This document shows, piece by piece, positions 1 to 44,837 of a DNA stretch of 44,837 nt; the stretch's first letter is position 1; every line of letters begins with the position of its first letter. Both the position numbers and the translations under genes were made by a program. The stretch spans positions 1 to 44,837 of the IMG/VR virus record IMGVR_UViG_3300045952_000180. One strand, given 5' to 3'. Origin of the DNA: a virus. The notes under the pieces were generated by a model. It saw only the letters and a list, made by a program, of their open reading frames with translations. It searched no databases and was not told the origin of the DNA.

Positions 1-127
1 GGGTTAAACGCGATGTTGCCGACCTCGGTGATGACGTGCGTGTTGACGAGCGTGCCGAGATCCAGGTCCGCGTCAGTGCCGCTGCCGCCGCCGGTGTCGA
101 GGTCTTGTGCGTGCGCCGTCGACCGAC
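1..127. repeat. Left copy of 127-bp terminal direct repeat (circular overlap)
   Basis: These 127 bases are identical to 44711-44837. Exact 127-base end overlaps are the usual signature of a circular molecule assembled with a largest k-mer of 127, so this is most likely an assembly overlap and not a biological terminal repeat. It implies a circle of 44,710 bp. A gene reads straight through it on the minus strand, which supports circularity. Confidence 0.93.
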
Positions 128-560
128 GCAACCAGGCGCGGCGCGACGTCGGCGCCGGACTCGTGTCGAGCAGGAAGTAGAGCGCCCGCACCGCCTCGTC
201 GGCCGTCGGCTTCCGGCCGGCCAACGTCCGATACAGGAAGTCAATCTGCGCAATGCGCCGCTGGAGCGTGTTGTGGTGGAAGATGGAGAAGGTCCACGGC
301 CGAATCTCGGCATAGCGCACAGCGTCCGGAAACGGCGGCTTGCGGAATTGCTTGGCCCGCACCACCCGATTCACATCTTCCAGCGGGATGCCGAGGTATT
401 GCGCCAGTCGCCGCACGCTCTTGACCGTGCGAATGATCTTGCGGCGAGGATGGAGAAGGTTCGCGGCGCCGACCGCGCGGAACTCGGCGGGCACGATCGT
501 GAGCCCGGCGGCGGCCAGTGAGGTCGCCGCGAACTGGCGGCGCGTCAGCCGCGCGCTCAT
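1..560 (-). CDS. N-terminal part of 480-aa Tat-signal/membrane protein (continues at 44710)
   Basis: The minus-strand frame opens with ATG at 558-560 and is open to base 1. It continues in the same frame from 44710 down to the stop at 43828, giving 1443 nt and 480 aa on the circle. The N-terminus has a twin-arginine-like signal: TRRQF at residues 6-10 followed by an Ala/Leu-rich stretch and a VPA site near residue 24. After that come basic, helix-rich segments. The start overlaps the stop of the preceding 78-aa gene (ATGA), so the two are coupled. I do not recognise the family. Export through Tat is inferred from the motif only; the Tat core is short, and a Sec or uncleaved signal is possible. 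Confidence 0.8.
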   Translation of the reverse strand, partial: MSARLTRRQFAATSLAAAGLTIVPAEFRAVGAANLLHPRRKIIRTVKSVRRLAQYLGIPLEDVNRVVRAKQFRKPPFPDAVRYAEIRPWTFSIFHHNTLQRRIAQIDFLYRTLAGRKPTADEAVRALYFLLDTSPAPTSRRAWLRRSTAHAQDLDTGGGSGTDADLDLGTLVNTHVITEVGNIAFN

Positions 561-793
561 TGGCCGGCCTCGCGCTCGGCCCGGGCACAGTCTAAGGCCG
601 ACATCCGCTCGGCGGGCGTGAGCGATTCCAGCGCGGCGTTGATCTGCTCCACGAAGCCGCGAATCCCCTCCCGATCGACGGGGGCGAGGCGCTCCATGAT
701 CCGCTCGATGCGCGCGATCTGCCGCCCCGCGTCGCGCACGGCCTGCCTTTTTTCGGTTATCGCGTTTGAACAAGTAAGATTGGTCTCAGCCAT
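557..793 (-). CDS. Hypothetical 78-aa coiled-coil protein
   Basis: A 78-aa charged, helical protein with a probable coiled coil (RQIARIERIMERLAP, then LTPAERMSALD). The ATG follows a strong GGGAGGG ribosome site. It ends with an ATGA overlap onto the Tat/membrane protein gene and probably belongs to the leftward operon that starts with the ribbon-helix-helix gene. No family recognised. Cytoplasmic, since it has no signal or membrane segment. Confidence 0.75.
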   Translation of the reverse strand: MAETNLTCSNAITEKRQAVRDAGRQIARIERIMERLAPVDREGIRGFVEQINAALESLTPAERMSALDCARAEREAGQ

Positions 794-895
794 CGAACAC
801 CCTCCCTTGTAGGGCTAGTAGGTGGTTAGGGCCGGCGGCGGGTTCCAATGCCCGTCGTCGGTCCGCCTCGCGGCTCTAGAGCCCGTCTAGAGCCA

Positions 896-1087
896 TCAGC
901 TTTTGCTTTTGTTCGGGGCTTTCCGCCCGAGCACCGCCCGCAACCCTTCCTCGACGATCGCCTGCAGCGTCATGGCCCGCTCAATCGCGGCAATCTTCGC
1001 CCGCTTCACCAGCTCAGCTTCCAGATTCACAGTTACCTTCACTTTGCCCTCCGGTACGCGAGACTGACGGCCGACACCGTTAGGCAT
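896..1087 (-). CDS. Ribbon-helix-helix (CopG/Arc-like) DNA-binding protein
   Basis: 63 aa. Residues about 15-55 have the RHH layout: a basic-hydrophobic beta strand (VKVTVNLE), helix 1 (LVKRAKIAAIERA), a short turn, and helix 2 (LQAIVEEGLRAVLG). Such proteins bind operators as dimers and usually repress their own promoter. It is the first gene leftward of the control region at 1088-1382, facing away from the HTH gene at 1383, as expected of one half of a lysis-lysogeny switch or an immunity/maintenance regulator. Which role applies cannot be told from sequence. Confidence 0.8.
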   Translation of the reverse strand: MPNGVGRQSRVPEGKVKVTVNLEAELVKRAKIAAIERAMTLQAIVEEGLRAVLGRKAPNKSKS

Positions 1088-1094
1088 AGATTAT

Positions 1095-1106
1095 ACGGGA
1101 ACCCGT
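1095..1106. promoter_or_regulatory. Inverted repeat next to RHH start, possible autoregulatory operator
   Basis: ACGGG-AA-CCCGT forms a 5-bp inverted repeat 8 bp upstream of the ATG of the RHH gene. On the minus strand it separates a TTGACA (1111-1106) from a TATAAT (1095-1090). The 10-bp spacing is too short for these to work together as one sigma70 promoter. The site is short, so this is a suggestion only. Confidence 0.35.
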
Positions 1107-1201
1107 GTCAACTCTATTTCCATAAAGCCGAGTATAGGCCGATGCCGGGCGCGGTGCGACAGGCGCGCGCCATTGACCGATTCAGCAGGGAAAGACCCGA
1201 G

Positions 1202-1230
1202 TTGACGCGTGACCCGTAATCCCGTATGCC
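1202..1230 (+). promoter_or_regulatory. Candidate rightward sigma70 promoter
   Basis: TTGACG (1202-1207), a 17-bp spacer and TATGCC (1225-1230), pointing at the HTH gene at 1383. GACGCGTGA at the -35 recurs 43 bp downstream, where it forms a GACGC/GCGTC inverted repeat, which suggests regulator sites around the promoter. The -10 is weak, so the call is tentative. Confidence 0.4.
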
Positions 1231-1281
1231 GGGCCTAGCGAGACAGGACGCGTGAGGCGTCAAGGCCGCTTCCTGCCAATC

Positions 1282-1325
1282 TCTATAACCTCGGCCACAA
1301 CTAAGACCAAAGAATCGCGAGGTTA
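1282..1325 (-). promoter_or_regulatory. Leftward promoter with flanking 8-bp inverted repeat (operator candidate)
   Basis: On the minus strand TTGGTC (1305-1310), a 17-bp spacer and TATAGA (1282-1287) form a reasonable sigma70 promoter for the leftward operon. An exact 8-bp inverted repeat, TAACCTCG at 1286-1293 and CGAGGTTA at 1318-1325, has arms centred 32 bp apart (three helical turns); one arm overlaps the -10 and the other lies just upstream of the -35. This is a natural operator layout for the HTH protein encoded at 1383. Confidence 0.5.
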
Positions 1326-1382
1326 CGCCATGTCCATTAATATTTTTTCGCAGCTTCCTATCAGGGGGGATGGTAGGGCACC

Positions 1383-1703
1383 GTGTCGGCCATGGACACC
1401 ATGGTCATGCGCCAGCAGCTGACCCCGCCCCAGCGGAAAGCCTACGATCAGTTTCGCGCGGGCATCCGCGAGTTGCTCGTGGAGTACGAGGGCATCAGCC
1501 AGCAGACGCTGGCCCAGAGTGTCGGCGCCACGCAGTCCCTCGTGTCGCAGGTGCTGCGCGGTCGCGTGACGTCGATCCAGGCGCTGGAGCGTTTGGCGCG
1601 CGCGCTGATGATCCGCATCTCGCAATCCGATCGGCGGGCGCTCCAGGCGCTGCTGGATGAGTCGCTGCGGGCATTGCGGCCCACGCGGAAGCCCGAGCCA
1701 TGA
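1383..1703 (+). CDS. XRE-like helix-turn-helix regulator (repressor candidate)
   Basis: 106 aa with a GTG start at 1383 behind GGTAGGG; ATGs at 1392 and 1401 are alternatives. Residues about 40-75 carry a clear HTH: ISQQTLAQSVGATQSLVSQ, followed by LRG and a third helix (IQALERLARAL), as in lambda Cro/XRE-type proteins. There is no C-terminal self-cleavage domain, so it is Cro-sized or a short repressor. It sits beside the control region and opposite the RHH gene. It is the best candidate for the switch regulator; which lifestyle it favours is not shown by sequence. Confidence 0.8.
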   Translation: MSAMDTMVMRQQLTPPQRKAYDQFRAGIRELLVEYEGISQQTLAQSVGATQSLVSQVLRGRVTSIQALERLARALMIRISQSDRRALQALLDESLRALRPTRKPEP

Positions 1704-1957
1704 GTGACGTGCGGCGCTGCATTCTGTGCCTGGAGCCCGCCAGCTCGGACGCGAAGCCGTTTACCTCACGGAGAAGGCCAATGAGTGACCGCGACGTCCC
1801 GATCGTGCCGCATCCGCAGTCGTGCTCGGAGTGGGTCGTGGCCGAGTGGGATCTGGTGGTGCGCCAGCACTGCGAGGAGAATCACGCGGTGATCCGGCGC
1901 AACGCGCGGCGCGTGTGGGAGATCCGGGCCCTGCTGGCGCAACGGCGGGCGGGATGA
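1700..1957 (+). CDS. Small hypothetical protein with two possible starts
   Basis: 85 aa from the ATG at 1700, which overlaps the stop of the HTH gene (ATGA). A second in-frame ATG at 1781 has a much better ribosome site (GGAGAAGG) and would give 58 aa. The N-terminal 27 residues contain a CILC pair and may be leader or spare coding. The rest is rich in Trp and charged residues (VVAEWDLVV, RRNARRVWEIRALL). No family recognised. Cytoplasmic. Confidence 0.6.
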   Translation: MSDVRRCILCLEPASSDAKPFTSRRRPMSDRDVPIVPHPQSCSEWVVAEWDLVVRQHCEENHAVIRRNARRVWEIRALLAQRRAG

Positions 1958-2154
1958 CGGGCACCCTGAGCGTCCTCGGGTACACGATGCTCGTGGTGCC
2001 GCCGATCGCCCTCGGGGTGGGGCTGGCGCATGCCTACGGGGTCGGCGTCACGGTGGCGCTCGGCGTGCTCGGCGGCGGGCTGATGCTGCTTGGGCTGATG
2101 GTGCTCGACAAGCGGGACGCGCGCGCGGCGCGCCACGCTGGGAACAAGTCATGA
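1954..2154 (+). CDS. Small two-helix membrane protein
   Basis: 66 aa with two hydrophobic, Gly-rich segments (LSVLGYTMLVVPPIALGVGL and a second around VTVALGVLGGGLMLLGLMVL) and a basic tail. It overlaps both neighbours by ATGA. Probably an inner-membrane protein of unknown job; position near the switch allows roles such as superinfection exclusion, but nothing shows it. Confidence 0.65.
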   Translation: MTGTLSVLGYTMLVVPPIALGVGLAHAYGVGVTVALGVLGGGLMLLGLMVLDKRDARAARHAGNKS

Positions 2155-2366
2155 GTGATCTGCTGAGTCCGCTGCGTCGCGCCGAGCGCTGGCTGGCCGT
2201 CCGGATGCACGAGCTCGAGCGGCAACTGCCCGCCGACGGCAAGGACCATCCGCTCTGGATCGAGTACCGGGAGACGGTCACCGCGTTCGCGCGCGTGCGG
2301 GAACAAATCGGGCGACCGCCTCAGGCCCTGCCCGAGCGGCCGCGCCGACCGGGCCGCCCGGCATGA
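2151..2366 (+). CDS. Small basic hypothetical protein
   Basis: 71 aa, rich in Arg and Glu, with a Pro/Arg tail (RPRRPGRPA) resembling an AT-hook. Last gene of the short rightward run after the HTH gene. Its 3' end overlaps the 3' end of the convergent integrase gene by 46 nt. No family recognised. Confidence 0.6.
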   Translation: MSDLLSPLRRAERWLAVRMHELERQLPADGKDHPLWIEYRETVTAFARVREQIGRPPQALPERPRRPGRPA

Positions 2367-3544
2367 GCGCCTACCAGGTCCAGCTGCATGGCGCGCATGA
2401 CGTCGTCGGACTGATGCGCGTACAGCTTCACGGCGCGCCCCCAGCGGCCCGCCTTGGCGATCTGATCGATGGAGTAGCCGCGCTCGAGTAGGTCGGAGGC
2501 GAACTGATGGCGGAAGCCGTGGAAGACAAAATCGGGCCGCCCGATGGCGCGCGCCGCGCGCTTCACCTTCACGTAGAACTGGCCCCCGCTGATCGCCATT
2601 GCGCCCTGCTTGTACCGGCTGGGGAACACCCAGCGGCTGCCTGGGTGCCGCGCGATCTGCGCGCGCAGCAGATCCACGGCTGGCTGCGACAGCGCGACGA
2701 CTTCCATCGCGGCGGTCTTGGTCTCGGGCAGGATCAGGACCGGCTGCGCCTGATCGAGCCGGCAGTGGCGCTGCTCCATCTTCGCGAAGCTGCCGCGCCG
2801 CGGATTGAGCAGCATCGCCAGCTGCGCCGCCGTGCGGTACGGTTCCTCCAGCGCCAGCAGCAGCCGCTTCTTTTGCTCCGCAGTCAGGGGCTCGCGCGGG
2901 AGCGACGAGCCCTCCACCCAGCCGCGCTTGCCACGCATGTTGGGCCACTCGAGATCCTTGCGAAAGTGTTTGATCGCGGTGTGCAGCATCCGGTACTCGC
3001 GCAGGATCGAGGTGCGCTTGAAGCGCTCCCCGCTCTTCGTGCGGCTCACCGTCTCGCGATCGTGCAGGTACTCCAAGATCGCCGTCGCGTCCAAGTGGGC
3101 CAGCGGCGTCGCGAGCAGCCGCTGCACGATCGGGTCGTGCGTCCCATTCCACGTCAGCCACTTCTCGATCTGGTAGACGCCGAGCGCGCTGCGGTCCCGC
3201 AACTTGAGATCGCCTTGGTACCAGCGCACGGCATCCTCGACGGTATGCGTGGACGCATCATCGGACTCCTGCGAGGGGGGCGCGGTGGCGAGCTCGTCGT
3301 CCGCGGGCTCCGCAGGTGGTGGCGGGACTGGCGCGCCGCCCGTCGGCTTCGGCGGCTCGGGCACGCCCCCCGTGAGCCACTCCGTGCGCAGCGCGGCCGC
3401 CTGCTCGTAGGTCTCGCACATGCGCTGGGCGCGCCGGCCGTTGACCATCACTTGGACGCGATAGCCGACGCGCCCGGTCTTGCGATTGCGGATCACGCGA
3501 ATACCTCGCCCGGCACTCAGTCCTTTGCGGGGATCTTTGCTCAT
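2321..3544 (-). CDS. int: Tyrosine recombinase integrase
   Basis: 407 aa. Start chosen at 3544 because GGAGGAG stands 8 nt before this ATG. The N-terminus is basic (residues 1-50), followed by a Pro-rich linker (about 60-95), a SAM-like core-binding domain (about 98-200) and the catalytic domain (about 220-385). Visible catalytic residues are Arg249 or Arg250 (NPRRGS), Lys276 (TKTA), His342-x-x-Arg345 (HGFRH), Trp368 (GRWG) and nucleophile Tyr375 (KLYAH). It catalyses site-specific integration and, with a directionality factor, excision of the phage. This marks the phage as temperate. No attP core can be named without the host sequence. Confidence 0.95.
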   Translation of the reverse strand: MSKDPRKGLSAGRGIRVIRNRKTGRVGYRVQVMVNGRRAQRMCETYEQAAALRTEWLTGGVPEPPKPTGGAPVPPPPAEPADDELATAPPSQESDDASTHTVEDAVRWYQGDLKLRDRSALGVYQIEKWLTWNGTHDPIVQRLLATPLAHLDATAILEYLHDRETVSRTKSGERFKRTSILREYRMLHTAIKHFRKDLEWPNMRGKRGWVEGSSLPREPLTAEQKKRLLLALEEPYRTAAQLAMLLNPRRGSFAKMEQRHCRLDQAQPVLILPETKTAAMEVVALSQPAVDLLRAQIARHPGSRWVFPSRYKQGAMAISGGQFYVKVKRAARAIGRPDFVFHGFRHQFASDLLERGYSIDQIAKAGRWGRAVKLYAHQSDDVMRAMQLDLVGAHAGRPGRRGRSGRA

Positions 3545-3579
3545 GACGATTGCTCCTCCATCACGCATGAGGATAGCAC

Positions 3580-3600
3580 TGCACACAGGCCCTGTGTGCA
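3580..3600. promoter_or_regulatory. 21-bp perfect palindrome upstream of int, with GTGTGCA repeats nearby
   Basis: TGCACACAGG-C-CCTGTGTGCA is a perfect 10+1+10 palindrome 36 bp upstream of the int ATG. The half-site GTGTGCAG recurs in direct orientation at 3606-3613 and 3727-3734, the latter just before queE. The set looks like operator or arm-type sites for a dimeric protein in the divergent int/queE control region (3545-3745). No strong sigma70 promoter was seen there, and the region holds no gene. Confidence 0.6.
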
Positions 3601-3745
3601 CAAATGTGTGCAGACATCAGGGGGAATGAGGAGCTATCTCCGTGATTTCCCAGACTTCATGTGGCCAGAACCGTAGTGTGAACCAGGATAGGTTGTACTG
3701 TAATATCAACTACTTACACCGCAAAAGTGTGCAGCGGGTGTGTAA

Positions 3746-4366
3746 GTGAAGTCGCACTTCACGCAGTTTCGCGTCAAGGAGCTCTTCTATACGATCCAAG
3801 GCGAGGGCATCAACGCCGGCCGTCCTGCCGTCTTCTGCCGCTTCTCGGGCTGCAACCTCTGGAGTGGGCACGAGGAGGATCGCGCGAAGGCGGTCTGCCA
3901 ATTCTGCGACACCGATTTCATCGGCGGCGACGCCTACCCCGATGCCGCGCGACTCGCGATCTCTATTCGTGATCGTTGGCCCGGAGGTGGTCGCCCCTTC
4001 GTCGTGCTCACTGGTGGTGAGCCCACGCTGCAAGTCACCGATGCGCTGACCACCGAACTGCACGCCCTCGGCATCGAGATCGCGATGGAGACGAACGGCA
4101 CCCGGGCCGCGCCCTCGGGGATCGACTGGATCACCGTCAGTCCGAAGTGGGGCTCCAAGGTCGTCCAGCGGTGGGGGCATGAGCTCAAGGTCGTCTGGCC
4201 GCAGCCGTGGAGTCTCACGCAGCTGGCCGAGTGGGCCTTCGATCACTACCTGCTCTCGCCCATGGACGGCTATGTCGGCAGCACGCACGCGGCGGTCGAG
4301 GAGTGCAAGCGCAACCCGAAATGGCGGCTGTCGCTGCAGTACCACAAGGTCATCGGGGTCCGATGA
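3746..4366 (+). CDS. queE: QueE, 7-carboxy-7-deazaguanine synthase (radical SAM)
   Basis: 206 aa with a GTG start at 3746. It converts 6-carboxy-5,6,7,8-tetrahydropterin to 7-carboxy-7-deazaguanine (CDG), a step towards preQ0. The Fe-S cluster cysteines are C36, C51 and C54, the unusual CX14CX2C spacing known from one branch of QueE (Burkholderia type), within CNLWS and CQFCDTDF. The SAM-binding TGGEP is at 89-93, METNG at 114-118, and the typical end LSLQYHKVIGVR closes the protein. It is full length for the family. The next gene, a DpdA-like transglycosylase, overlaps it by ATGA, which points to DNA modification and not tRNA queuosine. FolE, QueD and QueC are not encoded here and would have to come from the host. 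Confidence 0.93.
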   Translation: MKSHFTQFRVKELFYTIQGEGINAGRPAVFCRFSGCNLWSGHEEDRAKAVCQFCDTDFIGGDAYPDAARLAISIRDRWPGGGRPFVVLTGGEPTLQVTDALTTELHALGIEIAMETNGTRAAPSGIDWITVSPKWGSKVVQRWGHELKVVWPQPWSLTQLAEWAFDHYLLSPMDGYVGSTHAAVEECKRNPKWRLSLQYHKVIGVR

Positions 4367-4980
4367 TTTACCTGACGGGCGCGTTTCGACGGTCGCAGGC
4401 ACCGGCGCTCCGAGAATTAGGCGTGGGCGTCATGGTGCAGCCGGGCACGCTCGCGTATCTGCAACGGCTCAGTGATCTGCCGTGGGCGGCCGACAACGGG
4501 TGCTTTGCCCAAGGTCAGGCATTCGACCTCGCAGGCTTCTATGCGTGGCTGGATCGCGCCCCCCGAGAGCGCTGCCTTTTCGCCACGGCCCCGGATGTCT
4601 ACCCAGACTCAGTCGCGACCCTCGAGCGCTCGCGCCCGGTGCTGCCCAGACTCCGGGCCCTCGGCTATCGCGCCGCCTATGTGCTGCAGGATGGTGCCGA
4701 GCCCGACGCCATCCCGTGGGACGAGCTCGACGCGGTCTTCGTCGGCGGGACGACACACTGGAAGCTCGGTCCCGCTGCGCGCCGTCTCGTCATGGAGGCG
4801 CGCCGCCGTGGGGTCTGGACCCACATGGGGCGCGTGAACAGCGAGCGTCGATTGCGGTACGCCGCACTCATCGGGTGCCAGTCCGCCGATGGAACCTATC
4901 TCGCGTTCCGCAACCGGCATGGCGGCGATGGTGTCTCGGATCTGCGGCGATGGTTTCAGCAGCGGCTGCTCCAACTATGA
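4363..4980 (+). CDS. dpdA: DpdA-like 7-deazaguanine DNA transglycosylase
   Basis: 205 aa. Belongs, from its motifs, to the short phage branch of the tRNA-guanine-transglycosylase superfamily that inserts 7-deazaguanine bases into DNA: ADNGCF (43-48), ATAPDV (74-79) with its Asp, QDG (109-111), FVGGTTHWKLG (126-136), HMGRVNS (154-160) and DGTYLAF near the end. No zinc site of bacterial TGT is visible. Start chosen at the ATG overlapping the queE stop. With QueE it would swap guanines in phage DNA for CDG, preQ0 or a derivative, protecting against restriction enzymes. The family match is from memory of the motifs; substrate is inferred. Confidence 0.8.
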   Translation: MIYLTGAFRRSQAPALRELGVGVMVQPGTLAYLQRLSDLPWAADNGCFAQGQAFDLAGFYAWLDRAPRERCLFATAPDVYPDSVATLERSRPVLPRLRALGYRAAYVLQDGAEPDAIPWDELDAVFVGGTTHWKLGPAARRLVMEARRRGVWTHMGRVNSERRLRYAALIGCQSADGTYLAFRNRHGGDGVSDLRRWFQQRLLQL

Positions 4981-5282
4981 CCAAGCCCAAGCAGTCGCGC
5001 GGCCGCTCGGCCTGGGCGCAGCACGTCATCAACCAGCGCCGCCTCGATCGGTGGCGCGGCATCTACGGAGGACGCTATGAGCGAAGGCTACTACCAGCGC
5101 CCGCTGATCCCGCTGTCGGACGAGGAACTGCAGGACAAAAGCCGCCTGCTCGGCCGGCGCATCTGCGAGCTCGAGGAGATGAAAGAGCACCACAACGAAC
5201 TGCGAAAAGACATGGCCGACGCCGAGCGCCAACTCACCAACCACATTCGCGCGCTCGCACGAGTCGTGCGCGACGGCGCTGA
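4977..5282 (+). CDS. Doubtful small basic protein
   Basis: An ATG overlaps the dpdA stop (ATGA) and opens a 101-aa frame. Its first 33 residues (MTKPKQSRGRSAWAQHV...) look like a real basic peptide. From 5077 on it overlaps the better-supported gene in another frame, and its residues become Arg/Pro/Ala-rich as in non-coding frames. Either a real gene with a long overlapping tail or a fortuitous frame in a 90-nt gap. Confidence 0.3.
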   Translation: MTKPKQSRGRSAWAQHVINQRRLDRWRGIYGGRYERRLLPAPADPAVGRGTAGQKPPARPAHLRARGDERAPQRTAKRHGRRRAPTHQPHSRARTSRARRR

Positions 5283-5295
5283 AGAAAGGGACTAG
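5077..5295 (+). CDS. Small coiled-coil hypothetical protein
   Basis: 72 aa with ATG behind a strong GGAGGA site. Residues 15-65 form a heptad-like charged helix (ELEEMKEHHNELRKDMADAERQL in part). It overlaps the next gene by one base (TAGTG). Early-region cytoplasmic protein without a recognised family; a dimeric accessory factor is plausible from the coiled coil. Confidence 0.75.
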   Translation: MSEGYYQRPLIPLSDEELQDKSRLLGRRICELEEMKEHHNELRKDMADAERQLTNHIRALARVVRDGAEERD

Positions 5296-5471
5296 TGCTC
5301 CACTGCGGCGACTGCCGATTCTTCGATAGTGGCGACGAGGATAAGTTGGGTTGGTGTCGTCGCAATCCGCCAGTGATACCAGCCCAACAAGACCACACCA
5401 CGGGTACGTGGCCGATGGTTGATCCTGACATTGATTGGTGCGGCGAATTCAAAGGGGGGGCGAATGACTGA
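5295..5471 (+). CDS. Small Cys-rich zinc-binding protein
   Basis: 58 aa starting with GTG at 5295, which shares a base with the upstream stop. CGDCRFF at 4-10, a Cys in GWCRRNPP, then WP...DIDWCGEF near the C-terminus: two CxxC-like pairs that should bind one zinc. Small proteins with this CxxCRF / CRRxPP / WCGEF pattern are common in phages and prophages beside recombination genes; their job is unknown. It overlaps the start of the erf gene by 8 nt. Confidence 0.75.
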   Translation: MLHCGDCRFFDSGDEDKLGWCRRNPPVIPAQQDHTTGTWPMVDPDIDWCGEFKGGAND

Positions 5472-6330
5472 CGAGAAAGAACCGCGCCGCTCGCGCGCCC
5501 AGGTGGTCATCGAGAAACCGGAGACGCAGGCCCTCGCGCGTCTCGATCCGCAGGCGCTCATGGCCAAGGCGGTCGAGAGCAACGCCAACATCGAGGTGCT
5601 CGAGCGCGTGATGGCGCTGGCCGAGCGCGCGCAGGCATGGAGCGCGCGCCAAGCCTACAACCGCGCGATCGTCGAGTTTCAGCGTCGCTGCCCGCCGATC
5701 AAAAAGACCGCGACGGCGGCGATCGGGGACCGCTTCTCGTTTACCTACGCGCCGCTCAACGACGTCATGGCGGTCATCCGGCCGATCCTCAATGACCTCG
5801 GGCTCTCGCCGTCCTGGCGACAGGCGAAGCCGTCGGGCCCGGCCAGCGTCGCCGTTCACTGCCGTATCACGCATGACGGCGGGCATTGGGAAGAAGCGCC
5901 CGAGCCGACGACGATCCCCTACCGCACCGAGGGCCGCCTGAGCCCCGGTCAGGTGGTCTCCGCGGCGACGAGCTTCGCCCAGCGGCTCTCCCTGATGGGC
6001 ATGCTCGGCATCGTGCCCGAAGGCGAGGACGTCGATCCCGAGGAGAGCGAGGCGCGTGTAAACGAGGTGGCTCGAGAGCGGCGCGGCGCCGTCGAGCGCG
6101 GCGAGCCTGAGCCGCAGGCCGACGTCGATCTCGCCACCATCGCGCGCATGGCTGACCGGCTGAAGCTGACGACCGAGGAACGGCTGGTATTGACCAAGGA
6201 CTATCTGCATGGCCAGCCGATGAACAAGGCCAGCGTCGAGGATCTGCGCCGGCTCGCCCTCTTCCTCGGTGATGCCGCCGGCGTCGCGCAGTGGCGCGCC
6301 GAGCGCGAGCGCGAGCTGGAGAAGCATTGA
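5464..6330 (+). CDS. erf: Erf-type single-strand DNA annealing protein
   Basis: 288 aa. The core (about residues 45-180) shows the Erf pattern: KTATAAIGDRFSFTYAPLNDVM, VIRPILNDLGL, then a beta-rich stretch ending in QVVSAATSFAQRLSLMGMLG. Erf proteins form rings that anneal complementary single strands and drive phage recombination and genome circularisation. The C-terminal third is charged and helical. ATG at 5464 follows a G-rich site and overlaps the upstream zinc-protein stop. No exonuclease partner is recognised next to it. Confidence 0.85.
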   Translation: MTDEKEPRRSRAQVVIEKPETQALARLDPQALMAKAVESNANIEVLERVMALAERAQAWSARQAYNRAIVEFQRRCPPIKKTATAAIGDRFSFTYAPLNDVMAVIRPILNDLGLSPSWRQAKPSGPASVAVHCRITHDGGHWEEAPEPTTIPYRTEGRLSPGQVVSAATSFAQRLSLMGMLGIVPEGEDVDPEESEARVNEVARERRGAVERGEPEPQADVDLATIARMADRLKLTTEERLVLTKDYLHGQPMNKASVEDLRRLALFLGDAAGVAQWRAERERELEKH

Positions 6331-6563
6331 AGAGAGCGCGGACGAAGACTCGCGGCCCCGAGTCGGTCTCGTCCCGGATTCTGCGGGCGAAGATCCGCAT
6401 GCTCCAACAGCTGAACGTTCAACTGAGACGTGAGGGCCGGGCGATGTACGCGCTGGTCGTCGCCGTGCGGATTCTTGAGCAGCATCGGGGCGAGGGGTAT
6501 GAGGCCGCCGACCTGCAACGGATGTTCGACACCCTGAAGGACATCAAGGCGGCGCTGGTATGA
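6327..6563 (+). CDS. Small hypothetical helical protein
   Basis: About 78 aa from TTG at 6327 (TTGA overlap with the erf stop, with GGAGAAG upstream); an ATG at 6291 is an alternative. Basic N-terminus, then a long helix (ILRAKIRMLQQLNVQLRREG). Early operon gene without a recognised family. Confidence 0.6.
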   Translation: MKRARTKTRGPESVSSRILRAKIRMLQQLNVQLRREGRAMYALVVAVRILEQHRGEGYEAADLQRMFDTLKDIKAALV

Positions 6564-6766
6564 CGTGGCCCCCCGCGACCGAGGCCGAGCAGCGCGCCGT
6601 CCATCGGCGCCAGCTCGCCGGCGCGGCCGCGCTCACCCACATCGAGAGCTTCGCGCCCCCGCCGCCCCCCGCCCCGCCCCTGGACCCCGAGGCGTGGGCG
6701 CGTTTACTCGAGCTCAAGGCCGAGGCGCTCGCGTACATCGAAACCTTCAAGCCGTGGTGGTTGTGA
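6560..6766 (+). CDS. Small hypothetical protein with proline stretch
   Basis: 68 aa, starting in an ATGA overlap with the preceding gene. Has a central Pro run (APPPPPAPPLD) between two helical parts; LTHIESFAP and LAYIETFKPWW look like a duplicated short motif (I-E-[ST]-F). Cytoplasmic; unknown role in the early operon. Confidence 0.6.
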   Translation: MTWPPATEAEQRAVHRRQLAGAAALTHIESFAPPPPPAPPLDPEAWARLLELKAEALAYIETFKPWWL

Positions 6767-6975
6767 TGAATCGAGCCAAGCAAGGCGCGCAGCTGCAACC
6801 GCTCATCCTGGATCTGTTGGAGCGATACCTCGGCCGACAGGACTTGCCCGTGTGCCTGCGCGTCGAGCGTTTGCACGATGAGGCGCTGCTGGTCACGCAT
6901 ACCACCGGCGTCTGCGTGGTCGTCCGGATCGAGCAGGCGGTGACGTCCGAGCAAGTGGCCGCGTTGAAACGATGA
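6766..6975 (+). CDS. Small hypothetical protein
   Basis: 69 aa, ATG at 6766 overlapping the upstream stop by one base. Mixed alpha/beta composition with a valine-rich strand (GVCVVVRIEQ). It ends in an ATGA overlap with the next tiny membrane protein. No family recognised. Confidence 0.6.
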   Translation: MNRAKQGAQLQPLILDLLERYLGRQDLPVCLRVERLHDEALLVTHTTGVCVVVRIEQAVTSEQVAALKR

Positions 6976-7049
6976 GCGCCGAGTGGGCGATCCTGCTGTC
7001 GCTCGTGGCCGCCTGGATCAGCGGCTATATCATCGGGCGCGGGCCGTGA
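6972..7049 (+). CDS. 25-aa single-pass membrane peptide
   Basis: ATG at 6972 overlaps the upstream stop and the stop at 7047-7049 overlaps the GTG of the next gene. The peptide is one hydrophobic helix (WAILLSLVAAWISGYIIG) with a basic end. The tight overlaps on both sides argue that it is translated. Such mini-proteins are often missed; function unknown. Confidence 0.5.
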   Translation: MSAEWAILLSLVAAWISGYIIGRGP

Positions 7050-7285
7050 GGCGCCTGCCCGAGCCCTCGCAGGCCACCGTCCGGCCGCTCGTGAGCCCGG
7101 ACGCCGACATGCGCCCGCCGTGCTCGGTGCGCGCCTGCCCGTTGCGCGCCCGCTACGTGATCGGGCTGCGGGTCGTGACCGATGGCCGCGAGCGCCGCCG
7201 CGAGGAGTTTCGGTGCCCCGGCCATGCGCAGGTCTTCGCCGATCGTAAGGGCTTGAAACTGCCGCACGTAAACGAGGGGCGATAA
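7046..7285 (+). CDS. Small Cys-containing hypothetical protein
   Basis: 79 aa from GTG at 7046. Contains PPCSVRACPLRARYVIG and a later FRCPGHAQVF, a possible C-x4-C...C-x2-H zinc site. Last gene of the rightward early block; its stop lies inside the stem of the hairpin at 7276-7308. Confidence 0.6.
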   Translation: MRRLPEPSQATVRPLVSPDADMRPPCSVRACPLRARYVIGLRVVTDGRERRREEFRCPGHAQVFADRKGLKLPHVNEGR

Positions 7286-7308
7286 ACCCCGTGGCGGTTT
7301 ATCGCCCC
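7276..7308. terminator. Strong hairpin between convergent transcripts
   Basis: GGGGCGATAAACC (7276-7288) pairs perfectly with GGTTTATCGCCCC (7296-7308): a 13-bp stem with a 7-nt loop. It lies between the rightward early block and the leftward small-gene cluster, so it can end transcripts from both sides. There is no U-tract, so termination is inferred; a CG-alternating run (7311-7325) follows. Confidence 0.6.
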
Positions 7309-7326
7309 CCCCGCGCGCGCGCGCGG

Positions 7327-7407
7327 CTAGTGAAACAGCAGCCACCCCAAGACCACGCCGAGCACGAAACTGATGAGCTCACGGTTGCTGACGAGCGGTT
7401 GCGGCAT
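7327..7407 (-). CDS. 26-aa single-pass membrane peptide
   Basis: Minus-strand ATG at 7405-7407, stop at 7327. One hydrophobic helix (LISFVLGVVLGWLLFH). It follows directly on the stop of the upstream gene and ends the leftward cluster. Short, but its placement in a tightly packed operon supports it. Confidence 0.5.
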   Translation of the reverse strand: MPQPLVSNRELISFVLGVVLGWLLFH

Positions 7408-7599
7408 TCACCGCCCCCGCGCGGGCAGCTGGCGCAGCACCTTGGCGACGTCCCGGCCCCGCTTACCGCCGTCGATGATGAGCGCGATATGCTCGCCTTG
7501 GTCGGTCGCTTGCGCGTGCAAACCACCTTCGCGCAGCTTGGCCATCCGCTCGCGCGCTTCCGGCCAGGTGGCATAGGTCTCGATGATGCGGTTAGTCAT
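7408..7599 (-). CDS. Small hypothetical protein
   Basis: 63 aa with a beta-alpha-beta-like pattern: RIIETYATWPEARERMAKLREGG, HIALIIDGGKRG, DVAKVLRQLP. Third gene of the leftward cluster transcribed from the promoter at 7943-7971; its ATG (7597-7599) lies 2 nt from the upstream stop. No family recognised. Confidence 0.65.
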   Translation of the reverse strand: MTNRIIETYATWPEARERMAKLREGGLHAQATDQGEHIALIIDGGKRGRDVAKVLRQLPARGR

Positions 7600-7765
7600 C
7601 CCGCCGCTCCGCCCGCCGCCTCGCCCGCGTGCGCGCGGATACCGCCCCTTGCTTCCGCGGGCGCCCCCCTTTCTGCCCGTTCGCTTGCGCGGTCGCCGTC
7701 TTCGCCGCCGACTTCGCCAGGCCCCCGAGACGGCCGAGGGCCACGGCGTGAGGATTCTTCGTCAT
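7592..7765 (-). CDS. Small basic AT-hook-like protein
   Basis: 57 aa. Begins NPHAVALGRLGGLAKSAAK and contains GGRPRKQG, an AT-hook-like motif, then an Arg-rich tail. Short proteins of this 'NPHAVALGRLGG' type recur in phages and bacterial genomes and are probably DNA-binding. The start overlaps the upstream stop (ATGA). Confidence 0.7.
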   Translation of the reverse strand: MTKNPHAVALGRLGGLAKSAAKTATAQANGQKGGRPRKQGAVSARTRARRRAERRDD

Positions 7766-7890
7766 TGGATCTCCGCCAAGGCGTTGTATTGCTCATGCGT
7801 TTGCGTGATGGTCGCGTGCACGGCGCCATTGATTGGCGTCGCCAGTGGGTGGCCAATGTATCCCGTGTTGACGTCCGATCCTGCTCTCAT
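7762..7890 (-). CDS. 42-aa hypothetical protein, first gene of leftward cluster
   Basis: ATG at 7888-7890 preceded by GAGGAG 7 nt upstream. The peptide (MRAGSDVNTGYIGHPL...) has no recognised domain. It is the first gene after the near-consensus promoter at 7943-7971, so it should be strongly made early in infection or in the lysogen. Confidence 0.65.
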   Translation of the reverse strand: MRAGSDVNTGYIGHPLATPINGAVHATITQTHEQYNALAEIQ

Positions 7891-7942
7891 CTCGTTTCTC
7901 CTCTCTCTCGTTTCGGCACTTGCAATGCCGTCCTACCTCTCT

Positions 7943-7971
7943 CTTATAGTCTACCGCTTGGGTTCTGTCAA
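7943..7971 (-). promoter_or_regulatory. Near-consensus sigma70 promoter for leftward small-gene cluster
   Basis: On the minus strand TTGACA (7971-7966), a 17-bp spacer and TATAAG (7948-7943). Only one base differs from consensus. Transcription should start near 7936 and run through four tiny genes to the hairpin at 7276-7308. It is the best promoter in the window and indicates use of host RNA polymerase. Confidence 0.8.
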
Positions 7972-8003
7972 GGGGTCGGACAAGATTTTTCGGGGGTCCT
8001 GTA

Positions 8004-8783
8004 ATGGCGGACCAACAAAAGTGGTTCAAGCTCTGGACGACGGCGCCCACCGATGACGACCTCATCGCCTTACCCGTGCCGGATCGCTGGGCCTGGGCTG
8101 TGCTGGGATGCCATACCAAAACCCATGGCACGCGGGGGTCCGTCTCGATCTCCCTGGCCAACGTCGCGCTCGCTGGCCAGATGGGTATTGACGTCGCGAA
8201 ATTGTACGAAACATGCGCGCGTTTGCCGCATGTCAGATGCTCAAATCCTGTTAACGGTCGATTTACCGTAACGTGGCAAAACTGGATTAAATATCAAGAG
8301 GATAGCAGCGTCGCCGAACGCATGCGTTCGTTACGGTCTAAGAAGAGAGGAGAAGAGAGGAGAGGAGAGGAGACTAAGAAAATCCCCCCTGTAGCCCCCC
8401 CGGGGGGGGCCTCCCAGATTGGAGTGTTACAGGCTCAGAACGGAGACGGATTCGAGCAAGACGACGAGGCCGAAACCGAGCGCGAACCGACCAGCCACCC
8501 GCTACCGTTCGAGTACCAGGAGGCTCGCGAACTCATCGCGTTCTTGAACCTGAGGACCGGCCGCGCGTTTCCTGCGAGCGTCCAGAATTTATCGCTCATC
8601 GACGCCAGACTACGCGAAGGATGGTCGTTTCAGCAATGCAAAACGATGATGATGCGCAAGTGGCATGACTGGGGCAAAGACGAGCGCATGGCGCAATTCG
8701 TGCGCCCGCGGACGTTGTTTAATCGCACGCGGTGCGCCGAGTACATGGCGCAGATTGGCGAAACGCCCGAGGGAGACGGGTGA
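8004..8783 (+). CDS. Replication initiator-like protein with Phg_2220_C-type C-terminus
   Basis: 259 aa. The N-terminal 105 residues look like a winged-helix replication domain (KWFKLWTTAPTDDDL, VPDRWAWAVLG, ISLANVALAGQMG, WQNWIKYQED). A low-complexity Lys/Arg/Glu linker (about 110-160) follows. Residues about 170-250 match the conserved phage replication C-terminal domain: ELIAFLNLRTGRAFPA, LIDARLREGW, MMMRKWHDWGKD, FVRPRTLFN. Proteins of this build are O/DnaD-like initiators that recruit the host helicase. Its linker is encoded by purine repeats that may be the origin itself, as ori lies inside gene O in lambda. Confidence 0.75.
   Translation: MADQQKWFKLWTTAPTDDDLIALPVPDRWAWAVLGCHTKTHGTRGSVSISLANVALAGQMGIDVAKLYETCARLPHVRCSNPVNGRFTVTWQNWIKYQEDSSVAERMRSLRSKKRGEERRGEETKKIPPVAPPGGASQIGVLQAQNGDGFEQDDEAETEREPTSHPLPFEYQEARELIAFLNLRTGRAFPASVQNLSLIDARLREGWSFQQCKTMMMRKWHDWGKDERMAQFVRPRTLFNRTRCAEYMAQIGETPEGDG
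8341..8410. other. Candidate origin of replication: purine iterons plus C7G8 palindrome
   Basis: AGAAGAGAGG occurs at 8341-8350 and again at 8351-8360, then AGAGGAGAGG at 8361-8370: three tandem 10-bp iterons forming an unbroken purine tract. About 25 bp on, CCCCCCC (8395-8401) abuts GGGGGGGG (8402-8409). The block codes for the linker of the replication protein, the same arrangement as lambda ori inside O. Inference only; the iterons could merely encode the charged linker. Confidence 0.45.
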
Positions 8784-8811
8784 TTGTCTAGACAAATAAA
8801 CAACCGATAAG
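8784..8811 (+). promoter_or_regulatory. Palindrome TTGTCTAGACAA overlapping a possible promoter
   Basis: TTGTCTAGACAA (8784-8795) is a perfect 12-bp palindrome directly after the replication gene stop. TTGTCT (8784-8789), a 16-bp spacer and GATAAG (8806-8811) could be a promoter for the rightward genes from 9064, with the palindrome as its operator. The 8784-9063 stretch otherwise shows no convincing gene, though the frame of the 9064 gene is open back to 8827. Confidence 0.45.
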
Positions 8812-9063
8812 GGACATTATGTAAAGTTGGGTCGCGTACTGTGCACGGGCGATGCGAGAGAGAGGCGACGAGGCGATGAGACGAGCATCGAGGCGAGAGG
8901 AGACGACGGCGCAGCTGGCGACATCGATCGCGGTTTTCGACCCCCCGGGGTCGCGACGCGGTGGGTCCCATCCGGAGAAATCGTGCTGATTGAAACGCGG
9001 GTGGTGGCGAGCCGCGGCGCGTTGACGCCGGCGATGATCGACGCCGGCGTGCGAGGGGACGCG

Positions 9064-9357
9064 ATGACAGAGATCGGGGTGGAGTGTCCGCAGTGCGGGA
9101 AGCGGCTGGAGAACGCGACGTGCAGTTGTGGGTGGCGGGCGAGCGGGCCCGGGGCGAGTGCGCGGTGCCGTGAGTGCGGCACGGGGAGCGCGGTGACGCT
9201 CGACGAGGACGGCGAGGTGCGGTGCGCGGTGTGTCACGTGACGTACCTGCAACGGCGGGCGGCGTTGGATCCGATTGCGGCGGACGAGCTCGAGGAATGT
9301 CGGGCGAGCATTCGCGCGAGTCTGGACGCGATCGAGCGGAGGAGCCGAGGTGAGTAA
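9064..9357 (+). CDS. Zinc-ribbon protein
   Basis: 97 aa from the ATG at 9064, chosen for its AGGGGA site; the frame is open upstream to 8827. Three Cys pairs: CPQCGKRL, CSCGW, CRECG and later CAVCHVTY, enough for two zinc ribbons, followed by a helical C-terminus. First of three small DNA-binding-type proteins before the terminase. Precise role unknown; transcription or packaging accessory are options. Confidence 0.7.
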   Translation: MTEIGVECPQCGKRLENATCSCGWRASGPGASARCRECGTGSAVTLDEDGEVRCAVCHVTYLQRRAALDPIAADELEECRASIRASLDAIERRSRGE

Positions 9358-9757
9358 GCCGGGGTTGCCGCGGGAGATCCAAAACCTGTTCACGACGGAC
9401 GCGTTGGCGATGCTGTGCGGGGTGGGCGAGTACAAGATGCGGATTTTCATCGGCAAGCATCGGAGCGAGTTGCCGGAGCCGCGGTACGTGAAGGCGTACG
9501 TCGTGGGGAATCATGCGGGCCATAACAAGCAACGCGTGTTTACGGCCGAGGACGTGGTGGCGATTCGGGCGGTCGTGGAAAAAGTGAAAGCGGAGAAGAA
9601 AGCGGCGTGGCAGGCGCGGATGATTCGGCGGCGATTGCGGTGGGCGGGGAAAGGCGTGGAGAGCTGGCGGTGGCGGAATCGGGCGGGGCCGTACGGGGCG
9701 GGGCCTGGGGAGCCGCCGGATCAGAAACCGGAGCCGCGGAGTGAGCCGAGTGCGTGA
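9350..9757 (+). CDS. Probable DNA-binding protein (MerR/excisionase-like HTH)
   Basis: 135 aa, GTG at 9350 overlapping the upstream stop by 8 nt. Residues about 8-75 resemble a winged HTH: NLFTTDALAMLCGVGEYKM, RIFIGKH, then RVFTAEDVVAIRAVVEKVK. The tail is basic then Pro-rich. Placement just before the terminase genes suggests a small-terminase-like or regulatory role, but the fold assignment is by eye. Confidence 0.6.
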   Translation: MSKPGLPREIQNLFTTDALAMLCGVGEYKMRIFIGKHRSELPEPRYVKAYVVGNHAGHNKQRVFTAEDVVAIRAVVEKVKAEKKAAWQARMIRRRLRWAGKGVESWRWRNRAGPYGAGPGEPPDQKPEPRSEPSA

Positions 9758-10007
9758 GCGGTCGCCGTACTGGCGGCCGAGTGTGCTCTGTGTGACGTGC
9801 GGGCAACGCTATGGGAACGCGTGCGAAATCGTGGGGGAGCTCTGCCATCGGTGCTGGGCGGCGGGCTGGCGAACGATTTGCGCTTGCGGGGAGGCCGAGT
9901 GTGGCAGTAGTCTCCCATCGGTCCCACCGATAGGGGAAATCGGCGATCGCGGGAGGCCCGAGCCGATGCGAGGGATCGAAGTCATCGGGGCGGACCGATG
10001 GCTGTGA
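9741..10007 (+). CDS. Small Cys-rich (zinc finger) protein
   Basis: 88 aa, GTG at 9741. CVTCGQ, CHRCW and CACGEAEC form at least two zinc-type Cys clusters in residues 17-55; the C-terminal part is unstructured. The DNA at 9918-9932 contains an ATCGGT/ACCGAT inverted repeat inside the gene. Function unknown. Confidence 0.65.
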   Translation: MSRVRERSPYWRPSVLCVTCGQRYGNACEIVGELCHRCWAAGWRTICACGEAECGSSLPSVPPIGEIGDRGRPEPMRGIEVIGADRWL

Positions 10008-10022
10008 GGGGAGCCGAATTGC

Positions 10023-10547
10023 ATGAGCGAGCCAGCGCCGAGCGAGCCGAGGGTCGAGCCTTCGTCGTCGCCGGGGACGGCGCTGATGCCGATACAAGCC
10101 GGGGTGGTCGTGTGGACGGCGCGCCAGCTGTTGGCCGCCGCCGGCTTTCGCCAGGTGGACGACACGCGGCTGGCGCTGGAGCGGATTCGCAAGGGCATTC
10201 GCTCGAAAGTCTGGAAAGAGGCGGTGCGGTGTTCGGAGACGATGCTGGACATTGCGGGCGTGCGCAAGCCGTCGGAGTCGGAGCCGCTTGACCCCAGCCG
10301 AGTCCGAGCGATCGAGATCACGGTCGTGGAATCTGGGCGGGGTGCTGAGCTTGCGCCCGACACGCACGGTTTGGAACTTCGTGACGGCGGTGGCGCAGGG
10401 GACGAAGTCGGAAATCGTGGTGTTTGGGCCGCGGGGCGAGGGCAAGACGTACGGGGCCCTCTTGGCGATGGTGGTGCACGCGCAGGAGCACGCGAAACGG
10501 GGCTTTCCGCTGCCGGTGAAGTGGCTGGGGCCGACGGGGACGTTTGA
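10023..10547 (+). CDS. Putative terminase small subunit (by position)
   Basis: 174 aa. Residues 35-105 are helical and basic (TARQLLAAAGFRQVDD, ALERIRKGIRSKVWKE, CSETMLDIAGV), suitable for a DNA-recognition subunit, and the gene lies directly upstream of the large subunit. The frame overlaps the large-subunit gene by 206 nt (10342-10547); the last 65 residues are Gly/Arg/Ala-rich and look like a non-selected frame. Either a true long overlap or an early end has been lost. Low family certainty. Confidence 0.5.
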   Translation: MSEPAPSEPRVEPSSSPGTALMPIQAGVVVWTARQLLAAAGFRQVDDTRLALERIRKGIRSKVWKEAVRCSETMLDIAGVRKPSESEPLDPSRVRAIEITVVESGRGAELAPDTHGLELRDGGGAGDEVGNRGVWAAGRGQDVRGPLGDGGARAGARETGLSAAGEVAGADGDV

Positions 10548-11745
10548 AAGCCACAAAAACAAGACGCACGATTCGCTGATGGCGCCGCCGTGGGGCGGGT
10601 GCTGGAGTTTGCACGACCAGGGGCATCAAGCGCGGTTCACGCTCAACGGCGAGTGGCTGGTGGATCTCAGGCTTTTCGGAGCGGGAGACCATGACGGGTT
10701 GAATCGCTTACGGGCGGAAGCGCACTGCATGTGGGTCGAGGAATCGGCGCCGGCGGCGGAGATCGGCGCGATGGGGATCACCGAGCAGCACTGGGGCATG
10801 GGGCGCTCGAGCTTGCGGCTGCCGACGCACGCGCGGGTCGCGCTCTCGACGTCGAACTATCCCGACGAGATGTTTTGGTCGTGGCAGCGCTGGATGGTCA
10901 AGAAGCGGCGGGATGCGCTGGTGTTTGAGATTCCGCCGCTCGATCGGGTGACAAAAGCCGAGCAGGACGTGATGGCGGAGGCGATCACCGATCCGGTCAT
11001 GCGGCGGCGGCTGTTGGAGGGCTTACCAGGAACCATGATTCCTGGTCGTCCGGTGGCGGACGGGTTCGACGAGCGGCTGCATGTGAGCAAGCATCCGCTG
11101 GTGCCGATCGAGAACGGGCGGTTGTACATCGGGCAAGACGGCGGGCTGCAGCCGTCGAGCGTCATTGCGCAGCGGCGCGGACGTCGCATAGAAATTCTGG
11201 CGGCGTTGACGAGTGCGCAATCGGGGATGTGGCAGCACGTGCGCTACACGCTCCTGCCGTGGATCGGGGAACACGCGCCGTGGTGTCTGACGCGGCCGGG
11301 GCTCATTCGCGTGCGCTACGACGAGACGATGAACACGGGGTCGTTGGCGGACATCACGACGAATCCGCTGCGGGTCATGCAGCAGCTCTTACCGGGCGAG
11401 TACTGGCCCTCGCAAAACGTGCCGTTTTCCTGGCGGCGCGATCCGCTCACCGTCGCGCTCGCGAGTCTCGAGGATCGACAGCCGCTCGTGCAGATCGATC
11501 CGAGTGCGCAGTTGCTCATTCGGGCGTGGCGGGGGATGTGGTTTTACGCGGTCAGCTACGACGGCAGTGTGCGCAAAGAGGAGCCGAAGAAGCCGAACGC
11601 CCCGTGGTCGGACATCGGAGACGCCTCGGCGTACTTGATTGCCGATATGGCACCGCTGGCGTATGAGGAAAAGCCGAAGCCGCGGCGGCCATTGCAGTAT
11701 CAGCACGACGCGCAGGGACGACCGAAGCTCTTGGGGATGATTTGA
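10342..11745 (+). CDS. terL: Terminase large subunit
   Basis: 467 aa from GTG at 10342 (GGGCGGGG site); ATG at 10252 would add 30 Arg/Ser-rich residues and is less likely. Walker A GPRGEGKT is at 29-36, Walker B is CMWVEES near 129-135 with the catalytic Glu, and a motif III-like ALSTSNYP follows. The nuclease half has Asp-bearing strands in YIGQDGG, VRYDETMN and PWSDIGDASAYLI. It is the ATP-driven DNA-packaging motor and nuclease. The next gene, an HNH endonuclease, overlaps its stop. Confidence 0.88.
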   Translation: MLSLRPTRTVWNFVTAVAQGTKSEIVVFGPRGEGKTYGALLAMVVHAQEHAKRGFPLPVKWLGPTGTFESHKNKTHDSLMAPPWGGCWSLHDQGHQARFTLNGEWLVDLRLFGAGDHDGLNRLRAEAHCMWVEESAPAAEIGAMGITEQHWGMGRSSLRLPTHARVALSTSNYPDEMFWSWQRWMVKKRRDALVFEIPPLDRVTKAEQDVMAEAITDPVMRRRLLEGLPGTMIPGRPVADGFDERLHVSKHPLVPIENGRLYIGQDGGLQPSSVIAQRRGRRIEILAALTSAQSGMWQHVRYTLLPWIGEHAPWCLTRPGLIRVRYDETMNTGSLADITTNPLRVMQQLLPGEYWPSQNVPFSWRRDPLTVALASLEDRQPLVQIDPSAQLLIRAWRGMWFYAVSYDGSVRKEEPKKPNAPWSDIGDASAYLIADMAPLAYEEKPKPRRPLQYQHDAQGRPKLLGMI

Positions 11746-12155
11746 TCGCGATTGATCCGGAGCACGCGCAGGTGATCGTGGACCCGACGACGGGCTGCTG
11801 GATCTGGATTGGCAGTCGCGACGGCAAGGGCTATGGACGGCTGCGGCGGACGAACGAGCGACGCTACGTCGGGGCCCATCGCGTGGCCTACGAGCAGCAC
11901 CGCGGGCCGATTCCTGATGGCTTGGAGCTGGATCATCTCTGTCGCGTGACGGTTTGTGTCAATCCGCAGCATCTCGAAGCGGTGACGCATCGGGAGAATC
12001 TGCGACGCGGAGAATCGCCGGGTATGCAGTTGCGGCGGCGTGGTCAGTGCGTCCATGGGCACGATCTGGCCGCGGCATACGTGCGACGCGATAACGGGTC
12101 GCGTGTCTGTCGGGAATGTCGGAATGCGCGGGCGCGGCGGCGGCGCGCCGCATGA
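11742..12155 (+). CDS. HNH_3-type endonuclease
   Basis: 137 aa, TTG start in a TTGA overlap with terL. Domain order is GCWIWIGS...GYG, then AHRVAYEQHRGPIPDG, LDHLCRVTVCVNPQHLEAV (HNH core), and a C-terminal zinc-type end (CVHGHD...CRECR) with a basic tail. Four more genes in this genome share this plan, and the DNA encoding WIWIGSRDGKGYGR is almost the same as in the gene at 33260. Probably a free-standing homing endonuclease. Because HNH proteins beside terL can act in packaging, that role is the main alternative. Confidence 0.85.
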   Translation: MIAIDPEHAQVIVDPTTGCWIWIGSRDGKGYGRLRRTNERRYVGAHRVAYEQHRGPIPDGLELDHLCRVTVCVNPQHLEAVTHRENLRRGESPGMQLRRRGQCVHGHDLAAAYVRRDNGSRVCRECRNARARRRRAA

Positions 12156-12469
12156 GATTCGATCAGCTCCCGCGCACGCTGGTCTGCGTCGGCTGCGGCC
12201 GCGGGGACGTCACGCTCAGAAAACTTCCGGAGAGTGTGTGGCCGAATGCGCGGGCGTGCGATGGCTGCCTCGGGCGCTACGGGCGCCTGAATCTCGCGAC
12301 GGAAGCGGACCAGATGCTCGCGGGGCTGACGCCGGCGCAGGTGACGCGGGCGCTGGCGGCGGGCGGGCGGTGCTGTCACTGCGGGGCGCCGACGGTGGCG
12401 GGGCCGGACGGCTTGATGCCGGCGTGGTGTAGTCAATGCGAAGCGGAGCGACGGAGGCTCGTGGGATGA
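12152..12469 (+). CDS. Zinc-finger hypothetical protein
   Basis: 105 aa, ATG at 12152 overlapping the HNH stop. Two CxxC pairs at each end: CVGCGRG ... CDGCLGR, and CCHCGAP ... CSQCEAE, with a short helix between (LTPAQVTRALAAGG). Likely a two-zinc cytoplasmic protein in the late operon. No family recognised. Confidence 0.65.
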   Translation: MRFDQLPRTLVCVGCGRGDVTLRKLPESVWPNARACDGCLGRYGRLNLATEADQMLAGLTPAQVTRALAAGGRCCHCGAPTVAGPDGLMPAWCSQCEAERRRLVG

Positions 12470-12933
12470 GACGCTACACGCTGACGATCATCACGCTCAT
12501 CTCGGCACTCATCGTGGCGGCGTGGCTGGCGTCGGCGGAGGCGCAGACGGGGCGCACGGTGATCGATCATCCCAACCGCTTCGCGGCGAACGTCGCGGAC
12601 GTGGGCGCGACGCTGACAGAGATCGGCGCGGCGATCACGGGCCAGGCGTACTACGTGACGGGCATCGTGCTCGTCTCGTCCACGTCTACGGGCGGCACGT
12701 TCGCGATTCGCGCGGGCACCGGCGCGAATTGCGCGACGAATCCGGTGGGCGTGTGGCCGCAGCCGGGCGTCGCCTCGCCGACGCTCACGTATCCCTACCC
12801 CGCCAACACCGCCGCACCGTATGTGATTCAGTTTTCGGTCCCGATCAAGGCCGCCGTCGGCAGTGCGATTTGTCTCGTCGGGACGGCGACGAATCTGGCG
12901 CGCGGTGCCGTGCTGGGCTTCACCGCCCCATGA
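12466..12933 (+). CDS. Exported protein 1 of the secreted cassette
   Basis: 155 aa with a clear Sec signal peptide: basic MRRY, hydrophobic core to about residue 22, and an AEA-Q type cleavage site near residue 26. The mature part is Thr/Ala/Gly-rich beta sequence with exactly two Cys (NCATN and AICLVG), consistent with one disulfide outside the cytoplasm. First of seven signal-peptide genes between terminase and portal, translated by coupled overlaps. Function unknown. Virion proteins normally lack such signals. Confidence 0.75.
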   Translation: MRRYTLTIITLISALIVAAWLASAEAQTGRTVIDHPNRFAANVADVGATLTEIGAAITGQAYYVTGIVLVSSTSTGGTFAIRAGTGANCATNPVGVWPQPGVASPTLTYPYPANTAAPYVIQFSVPIKAAVGSAICLVGTATNLARGAVLGFTAP

Positions 12934-13121
12934 AGCGCCGCGAGCCGAAATTGCCGAAGGGGCCGAAGCCCACGCGGGTGACGCCGGCGATGCGGGCCAG
13001 CCTTGAGCAGACCGAAATCCGGTTCGCGGAGCGGGTCGCGTCGATGGTGCTCATGCGTTTACGCGCGGACGCGCCGCAGCTCTTTCCGCCGCCGCCCGCT
13101 CCCGAGACGCCGCATGCCTGA
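12930..13121 (+). CDS. Small hypothetical protein within the exported cassette
   Basis: 63 aa, ATGA overlap at its start. Basic Pro/Lys-rich N-terminus (REPKLPKGPKPTR), a short amphipathic helix (LEQTEIRFAERVASMVLMRL) and a Pro tail. No signal peptide, so it is the only cytoplasmic-type gene between the secreted ones. Function unknown. Confidence 0.6.
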   Translation: MKRREPKLPKGPKPTRVTPAMRASLEQTEIRFAERVASMVLMRLRADAPQLFPPPPAPETPHA

Positions 13122-14316
13122 GCGGCGCACGATCGAAGCGGGCCTCGGCGTGCTCGCGGCGGTCATCCTTGCGCTGGCCGTTCTGATCCTCGGCTTCTGT
13201 TCCTCGGCGCACGCGGACATCCAGATCGACTCGAGCGGGCGCACGCTCGGCTCGCCGCTCTTGCGCTCGTACCTGCCGAACGGCACCGCGCACCTGCAGG
13301 GCCTGGTCGTCTGCGACAAGACGACGCCCGAGCGGTGCGTGACGGTGAACGCCGACGGGTCCATCAATGCGCAGGTGACGATCAGCTCGGTCTCGGTGAC
13401 GAGCTCGGTGCTGCCGAGTGGGGCCTCGACGGCGGCGAAGCAGCCGGCGCTGGGCACGGCGGGGACGGCGTCGGCGGATGTGCTGTCGATCCAGGGCGTG
13501 GCCTCGATGACGCCGGTGCAGACGACGATCACGAGTGCGTTGCCGGCGGGCACGAACGTGATCGGGCACATCATCTGCGACTCGGGGTGCTCGGCGGCGG
13601 GCTCACCGAGTTTCGGCGCGGCGTTTCCGGCGACGGGGACGCCGGTCGGGTTCACGGACGGCACGAACATGGTGGCCGCCCGCGTGCGCACGGGACTGAT
13701 CGGGTCCGGCGATGCGGGGATCGTGGTGCGGCCCTTCATGCCGTCGGACGGCACGAACACGATGCCGACCGGCGACAGCTCGGCCCGCTCGATTCACGTG
13801 ACGGTCGATAACGGCTCGGTCACGGTGACGGAGAACGGCGCGCTGACGCTCGGCACGGCGGCGGTGGCGCAGACGGTGGCGCTGAATTACGGCGGCGTGG
13901 TGACGACGCCCTCGACGATGACGCTGGGGACGAACGGCACCGGGATGCGGGCGACGTATGCGGCGGCCGGGCAGCAGATCGTGCAGGTGAACGCGCCGAT
14001 CGGGGATTGGACCGGCGGCAAAGCGAACGCGACGGGGACGTCGAATACCTCGCTGGTGGCGGCGCTCGGCTCGGGCGTGAAGTTTTGCATGACGGATTAC
14101 TGGGCGACGAACGACTCGGCGACCGACACGAGCTTTCGCTTTCTGGACGGCTCAACCGATCTCACCGAGCGGATCATGGTCCCGAACAAAGGCGCCAACC
14201 AGAAGCCGATCATCACGCCGATCTGCGGGACGGCGAACACCGCGTTTCAATTCGCCGCCGACACGGGCGTGACGACGCTGCGTGTGACCGTGCGTGGCTA
14301 CAAGACCAAGGAGTAA
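13114..14316 (+). CDS. Exported beta-rich appendage-like protein
   Basis: 400 aa. N-terminal hydrophobic stretch (about residues 9-28) ends in SSAHA before the mature start, a Sec signal or anchor. The middle has PSGASTAAKQPALGTAGTAS and VLSIQGVASMTPV, a pattern seen in phage tail appendage proteins, followed by Thr/Val/Gly-rich strands. The mature chain has six Cys (even), in CDKTTPERC, CDSGC and later single positions. It looks like a phage fibre protein given an export signal. Whether it ends in the virion or outside the cell is open. Confidence 0.7.
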   Translation: MPERRTIEAGLGVLAAVILALAVLILGFCSSAHADIQIDSSGRTLGSPLLRSYLPNGTAHLQGLVVCDKTTPERCVTVNADGSINAQVTISSVSVTSSVLPSGASTAAKQPALGTAGTASADVLSIQGVASMTPVQTTITSALPAGTNVIGHIICDSGCSAAGSPSFGAAFPATGTPVGFTDGTNMVAARVRTGLIGSGDAGIVVRPFMPSDGTNTMPTGDSSARSIHVTVDNGSVTVTENGALTLGTAAVAQTVALNYGGVVTTPSTMTLGTNGTGMRATYAAAGQQIVQVNAPIGDWTGGKANATGTSNTSLVAALGSGVKFCMTDYWATNDSATDTSFRFLDGSTDLTERIMVPNKGANQKPIITPICGTANTAFQFAADTGVTTLRVTVRGYKTKE

Positions 14317-14318
14317 CG

Positions 14319-14789
14319 GTGCGGCGCTGGCTGGCGCTGGGCCTGCTCCTGGGGCTGGCCTCCGTCGCCTCGGCGCAGCTCAGCCTGCCGCGGGGGGCGC
14401 CGTCGCCGCGGGCCTTCTCGCCGATCACCGTCCTGCCGATGGCGACGCGGAACGCGGGCAACTACGTGTTCACCGCCATCAGCGTGCCGACCGGCGTGGT
14501 CGGCGTGATCGTGACGCTTGACGTGTCGCAGGCCAACGATCCCCTGCCCTCGTTCTCGGGCATCGTGGAGGGCACGCGCGACGGCACGAATTGGGCGGCG
14601 GTGGGCCAATTCACGCGCGTCGCGAAATCCAAGGGGCAAACGATGAGCGGCGCGACGGCGACCACGCTGGGCGCCGCCTTCATCGGCGGCACCTTCTGGA
14701 ACGATAGCCAGAATGCGCAGCGGCAGCTGCGCGGCGGGGCCACGCTGGGCGGCTCGATGCGCTTCGCGCTGACGGTGACCCCGCAGTGA
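14319..14789 (+). CDS. Exported protein 3 of the secreted cassette
   Basis: 156 aa from GTG at 14319. Signal peptide VRRWLALGLLLGLASVASAQ with an ASA-Q cleavage site. Mature part is a beta-sandwich-like sequence (YVFTAISVPTGVVGVIVTLD, GTNWAAVGQF) without Cys. It is followed at once by the next signal-peptide gene (stop TGA at 14787-14789). Unknown function. Confidence 0.72.
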   Translation: MRRWLALGLLLGLASVASAQLSLPRGAPSPRAFSPITVLPMATRNAGNYVFTAISVPTGVVGVIVTLDVSQANDPLPSFSGIVEGTRDGTNWAAVGQFTRVAKSKGQTMSGATATTLGAAFIGGTFWNDSQNAQRQLRGGATLGGSMRFALTVTPQ

Positions 14790-15544
14790 TGCGTCTGCTC
14801 CTGCTCGTGCTCCTGGTCGCCCTGCCCGCTCCGGTCAGCGCGGCGATCAGCTACGGCCAAGCCGTCTCGTGTCAAAACCTCGGTTCGACTTCCTGCACGA
14901 CGAGCAGCATCACCACCACGGGCAATCTGCTCGTCGCGCAGACCAGTTGCTGGTGCGATCTGACCACCGCCGGGACCGTGGTCGGGACGACGGATAGCAA
15001 ATCGAATACCTACACGGGGGTGACGACGGCCTACAGTGTCGGGCCGGGCGTCCAGGTCGAGTACAAGGCGAGTCCCACGGTCGGGAGCTCGCACACCTTC
15101 ACCTCGACGGTGCTCGTCGGCGGCACCCAGTATGCCGCGCTCAGCGTGATCGAGGTGCTCGGCGCCGCGGCGGCCCCGCTCGATCAAACCGCGACGGGCG
15201 CGGATGGCGTCGGCTGCTGCACCGCGCACGCGACCGCGAACACGGCGACGACGGCGCAAGCCAACGAAATCCTCCTCGGCATCGGCGGCACCACCGACGC
15301 CGATCCCGTGACCTACACGCAGACGGGCACGGGCTGGACGGAAGCCTCGAACATCAGCCCCTTCATGGGCCTCATTACCGGCTATCGCGTGGTGTCGGCG
15401 ACCGGGGCCTACGCGTATACCTTTTCGACGAGCGGCGATATGCGCTCGGCGCAGATCATCACGACGTGGAAGGACGCCACGGCGGCCGCAGGGGTGCGCC
15501 AGCGCTGCGTGGGCTGCGGCGCGGATGGGAAGGTGATCGAATGA
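14789..15544 (+). CDS. Exported Cys-rich protein of the secreted cassette
   Basis: 251 aa. Signal peptide MRLLLLVLLVALPAPVSAA. The mature protein is Thr/Ser/Gly-rich with eight Cys in pairs (SCQNLGSTSC, SCWC, GCC, CVGC at the C-terminus), again an even number. The fold looks all-beta (lectin/jelly-roll-like), with alternating Thr strands. Starts and ends in overlaps with its neighbours. No enzyme motif seen. Confidence 0.72.
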   Translation: MRLLLLVLLVALPAPVSAAISYGQAVSCQNLGSTSCTTSSITTTGNLLVAQTSCWCDLTTAGTVVGTTDSKSNTYTGVTTAYSVGPGVQVEYKASPTVGSSHTFTSTVLVGGTQYAALSVIEVLGAAAAPLDQTATGADGVGCCTAHATANTATTAQANEILLGIGGTTDADPVTYTQTGTGWTEASNISPFMGLITGYRVVSATGAYAYTFSTSGDMRSAQIITTWKDATAAAGVRQRCVGCGADGKVIE

Positions 15545-17844
15545 GGCGGACGCCGGGGCTACTCTTGCTCGGCGTCGTGTTGGTGCTCACGCTCGGCGCG
15601 GGCGGCGAGAAAGGCTGGCGCGAGTACCTGCCGCCGTGGCTGCGCAACGCGGTCATTACCCCGCTCTTTGGCGTTGGCCCGCGCGTGGTGGGCACGATCT
15701 ACGTGGCCTCGCGCACCGGCGACGATGCGAGCGGTGCCGTCTGTACGGACGCCACGCCCTGCTCCGTGCGACGCGGCGTGCAGAAGCTGAATTGCAACGC
15801 TGGCGACATTCTCGAATTACTCGGCACCGTCAGCACGCCCGGGGTGTACCAGGGCGTCAACTACATGCTGAATCTTCCGGCGCATGTCCCCGGCAAGAGC
15901 GGGACCGATGCGGCGCATCAATGCACGGTGCGGGCGCGCAACGATGGCGGCGTGTTCATCGACGGGCAGTTTGCACGGCCAGTCTTTATGGTTGGGGGGA
16001 ACAACTACTGGACCTTTGAGGGCTTCGACGCCGGGAATGCAACGGGGAGCGTGTTCGAGTCGTTTAACGCGGGCGGCGTGACGACGGGCATCACCCTCCG
16101 TCGGATCTGTCTCTCGAACACGACCACGGACCAAGCCTCGGGCTCGTCGAACCCGCCGCCATGGTCTGATAGTGCTGGAACGACACCGAACGCGCACGTC
16201 CTGGGCGTCGCCGACATTAATGACAGCCTCTTTGAAGATGTGTGCGCCTTCGGGACTGGGCGCACGGCCATCACTGAGGGAGCCACGAACTTCGATCATA
16301 ACGTCAATCTTGTCTTCCGGAGGGTGTGGTTCCGCTACGAAGGCTTCCCGTTCTCGAAAGACGCGCCCCTTGGGACGCCGCCGTTTCTACCTAACGGTTG
16401 TCCCGGGACCCCAACCGTGCAGTATGCCTACTCGACGCTGGGGCCAGTCCTCTACGAGAACATCATTGCGGTCTATGCCCCCGAGCAATTTAATCTTGCC
16501 ACCTTTGGATCGCATAACTGCGGCAATCTGGGCGTCCGATTCCAGCCAGGAATGGATGCTCGAAATCCTCACGACGAGATGTACACCTTCAAGGGCGCCA
16601 TCGTCTATGGGGGCGACAACTATCTTGCGGTCGATCAAACGAAAATCTATGCACATGAAACTTGGTGGTCTGATTCTCGCCGGCACGGCACCTTCGTTGA
16701 TGTGTTCATGGACGCCCGGTCACAGCCATTAGGGTCTCCCATCACACTGAACTGTCGTGATGTCTTTACGGCCGCAGAGTGCTCGGATAACGTCATCGAC
16801 CGGATCACAGCCATTCGGGCCTCCGGAACGAGTAACCCGGCCTACTTTAATCACGGCGGCTCCACCAGTAATACCAACGACTGCACGAGTCTTGGTGCGT
16901 GTCCCAACTTCTACACGGGCACCGGGCCTGGCACGGGAGCCCGCAACTGTTTCGAGTACACGAATGGGGTGCTGGGCACGAACGCGGCGACGCAGGGGCT
17001 CTGGCCGTGGCGCATGGATGATCGGATCAAGGCGGCGCTGGCCCGCGCCCGCGCGGCGGGGCGGGGCGGCTCGCCGCTCGCCGGCGGCGCCGGCGCCGGC
17101 TATGCCGCCGGGACCGTGACGAGCGAAATCGTGTCGAGATATGGCACGATTCCGGCCGCGTGCAATCGGGGCGGCACGGTGTTCATCCCGGACTTCCCGA
17201 TCGTGACGGACTTTCCCTCGACGCCCGTCGTCGATGCGTTCGACCGCGCCAATGGCCCGTTGGGGGCCAACTGGCTGACGACGTATAACCCGTCCACCCC
17301 GTTCATCGTGCAAAGCAATCAGGCGGTGTCCCCCTCGGGCGCCTTCGCGCGGGCGCAATGGACGCCGGCCACGTTTGCCGGACCCCACGAAGTGTATGCG
17401 AGCTGGCCGACCGCGCCGACCTGCTGCCATCTCTTGACGTTTGCGGGCACGGCGGGCAGCGATAACAACCAATACCGGCTTCGGATGGAGACGGCGGGCA
17501 GCGGCAATCACGCGCTGCGGGTCACCAAGGTGGATGGTGCCGGGGAAGAGACGACGAAGCTCGGCCCCATCGATCTGGGCACGCAAATCAGCGGGGCGAA
17601 CCATCTCTTCGGGGTGCGCGTCAGTAACACGCAGACCATCTCCGTGTATTGGAAGTATACCGATGGGGTGACCTATCGCGTCGGGACAGTGATTGATTCC
17701 AGTCTGCCGACGGCGAATACCGTCATCGGCTTCGCGGGCAACGACCCGGCCGTGCTCAATGACTTCGGCGGCGGCACCTGCTGCGGCGGGGCCGTCAGTC
17801 CGGCGAACGTTGGCCGCTTCGGCAATCTCATCCCCAGGCAATGA
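15541..17844 (+). CDS. Large exported beta-helix/LamG-like protein
   Basis: 767 aa, the largest of the exported set. Signal peptide or anchor at residues 1-22. Residues about 55-470 read as a right-handed parallel beta helix of the pectate-lyase kind (GTIYVASRTGDDASG, a GDILELLGT turn, repeated short strands with Asn/Gly turns). Residues about 555-760 resemble a concanavalin/LamG-like module (FDRANGPLGANW, then NQYRLRM, ISVYWKYTDG). Eighteen Cys, an even number. Likely binds or cuts a polysaccharide; no catalytic residues could be assigned. DNA at about 16150-16920 is visibly poorer in GC than the flanks. Confidence 0.7.
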   Translation: MRRTPGLLLLGVVLVLTLGAGGEKGWREYLPPWLRNAVITPLFGVGPRVVGTIYVASRTGDDASGAVCTDATPCSVRRGVQKLNCNAGDILELLGTVSTPGVYQGVNYMLNLPAHVPGKSGTDAAHQCTVRARNDGGVFIDGQFARPVFMVGGNNYWTFEGFDAGNATGSVFESFNAGGVTTGITLRRICLSNTTTDQASGSSNPPPWSDSAGTTPNAHVLGVADINDSLFEDVCAFGTGRTAITEGATNFDHNVNLVFRRVWFRYEGFPFSKDAPLGTPPFLPNGCPGTPTVQYAYSTLGPVLYENIIAVYAPEQFNLATFGSHNCGNLGVRFQPGMDARNPHDEMYTFKGAIVYGGDNYLAVDQTKIYAHETWWSDSRRHGTFVDVFMDARSQPLGSPITLNCRDVFTAAECSDNVIDRITAIRASGTSNPAYFNHGGSTSNTNDCTSLGACPNFYTGTGPGTGARNCFEYTNGVLGTNAATQGLWPWRMDDRIKAALARARAAGRGGSPLAGGAGAGYAAGTVTSEIVSRYGTIPAACNRGGTVFIPDFPIVTDFPSTPVVDAFDRANGPLGANWLTTYNPSTPFIVQSNQAVSPSGAFARAQWTPATFAGPHEVYASWPTAPTCCHLLTFAGTAGSDNNQYRLRMETAGSGNHALRVTKVDGAGEETTKLGPIDLGTQISGANHLFGVRVSNTQTISVYWKYTDGVTYRVGTVIDSSLPTANTVIGFAGNDPAVLNDFGGGTCCGGAVSPANVGRFGNLIPRQ

Positions 17845-18494
17845 AAGCGTGGCTCCCGGCCCTGCTACTGCTCGCGGCCGTCACGCCAGCGTCGGCCTAC
17901 ACCTGCACGGGCTCGAGTTGCACGCTCGACTTGGAATTCGATGAGCCCTCGACCTATGTCGGCGGGGCGCCGCTGAAGGATCTCAAGGATCACGTGTTCA
18001 CCTATCAGCGAGTCGGCGGCCCCGCGCAGACGATGACCATTCCGGCCAGTCGTCCGCAGGGCGGGCAGCACATCGTGACCAAGACGGCGGCCCAAACGAT
18101 CGAGCCCTGCACGACGGTCTCGTTCACGGGCTCGCTCGTCTCGCGCACGACGGCGGGCTCAACCTCGGCGGCGGCGCCGGCGCCCCAGGCCAACATTGAT
18201 CGCAGCAAACTTCCCAACGGCCAGCCCGATCCGGCGTGTTCGACGCCCGCGCCGTCGACGAGCCTGAAGTTTGCGTGTACCGGTGATTGTGTTTTGGAAT
18301 GGGGCGCGGTCACGGGCGCCACGCAGTACCGCGTCGTCAAGGGGGTCTCGCTCGGTGATCCCGTCGTCGCCACCACGACCAGCACGACCGCGACGATCAC
18401 GCCGCCGACCGGCGTCTCGGACTACACGGTCTATGCGGTGCTCGCGGACGGATCGACCAAGATGATCCCCATGCGCGTCACGGTGATCCGATGA
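17841..18494 (+). CDS. Exported FN3-like protein
   Basis: 217 aa. Signal peptide MKAWLPALLLLAAVTPASA. The mature part has six Cys (CTGSSC, EPC, PAC, CTGDC) and a C-terminal stretch resembling a fibronectin type III domain (VLEWGAVTGATQYRVVKG, ITPPTGVSDYTVYAVLADG). Such domains mediate surface binding. It overlaps the beta-helix gene by ATGA, so the two are probably made together. Confidence 0.7.
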   Translation: MKAWLPALLLLAAVTPASAYTCTGSSCTLDLEFDEPSTYVGGAPLKDLKDHVFTYQRVGGPAQTMTIPASRPQGGQHIVTKTAAQTIEPCTTVSFTGSLVSRTTAGSTSAAAPAPQANIDRSKLPNGQPDPACSTPAPSTSLKFACTGDCVLEWGAVTGATQYRVVKGVSLGDPVVATTTSTTATITPPTGVSDYTVYAVLADGSTKMIPMRVTVIR

Positions 18495-18853
18495 GGTGGT
18501 GGCGGCTGATCGTCATCGCGATGCTCATCACGCTCTCGAGCGATCAGGCGCGTGCCCAGCGGCCCGATCTCGGCAAAGAGACGCCCAAGGCCATGAGCGA
18601 GCTCGACGCGCTCAAGATCGGCAAGCTCTACGCCGAGCGCCAGGTGCTCGAGCAGTCGTTGCTGAAACTCCAGGCCCAGCAGGAAGCGCTGCGCCTGCAG
18701 GCGCAGATGACGCGCCAGGAGTACGCGGCGCTCGACGCCGCCCTCGGCACGGTGGTCTTGGCCGCGGCGACGGCGGTGGGCCTCACAGCCGACGATCTCA
18801 AGGCGGGCTGGCAACCGTCGCCCGAGCGCCGCGAATGGGTGAAGGGGAACTAG
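18491..18853 (+). CDS. Exported coiled-coil protein
   Basis: 120 aa with a signal peptide (MRWWRLIVIAMLITLSS...ARAQ). The mature part is a long amphipathic helix (about residues 40-85: LYAERQVLEQSLLKLQAQQE and on), with no Cys. A periplasmic coiled coil directly before the portal gene. A spanin-like role is conceivable but nothing specific supports it. Confidence 0.65.
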   Translation: MRWWRLIVIAMLITLSSDQARAQRPDLGKETPKAMSELDALKIGKLYAERQVLEQSLLKLQAQQEALRLQAQMTRQEYAALDAALGTVVLAAATAVGLTADDLKAGWQPSPERREWVKGN

Positions 18854-20995
18854 ATGCCGCTGCCGATTCTGCCCGGGCCCCCGATCGATGACGCCGCCGC
18901 CGCGGCGATCATCACGACGCCCCCGCCCGATCAGGGGCAAGGCGGGTCGGGCCCGCCGATCGTCTATCGGCCGGGACAGGGACAGCCGGGCGCCGGCGCG
19001 GCCGCCGCCGCGGGCGCACCGATTCAGGATCTCTTGCGCTACGGCTCGCCCCTGCACCAGCAGATCCTCGGCCGGCTGAATTCGCGGCGCGAGCTCTCGT
19101 CGCGGCACATCGGCAAGCGCTACGACAGCTGGGACGAAGTCGATGAGCATTGCCGGATGTTCATCGATCTCTCGCGGCGCGCCAAGCGCGGCGACGGCTC
19201 CACCGATCCCACCAAAGCCGAGATGCCCTTCGACCGCGCGATCGTGATGCCGATGTCGCTGGCGATTCTGACGGTGCGGTTAACCCAACTGCTCGGCATC
19301 TTCGGCTCGCGTGAGCCAATGATCCAGCTCGAGGGCCGCGGCCCAGAAGACGTCCGGCCGGCGAAAATCATGGAAGCGCTGCTCGGCTACGACCTCCAGC
19401 AAATGTCCGCGTACACGACGTGGTACGCGTTCTGCCAGGATTCTGAAAAGTACGGCATGGGCGTGATTCACGACTGCTGGGAAGTCGAGCAAGGCTGGTC
19501 GATGAAGTCGCCGCAGGTGCCCGACCAGATGAAAATGATGCTCGACTACATGGGCCTGGGCGGGCTCCTGCGCCCGCAGCCGCAGTGGGGCATCACCCGC
19601 GAATACAACCGCTGGGAAGCCGTCGATCCGTTCCACTACTGGCCCGATCCGCGCGCGCCCGTGTCGCAGGTGCAGCAGGGCGAATTCGTCGGTCACCGCA
19701 TCTATCGCGGCATGATGCACTTCAAAGAGCGCGCGATCGACAATGGCGGCGACTACTTCAACCTGGAATTTCTGCCGAAAGCGGGCGGCCGCGGCGCCAC
19801 GCGCACGGGCCGCAATCGGTTCGACATCGGCGACTTTCAGCTGCGCGAAGCGCCCGAGGGCGATGACCGCGGCTTTTACGGTCTGGATACGATGCAGGTG
19901 AAGCTGATCCCGGCCGACTGGAAACTCGGCACCGGGACGCGCCCCGAGATCTGGCGCTTCGCCTGGGCGGATGAGGGCGTGATCGTGCGCGCGAGCCCGA
20001 CCGGATACGCGCACGGCCAATTCAGTTATGCGGTCGGCGAGAGCGTGCCCGACGAGCACGCCTCGTTTAACCCCGGCAACATCGAGAATCTCGAGGGCAT
20101 CCAGCGCACGATTAACTGGCTGGTCAACTCGCACGTCGACAACGTCCGCAAGCACCTGAACGACGCGATCATCTTCTCGCCGTCGCTGGTCGAAGAGGCG
20201 GATCTTCTCAATCCTGGCCCGTCCCGTCACGTCCGCCTCACCGCGCTCGGCGAGAAGATGTTGCAACAGGGCCAGCTGGCGATTACGCAGATGCTGATGC
20301 AGCTGCCGTGGGTCGATGTCACCAAGGGGCATCTGCAGACCACCAATGCGCTCTTCGACATGGCGCAGCGCTTGGCCGCGACGTCCGACCCGCAGATGAG
20401 TCAGACCACCGACGACGAGCGCACACTCGGCGAGGTGCAACAGGTGATTGCCGGCTCTTCGGCGCGGCTGGCCATGACGGCGCGGATGCTCGACGCGCAG
20501 GCGCTGCAGCCCCTGGCCAATCGCGCGATCTCCAATCGCCAGCAATTCACCGAGCTCAGCCAATACGTGCGGATCGCCGGCGACATGGCGGCCGAGTTTG
20601 GCGGCGCGGATCGACTGCTGATCCGCCCGGCGGATCTGGGCGGGAGTTTCGACTACATCCCGCACTCGGGGACCCAGCCGGCCGATCCGGCCCGGCTGGC
20701 CGGCGTGTGGGCCAAGATGCTCGAGGCGGGCGCGAAGATCCCGCAGCTGTACCAGCCGGGGCCCGACGGCAAGGTGCTCGATCTGCGCGAGATTTTCAAC
20801 GAAGCCGCGAAGGCGATGGGCGTGAAGAACGTGAACCAGTTTTACATCTCGGTCATGCCGGACCCTCAGCTCGCGGCCATGGTGCAGGCCGGCAATGCGG
20901 TACCGATGGGCGCGGCGCAAGGCGGTCGCGTGCCCGGCGCGGGCATACAAACCCCAATGATTCAGGGCGCCGATCTGGAGCAGGCCCCGGCATGA
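18854..20995 (+). CDS. Portal protein
   Basis: 713 aa, the size and position of a podovirus portal. Forms the dodecameric ring through which DNA is packaged and ejected. Seen in the sequence: a disordered Pro/Gly/Ala start (1-60), an alpha/beta wing (about 80-400), a long helical stem/crown part with LEGIQRTINWLVNSHVDNVR and QTTDDERTLGEVQQVIAGSS, and a C-terminus rich in Gly/Gln. Starts 1 nt after the preceding stop and ends by ATGA overlap. It fits the SU10/P22-like portal lineage, in line with the SU10-type capsid gene downstream; lineage is inferred. Confidence 0.85.
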   Translation: MPLPILPGPPIDDAAAAAIITTPPPDQGQGGSGPPIVYRPGQGQPGAGAAAAAGAPIQDLLRYGSPLHQQILGRLNSRRELSSRHIGKRYDSWDEVDEHCRMFIDLSRRAKRGDGSTDPTKAEMPFDRAIVMPMSLAILTVRLTQLLGIFGSREPMIQLEGRGPEDVRPAKIMEALLGYDLQQMSAYTTWYAFCQDSEKYGMGVIHDCWEVEQGWSMKSPQVPDQMKMMLDYMGLGGLLRPQPQWGITREYNRWEAVDPFHYWPDPRAPVSQVQQGEFVGHRIYRGMMHFKERAIDNGGDYFNLEFLPKAGGRGATRTGRNRFDIGDFQLREAPEGDDRGFYGLDTMQVKLIPADWKLGTGTRPEIWRFAWADEGVIVRASPTGYAHGQFSYAVGESVPDEHASFNPGNIENLEGIQRTINWLVNSHVDNVRKHLNDAIIFSPSLVEEADLLNPGPSRHVRLTALGEKMLQQGQLAITQMLMQLPWVDVTKGHLQTTNALFDMAQRLAATSDPQMSQTTDDERTLGEVQQVIAGSSARLAMTARMLDAQALQPLANRAISNRQQFTELSQYVRIAGDMAAEFGGADRLLIRPADLGGSFDYIPHSGTQPADPARLAGVWAKMLEAGAKIPQLYQPGPDGKVLDLREIFNEAAKAMGVKNVNQFYISVMPDPQLAAMVQAGNAVPMGAAQGGRVPGAGIQTPMIQGADLEQAPA

Positions 20996-21300
20996 CGACG
21001 GCGCTCGAGCATCGCCTGGCCGAGCTCGATCGCGAGATTGCCGCGGCACGGCCCGAGTATGACCGCACGCGCGTCAAGATCGGGACGGCCACCTATGTCG
21101 AGCGCATCCTGCTCGACGTGGCGCGCATCGCGGAGTTGCTGGACCCCGTGTTCTCGGGGGACCGACCGGATCTGCAGGGCCTCATGGTGATCGGGGCCAT
21201 TCACGAAATCGTCCGGCCCTACACCGCGGATTCGGCGGTGATCGATCGCTACGAGCGGCTGAGATCGCAGCGGCAGCGCTTCGTGGAGCAGAAGCCATGA
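20992..21300 (+). CDS. Small hypothetical protein downstream of portal
   Basis: 102 aa, mostly helical (LEHRLAELDREIAAARPEYD, IVRPYTADSAVIDRYERLRSQRQR). Overlaps the portal stop by ATGA and the next start likewise. Likely a minor head or assembly protein by position. No family recognised. Confidence 0.65.
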   Translation: MTTALEHRLAELDREIAAARPEYDRTRVKIGTATYVERILLDVARIAELLDPVFSGDRPDLQGLMVIGAIHEIVRPYTADSAVIDRYERLRSQRQRFVEQKP

Positions 21301-21503
21301 GTGCGATTCACGTCGGCCCTGGCGTGGCGCAATTCGTCACGCTCCCGCGCAAGGCTGCGCTCGCCCTCGCGGCCGCGATCCGCAGTCAGCGCTCGGGCAA
21401 CTTCACGATTCACCTCCGCTTCGGGGAAGTGATGGGGACCACGTTCGAGGTGAAGGAGTCGTATACCGATCTGGACAGACGGGATGAGGTTAGCGTAGGC
21501 TAA
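21297..21503 (+). CDS. Small hypothetical protein before terminator
   Basis: 68 aa with strands FVTLPR, FTIHLRFG and FEVKESYTDL. Its last codons lie in the first of a series of hairpins (21489-21504). Unknown function; last gene before the strong terminator at 21552-21594. Confidence 0.65.
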   Translation: MSAIHVGPGVAQFVTLPRKAALALAAAIRSQRSGNFTIHLRFGEVMGTTFEVKESYTDLDRRDEVSVG

Positions 21504-21537
21504 CGACCGTTTAGGCAGCACCTAACTAAAAGCGGTC
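21489..21537 (+). other. Two hairpins upstream of the terminator
   Basis: GTTAGC-GTAG-GCTAAC (21489-21504) is a perfect 6-bp hairpin overlapping the stop region of the 68-aa gene. Next, GACCGTTT (21505-21512) can pair with AAAAGCGGTC (21528-21537) with a bulge. With the terminator they make three consecutive stem-loops, a layout seen in mRNA 3' ends that resist decay, attenuators and small RNAs. Confidence 0.5.
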
Positions 21538-21551
21538 ATCTGACATCCAGA

Positions 21552-21594
21552 GCCGCCGGTGGGGCGAACGCCCTGCCGGCGGCTTTTTGTTTTT
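21552..21594 (+). terminator. Rho-independent terminator between portal and scaffold genes
   Basis: GCCGCCGG (21552-21559) pairs with CCGGCGGC (21576-21583), with an inner GGGCG/CGCCC helix, followed by TTTTTGTTTTT (21584-21594). This is the clearest terminator in the window. It splits the late operon, so scaffold and capsid genes must be read through it or start from their own promoter. The following 21595-21730 holds no convincing gene; I saw no promoter in it. Confidence 0.9.
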
Positions 21595-21730
21595 CCCCCG
21601 GCGCACCGCCGGAACCGGGAAGCCCCGGCGATCTCGCGGCGCGTGGCGAGTGGCTGACCTGGGCCGGGGGCCGGGAGCCGAAGCAGCGCATGCCGCCGAC
21701 CTGGCGACGGGAGCGGCTGAGGCGAGAGAT

Positions 21731-22714
21731 ATGGCGGACGAACAACCAGCAGCAGCGCCCAGCAGCGCACCATCACCGGCCCCGGCACCGGCCGCGGCTC
21801 CGAGTGCGCCCGCCGCCGCCCCCGCGGCGCCGGCACCATCGTCCTCGCGTTTAAGCGAGCTCACGAGCGACTTTCTCCCGGCTGAAAAGCCGGCGCCCAG
21901 TCCAGAACCCCAGCCGACGCCCGAACCGGCGCCGGTGCCCGAGCCGGCCCCGGCGAGCCCACGGCCCGAGCAGCGCATCAAGATCCGCGGCAAGGAATAC
22001 ACGTTCGCGGAAGTGCTCGAGAACGAGGTGCTGCAGCAAGCGCTGCTGCAGACCTACGAGCAATTCCCGACGCTGCAAAAGAAGTACATCGAGATGCTGG
22101 AGCAGCAGCGCCAGCAGCCGTCGCAGCAGCCGATGCCGCAGATCGACCCGCGCGTCGAGCAGGCCCAGCTCGTCGCCCACTACGCCCCCCAGATCGCGCA
22201 AGTCGTGCGCGAGGGTCGCATCGAAGAGGACTTCGCCCAGCTGTATCCCAACGCGGTCGCGCAGATGCTCTGGCACCGCGATCAGCTCTATCAGCTCGGC
22301 ACCGCCTTCAACGAGTTTCGGACGGCGAACGCCGGCCAGACCCGTAAGGCGGAGGCGACCGGGCATCAGACGCAGCTGACGGCGACCCTCGATGCGCTGG
22401 CGGGCCAGGGCGCGATTTTCGCGCCGCTCAAAGACGCCAAAGAGCGGCAGGGGTTTCTGGATTTCGTGATCGAGATGGGCGATCCCCCGGTCAGCAAGCT
22501 GACCGCGGAGTACCTCGGTCGCATGTGGGTCGCGTTTAAGCACGAGACGATTGTGACGGCGGCGCAGGCGACGGCGGAGCGTGACCGGATCGAGCGTGAG
22601 AACAACCGGCGACGCGCCGCCGGCGACGGCAAGGGCTCCCGCCCGACGCCGGCGCCTGCAGCCGAGCCGAGCTTGCTCGACTCGCTCACCGCGGACTTTC
22701 TGCCGAGGCGATAG
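21731..22714 (+). CDS. Putative capsid scaffolding protein
   Basis: 327 aa from ATG 21731. Position just before the major capsid gene, Pro/Ala-rich flexible N-terminus (1-85), then charged helices with Gln-rich coiled parts (YIEMLEQQRQQPSQQPMPQ), and a basic C-terminus all suit a scaffold that templates procapsid assembly and leaves. A short motif is repeated at both ends: RLSELTSDFLP near residue 40 and LLDSLTADFLPRR at the very end, perhaps two capsid-binding helices. Function inferred from context. Confidence 0.75.
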   Translation: MADEQPAAAPSSAPSPAPAPAAAPSAPAAAPAAPAPSSSRLSELTSDFLPAEKPAPSPEPQPTPEPAPVPEPAPASPRPEQRIKIRGKEYTFAEVLENEVLQQALLQTYEQFPTLQKKYIEMLEQQRQQPSQQPMPQIDPRVEQAQLVAHYAPQIAQVVREGRIEEDFAQLYPNAVAQMLWHRDQLYQLGTAFNEFRTANAGQTRKAEATGHQTQLTATLDALAGQGAIFAPLKDAKERQGFLDFVIEMGDPPVSKLTAEYLGRMWVAFKHETIVTAAQATAERDRIERENNRRRAAGDGKGSRPTPAPAAEPSLLDSLTADFLPRR

Positions 22715-22723
22715 AGGACAACC

Positions 22724-22777
22724 ATGGCCGTACTCGGCATGCGTGGCACCGGCAACTTCTCGACAGACGATCGGCCT
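22724..22777 (+). CDS. Major capsid protein, exon 1 (codons 1-18)
   Basis: ATG at 22724 with GAGGA upstream. Eighteen codons give MAVLGMRGTGNFSTDDRP, the typical N-terminus of SU10-type (DUF5309) major capsid proteins. The unspliced frame then meets GAA TAG. The exon ends in GGCCT, which pairs with GGGCC at 22787-22791 with the U.G pair that marks a group I 5' splice site. Joined to exon 2 it restores an unbroken 389-aa protein. Confidence 0.88.
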
Positions 22778-23460
22778 GAATAGCTTGGGCCTGACATCAG
22801 GTAACTGATGACTATGCAGGGGCTATATGCGGGCAATATCCTAAAGCTCCCTGTCCTTACTAGGGAACAACCAGGGAGATGTACCAATGGACAAGACGCA
22901 GAGAAGCCTGACGGAACGCTTGGCGTGGCTCGGAGGGATCATCGACGGTGAAGGGTGTTTTGACACCGGCCGAGCGACCACGCCCCACTATAAGCAACGC
23001 TTGCGCAAAGATGGCAAGCCGTGGTGGGGCGAGTATCGCTTTGCTCGATGTGGATTGGACATCACCAACACCGACGGCGAGATCATCGATGAGTGCGCCG
23101 CCATTTTCACGGAGCTCGGACTACCGTTCTATCTCTCGCGCAAGCACCATCCGCGAGCGACACGGCCATGTTTCAAGCTCACGGTTTATGGATACAAGCG
23201 ACTGGTGCGCGTGCTTCCGCACATCCTCCCCTATCTCGTTGGCGCCAAGGCTCGTCAAGGCGCGCTCATGCTGCAGTTGTGTGAGATGCGCGTGGCGAAA
23301 GGGCGGAACGAGATCTGGACGGAGGATGAGCATCGCCTGGTTGAGGCGATTCGCATGGCGCGCAACCGTCTGGAACTCCCACAGACTGCCATGCCCCAAC
23401 CCCTCTCAACGCAGGGTTAAGGTACAGTCGGCCCTCGTCGGAAACGGCGAGGATTCAGCG
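22778..23460 (+). ncRNA. Group I self-splicing intron in the major capsid gene
   Basis: 683 nt. P1: exon GGCCT (22773-22777) with guide GGGCC (22787-22791), U.G at the splice site. P2: CATCAG-GTAA-CTGATG (22795-22810), a GNRA hairpin. Possible P4/P6 pairing: CAGGGGCT (22817-22824) with AGCTCCCTG (22845-22853), and hairpin 22854-22866. P7 candidate: GTACC (22881-22885) with GGTAC (23421-23425), inside an AAGGTACAGTC element like the conserved S sequence. P9: CCTCGTCG-GAAA-CGGCGAGG (23433-23452), 8 bp with a GAAA loop. P10: CTT (22784-22786) with exon-2 AAG. The last base is G (23460). P3 and P8 were not resolved. The endonuclease gene lies between the P7 strands. Confidence 0.85.
22887..23420 (+). 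CDS. LAGLIDADG homing endonuclease encoded in the intron
   Basis: 177 aa with AGGGAG 8 nt before the ATG. A single LAGLIDADG motif is seen at residues 12-22 (LAWLGGIIDGEGCF, acidic Asp/Glu in place), so it should act as a homodimer. The rest fits the alpha-beta-beta fold (FKLTVYGYKRLVRVLPHI). It would cut intron-less capsid genes at the insertion site and so spread the intron. The start codon lies just after one P7 strand and the stop codon touches the other, so coding and ribozyme core are packed together. Confidence 0.9.
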   Translation: MDKTQRSLTERLAWLGGIIDGEGCFDTGRATTPHYKQRLRKDGKPWWGEYRFARCGLDITNTDGEIIDECAAIFTELGLPFYLSRKHHPRATRPCFKLTVYGYKRLVRVLPHILPYLVGAKARQGALMLQLCEMRVAKGRNEIWTEDEHRLVEAIRMARNRLELPQTAMPQPLSTQG

Positions 23461-24576
23461 AAGAACTATCGACAGGCGATCATTCTTCTCGAGCCGAACA
23501 CGAAAGCTCCTCTCACCGCGCTCATGTCGCGGCTGAAAGAGGAGCAAACTGATGATCCTGAGTTTAAAGTTTTTCTCAAGGGCCTGCCCTCGCAGCGCGT
23601 CCTCGTGTCCGGCTCGCAGACCTCGACCGACACCACGATCGAGACGCAGGGCTCGGGCGCGTCCAACGTGCTCCGCAAGGGGCATGCGCTCATCAATGAG
23701 CGCACGCTCGAGGTGATCTGGGTCTCGGCCGATCCGAGCTCGCCCTACAACCAATTCGCCGCGCTCCGCGGCAAGGGTTCCACGGCCGCCGCGATGAACG
23801 ACGGCGACGGCCTCTTGATCGTCGGCACCTCGCATCTAGAAGGTGCGTCGCTCCCGACGGCGATCACCTACGACCCGACCGTCGTCAACAACTACACTCA
23901 AATTTTCCGCAACGTGCTGGATCTGACCGGCACCGCACAGCAGACCCGCATGCGCTGGGACGACGCGGGCCCAATGAAGGAATACCAGCGCGAGACGCTC
24001 GAGCTGCACGCGATGGAGATGGAAAAGGCGTTTATCTTCGGCACCGGCGTCGAGGACACGACCGGCGTCCAGCCCCAGCGCACCACCAAGGGGCACATCT
24101 CGTTCGTCACCACCAACATCACCGACTTCGCGGGCTCGGTGTCCATCGATACGTGGGAGACGTTCCTCGAGAACGTGTTTAAGCGCGGCTCGAGCGAGAA
24201 AGCGTTTCTCTGCGGCTCGCGGGCGCTCAACGTGCTCAACAAGATCGCGCGGGCGCACTACACCATCACCGCGACGCCGACCAGCACCAGCTACGGCCAG
24301 AAGATGTCGGAGTGGATCACGCCCTACGGGACGCTGCAGGTGATCCAGCATCCGCTGTTCTCCGAGAACGCCACGTTCCACACGTGGGGCATCGTGATCG
24401 ATCCGAAGTTTGTCGTGTACCGCTACCTGCGCGGCCGCGACACCGACTACAAGGAAAACCGCCAGAACCCCGGCGACGACGCGCGCAAGGACGAGTGGCT
24501 CACCGAAGCGGGCTACGAATTGCAGCATGAGAACGCGCACGGCGTCGCGAAGAGCATGACGGCGTTCGTCCCGTAA
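23461..24576 (+). CDS. Major capsid protein, exon 2 (codons 19-389)
   Basis: Begins AAG AAC TAT CGA (KNYRQAIILLEPNTKAPLTAL), which continues RP from exon 1 exactly as in SU10/DUF5309-type capsid proteins. Gives 371 aa to the stop at 24574-24576. HK97-fold capsid subunit of the head. The same frame is open upstream into the intron (to 22948), so automatic callers will fuse intron sequence onto the capsid and report a false 542-aa protein. Ends AHGVAKSMTAFVP. Confidence 0.9.
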   Translation, partial: KNYRQAIILLEPNTKAPLTALMSRLKEEQTDDPEFKVFLKGLPSQRVLVSGSQTSTDTTIETQGSGASNVLRKGHALINERTLEVIWVSADPSSPYNQFAALRGKGSTAAAMNDGDGLLIVGTSHLEGASLPTAITYDPTVVNNYTQIFRNVLDLTGTAQQTRMRWDDAGPMKEYQRETLELHAMEMEKAFIFGTGVEDTTGVQPQRTTKGHISFVTTNITDFAGSVSIDTWETFLENVFKRGSSEKAFLCGSRALNVLNKIARAHYTITATPTSTSYGQKMSEWITPYGTLQVIQHPLFSENATFHTWGIVIDPKFVVYRYLRGRDTDYKENRQNPGDDARKDEWLTEAGYELQHENAHGVAKSMTAFVP

Positions 24577-24587
24577 GCGAAACCCTC

Positions 24588-24626
24588 GGGGGCGGCTTTC
24601 GGGCCGCCCCCGCCCCCTCCGGGGGC
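24588..24626 (+). other. Tandem GC-rich hairpins after the capsid gene
   Basis: GGGGGCGGC (24588-24596) pairs perfectly with GCCGCCCCC (24603-24611), and GCCCCC (24613-24618) with GGGGGC (24621-24626). No U-tract follows. Probably a processing, stability or partial-termination element that lowers expression of genes after the capsid gene; the second hairpin lies next to the ribosome site of the 24639 gene. Confidence 0.6.
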
Positions 24627-24638
24627 GAGGAGTCTGAT

Positions 24639-24956
24639 ATGGCGCTGACATTCACCGACGTGAAGCGGATCAATATCCAGAAGTCGGGCGGCATCCGCTT
24701 CGCCATCATCGACATCACCTTCGACGCGAGCTACGCCACCGGCGGCTGGGCCGTCGCCGCCTCCGACGTCAAGATGACCAACATCCACGGGATGCTGCCG
24801 ATGGGGCCGCAAGTGGCCGCGGCCGGCGTGACGTTTGGCTGGGACCCGGTCAACAGCAAGCTGCTCGCCTATAAGGGGGCGGCGGGGATGTTGCCGGAGA
24901 TCGCGGCGTCCGACCTCAGCACGCGACTCGCGCGATTCTTCGTCGTAGGGAGTTGA
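24639..24956 (+). CDS. Small head protein (decoration-like, by position)
   Basis: 105 aa with GAGGAG upstream of the ATG. Beta-rich (FAIIDITFDASYATGGW, GVTFGWDP), with an ending LARFFVVGS. Proteins of this size and composition often follow phage capsid genes and coat the head. Overlap at the 3' end with the next gene. Not certain. Confidence 0.6.
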   Translation: MALTFTDVKRINIQKSGGIRFAIIDITFDASYATGGWAVAASDVKMTNIHGMLPMGPQVAAAGVTFGWDPVNSKLLAYKGAAGMLPEIAASDLSTRLARFFVVGS

Positions 24957-24961
24957 GGCTC

Positions 24962-25225
24962 ATGGCGAAATATGCGGCGGTCTGCAATCGCTTCCCCGAG
25001 CTCCAGGTCGGGGCCGACATCAAATTCGCGAGCGGCACCTTTGAGACGGACGACCCCGAGCTCTGGCGCCAGCTCCAGGCGAATGAATGGTTTGGCGTCC
25101 ATATACACCCGCGCGACCTCGCCCCACCCGAGCCGGAAACGCCCGCCGAACCCCCGACCGTCGAAGAGGCGCAGGCCGACGAGAGCGAGCCGCGCGTGCG
25201 TCGGGGGAGCCGCGGCACCCGATGA
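24962..25225 (+). CDS. Small hypothetical structural-region protein
   Basis: 87 aa from ATG 24962 (TTG at 24953 also possible). N-terminal half has a beta pattern (YAAVCNRFPELQVGADIKFASG, FETDDPELW), the C-terminal half is Pro/Glu-rich and disordered. Sits where head-tail connection proteins are found. The HNH gene at 25222 overlaps its stop. Confidence 0.6.
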   Translation: MAKYAAVCNRFPELQVGADIKFASGTFETDDPELWRQLQANEWFGVHIHPRDLAPPEPETPAEPPTVEEAQADESEPRVRRGSRGTR

Positions 25226-25800
25226 CTCAGGATGCGTGCTACCGCGGGCATGCCTTCGACGCCGAAAATACGGCGCTTGCGCCGAATGGTGAACGGCGGT
25301 GTCGAGCCTGTGCGCGGGACCGCATGCGACTCCATCGTAGCCGTCATACGAGACCGTCGCGCGGACGGGGACTACGAGGTATGCCGCTCATTGACCGTAT
25401 CTGGAGACGCGTGGAGCCCGAACCGATGAGCGGCTGTTGGATTTGGACGGGCACAGGCACGACCCACGGCTATGGCCATCTCTCTGTAGCCAATCGCAGT
25501 CAAATGGTGCATCGAGCAATGTGGGAGGCGACGCGGGGACCGATTGCACCTGGCCGCGTCCTAGACCATCGGTGCCGAGTCAGGCGCTGCTGTAATCCCG
25601 ACCATCTGGAAAGCGTCACGACGCTTGAGAATGTGCGTCGGCAACCGCAAAGCCAGCAGACGAAATGTCGGCGGGGACATTCTCTAGAAGACGCCTATCT
25701 CTGGGTTGACCGTCGGTCGATTCATCGCCAATGCCGTCGCTGTCATGCGGATCGTCAAGCGGCGCGAAAGAACCGAGGTGTACTATCCCACCCCGCATAA
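25222..25800 (+). CDS. HNH_3-type endonuclease with a zinc module at each end
   Basis: 192 aa, ATGA overlap with the upstream gene. From about residue 54 (MPLIDRIWRRVEPEPMSGCWIW) it is a complete HNH protein like the other four here: LDHRCRVRRCCNPDHLESV core and C-terminal CRRGHS...CRRCHADRQAARK. Residues 5-40 carry a second copy of that end module (CYRGHAFDAENT...CRACARDR). The front part may be the remnant of the 3' end of an older HNH gene fused by a later insertion. Confidence 0.85.
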   Translation: MTQDACYRGHAFDAENTALAPNGERRCRACARDRMRLHRSRHTRPSRGRGLRGMPLIDRIWRRVEPEPMSGCWIWTGTGTTHGYGHLSVANRSQMVHRAMWEATRGPIAPGRVLDHRCRVRRCCNPDHLESVTTLENVRRQPQSQQTKCRRGHSLEDAYLWVDRRSIHRQCRRCHADRQAARKNRGVLSHPA

Positions 25801-25811
25801 CTGGTTCTCGA

Positions 25812-25961
25812 GTGACCTCGGTCGGCGAGGGCCGCGGGGCCAAGCCCAAGGCCATGACGCCGACGTCGATGCGGCACCCGAATTTCAAGAGCACGGCGGC
25901 GGCCATGGCGAAGCGGCAGAAGATGTCGCCCGACATGGCGGCGGAGCGGCTCAAGAAGTGA
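25812..25961 (+). CDS. Small basic hypothetical protein
   Basis: 49 aa from GTG 25812; ATG 25854 gives 35 aa. Contains SMRHPNFKSTAAAMAKRQKMSPDMAAERLKK, similar to short 'RHPGFKAVQ'-type phage proteins that precede tail genes. It lies right after the HNH insertion, so its 5' end may have been altered. Overlaps the next start (GTGA). Confidence 0.5.
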   Translation: MTSVGEGRGAKPKAMTPTSMRHPNFKSTAAAMAKRQKMSPDMAAERLKK

Positions 25962-26572
25962 TCCGCGTCGTCGTCCACTACGCCGGGACGATCGAAAAGG
26001 CGACGATGGCCGCGATCGCGCAAGAGCGCCTGCACCTGCGCACCAACGATCCGCACTTTCGGCCGGCGCCGATCGAGATGTCCACCACGCTCGTCTACTG
26101 CCCGCCGGCGCAGAAGCACGCCTACGGCGATTCGCTGGTGGAGCTCTGGAAGTGGAAGCGGCCGTTCATCAATCTCGAGGGGGACGTCGCCCCATGGCCG
26201 GGCGCCCTGACCCAACTCTGGACGTGCCCGGAGTCGTGGTGCGCGCTGCCGCTGATCGTCCACGGCGCCGTGAACAACACCAATTTGGGATGCGTGAAGT
26301 TCTCCGCGCGCTTTATCGAGCGGCACCCGGATCTCTGGGCGACCTACCCGCGCAACGACATCTTCGACTGGCGCAGCCTCGACGCGTGGCTGCACGGCCA
26401 GCTCGCGCCCATGCGGCCGCATCACCACGGCCCGCCGGCCCTGCACATCAATCCCGAGCACATCAAAGAAGGAGTGTCCGATGCCACCCAAGGTGAATTC
26501 GATCCGTCACATGGGGGAGAACAAGAAGGGGTCGACGTCGGACCCGCATCACGCGGCGCCCATCAAGGGTAA
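25958..26572 (+). CDS. Hypothetical protein, possibly glycosyltransferase-like
   Basis: 204 aa from GTG 25958. Notable parts are RPFINLEGDVAPWPGALTQLW, CPESWCALPL, LGCVKFSARFIERHPDLW, WRSLDAWL and HHHGPPALHIN. The acidic EGD with a following PWPGAL resembles small nucleotide-sugar-dependent transferases of phages as I recall them; this is weak. The last 30 residues overlap the 26481 gene in another frame and look unselected. Substrate, if any, is unknown. Confidence 0.55.
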   Translation: MIRVVVHYAGTIEKATMAAIAQERLHLRTNDPHFRPAPIEMSTTLVYCPPAQKHAYGDSLVELWKWKRPFINLEGDVAPWPGALTQLWTCPESWCALPLIVHGAVNNTNLGCVKFSARFIERHPDLWATYPRNDIFDWRSLDAWLHGQLAPMRPHHHGPPALHINPEHIKEGVSDATQGEFDPSHGGEQEGVDVGPASRGAHQG

Positions 26573-26618
26573 GACGAGCGGCGACCCGAAGGATCTGCGC
26601 CGGCCGGGTCAAGGCTAA
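26481..26618 (+). CDS. MPPK-type small basic protein 1
   Basis: 45 aa with a strong GAAGGAG site. Begins MPPKVNSIRHMGENKKG and is full of Lys, Gly, His and Pro: disordered, probably nucleic-acid or lipid associated. It shares the MPPK start with the genes at 26618 and 27135. Overlaps the preceding frame by 92 nt and the next ATG by one base. Confidence 0.6.
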   Translation: MPPKVNSIRHMGENKKGSTSDPHHAAPIKGKTSGDPKDLRRPGQG

Positions 26619-26746
26619 TGCCGCCCAAGGTCGGCCAGCGGGCCACCAAAGAGGGGCTGCCGAACACGCCGACGCAGCCGCCGCAGAAGCCAGAGAGCGG
26701 CGGGACGCCAGTCAAGCAGATGAGCCCGCGCGGAAAGGACGTCTAA
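26618..26746 (+). CDS. MPPK-type small basic protein 2
   Basis: 42 aa beginning MPPKVGQRATKEGLPNTP, Pro/Gln/Lys-rich and disordered, with PVKQMSPRGKDV at the end. Start overlaps the stop of the first MPPK gene (TAATG). Function unknown. Confidence 0.55.
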   Translation: MPPKVGQRATKEGLPNTPTQPPQKPESGGTPVKQMSPRGKDV

Positions 26747-26750
26747 TACC

Positions 26751-27134
26751 ATGAAACTTTTGGGAACGATCACGGCAATCCTCGCGTCGGTCTCGATCGC
26801 CGCAGCGGGAAGCCCACACTTCGTCGGCAGTCTCACGCAGGTTGTGGTCGGCGACACACTGACCGTCAGCGGCAAGGAAGCGGGGCTCGGCAACGAGACC
26901 CAGGTCCACATCGAATTGACCGCCACGGCGCTCTGCATCAACCCCGGCGGGAAGCATCCCAAGGCGGTCAACAAGGAAGATGTGACGGCCGCGGGTGACT
27001 TCCCGGTGCAGAACGGGCAGGCGACCTTTAGCCTCTCCGTGTCGGCCGTCTTCCAACCGGACTGCACGCCTCCGATGACGGTCGCGTTTACCGATGTCGT
27101 CGTGTGCGACACCGAACACGACGTGTGCAAGTAG
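26751..27134 (+). CDS. Exported small protein outside the main cassette
   Basis: 127 aa. Signal peptide MKLLGTITAILASVSIAAA. The mature part is all-beta with four Cys (even), ending CDTEHDVCK. The pattern SPHFVGSLTQ...LTVSGKEAGLG and ending TVAFTDVVVCDT resembles small secreted proteins of bacteria. It is flanked by two MPPK genes. An eighth exported product in the late operon; function unknown. Confidence 0.7.
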   Translation: MKLLGTITAILASVSIAAAGSPHFVGSLTQVVVGDTLTVSGKEAGLGNETQVHIELTATALCINPGGKHPKAVNKEDVTAAGDFPVQNGQATFSLSVSAVFQPDCTPPMTVAFTDVVVCDTEHDVCK

Positions 27135-27332
27135 ATGCCGCCTAAGCTCTCGGGCTCGCGGGCGCGCCAGGGCGACGGGATGAAGAAGAATCCGCCTAGG
27201 GCTCGGCTCACAGCGGCAATGCGGGAGACGCATGCCAATGTGCCCAGCACCGTGACGCGGGCGAACGTCTCGCCTGAGCGTAAAGAAAAGATGAAACAGG
27301 CGATCGCTTACGCCAAGGCGCGAGGCGAATGA
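27135..27332 (+). CDS. MPPK-type small basic protein 3
   Basis: 65 aa, starting directly after the exported-protein stop. MPPKLSGSRARQGDGMKKNPPRAR, then a helical stretch (SPERKEKMKQAIAYAKARG). The longest of the three MPPK proteins. Its 3' end overlaps the convergent HNH gene by 25 nt. Confidence 0.6.
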   Translation: MPPKLSGSRARQGDGMKKNPPRARLTAAMRETHANVPSTVTRANVSPERKEKMKQAIAYAKARGE

Positions 27333-27772
27333 CGCTTGCGCCGGTAACGCTCGTATGCGGAGCGCAGACACTCTCGGCACGCACGATGCCCATCTCGGTC
27401 GGGTCGCCGATAGGTGTTCTCTGCCGAGAACGCATGACCACGGTGGCAATGCGTTTTGACCTTGTTCGCGCCGGTGATAGTACTGCCGCGCAGGACGTTT
27501 TCTCCGCGCGTAACAGCGTCAAGATGATCCGGTCGCACGCAACCCCTGTTTCGGCAGAGATGGTCGATCGTCATGCCATCTGGAATCTCGCCGTGGTGCA
27601 GTTCATAGCTAAATCGATGTGCCAACTTCTGGCGAAACGAGCGCGGACCTTGCGGCACATGGAAAACGCCATAACCGCGCGACGATCGCCCGGCGGTCCA
27701 TTCCCAGCAATCGCCAGAACGGTCAACGAAACGCCAGAAGCGCGTGAGCGTGTCGAGAGCGGGACGCGCCAT
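27308..27772 (-). CDS. HNH_3-type endonuclease on the opposite strand
   Basis: 154 aa from MARPALDTLTRFWRFVD, chosen because it aligns with the starts of the sister HNH genes; ATGs at 27793 and 27805 are alternatives. It has CWEWTAGRSSRGYG, AHRFSYELHHGEIPDG, the core IDHLCRNRGCVRPDHLDAV and a C-terminal CHRGHA...CRECLR. It lies antisense in the late operon between an MPPK gene and the adaptor gene, and its DNA is poorer in GC than its neighbours. It needs its own promoter: TATAAT stands at 27797-27792. Confidence 0.85.
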   Translation of the reverse strand: MARPALDTLTRFWRFVDRSGDCWEWTAGRSSRGYGVFHVPQGPRSFRQKLAHRFSYELHHGEIPDGMTIDHLCRNRGCVRPDHLDAVTRGENVLRGSTITGANKVKTHCHRGHAFSAENTYRRPDRDGHRACRECLRSAYERYRRKRHSPRALA

Positions 27773-27791
27773 CAAATTATGGCCCCCGCGC

Positions 27792-27797
27792 ATTATA
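27792..27797 (-). promoter_or_regulatory. Possible -10 box for the antisense HNH gene
   Basis: TATAAT on the minus strand about 20 nt upstream of the chosen start. The -35 region at 17-bp spacing (GTTCGA) is poor. It overlaps the ribosome-binding and start region of the adaptor gene on the other strand. Confidence 0.35.
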
Positions 27798-27804
27798 CAT
27801 CGCA

Positions 27805-28434
27805 ATGACGCATCTCGAACTGCGCGACCGACTCGGGGATTGGCTGGGCGCCAACGCCAAGCGCGTCGCGCATTCCGTGCGCACCGACATCCTCAACATC
27901 GCGCAGAAGGAGCTCTGTCGTCAGTGGGATCTCAGCTTCAACGAGGTGCTCGACACCTTCGACACCGTCGCAGGCACGAACGCGTACGCGCTGCCCGACG
28001 ACTTCAGCCGCCCCTACGAGATGCAGTACCTGGATCCCGACTCGCAAGCCGTGCGCACGCTGTCGTTCCTGCTGCTCGATGAATTCGACAACCTCTACCC
28101 CGATCCGACGAAGACCGCCAAGCCCGGGCACTACACGACGTGGAGCGGCCAGCTCTACCTCGGCAAGACCCCGGATCGGGTGCTCACGATTCACCGTGCG
28201 TACTACCGCTACCTGCCCGATCTGGTGAATGACGGGGACACGAACGCGCTGACCGAGAAGGCGTGGGAGGTGCTGCTGTTTAAGGGCCTTGGCGACATGA
28301 GCCGCTACGGCCTGGAGGACGAGCGCATCCCGGTCTGGCAGGCGCGTGGCGGCGAGCTGGAGCTTGAGCTGGTGCGCGAGCACGCGCGCGCGAAGTCGGC
28401 CGGCCGCCGGCCGATGGGGACGGAGCCCGGGTAA
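27805..28434 (+). CDS. Head-tail adaptor (SU10 adaptor/gp11-like)
   Basis: 209 aa. The pattern is typical of the podovirus adaptor family: helical start (LRDRLGDWLG, IAQKELCRQWDL), NAYALPDDFSRPYEMQYLD, FDNLYPDP...KPGHYTTW, LTIHRAYYRYLPDLVNDGDT, then LTEKAWEVLLFKGLGDMSRY. It would dock under the portal and link it to the nozzle. First gene of the tail set; ATGG overlap with the next gene. Confidence 0.75.
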   Translation: MTHLELRDRLGDWLGANAKRVAHSVRTDILNIAQKELCRQWDLSFNEVLDTFDTVAGTNAYALPDDFSRPYEMQYLDPDSQAVRTLSFLLLDEFDNLYPDPTKTAKPGHYTTWSGQLYLGKTPDRVLTIHRAYYRYLPDLVNDGDTNALTEKAWEVLLFKGLGDMSRYGLEDERIPVWQARGGELELELVREHARAKSAGRRPMGTEPG

Positions 28435-29201
28435 TGGCCCTGCCGAACCGGCTGCGCTCGGCGCGCATGACGAATGCGACGCTCGGCTCGTCCATCGATG
28501 ACGAGGTTGGAAATTTAGAGAAAGCGCTCTGCGATCTCCTCGGCATTCCGATCGACACCGACATCGCGGCGGCGTTGTTCTCTGGCAGTGCGGCGGGGCT
28601 TCTGTCGATCATTCTGCAGAATGCGTCCGCCAACCCGACGCTGGCGGGTCAAATCCAGCGTAATAACACGCGCCTGCTCTGGCACAACACCGAGCGCGCG
28701 GTGGAGCTCCAGCCCGCCGGCGAGCTCAAATGGTTCTGCGGCACCTCGAGCCCGGCCGGGTGGCTTCCCTGCGACGGTGCGGCCGTCTCGCGCACGACCT
28801 ACGCGCGCCTGTTCGCGACGATCGGCATTCTGTTCGGCCCGGGCGACGGCTCGACCACGTTTAACGTCCCCAACCTCAAGGGCAAGGTCGTCGTCGGTCA
28901 AGACACGGGCGACACCGACTTTGACGTGATCGGGGATAGCGGCGGCGCCAAGTCGCTCCCCGCCCACCAGCACAGCATGCTCGCCCACACGCACACCCAG
29001 CAGGGCCCGGCTCTCGTCAGTACGGGCAGTGCGAGCAGTCAGGCCGCGGGAAGCCTGATCGAAGTGGCGCATCGCGACCACACCCACACCGTCACGCAGC
29101 AAGGCGAGACCGGCGCCCCCAGCGTCGGCTCGACTGGCGATAACACCACGACCTCGGTCCTGCAGCCCTACGTGGTTGCGGCCCCGTACATCTCCACCTG
29201 A
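28434..29201 (+). CDS. Phage tail collar domain protein
   Basis: 255 aa. Residues about 95-165 are a tail collar fold: AGWLPCDGAAVSRTTYARLF, GPGDGSTTFNVPNLKGKVVVG. After it come His-rich turns (LPAHQHSMLAHTHTQ and HRDHTHTV), the metal-binding kind seen in fibre tips, and the end LQPYVVAAPYIST. The N-terminal 90 residues are helical and probably attach it to the tail. Likely short-fibre or receptor-contact protein. Confidence 0.85.
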   Translation: MALPNRLRSARMTNATLGSSIDDEVGNLEKALCDLLGIPIDTDIAAALFSGSAAGLLSIILQNASANPTLAGQIQRNNTRLLWHNTERAVELQPAGELKWFCGTSSPAGWLPCDGAAVSRTTYARLFATIGILFGPGDGSTTFNVPNLKGKVVVGQDTGDTDFDVIGDSGGAKSLPAHQHSMLAHTHTQQGPALVSTGSASSQAAGSLIEVAHRDHTHTVTQQGETGAPSVGSTGDNTTTSVLQPYVVAAPYIST

Positions 29202-30730
29202 TGGCCCCGTTTCTCGCCGTGCCGACTGATGGCGTGCGGGCCGACCTCGACGATTTCGAGGTGCCCGCGAACGCCCTGCGCGAGTCGGAGAATTGGCTTC
29301 GCCGCGCCGGCAAGTTTCGCGTGCGCCCGGGCGAGACCGCCTTCGCGACGAGTACGGGGCAGCGCCCGACCGCGCTGATCGAGTACGTGCATCACGACCT
29401 GACGACGCGCCTCGTCATGGGCACCGTGTCGTCCTGGTGGCGCTACAACACCGGCACCAACGCCTGGGTGAGTCTCGACGGGGGCACGGCGCTCACCGCC
29501 TCGCCGACGCAGCTGCAGGTGTTCCGGCCGTTCTCCAAGGCGGGCGCGACGCACCTGCTCGGCGTGAATGGGAAAGACGCGCCGAAGAAGTGGGACGGCA
29601 GCGCCGCCGCCTATACGAACATCGGGGGCGCCCCGCCGATCGCACGGTGCATGATGGTGGTGGCCGATCGCGTGATCCTCGGCAACCTGAGCTCGGGCGG
29701 GACGCAGTCGCCGGTGGCGCTCGACGTCTCAGCCCTCTCGGATTTCGACAGCGGCTGGGGCTCGGTGCTCGTCAAGGTGCTGGGCGAGATCCCCGGCGAG
29801 ATCATCGCGATGCAGGAACTCGGCTTTCTGCAGGGCGCCATCTACACCGATCACGCGATTGCGCTCGCGATTGCGCAGGACGGGCTCGTGCCGTTTCGCT
29901 TCGATTTCCGCCAGGCCATCAAGGGCCCGGTCTCGAGCCAGGCGATCTGCCCGCTCTCCGAAGGCTTGCACGCCTATCTCGCGAATGATAGCGCCGTGTA
30001 TCTGTTCGATGGCACGGTGCCGCGCCCGCTGGGGCTGGCCGTGCAGCGCCAGATCGCCAAGACGATCACGACGGATCGGCTGGGGCGCTCCTGGATGGCC
30101 TTCGACTCCGATCAGCAGCTGCTCTACGTGATCTACACGCCGATCGGCGGCAGCGAGCCGACGCGTGGGGTCATCATCTCCATGCCGAACGGCGAGTGTT
30201 ACCCGATCCGCTGGAATGGCCTCTCGCCGACGTGCGGCAAGCGGCTCATGGTGCCGAGCGGCCTGACCATCGGGGATCTCACGGTGCCCATCGGGGATCT
30301 CGGCCAAACCCTCGGGGAGATGGACACGATCGTGCCGCGCTTCGTGATCGGCAACCTCACCGGACAGGCATATCAGGACGGCGGGCTCACCGATGCCGGC
30401 GCGTCGATCCCCTCGTATTTCGAGACGGGGCTGCAGCGGATGGGCGAGCGCTGGGGCACCATCACCGACGTCGAACACTTTTTCAAGACGACCGGCGGGG
30501 CGCAGAAGGTCCGCGTGCGGCTGGGCGCCAGCGACTACGGCGAGGATCGCACGCTCGAGGATGATCCGACCGGGACCGAGAACGAGCTCGACCTGGCCGA
30601 CGGCGGCCCGTACTACACCGGCCACCGCCTCTCGACGCAAGCCGCCAGCTTGCGCATCGAAGCTGATGCCACGCAATTCATTGAATGGGACGGCTCACGA
30701 GTCACTCTCGCGCAGCGGGGGCGTCGATGA
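29201..30730 (+). CDS. Tail nozzle (gp12-like beta-propeller) protein
   Basis: 509 aa. Starts with DGVRADLDDFEVPANALRES and goes on as repeated beta strands with Trp/Gly turns, the layout of the beta-propeller nozzle of short-tailed phages. IGDLTVPIGDLGQTLGEMDTI and the late WGTITDVEHFFKTTGG fit the known family pattern as I recall it. It would form the tail tip below the adaptor. Overlaps neighbours at both ends. Confidence 0.75.
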   Translation: MAPFLAVPTDGVRADLDDFEVPANALRESENWLRRAGKFRVRPGETAFATSTGQRPTALIEYVHHDLTTRLVMGTVSSWWRYNTGTNAWVSLDGGTALTASPTQLQVFRPFSKAGATHLLGVNGKDAPKKWDGSAAAYTNIGGAPPIARCMMVVADRVILGNLSSGGTQSPVALDVSALSDFDSGWGSVLVKVLGEIPGEIIAMQELGFLQGAIYTDHAIALAIAQDGLVPFRFDFRQAIKGPVSSQAICPLSEGLHAYLANDSAVYLFDGTVPRPLGLAVQRQIAKTITTDRLGRSWMAFDSDQQLLYVIYTPIGGSEPTRGVIISMPNGECYPIRWNGLSPTCGKRLMVPSGLTIGDLTVPIGDLGQTLGEMDTIVPRFVIGNLTGQAYQDGGLTDAGASIPSYFETGLQRMGERWGTITDVEHFFKTTGGAQKVRVRLGASDYGEDRTLEDDPTGTENELDLADGGPYYTGHRLSTQAASLRIEADATQFIEWDGSRVTLAQRGRR

Positions 30731-31032
30731 AACAGGTGGCGGAGTCGGTGACGCTGCCGACCGCAGGCAGTCAGACGACGCCGGGGCCGGTGTTTCGCTC
30801 GTGGGCGGCCTATCTGACGCCGCTGTTCCGCGACATCGGCTTTCGGCTCAATCGCTGTTTGCCCCACGATGGTAGCGAGCGCATGACGAATCCGCTGCCG
30901 TTAGCTGTTTACACGACAGCGACGCGGCCCGCTGCGGCTGACTGGCCAGGTTGCGTAATCCTAGTAAGTGATGCCGTCGGCCCTAACAAATTCCAAGGGT
31001 CCGATGGCACGAGTTGGGTGGCGCTGGGATGA
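30727..31032 (+). CDS. Small tail appendage protein
   Basis: 101 aa from ATG 30727. The C-terminal half has the common fibre-tip pattern TATRPAAADWPGCVILVSDA, then FQGSDGTSWVALG. The N-terminal half carries an amphipathic part (WAAYLTPLFRDIGFRLNR). Overlaps both neighbours. Probably a minor tail component. Confidence 0.65.
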   Translation: MKQVAESVTLPTAGSQTTPGPVFRSWAAYLTPLFRDIGFRLNRCLPHDGSERMTNPLPLAVYTTATRPAAADWPGCVILVSDAVGPNKFQGSDGTSWVALG

Positions 31033-31493
31033 CCATCTATCCCCTCGACCGCATGGACCCTGGCAGCTGGGCGCTCGTGCCTTCCGTCGTTAACCGCGTG
31101 GCGATGTTTTGTCGCAAGTACGAGACGGACACCGATCCAGAGACCATCTGCCAGCGGGTGATCGAGCACTTCGTGGTGCCTGAGAAGCGGCAGACGTTGC
31201 GGTGCTGGGTCGCGGAAGAGGGCGGGCTCATCGGCCACTGCCTCGTCACCATCGACACCTGGTGCGACAAAGTGATTGGGACCATCGTCCAGTACGAGAG
31301 CGACGTTGTACTCGATCGTGTCCAGGTCCGGCGGGCCTTCGATGAGATCGCGGCGTGGTCGCGCAGCAAGGGGGCGACGACGCTGCGCATCCTGACGCTC
31401 CACAAGGACGAGCGCGGTCTGGCGCGGGCGCGGCTGTTTCAGCGTTTATACGGGTTTCATCCGACTCACATGGTCTGCGACCGGGCCTTGTAG
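31029..31493 (+). CDS. GNAT-like acyltransferase fold protein (degenerate)
   Basis: 154 aa. WVAEEGGLIGHCLVTIDTW, then a strand, then VRRAFDEIAAWSRSKGATTLRILT and LARARLFQRLYGFHPTHMVCDRAL follow the order of a GNAT fold, but the Q/RxxGxG/A acetyl-CoA loop is not clear. Proteins like this occur beside internal virion genes of podoviruses. Enzyme activity is doubtful. Confidence 0.55.
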   Translation: MTIYPLDRMDPGSWALVPSVVNRVAMFCRKYETDTDPETICQRVIEHFVVPEKRQTLRCWVAEEGGLIGHCLVTIDTWCDKVIGTIVQYESDVVLDRVQVRRAFDEIAAWSRSKGATTLRILTLHKDERGLARARLFQRLYGFHPTHMVCDRAL

Positions 31494-31501
31494 GGGGAGA
31501 C

Positions 31502-32161
31502 ATGGGCGGCGGGACGCGCACCACCACGACGCAGGAAGCGAAGGTTCCCGGCAATCTTGAGCCGTTGCTGGCGACGACCGCCGCGCGCGGTCAGCAGTTT
31601 CAGCAGGCGGCGCCGCTCGAGCCATTCCTTGAGGCGAAGCCGCTCAAGGTGGCGGGCCTGTCGGAGCGTGAGAAATCAGGGCTCGGGAAAATCGGGGGGT
31701 TGGAGGAGCTTGGGAAACGACGGGTGACGGGCGCCAACCTGCCGACCTCGCCCTCGTTCGCCGCGGCGCAGGAAGCCTACAACACCGCGATCCGGCCGGG
31801 GATCGAAAATACGGCCGCGGTCAGCGGCTTGGGACGCTCCACGGCCCTGACGAACGCTGATGCGGCCGCTCGCGCGGCGTACTTGCAGCCAACGATCGAG
31901 GCAGAGCTCGCGCGCGAAGAGCGCGGCAATCAGAATGAGGCGCAGATGCTCCTGTCGCAGATCCAAGCGGAGCTGTCCGGCGGGGGGCTTGAGCGCGGGA
32001 TCGAGCAAGCGGGGTATGAATCGGAGCAGGCCGACCGGATGCGCCGGCAGGCGCTGGCCGAGCAAGCGCTCTTCCTGCCGATGGGCCAGCTGTTGCCGTC
32101 GACTATCGGGCAGCAATCCACCACGCGGGGCAAGTCTGGGGTCTTCACGGGAGGAGCATAG
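31502..32161 (+). CDS. Putative internal virion/ejection protein
   Basis: 219 aa, ATG at 31502 with GGGGGAGA upstream. Long alpha-helical, Ala/Gln/Glu-rich sequence (AYNTAIRPGIENTAAVSGLG, AAYLQPTIEAELAREERG) with a Gly/Thr-rich end. This fits proteins carried in the head and ejected with the DNA. Assigned by position between nozzle and large ejection-like genes; no family recognised. Confidence 0.55.
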   Translation: MGGGTRTTTTQEAKVPGNLEPLLATTAARGQQFQQAAPLEPFLEAKPLKVAGLSEREKSGLGKIGGLEELGKRRVTGANLPTSPSFAAAQEAYNTAIRPGIENTAAVSGLGRSTALTNADAAARAAYLQPTIEAELAREERGNQNEAQMLLSQIQAELSGGGLERGIEQAGYESEQADRMRRQALAEQALFLPMGQLLPSTIGQQSTTRGKSGVFTGGA

Positions 32162-32164
32162 GCG

Positions 32165-32554
32165 ATGGGCGGGGAGATCGGCTCCATCATGGGCGCGTTC
32201 AAGGGGCCGGAAGATCCGGGTATCCAAGCCACGGTGAGCGGCGGCGGCTCAGGGTACACGCCGACCTCGCATGCGGGCGAGCTTGAGATGGGCGGCATGG
32301 GAAGTTCCGCCCCGCCAGGCGCCACGATTACGCCCGGCCGAGGGACCGCTGGGGCCGGAAACGATGACAGCCTGAAGCAGCTGTCGAATCAACTCGCCTT
32401 CGCGAACAGTGTCGCCGGCACGGCGCGCGGGATCGCCAGCGACTTGAACCGCGGCGGGCCAAGCGCCTCGCCGCTCGCTGGTCGGCCGGCGGGCGCGGCC
32501 GGCCCCTACCAGCCAACCGCGTTGCGTTTAAGCGACATCCTTGGCCGGCGATAA
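32165..32554 (+). CDS. Small Gly/Pro-rich protein with C-terminal RLSDILG motif
   Basis: 129 aa. Low-complexity Gly/Ser/Pro sequence, then SPLAGRPAGAAGPYQPTA and the end LRLSDILGRR. Nearly the same end is found in the 33000 gene, and RLSDVLGRG in the 33778 protein. A shared docking or processing signal for virion-internal proteins is a reasonable reading. Confidence 0.6.
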   Translation: MGGEIGSIMGAFKGPEDPGIQATVSGGGSGYTPTSHAGELEMGGMGSSAPPGATITPGRGTAGAGNDDSLKQLSNQLAFANSVAGTARGIASDLNRGGPSASPLAGRPAGAAGPYQPTALRLSDILGRR

Positions 32555-32999
32555 CGGAACGATCAGACCCATGCGGCCAGACGAGGAGCCGAAGGTGCGG
32601 AGCATCTTCCGGCAGGCGCATCCAGGCTGGTCGGAGCCATCGCCGCTGTTCTTTTTCGCGCACCCGACCCTGGTCGCGCAGGCCAACGGGGCGCTCGTCG
32701 GCTATACGTCCTATTCGGTCGGCCCCGACGATCGTGGCTATGTGCTCTACGGCGCCGATGTGGCGGTGTTGCCACAGTTTCAGGGCCAAGGGTTCGGGCG
32801 CCAGCTCGCCGATGAGCGGCTGCGCTACGGGCGCGATGTCGGCTGCACGCGCTTTCTCGGGGCGACGCAACCCGACAACCGGCCCATGCTGGCCATCCTG
32901 CGCCGGCAGGGATTCGATGAGATGCCCATGCGTGTCCCGGCGGTCTTTCCACGTGGAATCGATGCGGTCTTGGTCGGCGGCTCGATAGGGGATCGCTAG
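32541..32999 (+). CDS. GNAT family N-acetyltransferase
   Basis: 152 aa from TTG 32541; ATG 32571 is an alternative but would remove the GTIRPMR strand. The acetyl-CoA motif is clear: VAVLPQFQGQGFGRQLADE, followed by GCTRFLGATQPDNRPMLAILRRQGF. It transfers an acetyl group; target unknown. It stands between two genes that share a C-terminal motif, as if inserted between duplicated copies. A host-modifying role is only a guess. Confidence 0.8.
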   Translation: MAGDNGTIRPMRPDEEPKVRSIFRQAHPGWSEPSPLFFFAHPTLVAQANGALVGYTSYSVGPDDRGYVLYGADVAVLPQFQGQGFGRQLADERLRYGRDVGCTRFLGATQPDNRPMLAILRRQGFDEMPMRVPAVFPRGIDAVLVGGSIGDR

Positions 33000-33263
33000 A
33001 TGGCCATCACGGGAATTATCTCCGGAGCCCTGAGCGCCCTCGGTGGAGTGGCGGGCGCGGTCGGCAAGGGCGCGAAAGGCGCGCCAGCCTCGCCGCTGTC
33101 ACAGCGTGGCGCCGGCGTGGCGCCCTACCAGCCCACGGCTGCGACATTCGGAGGGGCCACAGGTGGTCCGCCGACGGCAGATTTGCGATTGAGTGGCATC
33201 CTGGGACAGCAGCAAAGTCCAGAGGACGAGATGCGGCTCTCCCAGATGATGGGGTACATGTGA
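33000..33263 (+). CDS. Small membrane-active-looking protein with RLSGILG motif
   Basis: 87 aa. Hydrophobic Gly/Ala N-terminus (ITGIISGALSALGGVAGAVG), then PASPLSQRGAGVAPYQPTA as in the 32165 protein, DLRLSGILGQQQ, and an end with MRLSQMMGYM. Likely a virion-internal protein that meets membrane. The HNH gene at 33260 overlaps its stop. Confidence 0.6.
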   Translation: MAITGIISGALSALGGVAGAVGKGAKGAPASPLSQRGAGVAPYQPTAATFGGATGGPPTADLRLSGILGQQQSPEDEMRLSQMMGYM

Positions 33264-33781
33264 CCTTCACTGTCTCGGATAAGATCTGGTCGCGCCTATG
33301 GCACCACATCGAGCCGGAGCCGATGAGCGGCTGCTGGATCTGGATCGGCAGTCGTGACGGCAAGGGCTATGGGCGGCCATGGATTGGGGATAAGCGATAT
33401 TTCGCCCATCGTCTGGCCTATATGCGATTTCGTGGACCGATTCCAGATGGGCTCCCTCTCGACCATCTATGTCGAGTCCGCGCTTGTGTGAATCCGGCTC
33501 ACCTTGATCCGGTCTCGCTGCGCATCAATATCCTTCGCGGTGACGGGTTAGCTGCGCGAAATGCGCGCCGGGAACTATGTCCACGCGGTCACAGCTATGT
33601 GGCAGAAAAGAATCGGCGCCGATGTCGGCAGTGTCACCACTTGATGGTCCAACGTCGCACAGCTATGGGGATCTGTCAGAAGTGTGGCTCAATGGCGATT
33701 CCTGGGCGGGTCAGTTGCGCATACCACCTCGCTTGGAACCGTACGTACTTTGCTAACAAACGTGCGGAGAAGATTGCTTGA
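33260..33781 (+). CDS. HNH_3-type endonuclease with extra C-terminal zinc finger
   Basis: 173 aa, GTG in a GTGA overlap; its stop overlaps the next TTG. IEPEPMSGCWIWIGSRDGKGYGR, AHRLAYMRFRGPIPDG, core LDHLCRVRACVNPAHLDPV, then CPRGHSYVAEKNRRRCRQC. An additional CQKCGSMAIPGRVSCAYH finger is present only in this copy. The gene is poorer in GC than its flanks. The SD for the next gene (GGAG near 33767) lies inside its 3' end, so it is well fitted into the operon. Confidence 0.88.
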   Translation: MTFTVSDKIWSRLWHHIEPEPMSGCWIWIGSRDGKGYGRPWIGDKRYFAHRLAYMRFRGPIPDGLPLDHLCRVRACVNPAHLDPVSLRINILRGDGLAARNARRELCPRGHSYVAEKNRRRCRQCHHLMVQRRTAMGICQKCGSMAIPGRVSCAYHLAWNRTYFANKRAEKIA

Positions 33782-35757
33782 GCGGCCTCAGTGCCCCGGA
33801 TGCGAGTGTTCCTGAGCGTATCGCTTCGTTCGCCTTGCCGGTCGCGGCTGGTATGGCCGCTGCCGCGCACCCAGCTGGCGCTCGCGGTCTGGCCGGATTG
33901 ACCAGTGCGGTCCAGAATCAGCTCGCCGTGCGCGAATTCGGGCGCCGGGAAAAGTCGGAGCGCGACCTCGGGATGCGCCTCTCGAGCATGCTCGATCAGC
34001 CGACGGGCGAGGAAATCCCCGATCCGACGAGCCTGGCGCCACTTGCGGCGCAGCGAGAGCAAGCCGAGACGCCCGAGGGGACGGTGCCGATCACCCGCCC
34101 CACGCGCCAGCAGCGGCTGTCCGATGTACTCGGGCGCGGGCAGGCTGGGCTGGTCCGGTCGCTCGCGGAGAGTGGCTACTCGCGGGATGCTGCGGCGCTA
34201 CTCGGAAGCCAGATCGCCCCGCGCCCCCTGACTCCAGCCTGGCATCAGGTGACAAATTATGACCCGGCGACGAAACAAAACGTCACGACGTGGGTCGATC
34301 TAAACAAAAACCCCAACGTCGTCGGTCGCAGCAAGCCGCAGGAGACGCTCGAGGATTTCGAGCGCATCATCCGCAATCGCGGCCAGCAGGCCCCGGCGCC
34401 TACAGCGCCGAGCGAGCCCATCCCTGAGCCGCCACCCGGTCCCCCGCCTGAGCCGCCGCCGTATGGCAGCGCGCCGACGGTTGCCCCGCCAGCGGCCGGC
34501 GGGACTCAGCAGCGTCCGACGCCTCGGGTGAGCTATCACCGGACGGCCTCTGGCGAGATCACCGCGAATGTCTCGGAGGGGGAATTCGGATTCGAGAAGA
34601 CGACCATTCGCGGCCCCGGCGGCGTGAATTATCAAGTGCTGTTTCGCAAGGACCCGGTCAGCGGCCAGCTGGTGGGGGACCCGATCTCGCTCGGTGAAGC
34701 GCCCCTCAACGAGAAAGATACCGAGTACCGTCGGCTCGCGCGCTTGTTTAAACCCAATCCGGGCGAGCCCGAATACGAGACCCTGCTCGGCGAGATCGCC
34801 AATCTCCCGACCGATCAAATTGACCGCGGCGTCAAGATGAACGACCTCTATCGGCGGTATGGGCGCCGCACCGCCGAGCTGGGGCCGCCGCCGTCGCCCC
34901 AGATGGGCGCCGCCGCGCCCCAGCAGCGCCCGCCGTCCTACTCGCCGACGCAGGCCGGCGTGACGGTGACGGCGCCGCCAGCCACCGGCCAAGTCAGCGC
35001 CCCGGACGACGTCGCGCTCCAGCGGGAATCTGCGGCGATTCGGGCGCAGCAGGCGGCTGCGCAAGCGGGCCAGGTTAGATCGGCGACTCAGTCTGCTGAA
35101 AACGCATTCCCGCCGGGGCCATCCGTGGGCGTGCAATACCTCGACAGGAACTGGCAGGCCCCGCCAACCGGGATGAGCACCACGCAGATTCAGCAGAGCG
35201 GTCGCTACGTGCAAGTGGCGGGGCAGATGCTCCCGGCGTTGCGGCAAGCGAACGGCGTCAAAACGATGTTCGAGGAGATGGACAAGATCATCGCCAAGCG
35301 CCCTGATCTGTTTCCGATCAAGACAGGGCAAAAAGCGAAAGACGCCTACAACCTCGGCAAAGCCAACCTCTATTGGAATACGCCTGGGGTGTCAAACTAT
35401 GACGCGGACGTCGCGAGGTTGACCGCGCTCCGCGTCGAGCTGCCGAACGTCATCAAGGCATTTGGCGATGCGGCCAACGTCGCCGTCGCCGAGCGGTCCA
35501 TGACTGAGGCGGGCGTCGGCATCGGGCCAGCGATGCAGGACGCGGCGCAGGCGCGCATCGATATGCTGCGCAAGCTGATGAGTAGCAATCTCGAGACGGC
35601 GGGGCTCCCGGCACTTCCGGGCCGCCCGGCGCGCGCCGCGACAATGGACGACTTTGCACGCGCGCGGCGCGAGGCCAAAGGCGATCCTGGAAAGACCCTG
35701 CAAATTCTCATAGATGCGGGCATCAATCCCAACCTCGAAGTGCAGGGTAAGAAATAG
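33778..35757 (+). CDS. Large putative ejection/internal virion protein
   Basis: 659 aa with TTG start overlapping the HNH stop. An N-terminal Ala-rich helix, RQQRLSDVLGRGQAGLVRSL near residue 110, a Pro/Glu/Gly-rich linker (about 195-250 and 360-430), and helical C-terminal parts (LRQANGVKTMFEEMDKII, MTEAGVGIGPAMQDAAQARI). No enzyme motif seen. Size, disorder and placement match proteins that form the ejection channel. The start may have been reset by the HNH insertion. Confidence 0.6.
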   Translation: MSGLSAPDASVPERIASFALPVAAGMAAAAHPAGARGLAGLTSAVQNQLAVREFGRREKSERDLGMRLSSMLDQPTGEEIPDPTSLAPLAAQREQAETPEGTVPITRPTRQQRLSDVLGRGQAGLVRSLAESGYSRDAAALLGSQIAPRPLTPAWHQVTNYDPATKQNVTTWVDLNKNPNVVGRSKPQETLEDFERIIRNRGQQAPAPTAPSEPIPEPPPGPPPEPPPYGSAPTVAPPAAGGTQQRPTPRVSYHRTASGEITANVSEGEFGFEKTTIRGPGGVNYQVLFRKDPVSGQLVGDPISLGEAPLNEKDTEYRRLARLFKPNPGEPEYETLLGEIANLPTDQIDRGVKMNDLYRRYGRRTAELGPPPSPQMGAAAPQQRPPSYSPTQAGVTVTAPPATGQVSAPDDVALQRESAAIRAQQAAAQAGQVRSATQSAENAFPPGPSVGVQYLDRNWQAPPTGMSTTQIQQSGRYVQVAGQMLPALRQANGVKTMFEEMDKIIAKRPDLFPIKTGQKAKDAYNLGKANLYWNTPGVSNYDADVARLTALRVELPNVIKAFGDAANVAVAERSMTEAGVGIGPAMQDAAQARIDMLRKLMSSNLETAGLPALPGRPARAATMDDFARARREAKGDPGKTLQILIDAGINPNLEVQGKK

Positions 35758-37101
35758 ATGGCGCAGAACGTCTACGAGCTGCTCGGCATCAAGCCGCCAC
35801 AGGGCCAGTCGCCGGCCCAACAGGTGTCGCCGGCGACGACGACGGAGCCGCAGCCAGCGGCGCCGCAATCGGCCCCAACGCCGCCGGCCCCGTCCTTTCG
35901 CGAAATGGTCGAGCGCAATCCTGGCGGCGTGATCGGCGCCGGGACAGGGACCATGGCCGGGTATGGGCTCACGCCGAAGACGAGCGTGATGCCGGGCACG
36001 ACGCTACTGCGCGCCGCGCCTGGCGTGATCCGGAATCCGCTGTCGTCTGGCGGTGTCTCAGCAGTCACGGAGGGGGTCTCGCAAGCGGCTGAGATGGGCG
36101 TCGGCGCACGGGAGGAATTTGACCCGCTACAAATCGGTCTTGCGGCGGCGATCCCGCCGGCCTTCAGCGTAGCCACGGCGATCCCCGCTGCGGTTAAACG
36201 CACCGTCACGCGGCTTCTGCCTGGCCGGTTTGCCGCAGCGCATGAGGGGGCGCAGGCATCGGGGAGGCGGCTGGTTAAAGAAGTGGCCCCAGCCGAAGGG
36301 GCCGTCGCGGAGTTTGGAGCAAAGGCCGCTCAAGCATCCGAGGAGCTCGTACCGGCGACGACGGTCATGCAGACCGTGACCAGCCCGAAGTTTTCAAATC
36401 TCAACCGCTTGGTGAAGCCGACCTCCGAGGAGGCGGGCGCCGTCAAAGACACGATGAAGAATCTGAACGAATTTCTGAATCCAGACGGCACGATGCCCCT
36501 TGGCGGCCTTGAGGCGATTCGCGAGGACATCGGTCGCAAAGCGGCGCAGGGTTGGCCGCGCATCAAGCAGATTTACGGCAGCATCGTGCAAGATCTTGAG
36601 AACGCGGCCGCGGCTGGCGGGCCGGGTGCGCAGGCGGCGCGCGACATGGCGGAAGCCTACAAGCAAACCCTGGGAGCGAAGTCGATCGAGAAAGCGATTA
36701 CGGATGCCACCTTTAAACGCACTATTGGCTCAGCCGATGTGGACGTGCTGAATATCGGCAAATTTGCGCAGGCGATCCATAAGCAGCGGGCCGATCTCAC
36801 CAAGCAAATCGGGCCAGAAGGCATGGCGCTGATCGATGATTTTGTGACGCGGTTTCGCTCGTTGCCGCCCGCCAACGCGAATACCGCATGGAATGCCATG
36901 CTGGCCACGGTGGGGGGCGGAGTGGGCGCTATCTCAGGCACCGGGCTGGCCGGGGCTGCCGGCACGGCTCTCGGAGTGGAATTCGTGCGCAATCTACTCG
37001 CCGTCGCGCGGACGCCGGGCGCGTGGTCTCGGATCATGGCCACGGCGGCGCAGGCGGCGCGTGGCCCAATGGGCGCCGCGCCGGAATCGGCAGAAGACTA
37101 G
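35758..37101 (+). CDS. Putative ejection protein with hydrophobic segments
   Basis: 447 aa, ATG directly after the previous stop. Pro-rich start, Ala/Gly-rich hydrophobic stretches (VIGAGTGTMAGYGL, LQIGLAAAIPPAFSVATAIPAAV, LATVGGGVGAISGTGLAGAAG) and a central helical part (VKDTMKNLNEFLNPDG, IKQIYGSIVQDLEN). This suits membrane insertion during DNA ejection. Family not recognised. Confidence 0.6.
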   Translation: MAQNVYELLGIKPPQGQSPAQQVSPATTTEPQPAAPQSAPTPPAPSFREMVERNPGGVIGAGTGTMAGYGLTPKTSVMPGTTLLRAAPGVIRNPLSSGGVSAVTEGVSQAAEMGVGAREEFDPLQIGLAAAIPPAFSVATAIPAAVKRTVTRLLPGRFAAAHEGAQASGRRLVKEVAPAEGAVAEFGAKAAQASEELVPATTVMQTVTSPKFSNLNRLVKPTSEEAGAVKDTMKNLNEFLNPDGTMPLGGLEAIREDIGRKAAQGWPRIKQIYGSIVQDLENAAAAGGPGAQAARDMAEAYKQTLGAKSIEKAITDATFKRTIGSADVDVLNIGKFAQAIHKQRADLTKQIGPEGMALIDDFVTRFRSLPPANANTAWNAMLATVGGGVGAISGTGLAGAAGTALGVEFVRNLLAVARTPGAWSRIMATAAQAARGPMGAAPESAED

Positions 37102-37241
37102 AGTTGCTCGCCCGAGAGAGCGATGAGGAGCCAGAGCCCGAGCGGGATGATGAAGACGAATGGGAGCCATGGTGAGCCCCACGCGAGATATGCCGCTATG
37201 CCAGTCCAGGAAATGAGATTGCCCGCATCACGCCATGTCAT
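37098..37241 (-). CDS. Small membrane protein on the opposite strand
   Basis: 47 aa from the ATG at 37239-37241, chosen for GAGAGGGGGG just upstream. Two hydrophobic stretches (LISWTGIAAYLAWGSPWL, FVFIIPLGLWLLIALSG). It ends by overlapping the 3' end of the convergent ejection-protein gene. A holin-like or immunity peptide is possible; unproven. The 37242-37312 stretch holds no gene. Confidence 0.5.
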   Translation of the reverse strand: MTWRDAGNLISWTGIAAYLAWGSPWLPFVFIIPLGLWLLIALSGEQL

Positions 37242-37312
37242 GACACCCCCCTCTCGACTTGAACATAGCACGGCGTCCATCGGCCGCCGTCCGGACCCTA
37301 TAGGGGATTCCT

Positions 37313-37762
37313 ATGAAATCCGCGGAGTATAGAAACGCCCTCGCCTCGCTGGAATCGATGCGCCCCACGCTCGAGCGCATCCTGAAAGCCGCGCAGGCCG
37401 GCGCCCAGCAGATCGAAACGCAGGAAGAGCGCCAGCAGACCCTCGAGCGCAACATCGCGGGCCTGCAAGAGCGGGAGCGCCGTGCGCACGCCGCGGCCAG
37501 CGAAGCCAAGTCGCAGGCCGACCGCCTCGTCAAAGAGATCGAGGAGCAGGTGACGCAAGCGCGCAATCGCCAGGAGCTCGCGACGCAGGCGCTGGACGAA
37601 GCGCGGAAGCGCCTGGCCGCAGTCAATGCCGAGGCCGGGCAAGCCTCGCGCACGCTGACCGATCTGCGTCACGCGATCGAGGACGCCGAGCGGCGCGCCC
37701 AGAAAACCCGCGAGCGCGCCGAGCGCATCGCCGCGGCCGCGGAAGAGGCGGCCAAGGCATGA
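37313..37762 (+). CDS. Coiled-coil hypothetical protein
   Basis: 149 aa, nearly all one long charged coiled coil (LESMRPTLERILKAAQAG, QEERQQTLERNIAGLQ, ending in RAERIAAAAEEAAKA). Start behind AGGGGATT. Probably a tail or assembly protein. Overlap with the next gene by ATGA. Confidence 0.65.
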   Translation: MKSAEYRNALASLESMRPTLERILKAAQAGAQQIETQEERQQTLERNIAGLQERERRAHAAASEAKSQADRLVKEIEEQVTQARNRQELATQALDEARKRLAAVNAEAGQASRTLTDLRHAIEDAERRAQKTRERAERIAAAAEEAAKA

Positions 37763-38121
37763 AGCTCAAGCGCCTGTACCACCATCCCCTCACCGATCCG
37801 CCCATGGTCCGCGGCGTGACGGTGCTCGAGTCGGCCGCCGAGCACAACTTCTCTCCGCGTTTACTCGATGGGGGGATCGCCGAGGGATGGCTCACGATGG
37901 AGCGCGGCAAGGTCATCATCCGCGGCGAGAACAAGACCCTCACCTACCGGATCGTGCTGCCGCCCGGCTACTACTGCTGCTACTGCAATCGGGCACTGGA
38001 CGACGGACCGGCGGCGCGGACGCACATCGACGAGGATCACCGCGACGAGCCGTCGCCGGACCAGAACAATCCGAGCGGCTATCGGCGGGACAACTTCTTT
38101 GCGTGTAAACAGGAGACGTAA
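37759..38121 (+). CDS. Hypothetical protein with C2H2-like finger
   Basis: 120 aa. The first 70 residues form a beta pattern (VRGVTVLES, KVIIRGENKTLTYRIVLPPG), followed by YCCYCNRALDDGPAARTHIDEDH, a C-x2-C-x11-H-x4-H zinc finger. Head or tail region accessory protein; unknown partner. Confidence 0.6.
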   Translation: MKLKRLYHHPLTDPPMVRGVTVLESAAEHNFSPRLLDGGIAEGWLTMERGKVIIRGENKTLTYRIVLPPGYYCCYCNRALDDGPAARTHIDEDHRDEPSPDQNNPSGYRRDNFFACKQET

Positions 38122-38124
38122 GCG

Positions 38125-38595
38125 ATGGCGGACATCGTCTACAACATCGCGAAGGGGCGCGTCGCCGAGCTCTACAACCGCGTCGATCTGGGCGATCCCT
38201 CGACCTCCCGCCTGACCGTCGTGGCCATCGCGGCGGGCACCACAACCGACGCGCAGTTTCGGGACTTCGACACCTTGGCGCAGTCGCTGCCCGGCTCGGG
38301 CGGCGCGGCCGAGGCAACGAATGCGAGCTATGCGCGTAAGACGTTGACCGCGGCCGATCTCACCGCGTTCGCCCCCGACGACACTAACGACCGCGTCGAT
38401 CTGGACATCCCCGACCAGACGTGGACCGGGATCGCGGCGGGCACCAACTGGACCGATCTCATCATCTGCTACAACCCGACCGCTGGCGCCGACTCGACGA
38501 TCGTGCCGATGACGCTGCACGACTTCGCCGTGACGCCGGACGGCTCCGACATCACGGCCGTCATCAATACCGCGGGGTTCTTCCGGGCGAGCTGA
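38125..38595 (+). CDS. Phage tail/baseplate-type structural protein
   Basis: 156 aa. The pattern YNRVDLGDPSTSRLTVVAI, RDFDTLAQSLPG, NASYARKTLTAAD, DIPDQTWTGIAAGTNWTDLI, VPMTLHDFAV and end GFFRAS is widespread in phage tail regions. All-beta fold expected. Job within the appendage unknown. Joined to the next gene by a TGATG overlap. Confidence 0.75.
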   Translation: MADIVYNIAKGRVAELYNRVDLGDPSTSRLTVVAIAAGTTTDAQFRDFDTLAQSLPGSGGAAEATNASYARKTLTAADLTAFAPDDTNDRVDLDIPDQTWTGIAAGTNWTDLIICYNPTAGADSTIVPMTLHDFAVTPDGSDITAVINTAGFFRAS

Positions 38596-39347
38596 TGCCG
38601 GTCCCGGTCTCCTTCCTCCATCTTTTGGAGTCCCAGACCCCGATCGATACGTTTACCTACACCGGCATTCCGATCAGTCTGGGGAGCGCGAATTGGTCCG
38701 ATCAGGTCTTAGGGGGTAGCCACAACCCGCTGCAAGCCACCGGCGCCGCCGTGATGGCGACCAATCCCGATACCGACAACAGCGGCTGGCGCAACGATCA
38801 GAACTGGGGGCCGAACCTCGCCATGATGCTGACCATGACGACCAAGGGCTCCGCCGGAAACGGCTCCATCGGTCTCTACTTCGGTCTGCAAGGGGCGGGG
38901 CTGGGCACCGGCACCCCGAACGGCTATCGAGGCGAGTGCCGCATTCGATCGGGGTCGACGGACGAGTTTCGTATCCAGCGGTGCGATGTCGGCGTCGACA
39001 CGCAGATCCTCACCGCGACGATCGATCCGTCGACGCTCCAAGAGCTGATCGCCACCGAAAGCCTCGCGGTGATCCGCGTCGGCGTGCAGATCGAAGTGTG
39101 GGGCAAATTCGGTAGCGGCGTCGGCTGGAACTTCAAGGGCTCGATCGGCGATGCGACCTACATGGCGGCGGGCAAAGTGGGGATTCTCATCAACGACTCG
39201 ACCACGGCTGATTCGGTCTACGACAGCCTGCGCGTGATGGACATCCCGGCCACCTACGGCCGCCGCGTGAGCTATCTGCAGATGCCGCAAAAGCCTCCGT
39301 GGCAGCAGCGCTACACCATCGGGTCGCTGGAGGATCTGACCGTATGA
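38595..39347 (+). CDS. LamG/concanavalin-like tail appendage protein
   Basis: 250 aa. FTYTGIPISLGSANWSD starts a lectin-like beta sandwich with Trp/Gly strands; VWGKFGSGVGWNFKGSIGD and YMAAGKVGILINDST close it. Such modules bind carbohydrate. It likely helps attach to host surface glycans. It resembles the C-terminal module of the exported beta-helix protein at 15541 in style, but no close similarity can be claimed by eye. Confidence 0.6.
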   Translation: MPVPVSFLHLLESQTPIDTFTYTGIPISLGSANWSDQVLGGSHNPLQATGAAVMATNPDTDNSGWRNDQNWGPNLAMMLTMTTKGSAGNGSIGLYFGLQGAGLGTGTPNGYRGECRIRSGSTDEFRIQRCDVGVDTQILTATIDPSTLQELIATESLAVIRVGVQIEVWGKFGSGVGWNFKGSIGDATYMAAGKVGILINDSTTADSVYDSLRVMDIPATYGRRVSYLQMPQKPPWQQRYTIGSLEDLTV

Positions 39348-40261
39348 TCCTGCTCACCGACACCAACGATAAGCTGCAGGTCATCACCTCGGCGACGACG
39401 GATCTCGACGTGGTGATCTCGTACGCGGACATGAGCAGCTCGACGTTTGCGGTGAGCGGGCTCGGCAAGCAGCTGACGACCATTACGACGGCGACGACCA
39501 CCGACGTGCTGGCCGCGCCGGCCGCCAGCACCGTGCGCAATATGAAACAGCTCACCGCGCGCAACGCGCACGCCACGATCGCGGTCGATGTGACCGTGCA
39601 GTACAACGACAACGCCACGGTCTACGAGCTGCATAAGGTGACGCTGCAGCCCGGCGACTGCTTGGAGTTTGTCGAGGGCATCGGCTTCTACACGCTGACC
39701 AATATCTCGAGCGGGCGGCTCATCACCAACGTCGAATCGGATTACCAGCAACGCGCGTTCCGGTCGGTGCTCTCGCAGGTGGCGCAGGGCACCTTCGTGA
39801 TGGTCTCCGGGACCGCCTACTACGTGTACATGGGCCGCGTGGCCCAGGCGATCACCGTCGCGTATGTGGAGTTTCACGTGACGAGTGCGGGCGCGGGGGC
39901 CCAGACGGCCGAGGTGGGCATCTTCTCGACGCCGACGGCGCCGAGCAAATCGGCGCAGACCCTGACGAAGCTCGCCGCCACCGGCACGGTGGGCGCCCTC
40001 ACCGGCACCGGGATGCTCCGCAACAGCTCGAGCCTCGCGACGCTCGTGCCCGCGGGGACCCATCTCTGGGGCGCGTTCCGGACGGCCATGGCCACGACCC
40101 AGCCGACCATCACCGGCGGCCTGGTCGGCGACAAGAGTCAGGGGCGCATCCTGACGACGACCGGCGGCGGCGCGCTCACCGGCCTCACGACTGCGTCGGG
40201 CGGTCTTGTCACGCTCGGCGTCGCCACCGTCGCGCCCGAGCTGATCGTCACCATCGACTGA
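39344..40261 (+). CDS. Tail appendage structural protein
   Basis: 305 aa. Thr/Ser/Ala-rich beta sequence: YADMSSSTFAVSGLGKQLTT, then RNAHATIAVDVTVQYNDNATVYELHKVTLQPGDCLEFVEGIGFYTL in pieces, which is the usual N-terminal part of phage appendage proteins, followed by a second beta domain (YYVYMGRVAQAITVAYVEFH). Likely part of a side fibre or receptor-binding complex. Confidence 0.65.
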   Translation: MILLTDTNDKLQVITSATTDLDVVISYADMSSSTFAVSGLGKQLTTITTATTTDVLAAPAASTVRNMKQLTARNAHATIAVDVTVQYNDNATVYELHKVTLQPGDCLEFVEGIGFYTLTNISSGRLITNVESDYQQRAFRSVLSQVAQGTFVMVSGTAYYVYMGRVAQAITVAYVEFHVTSAGAGAQTAEVGIFSTPTAPSKSAQTLTKLAATGTVGALTGTGMLRNSSSLATLVPAGTHLWGAFRTAMATTQPTITGGLVGDKSQGRILTTTGGGALTGLTTASGGLVTLGVATVAPELIVTID

Positions 40262-40271
40262 GGAGCCCACC

Positions 40272-40529
40272 ATGCCGGATATGCTCGCCGTCGTGAAGGT
40301 CGTCACCTTCGGCGCGAATCAAGTAGCCGACATCCGCTACGAGGGGGAAGTCTTCGCCGGGCAGACGGACCAGATCGGCCCGATCCAGTGGAATTGCAAC
40401 ATGTCCCGGAGCGCGTCGGCCGGTCAGGCGAAGACGACCATTCGTGCCGCCGTCGAGCAGGCCGTCGTCGCCTTCGGCATCGCCATCGCAGGGTCGGATC
40501 AGATCATGGTGGTAGGCGGCCCCGCCTAA
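40272..40529 (+). CDS. Small tail-region hypothetical protein
   Basis: 85 aa, AGGAG-driven ATG. Short beta strands (VVKVVTFGANQVADIRYEG) and an Ala-rich helix (IRAAVEQAVVAFGIAIAG), ending VVGGPA. Member of the appendage gene run. No family recognised. Confidence 0.65.
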   Translation: MPDMLAVVKVVTFGANQVADIRYEGEVFAGQTDQIGPIQWNCNMSRSASAGQAKTTIRAAVEQAVVAFGIAIAGSDQIMVVGGPA

Positions 40530-40534
40530 CCTGC

Positions 40535-41401
40535 GTGGCCAACGAGCTCGTCGGCGTCTTTGATCCGGAGCGGTATGCCGGGTTCGTGGACGTCGAGCTG
40601 GCCGACGCCGGCGTCTACGACCGCGAGCTCGTCAAGTACGTCGCCCCGGCCGGCCAGTCGATCGCCGTCGGTCAGGCGAGCGAGACCGACACGGCGCAGC
40701 CGATCGCCCGGCTCAAGAGCCGGACCCTCGGCCAGCCCTCCGAAACAGATCTCGCGCAAACGCACTCGCGGCTCAAGTCGCGCACGCTGGGCCAAGTCTC
40801 GGAGACCGATACCGCTCAGCCCCTCACCCGGCTCAAGTCGCGCACGCTGGGGCAACCCTCGGAAACCGACGTTGCCCAGGCGCTCTCCCATACCAAGAGC
40901 CGCACGCTCGGCCAGGCGACCGAGACCGATCTCGCGCAAAGTCAAGGACGCTTAAAAAGCAAATCTCTCGGTTTAGCGTCCGAGACCGAAACCGCGCAGC
41001 CGCTCGCCCGCCTGAAGTCCCGCGTGCTCAGCCAGGTCACCGAGACGGACCTCGCCCAGCCCATCACCGTCCTTACCACCGGCGGCGGGCAGTCGGTCAC
41101 GGTGGGCCAAGCCGCAGAGACGGATGCGGCTCAGCCGATCACCGCCCGGAAGTCCCTCACCCTCGGGCAACCGAGCGAGCTCGATACCGCCCGAGCTTTC
41201 AGCGTGCAGAAGATGCGGATGCTGGGGGCCGTGCTCGAGACGGACGTGGCGCTCACGCTGGCCACCGCTCGGAAAACCCGTGTCCTCGGGATCGCCATTG
41301 AGGCAGACTCGGCGCGGCCGATGACCGTCACCGGCGGCGGCGGGGGGCCGGTGCCCGGCCCCGGCGGGCGGCTCAGGATCTTGACGGAGGTGCGGGGATG
41401 A
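40535..41401 (+). CDS. Repeat protein with tandem 20-aa units
   Basis: 288 aa from GTG 40535. A short N-terminal part (FDPERYAGFVDVELADAGVY) is followed by about ten 20-residue repeats of the form LKSRTLGQ-x-x-ETD-x-AQPL. Units keep 60-nt spacing (40712, 40772, 40832, 40892, 40952, 41012), then diverge around a Gly-rich insert. The end is GGGGGPVPGPGG. Repeats of this LGQ..ETD..AQP kind occur in phage appendage proteins and probably form a beta-solenoid stalk. Copy number may vary. Confidence 0.75.
   Translation: MANELVGVFDPERYAGFVDVELADAGVYDRELVKYVAPAGQSIAVGQASETDTAQPIARLKSRTLGQPSETDLAQTHSRLKSRTLGQVSETDTAQPLTRLKSRTLGQPSETDVAQALSHTKSRTLGQATETDLAQSQGRLKSKSLGLASETETAQPLARLKSRVLSQVTETDLAQPITVLTTGGGQSVTVGQAAETDAAQPITARKSLTLGQPSELDTARAFSVQKMRMLGAVLETDVALTLATARKTRVLGIAIEADSARPMTVTGGGGGPVPGPGGRLRILTEVRG
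40652..41340 (+). repeat. Tandem 60-bp coding repeats
   Basis: About ten units with a 60-bp period inside the repeat protein. The first six are close copies (for example the 14 bases around CTCAAGTCGCGCACG recur at 40772 and 40832); later ones are diverged. Short-read assemblies can collapse such units, so the true copy number is uncertain. Confidence 0.8.
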
Positions 41402-41736
41402 GCGACAGCCGGTGGGCGACGATCACGATCATGAGCGGGACCGACGCCAGCGAGGCGCTCACCCTGCACGACAACGCCGTCTATCGCTCGTTCGCCGTCT
41501 ACCTCTACTCGCCCATGGCCCTGCCCGAGTCGGTGACCGTCGAAGTCACGCCGGCGCTGGACGACCCTGACTTTCGGACCCTCCAGACCGGGGGCCAGGA
41601 CTTCGTGCTGCCCGCGGGCAAGTGCACGTACCTGCTCGAGATGATCGCTGCCAAGGTGCGTTTAAAGGCGGACACTAACGTGGCCGGGGATCGCGTCTTT
41701 ACCTGGCGCGCGGTGGGCCATGCGGTGGCTTGCTAG
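41398..41736 (+). CDS. Small tail-region structural protein
   Basis: 112 aa. A beta-rich protein: WATITIMSGTDASEALTLHD, YRSFAVYLYSPMALPESVTV, FRTLQTGGQDFVLPAGK, RLKADTNVAGDRVFTW. The pattern is common for minor phage structural proteins. Overlaps the repeat gene upstream and the lipoprotein gene downstream (17 nt). Confidence 0.65.
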   Translation: MSDSRWATITIMSGTDASEALTLHDNAVYRSFAVYLYSPMALPESVTVEVTPALDDPDFRTLQTGGQDFVLPAGKCTYLLEMIAAKVRLKADTNVAGDRVFTWRAVGHAVAC

Positions 41737-41962
41737 CGGGGCGCTCATGTCGTGCGCGTTCCTGCCCGCCTGCTCCAGCGTGGGCACCGCGCGCGATCTG
41801 ACCGCCGTGAAGGTCTGGGACCAACGCGGGGAGACGGTCGGGGAATTCATCTACCTCTACTGCCGGCGGGCCGCGCCGCGCGAGCAGCTCGTCTTCCGGT
41901 GGGGCGTCGAGCGGACGCTCGGCCCCCATCGTGTCGTGATCCAGTGTGAACCCGAGGACTAA
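41720..41962 (+). CDS. Lipoprotein (lipobox LPAC)
   Basis: 80 aa. Hydrophobic N-terminus with lipobox LPAC near residue 18 (ALMSCAFLPACSS): signal peptidase II would cut before that Cys and anchor it by lipid. The mature part (about 60 aa) has two further Cys. Start overlaps the preceding gene. An outer-membrane spanin or a superinfection-exclusion lipoprotein are options; it lacks the Pro richness of Rz1. Confidence 0.7.
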   Translation: MRWLASGALMSCAFLPACSSVGTARDLTAVKVWDQRGETVGEFIYLYCRRAAPREQLVFRWGVERTLGPHRVVIQCEPED

Positions 41963-41977
41963 CGAGGGAGGGTGCTA

Positions 41978-42202
41978 ATGACCATCGAAGGCGTCCTGAC
42001 GCTGTTGCTCTGGATCGTCGTCATCTTCGCGATCGGTTGGCTCGCGCATTGGGTGATCTCGAGTTTCCTACCCGAGCCGGTGCGCACGCCCGCCATGCTC
42101 CTCGTCGGCGTCGTCCTGCTCATCATCGTGATCTTCCTGTTGCTGCAGGTGTCGGGTCTGGGCGGCCGCAAGCTCGGGCAGCTGCCGCTGCCGTTAGGCT
42201 GA
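41978..42202 (+). CDS. Two-helix membrane protein, holin-like
   Basis: 74 aa from ATG 41978 behind GAGGGAGGG. Two strong transmembrane helices (LTLLLWIVVIFAIGWLAHWV and MLLVGVVLLIIVIFLLLQVS) separated by a short PEPVR loop and ending in basic GRKLGQ. Resembles small phage membrane proteins of the Thivi_2564 kind. Last gene of the late operon, next to a lipoprotein, so a lysis role is plausible but not shown. Confidence 0.65.
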   Translation: MTIEGVLTLLLWIVVIFAIGWLAHWVISSFLPEPVRTPAMLLVGVVLLIIVIFLLLQVSGLGGRKLGQLPLPLG

Positions 42203-42211
42203 TGTCACGGG

Positions 42212-42252
42212 CGCGCGGCCGCGCTATTCTTTAGGCGACCGCGCGATTTTTT
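42212..42252 (+). terminator. Terminator at the end of the late operon
   Basis: CGCGCGG (42212-42218) pairs with CCGCGCG (42239-42245), followed by ATTTTTT (42246-42252). A self-complementary GCGCGGCCGCGC (42213-42224) offers another hairpin. It ends rightward late transcription and overlaps the last codons of the convergent HNH gene. Confidence 0.65.
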
Positions 42253-42698
42253 AGGCGATGGTCGATGCGTGGCAGGCCGGCTTTTCTTTCGGCGCGGCGC
42301 AGCCGTTTTCGATCTTTGCGGCATACGCGACATTCGCGGGCGCCATCGGTGCGTATATAAGTATTGGCACCATCAAACGGGTGACCAGCAAAGCACTCCG
42401 TCTTTGAACGATTGACTGCCGCGTATGTTATCGGGCTTCGGAGTAGATTGTCCCGACACGTCACGATTTCAAGATGGTTTGGATTGACGCACGCCCGGTT
42501 ACGACACAGATGGTCAAGTTGCAGCCCGAGTGGTATAGGGCCGCGCCATAATTGCCATGCCACTCGATGCGCAGGTCGCATTCTGCCTGTGACGCCGAAT
42601 TGGCCATATCCACTGCTCCGGCACCCCAGCCACAACCAACACCCAGAATTAGGTTCTGGTTCAACGTATTGCCAGAATTTGGGTTCAAGCGTCAACAC
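42231..42698 (-). CDS. HNH_3-type endonuclease, end of the leftward block
   Basis: 155 aa from GTG at 42696-42698, chosen because LTLEPKFWQYVEPEPNSGCWLW aligns with sister genes; a longer frame starts at 42779. Contains AHRVAWQLWRGPIPLG, core LDHLCRNRACVNPNHLEIV and C-terminal CFAGHP...CRVCRKDRKRLRRAERK. It overlaps the 3' end of the upstream nuclease-like gene by 14 nt. DNA is clearly poorer in GC than the rest. Homing endonuclease by similarity to the set. Confidence 0.87.
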   Translation of the reverse strand: MLTLEPKFWQYVEPEPNSGCWLWLGCRSSGYGQFGVTGRMRPAHRVAWQLWRGPIPLGLQLDHLCRNRACVNPNHLEIVTCRDNLLRSPITYAAVNRSKTECFAGHPFDGANTYIRTDGARECRVCRKDRKRLRRAERKAGLPRIDHRLKNRAVA

Positions 42699-43044
42699 GT
42701 AATGTCTCCGCAGTAACTGGGGTGACCGTACATGTCCACAACTTTCTCGATCCGCGGGGGCCCTGCTTTCCCCAGCCATGTACCGAGATCCGGTTGCCCG
42801 CGGCCAGCCACTTCTCGACGTTCTTCCGCAGCTCGGGGCTCTGGATCTTCGCGACGCGGGCGGCCTGATTGCTCATCGTGGTCGTTTGCACGCCGAGACA
42901 GCCCGGCAGGTCATCGACCGCCAGGACATCAAATAGCCCGTACAGATCCTTCGTGATGTGGACGCGCGGGATGCGCTTCTCGACCACCTCGGCCATGGCG
43001 CCGAGCTCGCGCAGGAATTTCAGCGAGCGCTGCGTCGGGCTCAC
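42685..43044 (-). CDS. PD-(D/E)XK-like nuclease-fold protein
   Basis: 119 aa. The sequence follows a small endonuclease-like family seen in phages and bacteria: TQRSLKFLRELGAMAEVVEK, HITKDLYGLFDVLAV (Asp), LGVQTTTMSNQAARVAKI (Gln in the D-x-Q strand) and WLAAGNRISVHGWGKQGPRG. Such proteins are thought to act as resolvase- or restriction-type nucleases. Catalysis is inferred from the fold pattern. Starts by ATGAG overlap with the upstream gene. Confidence 0.65.
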   Translation of the reverse strand: MSPTQRSLKFLRELGAMAEVVEKRIPRVHITKDLYGLFDVLAVDDLPGCLGVQTTTMSNQAARVAKIQSPELRKNVEKWLAAGNRISVHGWGKQGPRGSRKLWTCTVTPVTAETLRVDA

Positions 43045-43232
43045 GGCCCGTCGCGGCTAATCCGATCCGACTCCGCCGCCGAGACGTAGCGGCCAGCGTG
43101 GTGCTGCAAATCGTAGAGCGGATAGCCATGCGCATCGAAGTGCGTCTCGCCGGGATGCGTGCGGCACCACGCGCAGGTCTTCGCGGCCGCCTTCACCTGC
43201 CGCGCGATCCGATGGTAGTCGTCGAGTCTCAT
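43041..43232 (-). CDS. Small Cys/His-rich hypothetical protein
   Basis: 63 aa. Basic helix (YHRIARQVKAAAKT), then CAWCRTHPGETHFDAHGYPLYDLQHHAG, a CxxC with several His, likely zinc-binding. It may be a degenerate HNH-like zinc module. The 43233-43302 gap upstream holds no gene; no clear promoter seen. Confidence 0.6.
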   Translation of the reverse strand: MRLDDYHRIARQVKAAAKTCAWCRTHPGETHFDAHGYPLYDLQHHAGRYVSAAESDRISRDGP

Positions 43233-43302
43233 CGCGCCCCCCTCGAGAGCGATGATCGTAGCACGCTGCGTTTAGGCTATGCGGCGCAGATGTCTCGTGA
43301 CC

Positions 43303-43413
43303 TTAGGCTTTCTGCAGCGCGCGCCCGCAGCGCGCACAGACCGCCTCGCCACGAGGTTGCGGCACTGCGAGGCGATACCGCGGGCACTGCGGGTTCACGC
43401 ACCGATACGCCAT
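43303..43413 (-). CDS. 36-aa zinc-ribbon peptide
   Basis: Starts MAYRCVNPQCPRY and has CARCGRALQKA: two Cys pairs that can bind one zinc. ATG at 43411-43413. Too short for most gene finders but a convincing miniature ribbon. Sits in the leftward block between membrane-protein and nuclease-like genes. Confidence 0.55.
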   Translation of the reverse strand: MAYRCVNPQCPRYRLAVPQPRGEAVCARCGRALQKA

Positions 43414-43418
43414 CGACC

Positions 43419-43607
43419 CTACATGCTCCGGAAGCGATAGGTCGGACCGGGCTTGCAGCCGTACAGCGTGACGATGGACCCCACCACCGTGAAGAAGACG
43501 GCCAGCCCCACGACGGCGATGATGAGCCACTGCCACCACGTCCCGCGCATGCCACGGCGCACGATGCGCAGCTCGCGCTCCAGGTCTTCCACGCGCGTGT
43601 CCGTCAT
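43419..43607 (-). CDS. Small single-pass membrane protein with N-terminal helix
   Basis: 62 aa from ATG at 43605-43607. Cytoplasmic charged helix (TRVEDLERELRIVRRGMRG), then one transmembrane segment (WLIIAVVGLAVFFTVVGSIV) and a short tail with one Cys. Start overlaps the stop of the upstream membrane-protein gene. Confidence 0.65.
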   Translation of the reverse strand: MTDTRVEDLERELRIVRRGMRGTWWQWLIIAVVGLAVFFTVVGSIVTLYGCKPGPTYRFRSM

Positions 43608-43822
43608 ACCCGGCGCCAGCCTTCGCGCCACGCCTGTCGAATACTCAAGGCCCACCAGACCAGCCCCACGACGGCGAGCGAGAGACCATTAATGGCCGCG
43701 ATCGTGAGCAGAATGATCGGCACCCACGTCGGCGTGCCGACCCAGAGACACAGCCCCGCCCACGCCCAACTGCCGACGCTGGCGATCACCAACGGCCACC
43801 ACAACCGCTTCACGTGTTCCAT
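43604..43822 (-). CDS. Small multi-pass membrane protein
   Basis: 72 aa from MEHVKRLWW (ATG at 43820-43822). Two to three hydrophobic helices (LVIASVGSWAWAGLCLWVG, WVPIILLTIAAINGLSLAVV, VWWALS) and a basic end RQAWREGWRRV. Follows the Tat/membrane gene by 5 nt, so probably works with it. Confidence 0.65.
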   Translation of the reverse strand: MEHVKRLWWPLVIASVGSWAWAGLCLWVGTPTWVPIILLTIAAINGLSLAVVGLVWWALSIRQAWREGWRRV

Positions 43823-43827
43823 GGCAC

Positions 43828-44710
43828 TCACCCTCCGAGACAGATGCAGCCCCACGTAAACTCCCAGTCCCGCGCGTACTGATTCATCTCTGACGTGGGG
43901 TTATCGTTGAGGGGCGGCTCCCCGATGTCGTACCCGCCGTAAATCTGACTCCCCGGCCCCAAGCCTTCGATCCAGTAGTGCGGGTTGTTGTCGAAGACCT
44001 CCTTGCTCATCGTTACGTCTTCCAACAGGTTCACGGCTCCAGCGTTGACGGGGTCTGGGTACGGTAATGCCGCCGCCTCGATCGGCCCTGACTCCAAGAG
44101 GCCATCAGCGCCCGGCCCGCTGTGCGGCGTAAGGGCATCGCGGATCAGCGGAAACAACTCGTAGGCGATCGAGAAGGCGATCAGACCGAAGCCGAGTAGC
44201 ACCAGCCCGGGGCCCGTGATGCTGATGTTCAGGCCGACGAAGCCATAGGCGATGCTGACGCCGATCGCCCCCATGCGGATCTGATTGCTGAACTCGCGCC
44301 AGACGGCCAAGTTGGCCTGGTTGATCGGCGGGCTGGCACCGAACAGCGCGAGGCCCAGGCCGACGCCGATGTTCTTGAAGGCAGAGAGGACGTGGATGGT
44401 CGTGTCGATGCCCGAGTGTTCCGGCGGCGGCGCGCCCGTTGCGTTGGCCATCGCCGTGTTGAGCGCCCCGAGGATCGGCCCGGCTTCCGGCCCGGTAAAG
44501 AACGCGCTCGCCGGGTCGTCCACCCACCATTGCGTGCGCATGTATTCCTGCGCCGCTAAGTAATCCGACAACTGCCGGTCGTACATCGCCTGCAGTTGGT
44601 CCTTGCGCCATTGCTCCCCCGGCGAGAGGTGGCTGCCACCGAAGAGGCCGACGGCGAAATCCCAGAGCTGCGAGAAGGGCTCCCAGCCGCCCCAGTAGTC
44701 TTCACTCCAC
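43828..44710 (-). CDS. C-terminal part of 480-aa Tat-signal/membrane protein (continues at 560-1)
   Basis: Continues in frame from base 1 of the circle. Within this part: a Trp-rich stretch (FNPWSEDYWGGWEPFSQLWD), a Gly/hydrophobic region, two probable transmembrane segments (IGVSIAYGFVGLNISITGPG and LVLLGFGLIAFSIAYELFPLI), and a C-terminus rich in Asn/Tyr ending WGCICLGG. A gene caller working on the linear contig sees only a truncated 252-aa frame starting at 44586. Function unknown; export plus membrane spans and small membrane partners suggest a cell-envelope role. Confidence 0.8.
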
Positions 44711-44837
44711 GGGTTAAACGCGATGTTGCCGACCTCGGTGATGACGTGCGTGTTGACGAGCGTGCCGAGATCCAGGTCCGCGTCAGTGCCGCTGCCGCCG
44801 CCGGTGTCGAGGTCTTGTGCGTGCGCCGTCGACCGAC
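44711..44837. repeat. Right copy of 127-bp terminal direct repeat (circular overlap)
   Basis: Exact copy of bases 1-127. Best read as the overlap of a circular assembly; should be trimmed before annotation. Confidence 0.93.

Follow-up and report, generated by a model that had tools for sequence, protein, structure and literature searches.

Phage group I introns include those of T4 td and phage Twort; in some of them a peripheral loop holds an ORF for an endonuclease. The T4 td intron, which encodes the GIY-YIG enzyme I-TevI and resides in a metabolic gene, is unlike the intron described here. I-CreI-type single-motif LAGLIDADG intron endonucleases are homodimers. I-CreI, I-MsoI and I-CvuI come from introns of algal organelle rRNA genes and have organelle rRNA as their target, as opposed to a phage capsid gene here; they are alike in single-motif fold to the enzyme described below, with 15–20% identity. 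For mycobacteriophage LittleE, splicing of an intron in the capsid gene was shown in 2013 by RT-PCR and by N-terminal sequencing of the virion protein (PMC3706429). The same paper also refers to an intron in a capsid gene of lactococcal phage Tuc2009 (PMC3706429). Free-standing endonucleases of other families are biased to essential genes, capsids included, and a tendency of endonuclease genes to lie close to genes for capsid, terminase and nucleotide reductase has been described (PMC10448857). An intron endonuclease has been found to act in phage competition (PMC11620839). Phage group I introns have been reviewed (PMC2988022).

The window analyzed here, a 44,837-nt stretch of viral DNA (IMG/VR record IMGVR_UViG_3300045952_000180, positions 1 to 44,837), contains an arrangement like that of LittleE (JF937101), where a group I-like intron of ~0.8 kb with a LAGLIDADG-like endonuclease inside interrupts the major capsid gene, exon 1 ends in U and the intron ends in G. 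The LittleE endonuclease is encoded on the opposite strand, whereas the gene in the window has the sense orientation and shares part of its sequence with the ribozyme. The two enzymes share only an 18-residue motif region, and both the capsid family and the host group differ. The first-pass annotation of the window had called the dependence of a capsid protein on self-splicing unusual; given LittleE (PMC3706429) and about 20 further examples in the family described below, this was too strong.

Capsid exon 1 lies just downstream of an AGAGGA ribosome-binding site (~22713–22718) and ends in CCU, directly followed by GAA TAG, the start of the insert. The capsid frame restarts at 23461 as KNYRQAIILLEPN and runs to a stop at 24576. 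Exon 2 alone matched SU10_MCP in Pfam (1.9e-40) and phrog_1328, a major head protein, in PHROGs (9.9e-39). Joining 22777 to 23461 gives a product of 18+371 = 389 amino acids, with DDRP joined to KNYRQ at the junction. The profile of SU10-type major capsid proteins, PF17236 (named DUF5309 in the first-pass annotation), matched the whole protein with 139.7 bits (cut-off 24.1). The first-pass annotation had placed a group I intron behind codon 18 of the capsid gene, with coordinates that proved exact, and the intact 389-residue product it had predicted is in the same frame as in intron-less relatives. A portal-like gene (18854–20992; SU10_portal in Pfam) is located 5′ of the capsid gene, which fits a head module. 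Two further ORFs were recorded nearby. The intron and exon 2 together hold a 542-codon merged ORF with a GTG start (22948–24576), a likely annotation trap. At 25222–25800, between two small genes, there is a free-standing gene for a homing endonuclease of the HNH type (Pfam HNH_3, phrog_826; ORF from 25087) that is absent from the same junction in related loci L001 and L002; in L001 a 583-aa ORF (4838–6586) is inserted slightly downstream of the position of this gene.

A search of IMG/VR with exon 2 returned 13 related loci. Four of them, L001–L004, contain the same capsid gene without the insert, their capsid proteins being 92–93% identical to that of the window and the DNA flanking the insert site ~76–89% identical. 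All four read without interruption across the site as MAVLGMRGTGNFS[T/S]DDRP followed by KNYRQAIILLEPN; L002, L003 and L004 are identical across it and count as one line of evidence, with L001 as the second. The more distant capsids of L005 and L006 (51–59%) are likewise uninterrupted. Deletion of positions 22778–23460, exactly 683 nt, restores the frame of L001–L004 and sets the site at U22777/A23461. Comparison with intron-less capsid genes, which had been proposed as a check, revealed an empty site in L001–L004, with the same protein across it.

Table 1. Features of the interrupted capsid gene, with positions in the window.
Feature	Position	Strand	Remarks
Capsid exon 1, codons 1–18, MAVLGMRGTGNFSTDDRP	22724..22777	+	N-terminus kept in L001–L006 and L009
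Group I intron, 683 nt, terminal G at 23460	22778..23460	+	absent from L001–L004; structure modelled
P1, GGCCU 22773–22777 / GGGCC 22787–22791, U.G at 5′ splice site	22773..22791	+	
P10, CUU / AAG	22784–22786 / 23461–23463	+	hand model
P2 hairpin, 6 bp, CAUCAG-GUAA-CUGAUG (GNRA loop)	22795..22810	+	
P3 5′ strand GGGGC, partner GCCCC 23393–23397	22819..22823	+	covariation in 11 introns
Q element UAUAUGCGGGCAA, including P4 5′ strand UGCG 22828–22831	22824..22836	+	P4 compensatory change
P5 (UCC/GGA)	22839..22891	+	hand model
LAGLIDADG homing endonuclease ORF, 177 aa	22887..23420	+	Pfam, PHROG, predicted fold
R element AAGACGCAGAGAA, P4 3′ strand CGCA 22897–22900	22893..22905	+	within first codons of the endonuclease
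P6 5′ arm, partner 23360–23378; endonuclease ORF in P6 loop	22901..22919	+	
P7 5′ strand CAGACUG, bulged A, partner CAGUCG 23425–23430	23382..23388	+	A-U/G-C/U-A exchange in relatives
P3 3′ strand GCCCC, partner GGGGC 22819–22823	23393..23397	+	model, covariation
P8, AACCC / GGGUU	23398..23418	+	hand model
J8/7 AAGGUA and P7 3′ strand (S element)	23419..23430	+	partial RF00028 match
P9, 8 bp, CCUCGUCG-GAAA-CGGCGAGG	23433..23452	+	hand model, partial Rfam match
Capsid exon 2, SU10-type major capsid protein, codons 19–389 and stop	23461..24576	+	

Hand modelling of the insert located P1, P10, P2–P9 and J8/7 in canonical order. The P3–P8 and P4–P6 core, the P7 guanosine site and the P, Q, R and S motifs were all found, P6 alone being weak: 279 of 5000 shuffles (5.6%) pair equally well. 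Both marks of a group I intron, a U.G pair at the 5′ splice site and a terminal G, are present; these, P1 itself, the GNRA hairpin of P2, the GAAA loop of P9 and the P10 pairing had been noticed before and were recovered at the same junctions. In P5, CCUAAAG resembles a tetraloop receptor and CUCCCUG/CAGGGAG form an inner hairpin. An initial hand model, with GCAGGG/CCCUGU as P4 and with P7 5′ of the ORF, was dropped in view of the R element inside the ORF and of the homologs. The ordered triple of Q, R and S motifs occurs a single time in the 44.8-kb window, both strands counted, and arose in 2 of 2000 shuffled versions of the region. With the sequence 5′ of J8/7 randomised, an equally good P7-P3-P8 arrangement was obtained in 7 of 3000 dinucleotide shuffles and 4 of 3000 codon-order shuffles. 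Single-sequence folding of the two halves of the intron gave a z of about −1.5. The DNA pattern TGCGGGCAANNNCCTAAAG was matched 17 times in viral contigs, never with an S motif downstream.

Detection with Rfam RF00028, which the first-pass annotation had proposed as a check and whose failure it had named as a refutation, did not succeed at the gathering score anywhere in the window, and nothing was returned at E≤10 when the whole intron was compared with Rfam. A partial RF00028 match of 12 bits (23340–23451) aligned J8/7, P7′ and P9 exactly. Twenty homologous introns with the same motifs, scanned whole, likewise gave no RF00028 match at gathering, while the 3′ half of the relative L062 by itself scored 28.9 bits (E 6.9e-6). 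The Rfam negative thus says little either way about the intron of the window, which is missed because an ORF sits inside the ribozyme.

A profile search with the endonuclease and its relative L014 collected 80 IMG/VR loci, which form 60 clusters at 85% identity. Many of them share the layout of the window. In 11 of the 60 clusters the R element has the same +6 offset relative to the start of the endonuclease as it has here, and in others the offset is shifted. The 5′ part of the window intron matched L046 (E 4e-5) and L073 (6e-4) in nhmmer. Eleven introns were aligned, the rows being hand-picked for a simple P3 register (those with a different P3 register or additional P7 elements were not included) and the P7 5′ strands being initially found by complementarity. 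In this alignment 98.9% of the cells of P3, P4 and P7 hold a pair, and 26 changes affect both sides of one. For the three helices together covariation scored 0.475, compared to 0.107 ± 0.027 after shuffling and 0.06–0.11 with slid partners; for P3 and P4 alone it was 0.605 compared to 0.139 ± 0.039. When anchors free of complementarity were used, P7 formed 5 of 5 pairs in 20 of 21 introns, and P3 formed at least 5 pairs in 13 of 21 matched versus 74 of 420 mismatched combinations. The core helices thus covary among homologs, strongly in P3 and P4 and with compensatory changes in P7. The ribozyme layout of the window is shared by capsid introns such as those in L062, L036, L048, L046, L078 and L100, with the R element at +6 in the first five and at +8 in L100; in all six a single-motif LAGLIDADG endonuclease starts in P5 and the host gene encodes a major capsid protein. 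The homologous introns differ from that of the window in insertion site and capsid family, and their endonucleases are 24–33% identical.

It is unlikely that the insert is a group I intron that has decayed and lost the ability to splice, leaving a broken capsid gene in a defective or minority genome. Such decay would agree with two departures in the window, a G-A mismatch as the fifth P4 pair and a J4/5 longer than usual, and with the fact that only one record, derived from a metagenome, contains this intron. However, the splice-site and core elements are all intact, no stop interrupts the 177 codons of the endonuclease, and neither exon shows a stop or a frameshift when compared with its relatives.

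In the first pass the insert had been read as an intron, which holds, and the 177-residue endonuclease ORF that fills most of it had been overlooked. This ORF scored 22.1 bits with Pfam LAGLIDADG_3, just below the cut-off of 22.5, and matched phrog_5046 (3.3e-10), a PHROG labelled HNH whose matching proteins here have the LAGLIDADG motif. The catalytic-acid motif reads LGGIIDGEG, and IDGEGC is invariant across 30 aligned sequences. An AlphaFold2 model was obtained with pLDDT 87 and pTM 0.79; the best solved structures found with it by Foldseek were I-CvuI, I-MsoI and I-CreI (E 7e-8 to ~1e-7, TM 0.5–0.65). The ORF product is a single-motif LAGLIDADG endonuclease, with an I-CreI/I-MsoI-type fold as judged from the model and with cleavage predicted. 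A search of genome contigs for the endonuclease gave 76 candidates, none of which was confirmed, and 50,697 isolate phages searched with the endonuclease, two homologs and the window DNA contained no match.

The endonuclease start codon lies within P5 (AAUGGAC), and its codons double as P4′, P6, P7, P3′ and P8. Its Shine-Dalgarno sequence, AGGGAG (22873–22878), is paired in the inner P5 hairpin. Since the ribosome-binding site is thus part of a ribozyme helix, folding of the ribozyme probably keeps translation of the endonuclease low.

We consider it very improbable that no splicing takes place, that the insert is an endonuclease gene only, and that translation of exon 2 begins at a codon within it, giving the capsid protein a new N-terminus. 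The reading frame has no stop between 22912 and 24576, GTG 22948 (the start of the merged ORF) and ATG 23326 are candidate starts, and GGAGGG is found upstream of the former; however, GGAGGGATCATCGACGGTGAAGGG corresponds to codons of the GGIIDGEG motif of the endonuclease, which explains the resemblance to a Shine-Dalgarno sequence. The exon 1 N-terminus LGMRGTG is kept down to capsids of 34% identity, and an internal start leaves the ribozyme structure unexplained. LAGLIDADG enzymes also occur in inteins and archaeal introns, but an intervening sequence of another kind (an intein, excluded by the in-frame TAG at 22781, a group II intron or an archaeal bulge-helix-bulge intron) is hardly credible, as Rfam scans found no group II or other intron family at E≤10 and P3, P4 and P7 covary with group I relatives.

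We conclude that the insert at 22778–23460 is almost certainly a mobile group I intron, its splicing and homing being deduced from group I biochemistry and from LAGLIDADG enzymes. By analogy with other group I introns, after transcription a guanosine held at P7 would attack 3′ of U22777, and exon 1 would next attack 3′ of G23460; the ligated mRNA would then yield the normal 389-residue capsid protein. As is typical of LAGLIDADG enzymes, the endonuclease homodimer would cut the intron-less capsid gene of a co-infecting phage at the junction or close to it, and repair of the cut allele would copy the intron in.

Host genes of the endonuclease family were assessed by PHROG comparison of one or two flanking or adjacent ORFs per cluster. 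A major head protein flanks or adjoins the endonuclease in at least 40 of the 60 non-redundant IMG/VR clusters, a count obtained with search seeds that are themselves capsid-resident and among relatives the closest of which may share their habitat by descent. In the remaining clusters the neighbors are portal, terminase, Sak4, Ku-like, other endonuclease or unknown genes. The capsid PHROGs concerned number at least eight, counting best or further matches (phrog_267, 283, 334, 617, 1328, 1357, 9953 and 14242), a family count limited by the fact that PHROGs which share a capsid fold may be remotely related. Entry points along the capsid profiles vary, from positions 45–69 in phrog_267 to ~100 in several phrog_1357 capsids and near the C-terminus in L048, so insertion was not at one inherited site; in L063 and L083, which belong to the same capsid PHROG family as the window, it is a few codons downstream of the site described here.

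Other arrangements of the endonuclease were also observed. It is free-standing and immediately upstream of the capsid gene in L038, L040, L044, L050 and L051, and antisense to a neighboring phrog_1357 capsid fragment in L072, L067, L069, L076, L084, L097, L108, L110 and L014, an orientation it shares with LittleE. A second phrog_5046-type ORF adjoins the first in L089, L104 and L110. In L064 (2501–3460) two S motifs (offsets 661 and 911) follow one endonuclease, which suggests twin or nested group I introns in the capsid gene.

With moderate confidence, we favor the view that LAGLIDADG group I introns of this kind form, together with their free-standing sisters, a lineage that specialises in major capsid genes and has repeatedly moved among those of unrelated tailed phages at different sites, the endonuclease frame and the ribozyme core being fused in the intron of the window and in its nearest relatives. 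In the literature searched, which was covered in part, no description of a capsid-specialised LAGLIDADG intron family was found. Reliance of a capsid protein on splicing is already known; the capsid bias of the family, seen here in a sample drawn with capsid-resident seeds, is less expected.

The annotation of the capsid gene, which automatic callers would split or fuse, is corrected by these results, and the ORF inside the ribozyme provides the reason why such introns are missed by Rfam. The data suggest that one family of mobile introns persistently targets the capsid genes of phages. If so, gene conversion during co-infection would have its hot spots in capsid genes, and the family would offer a naturally occurring set of single-motif endonucleases whose conserved targets differ.
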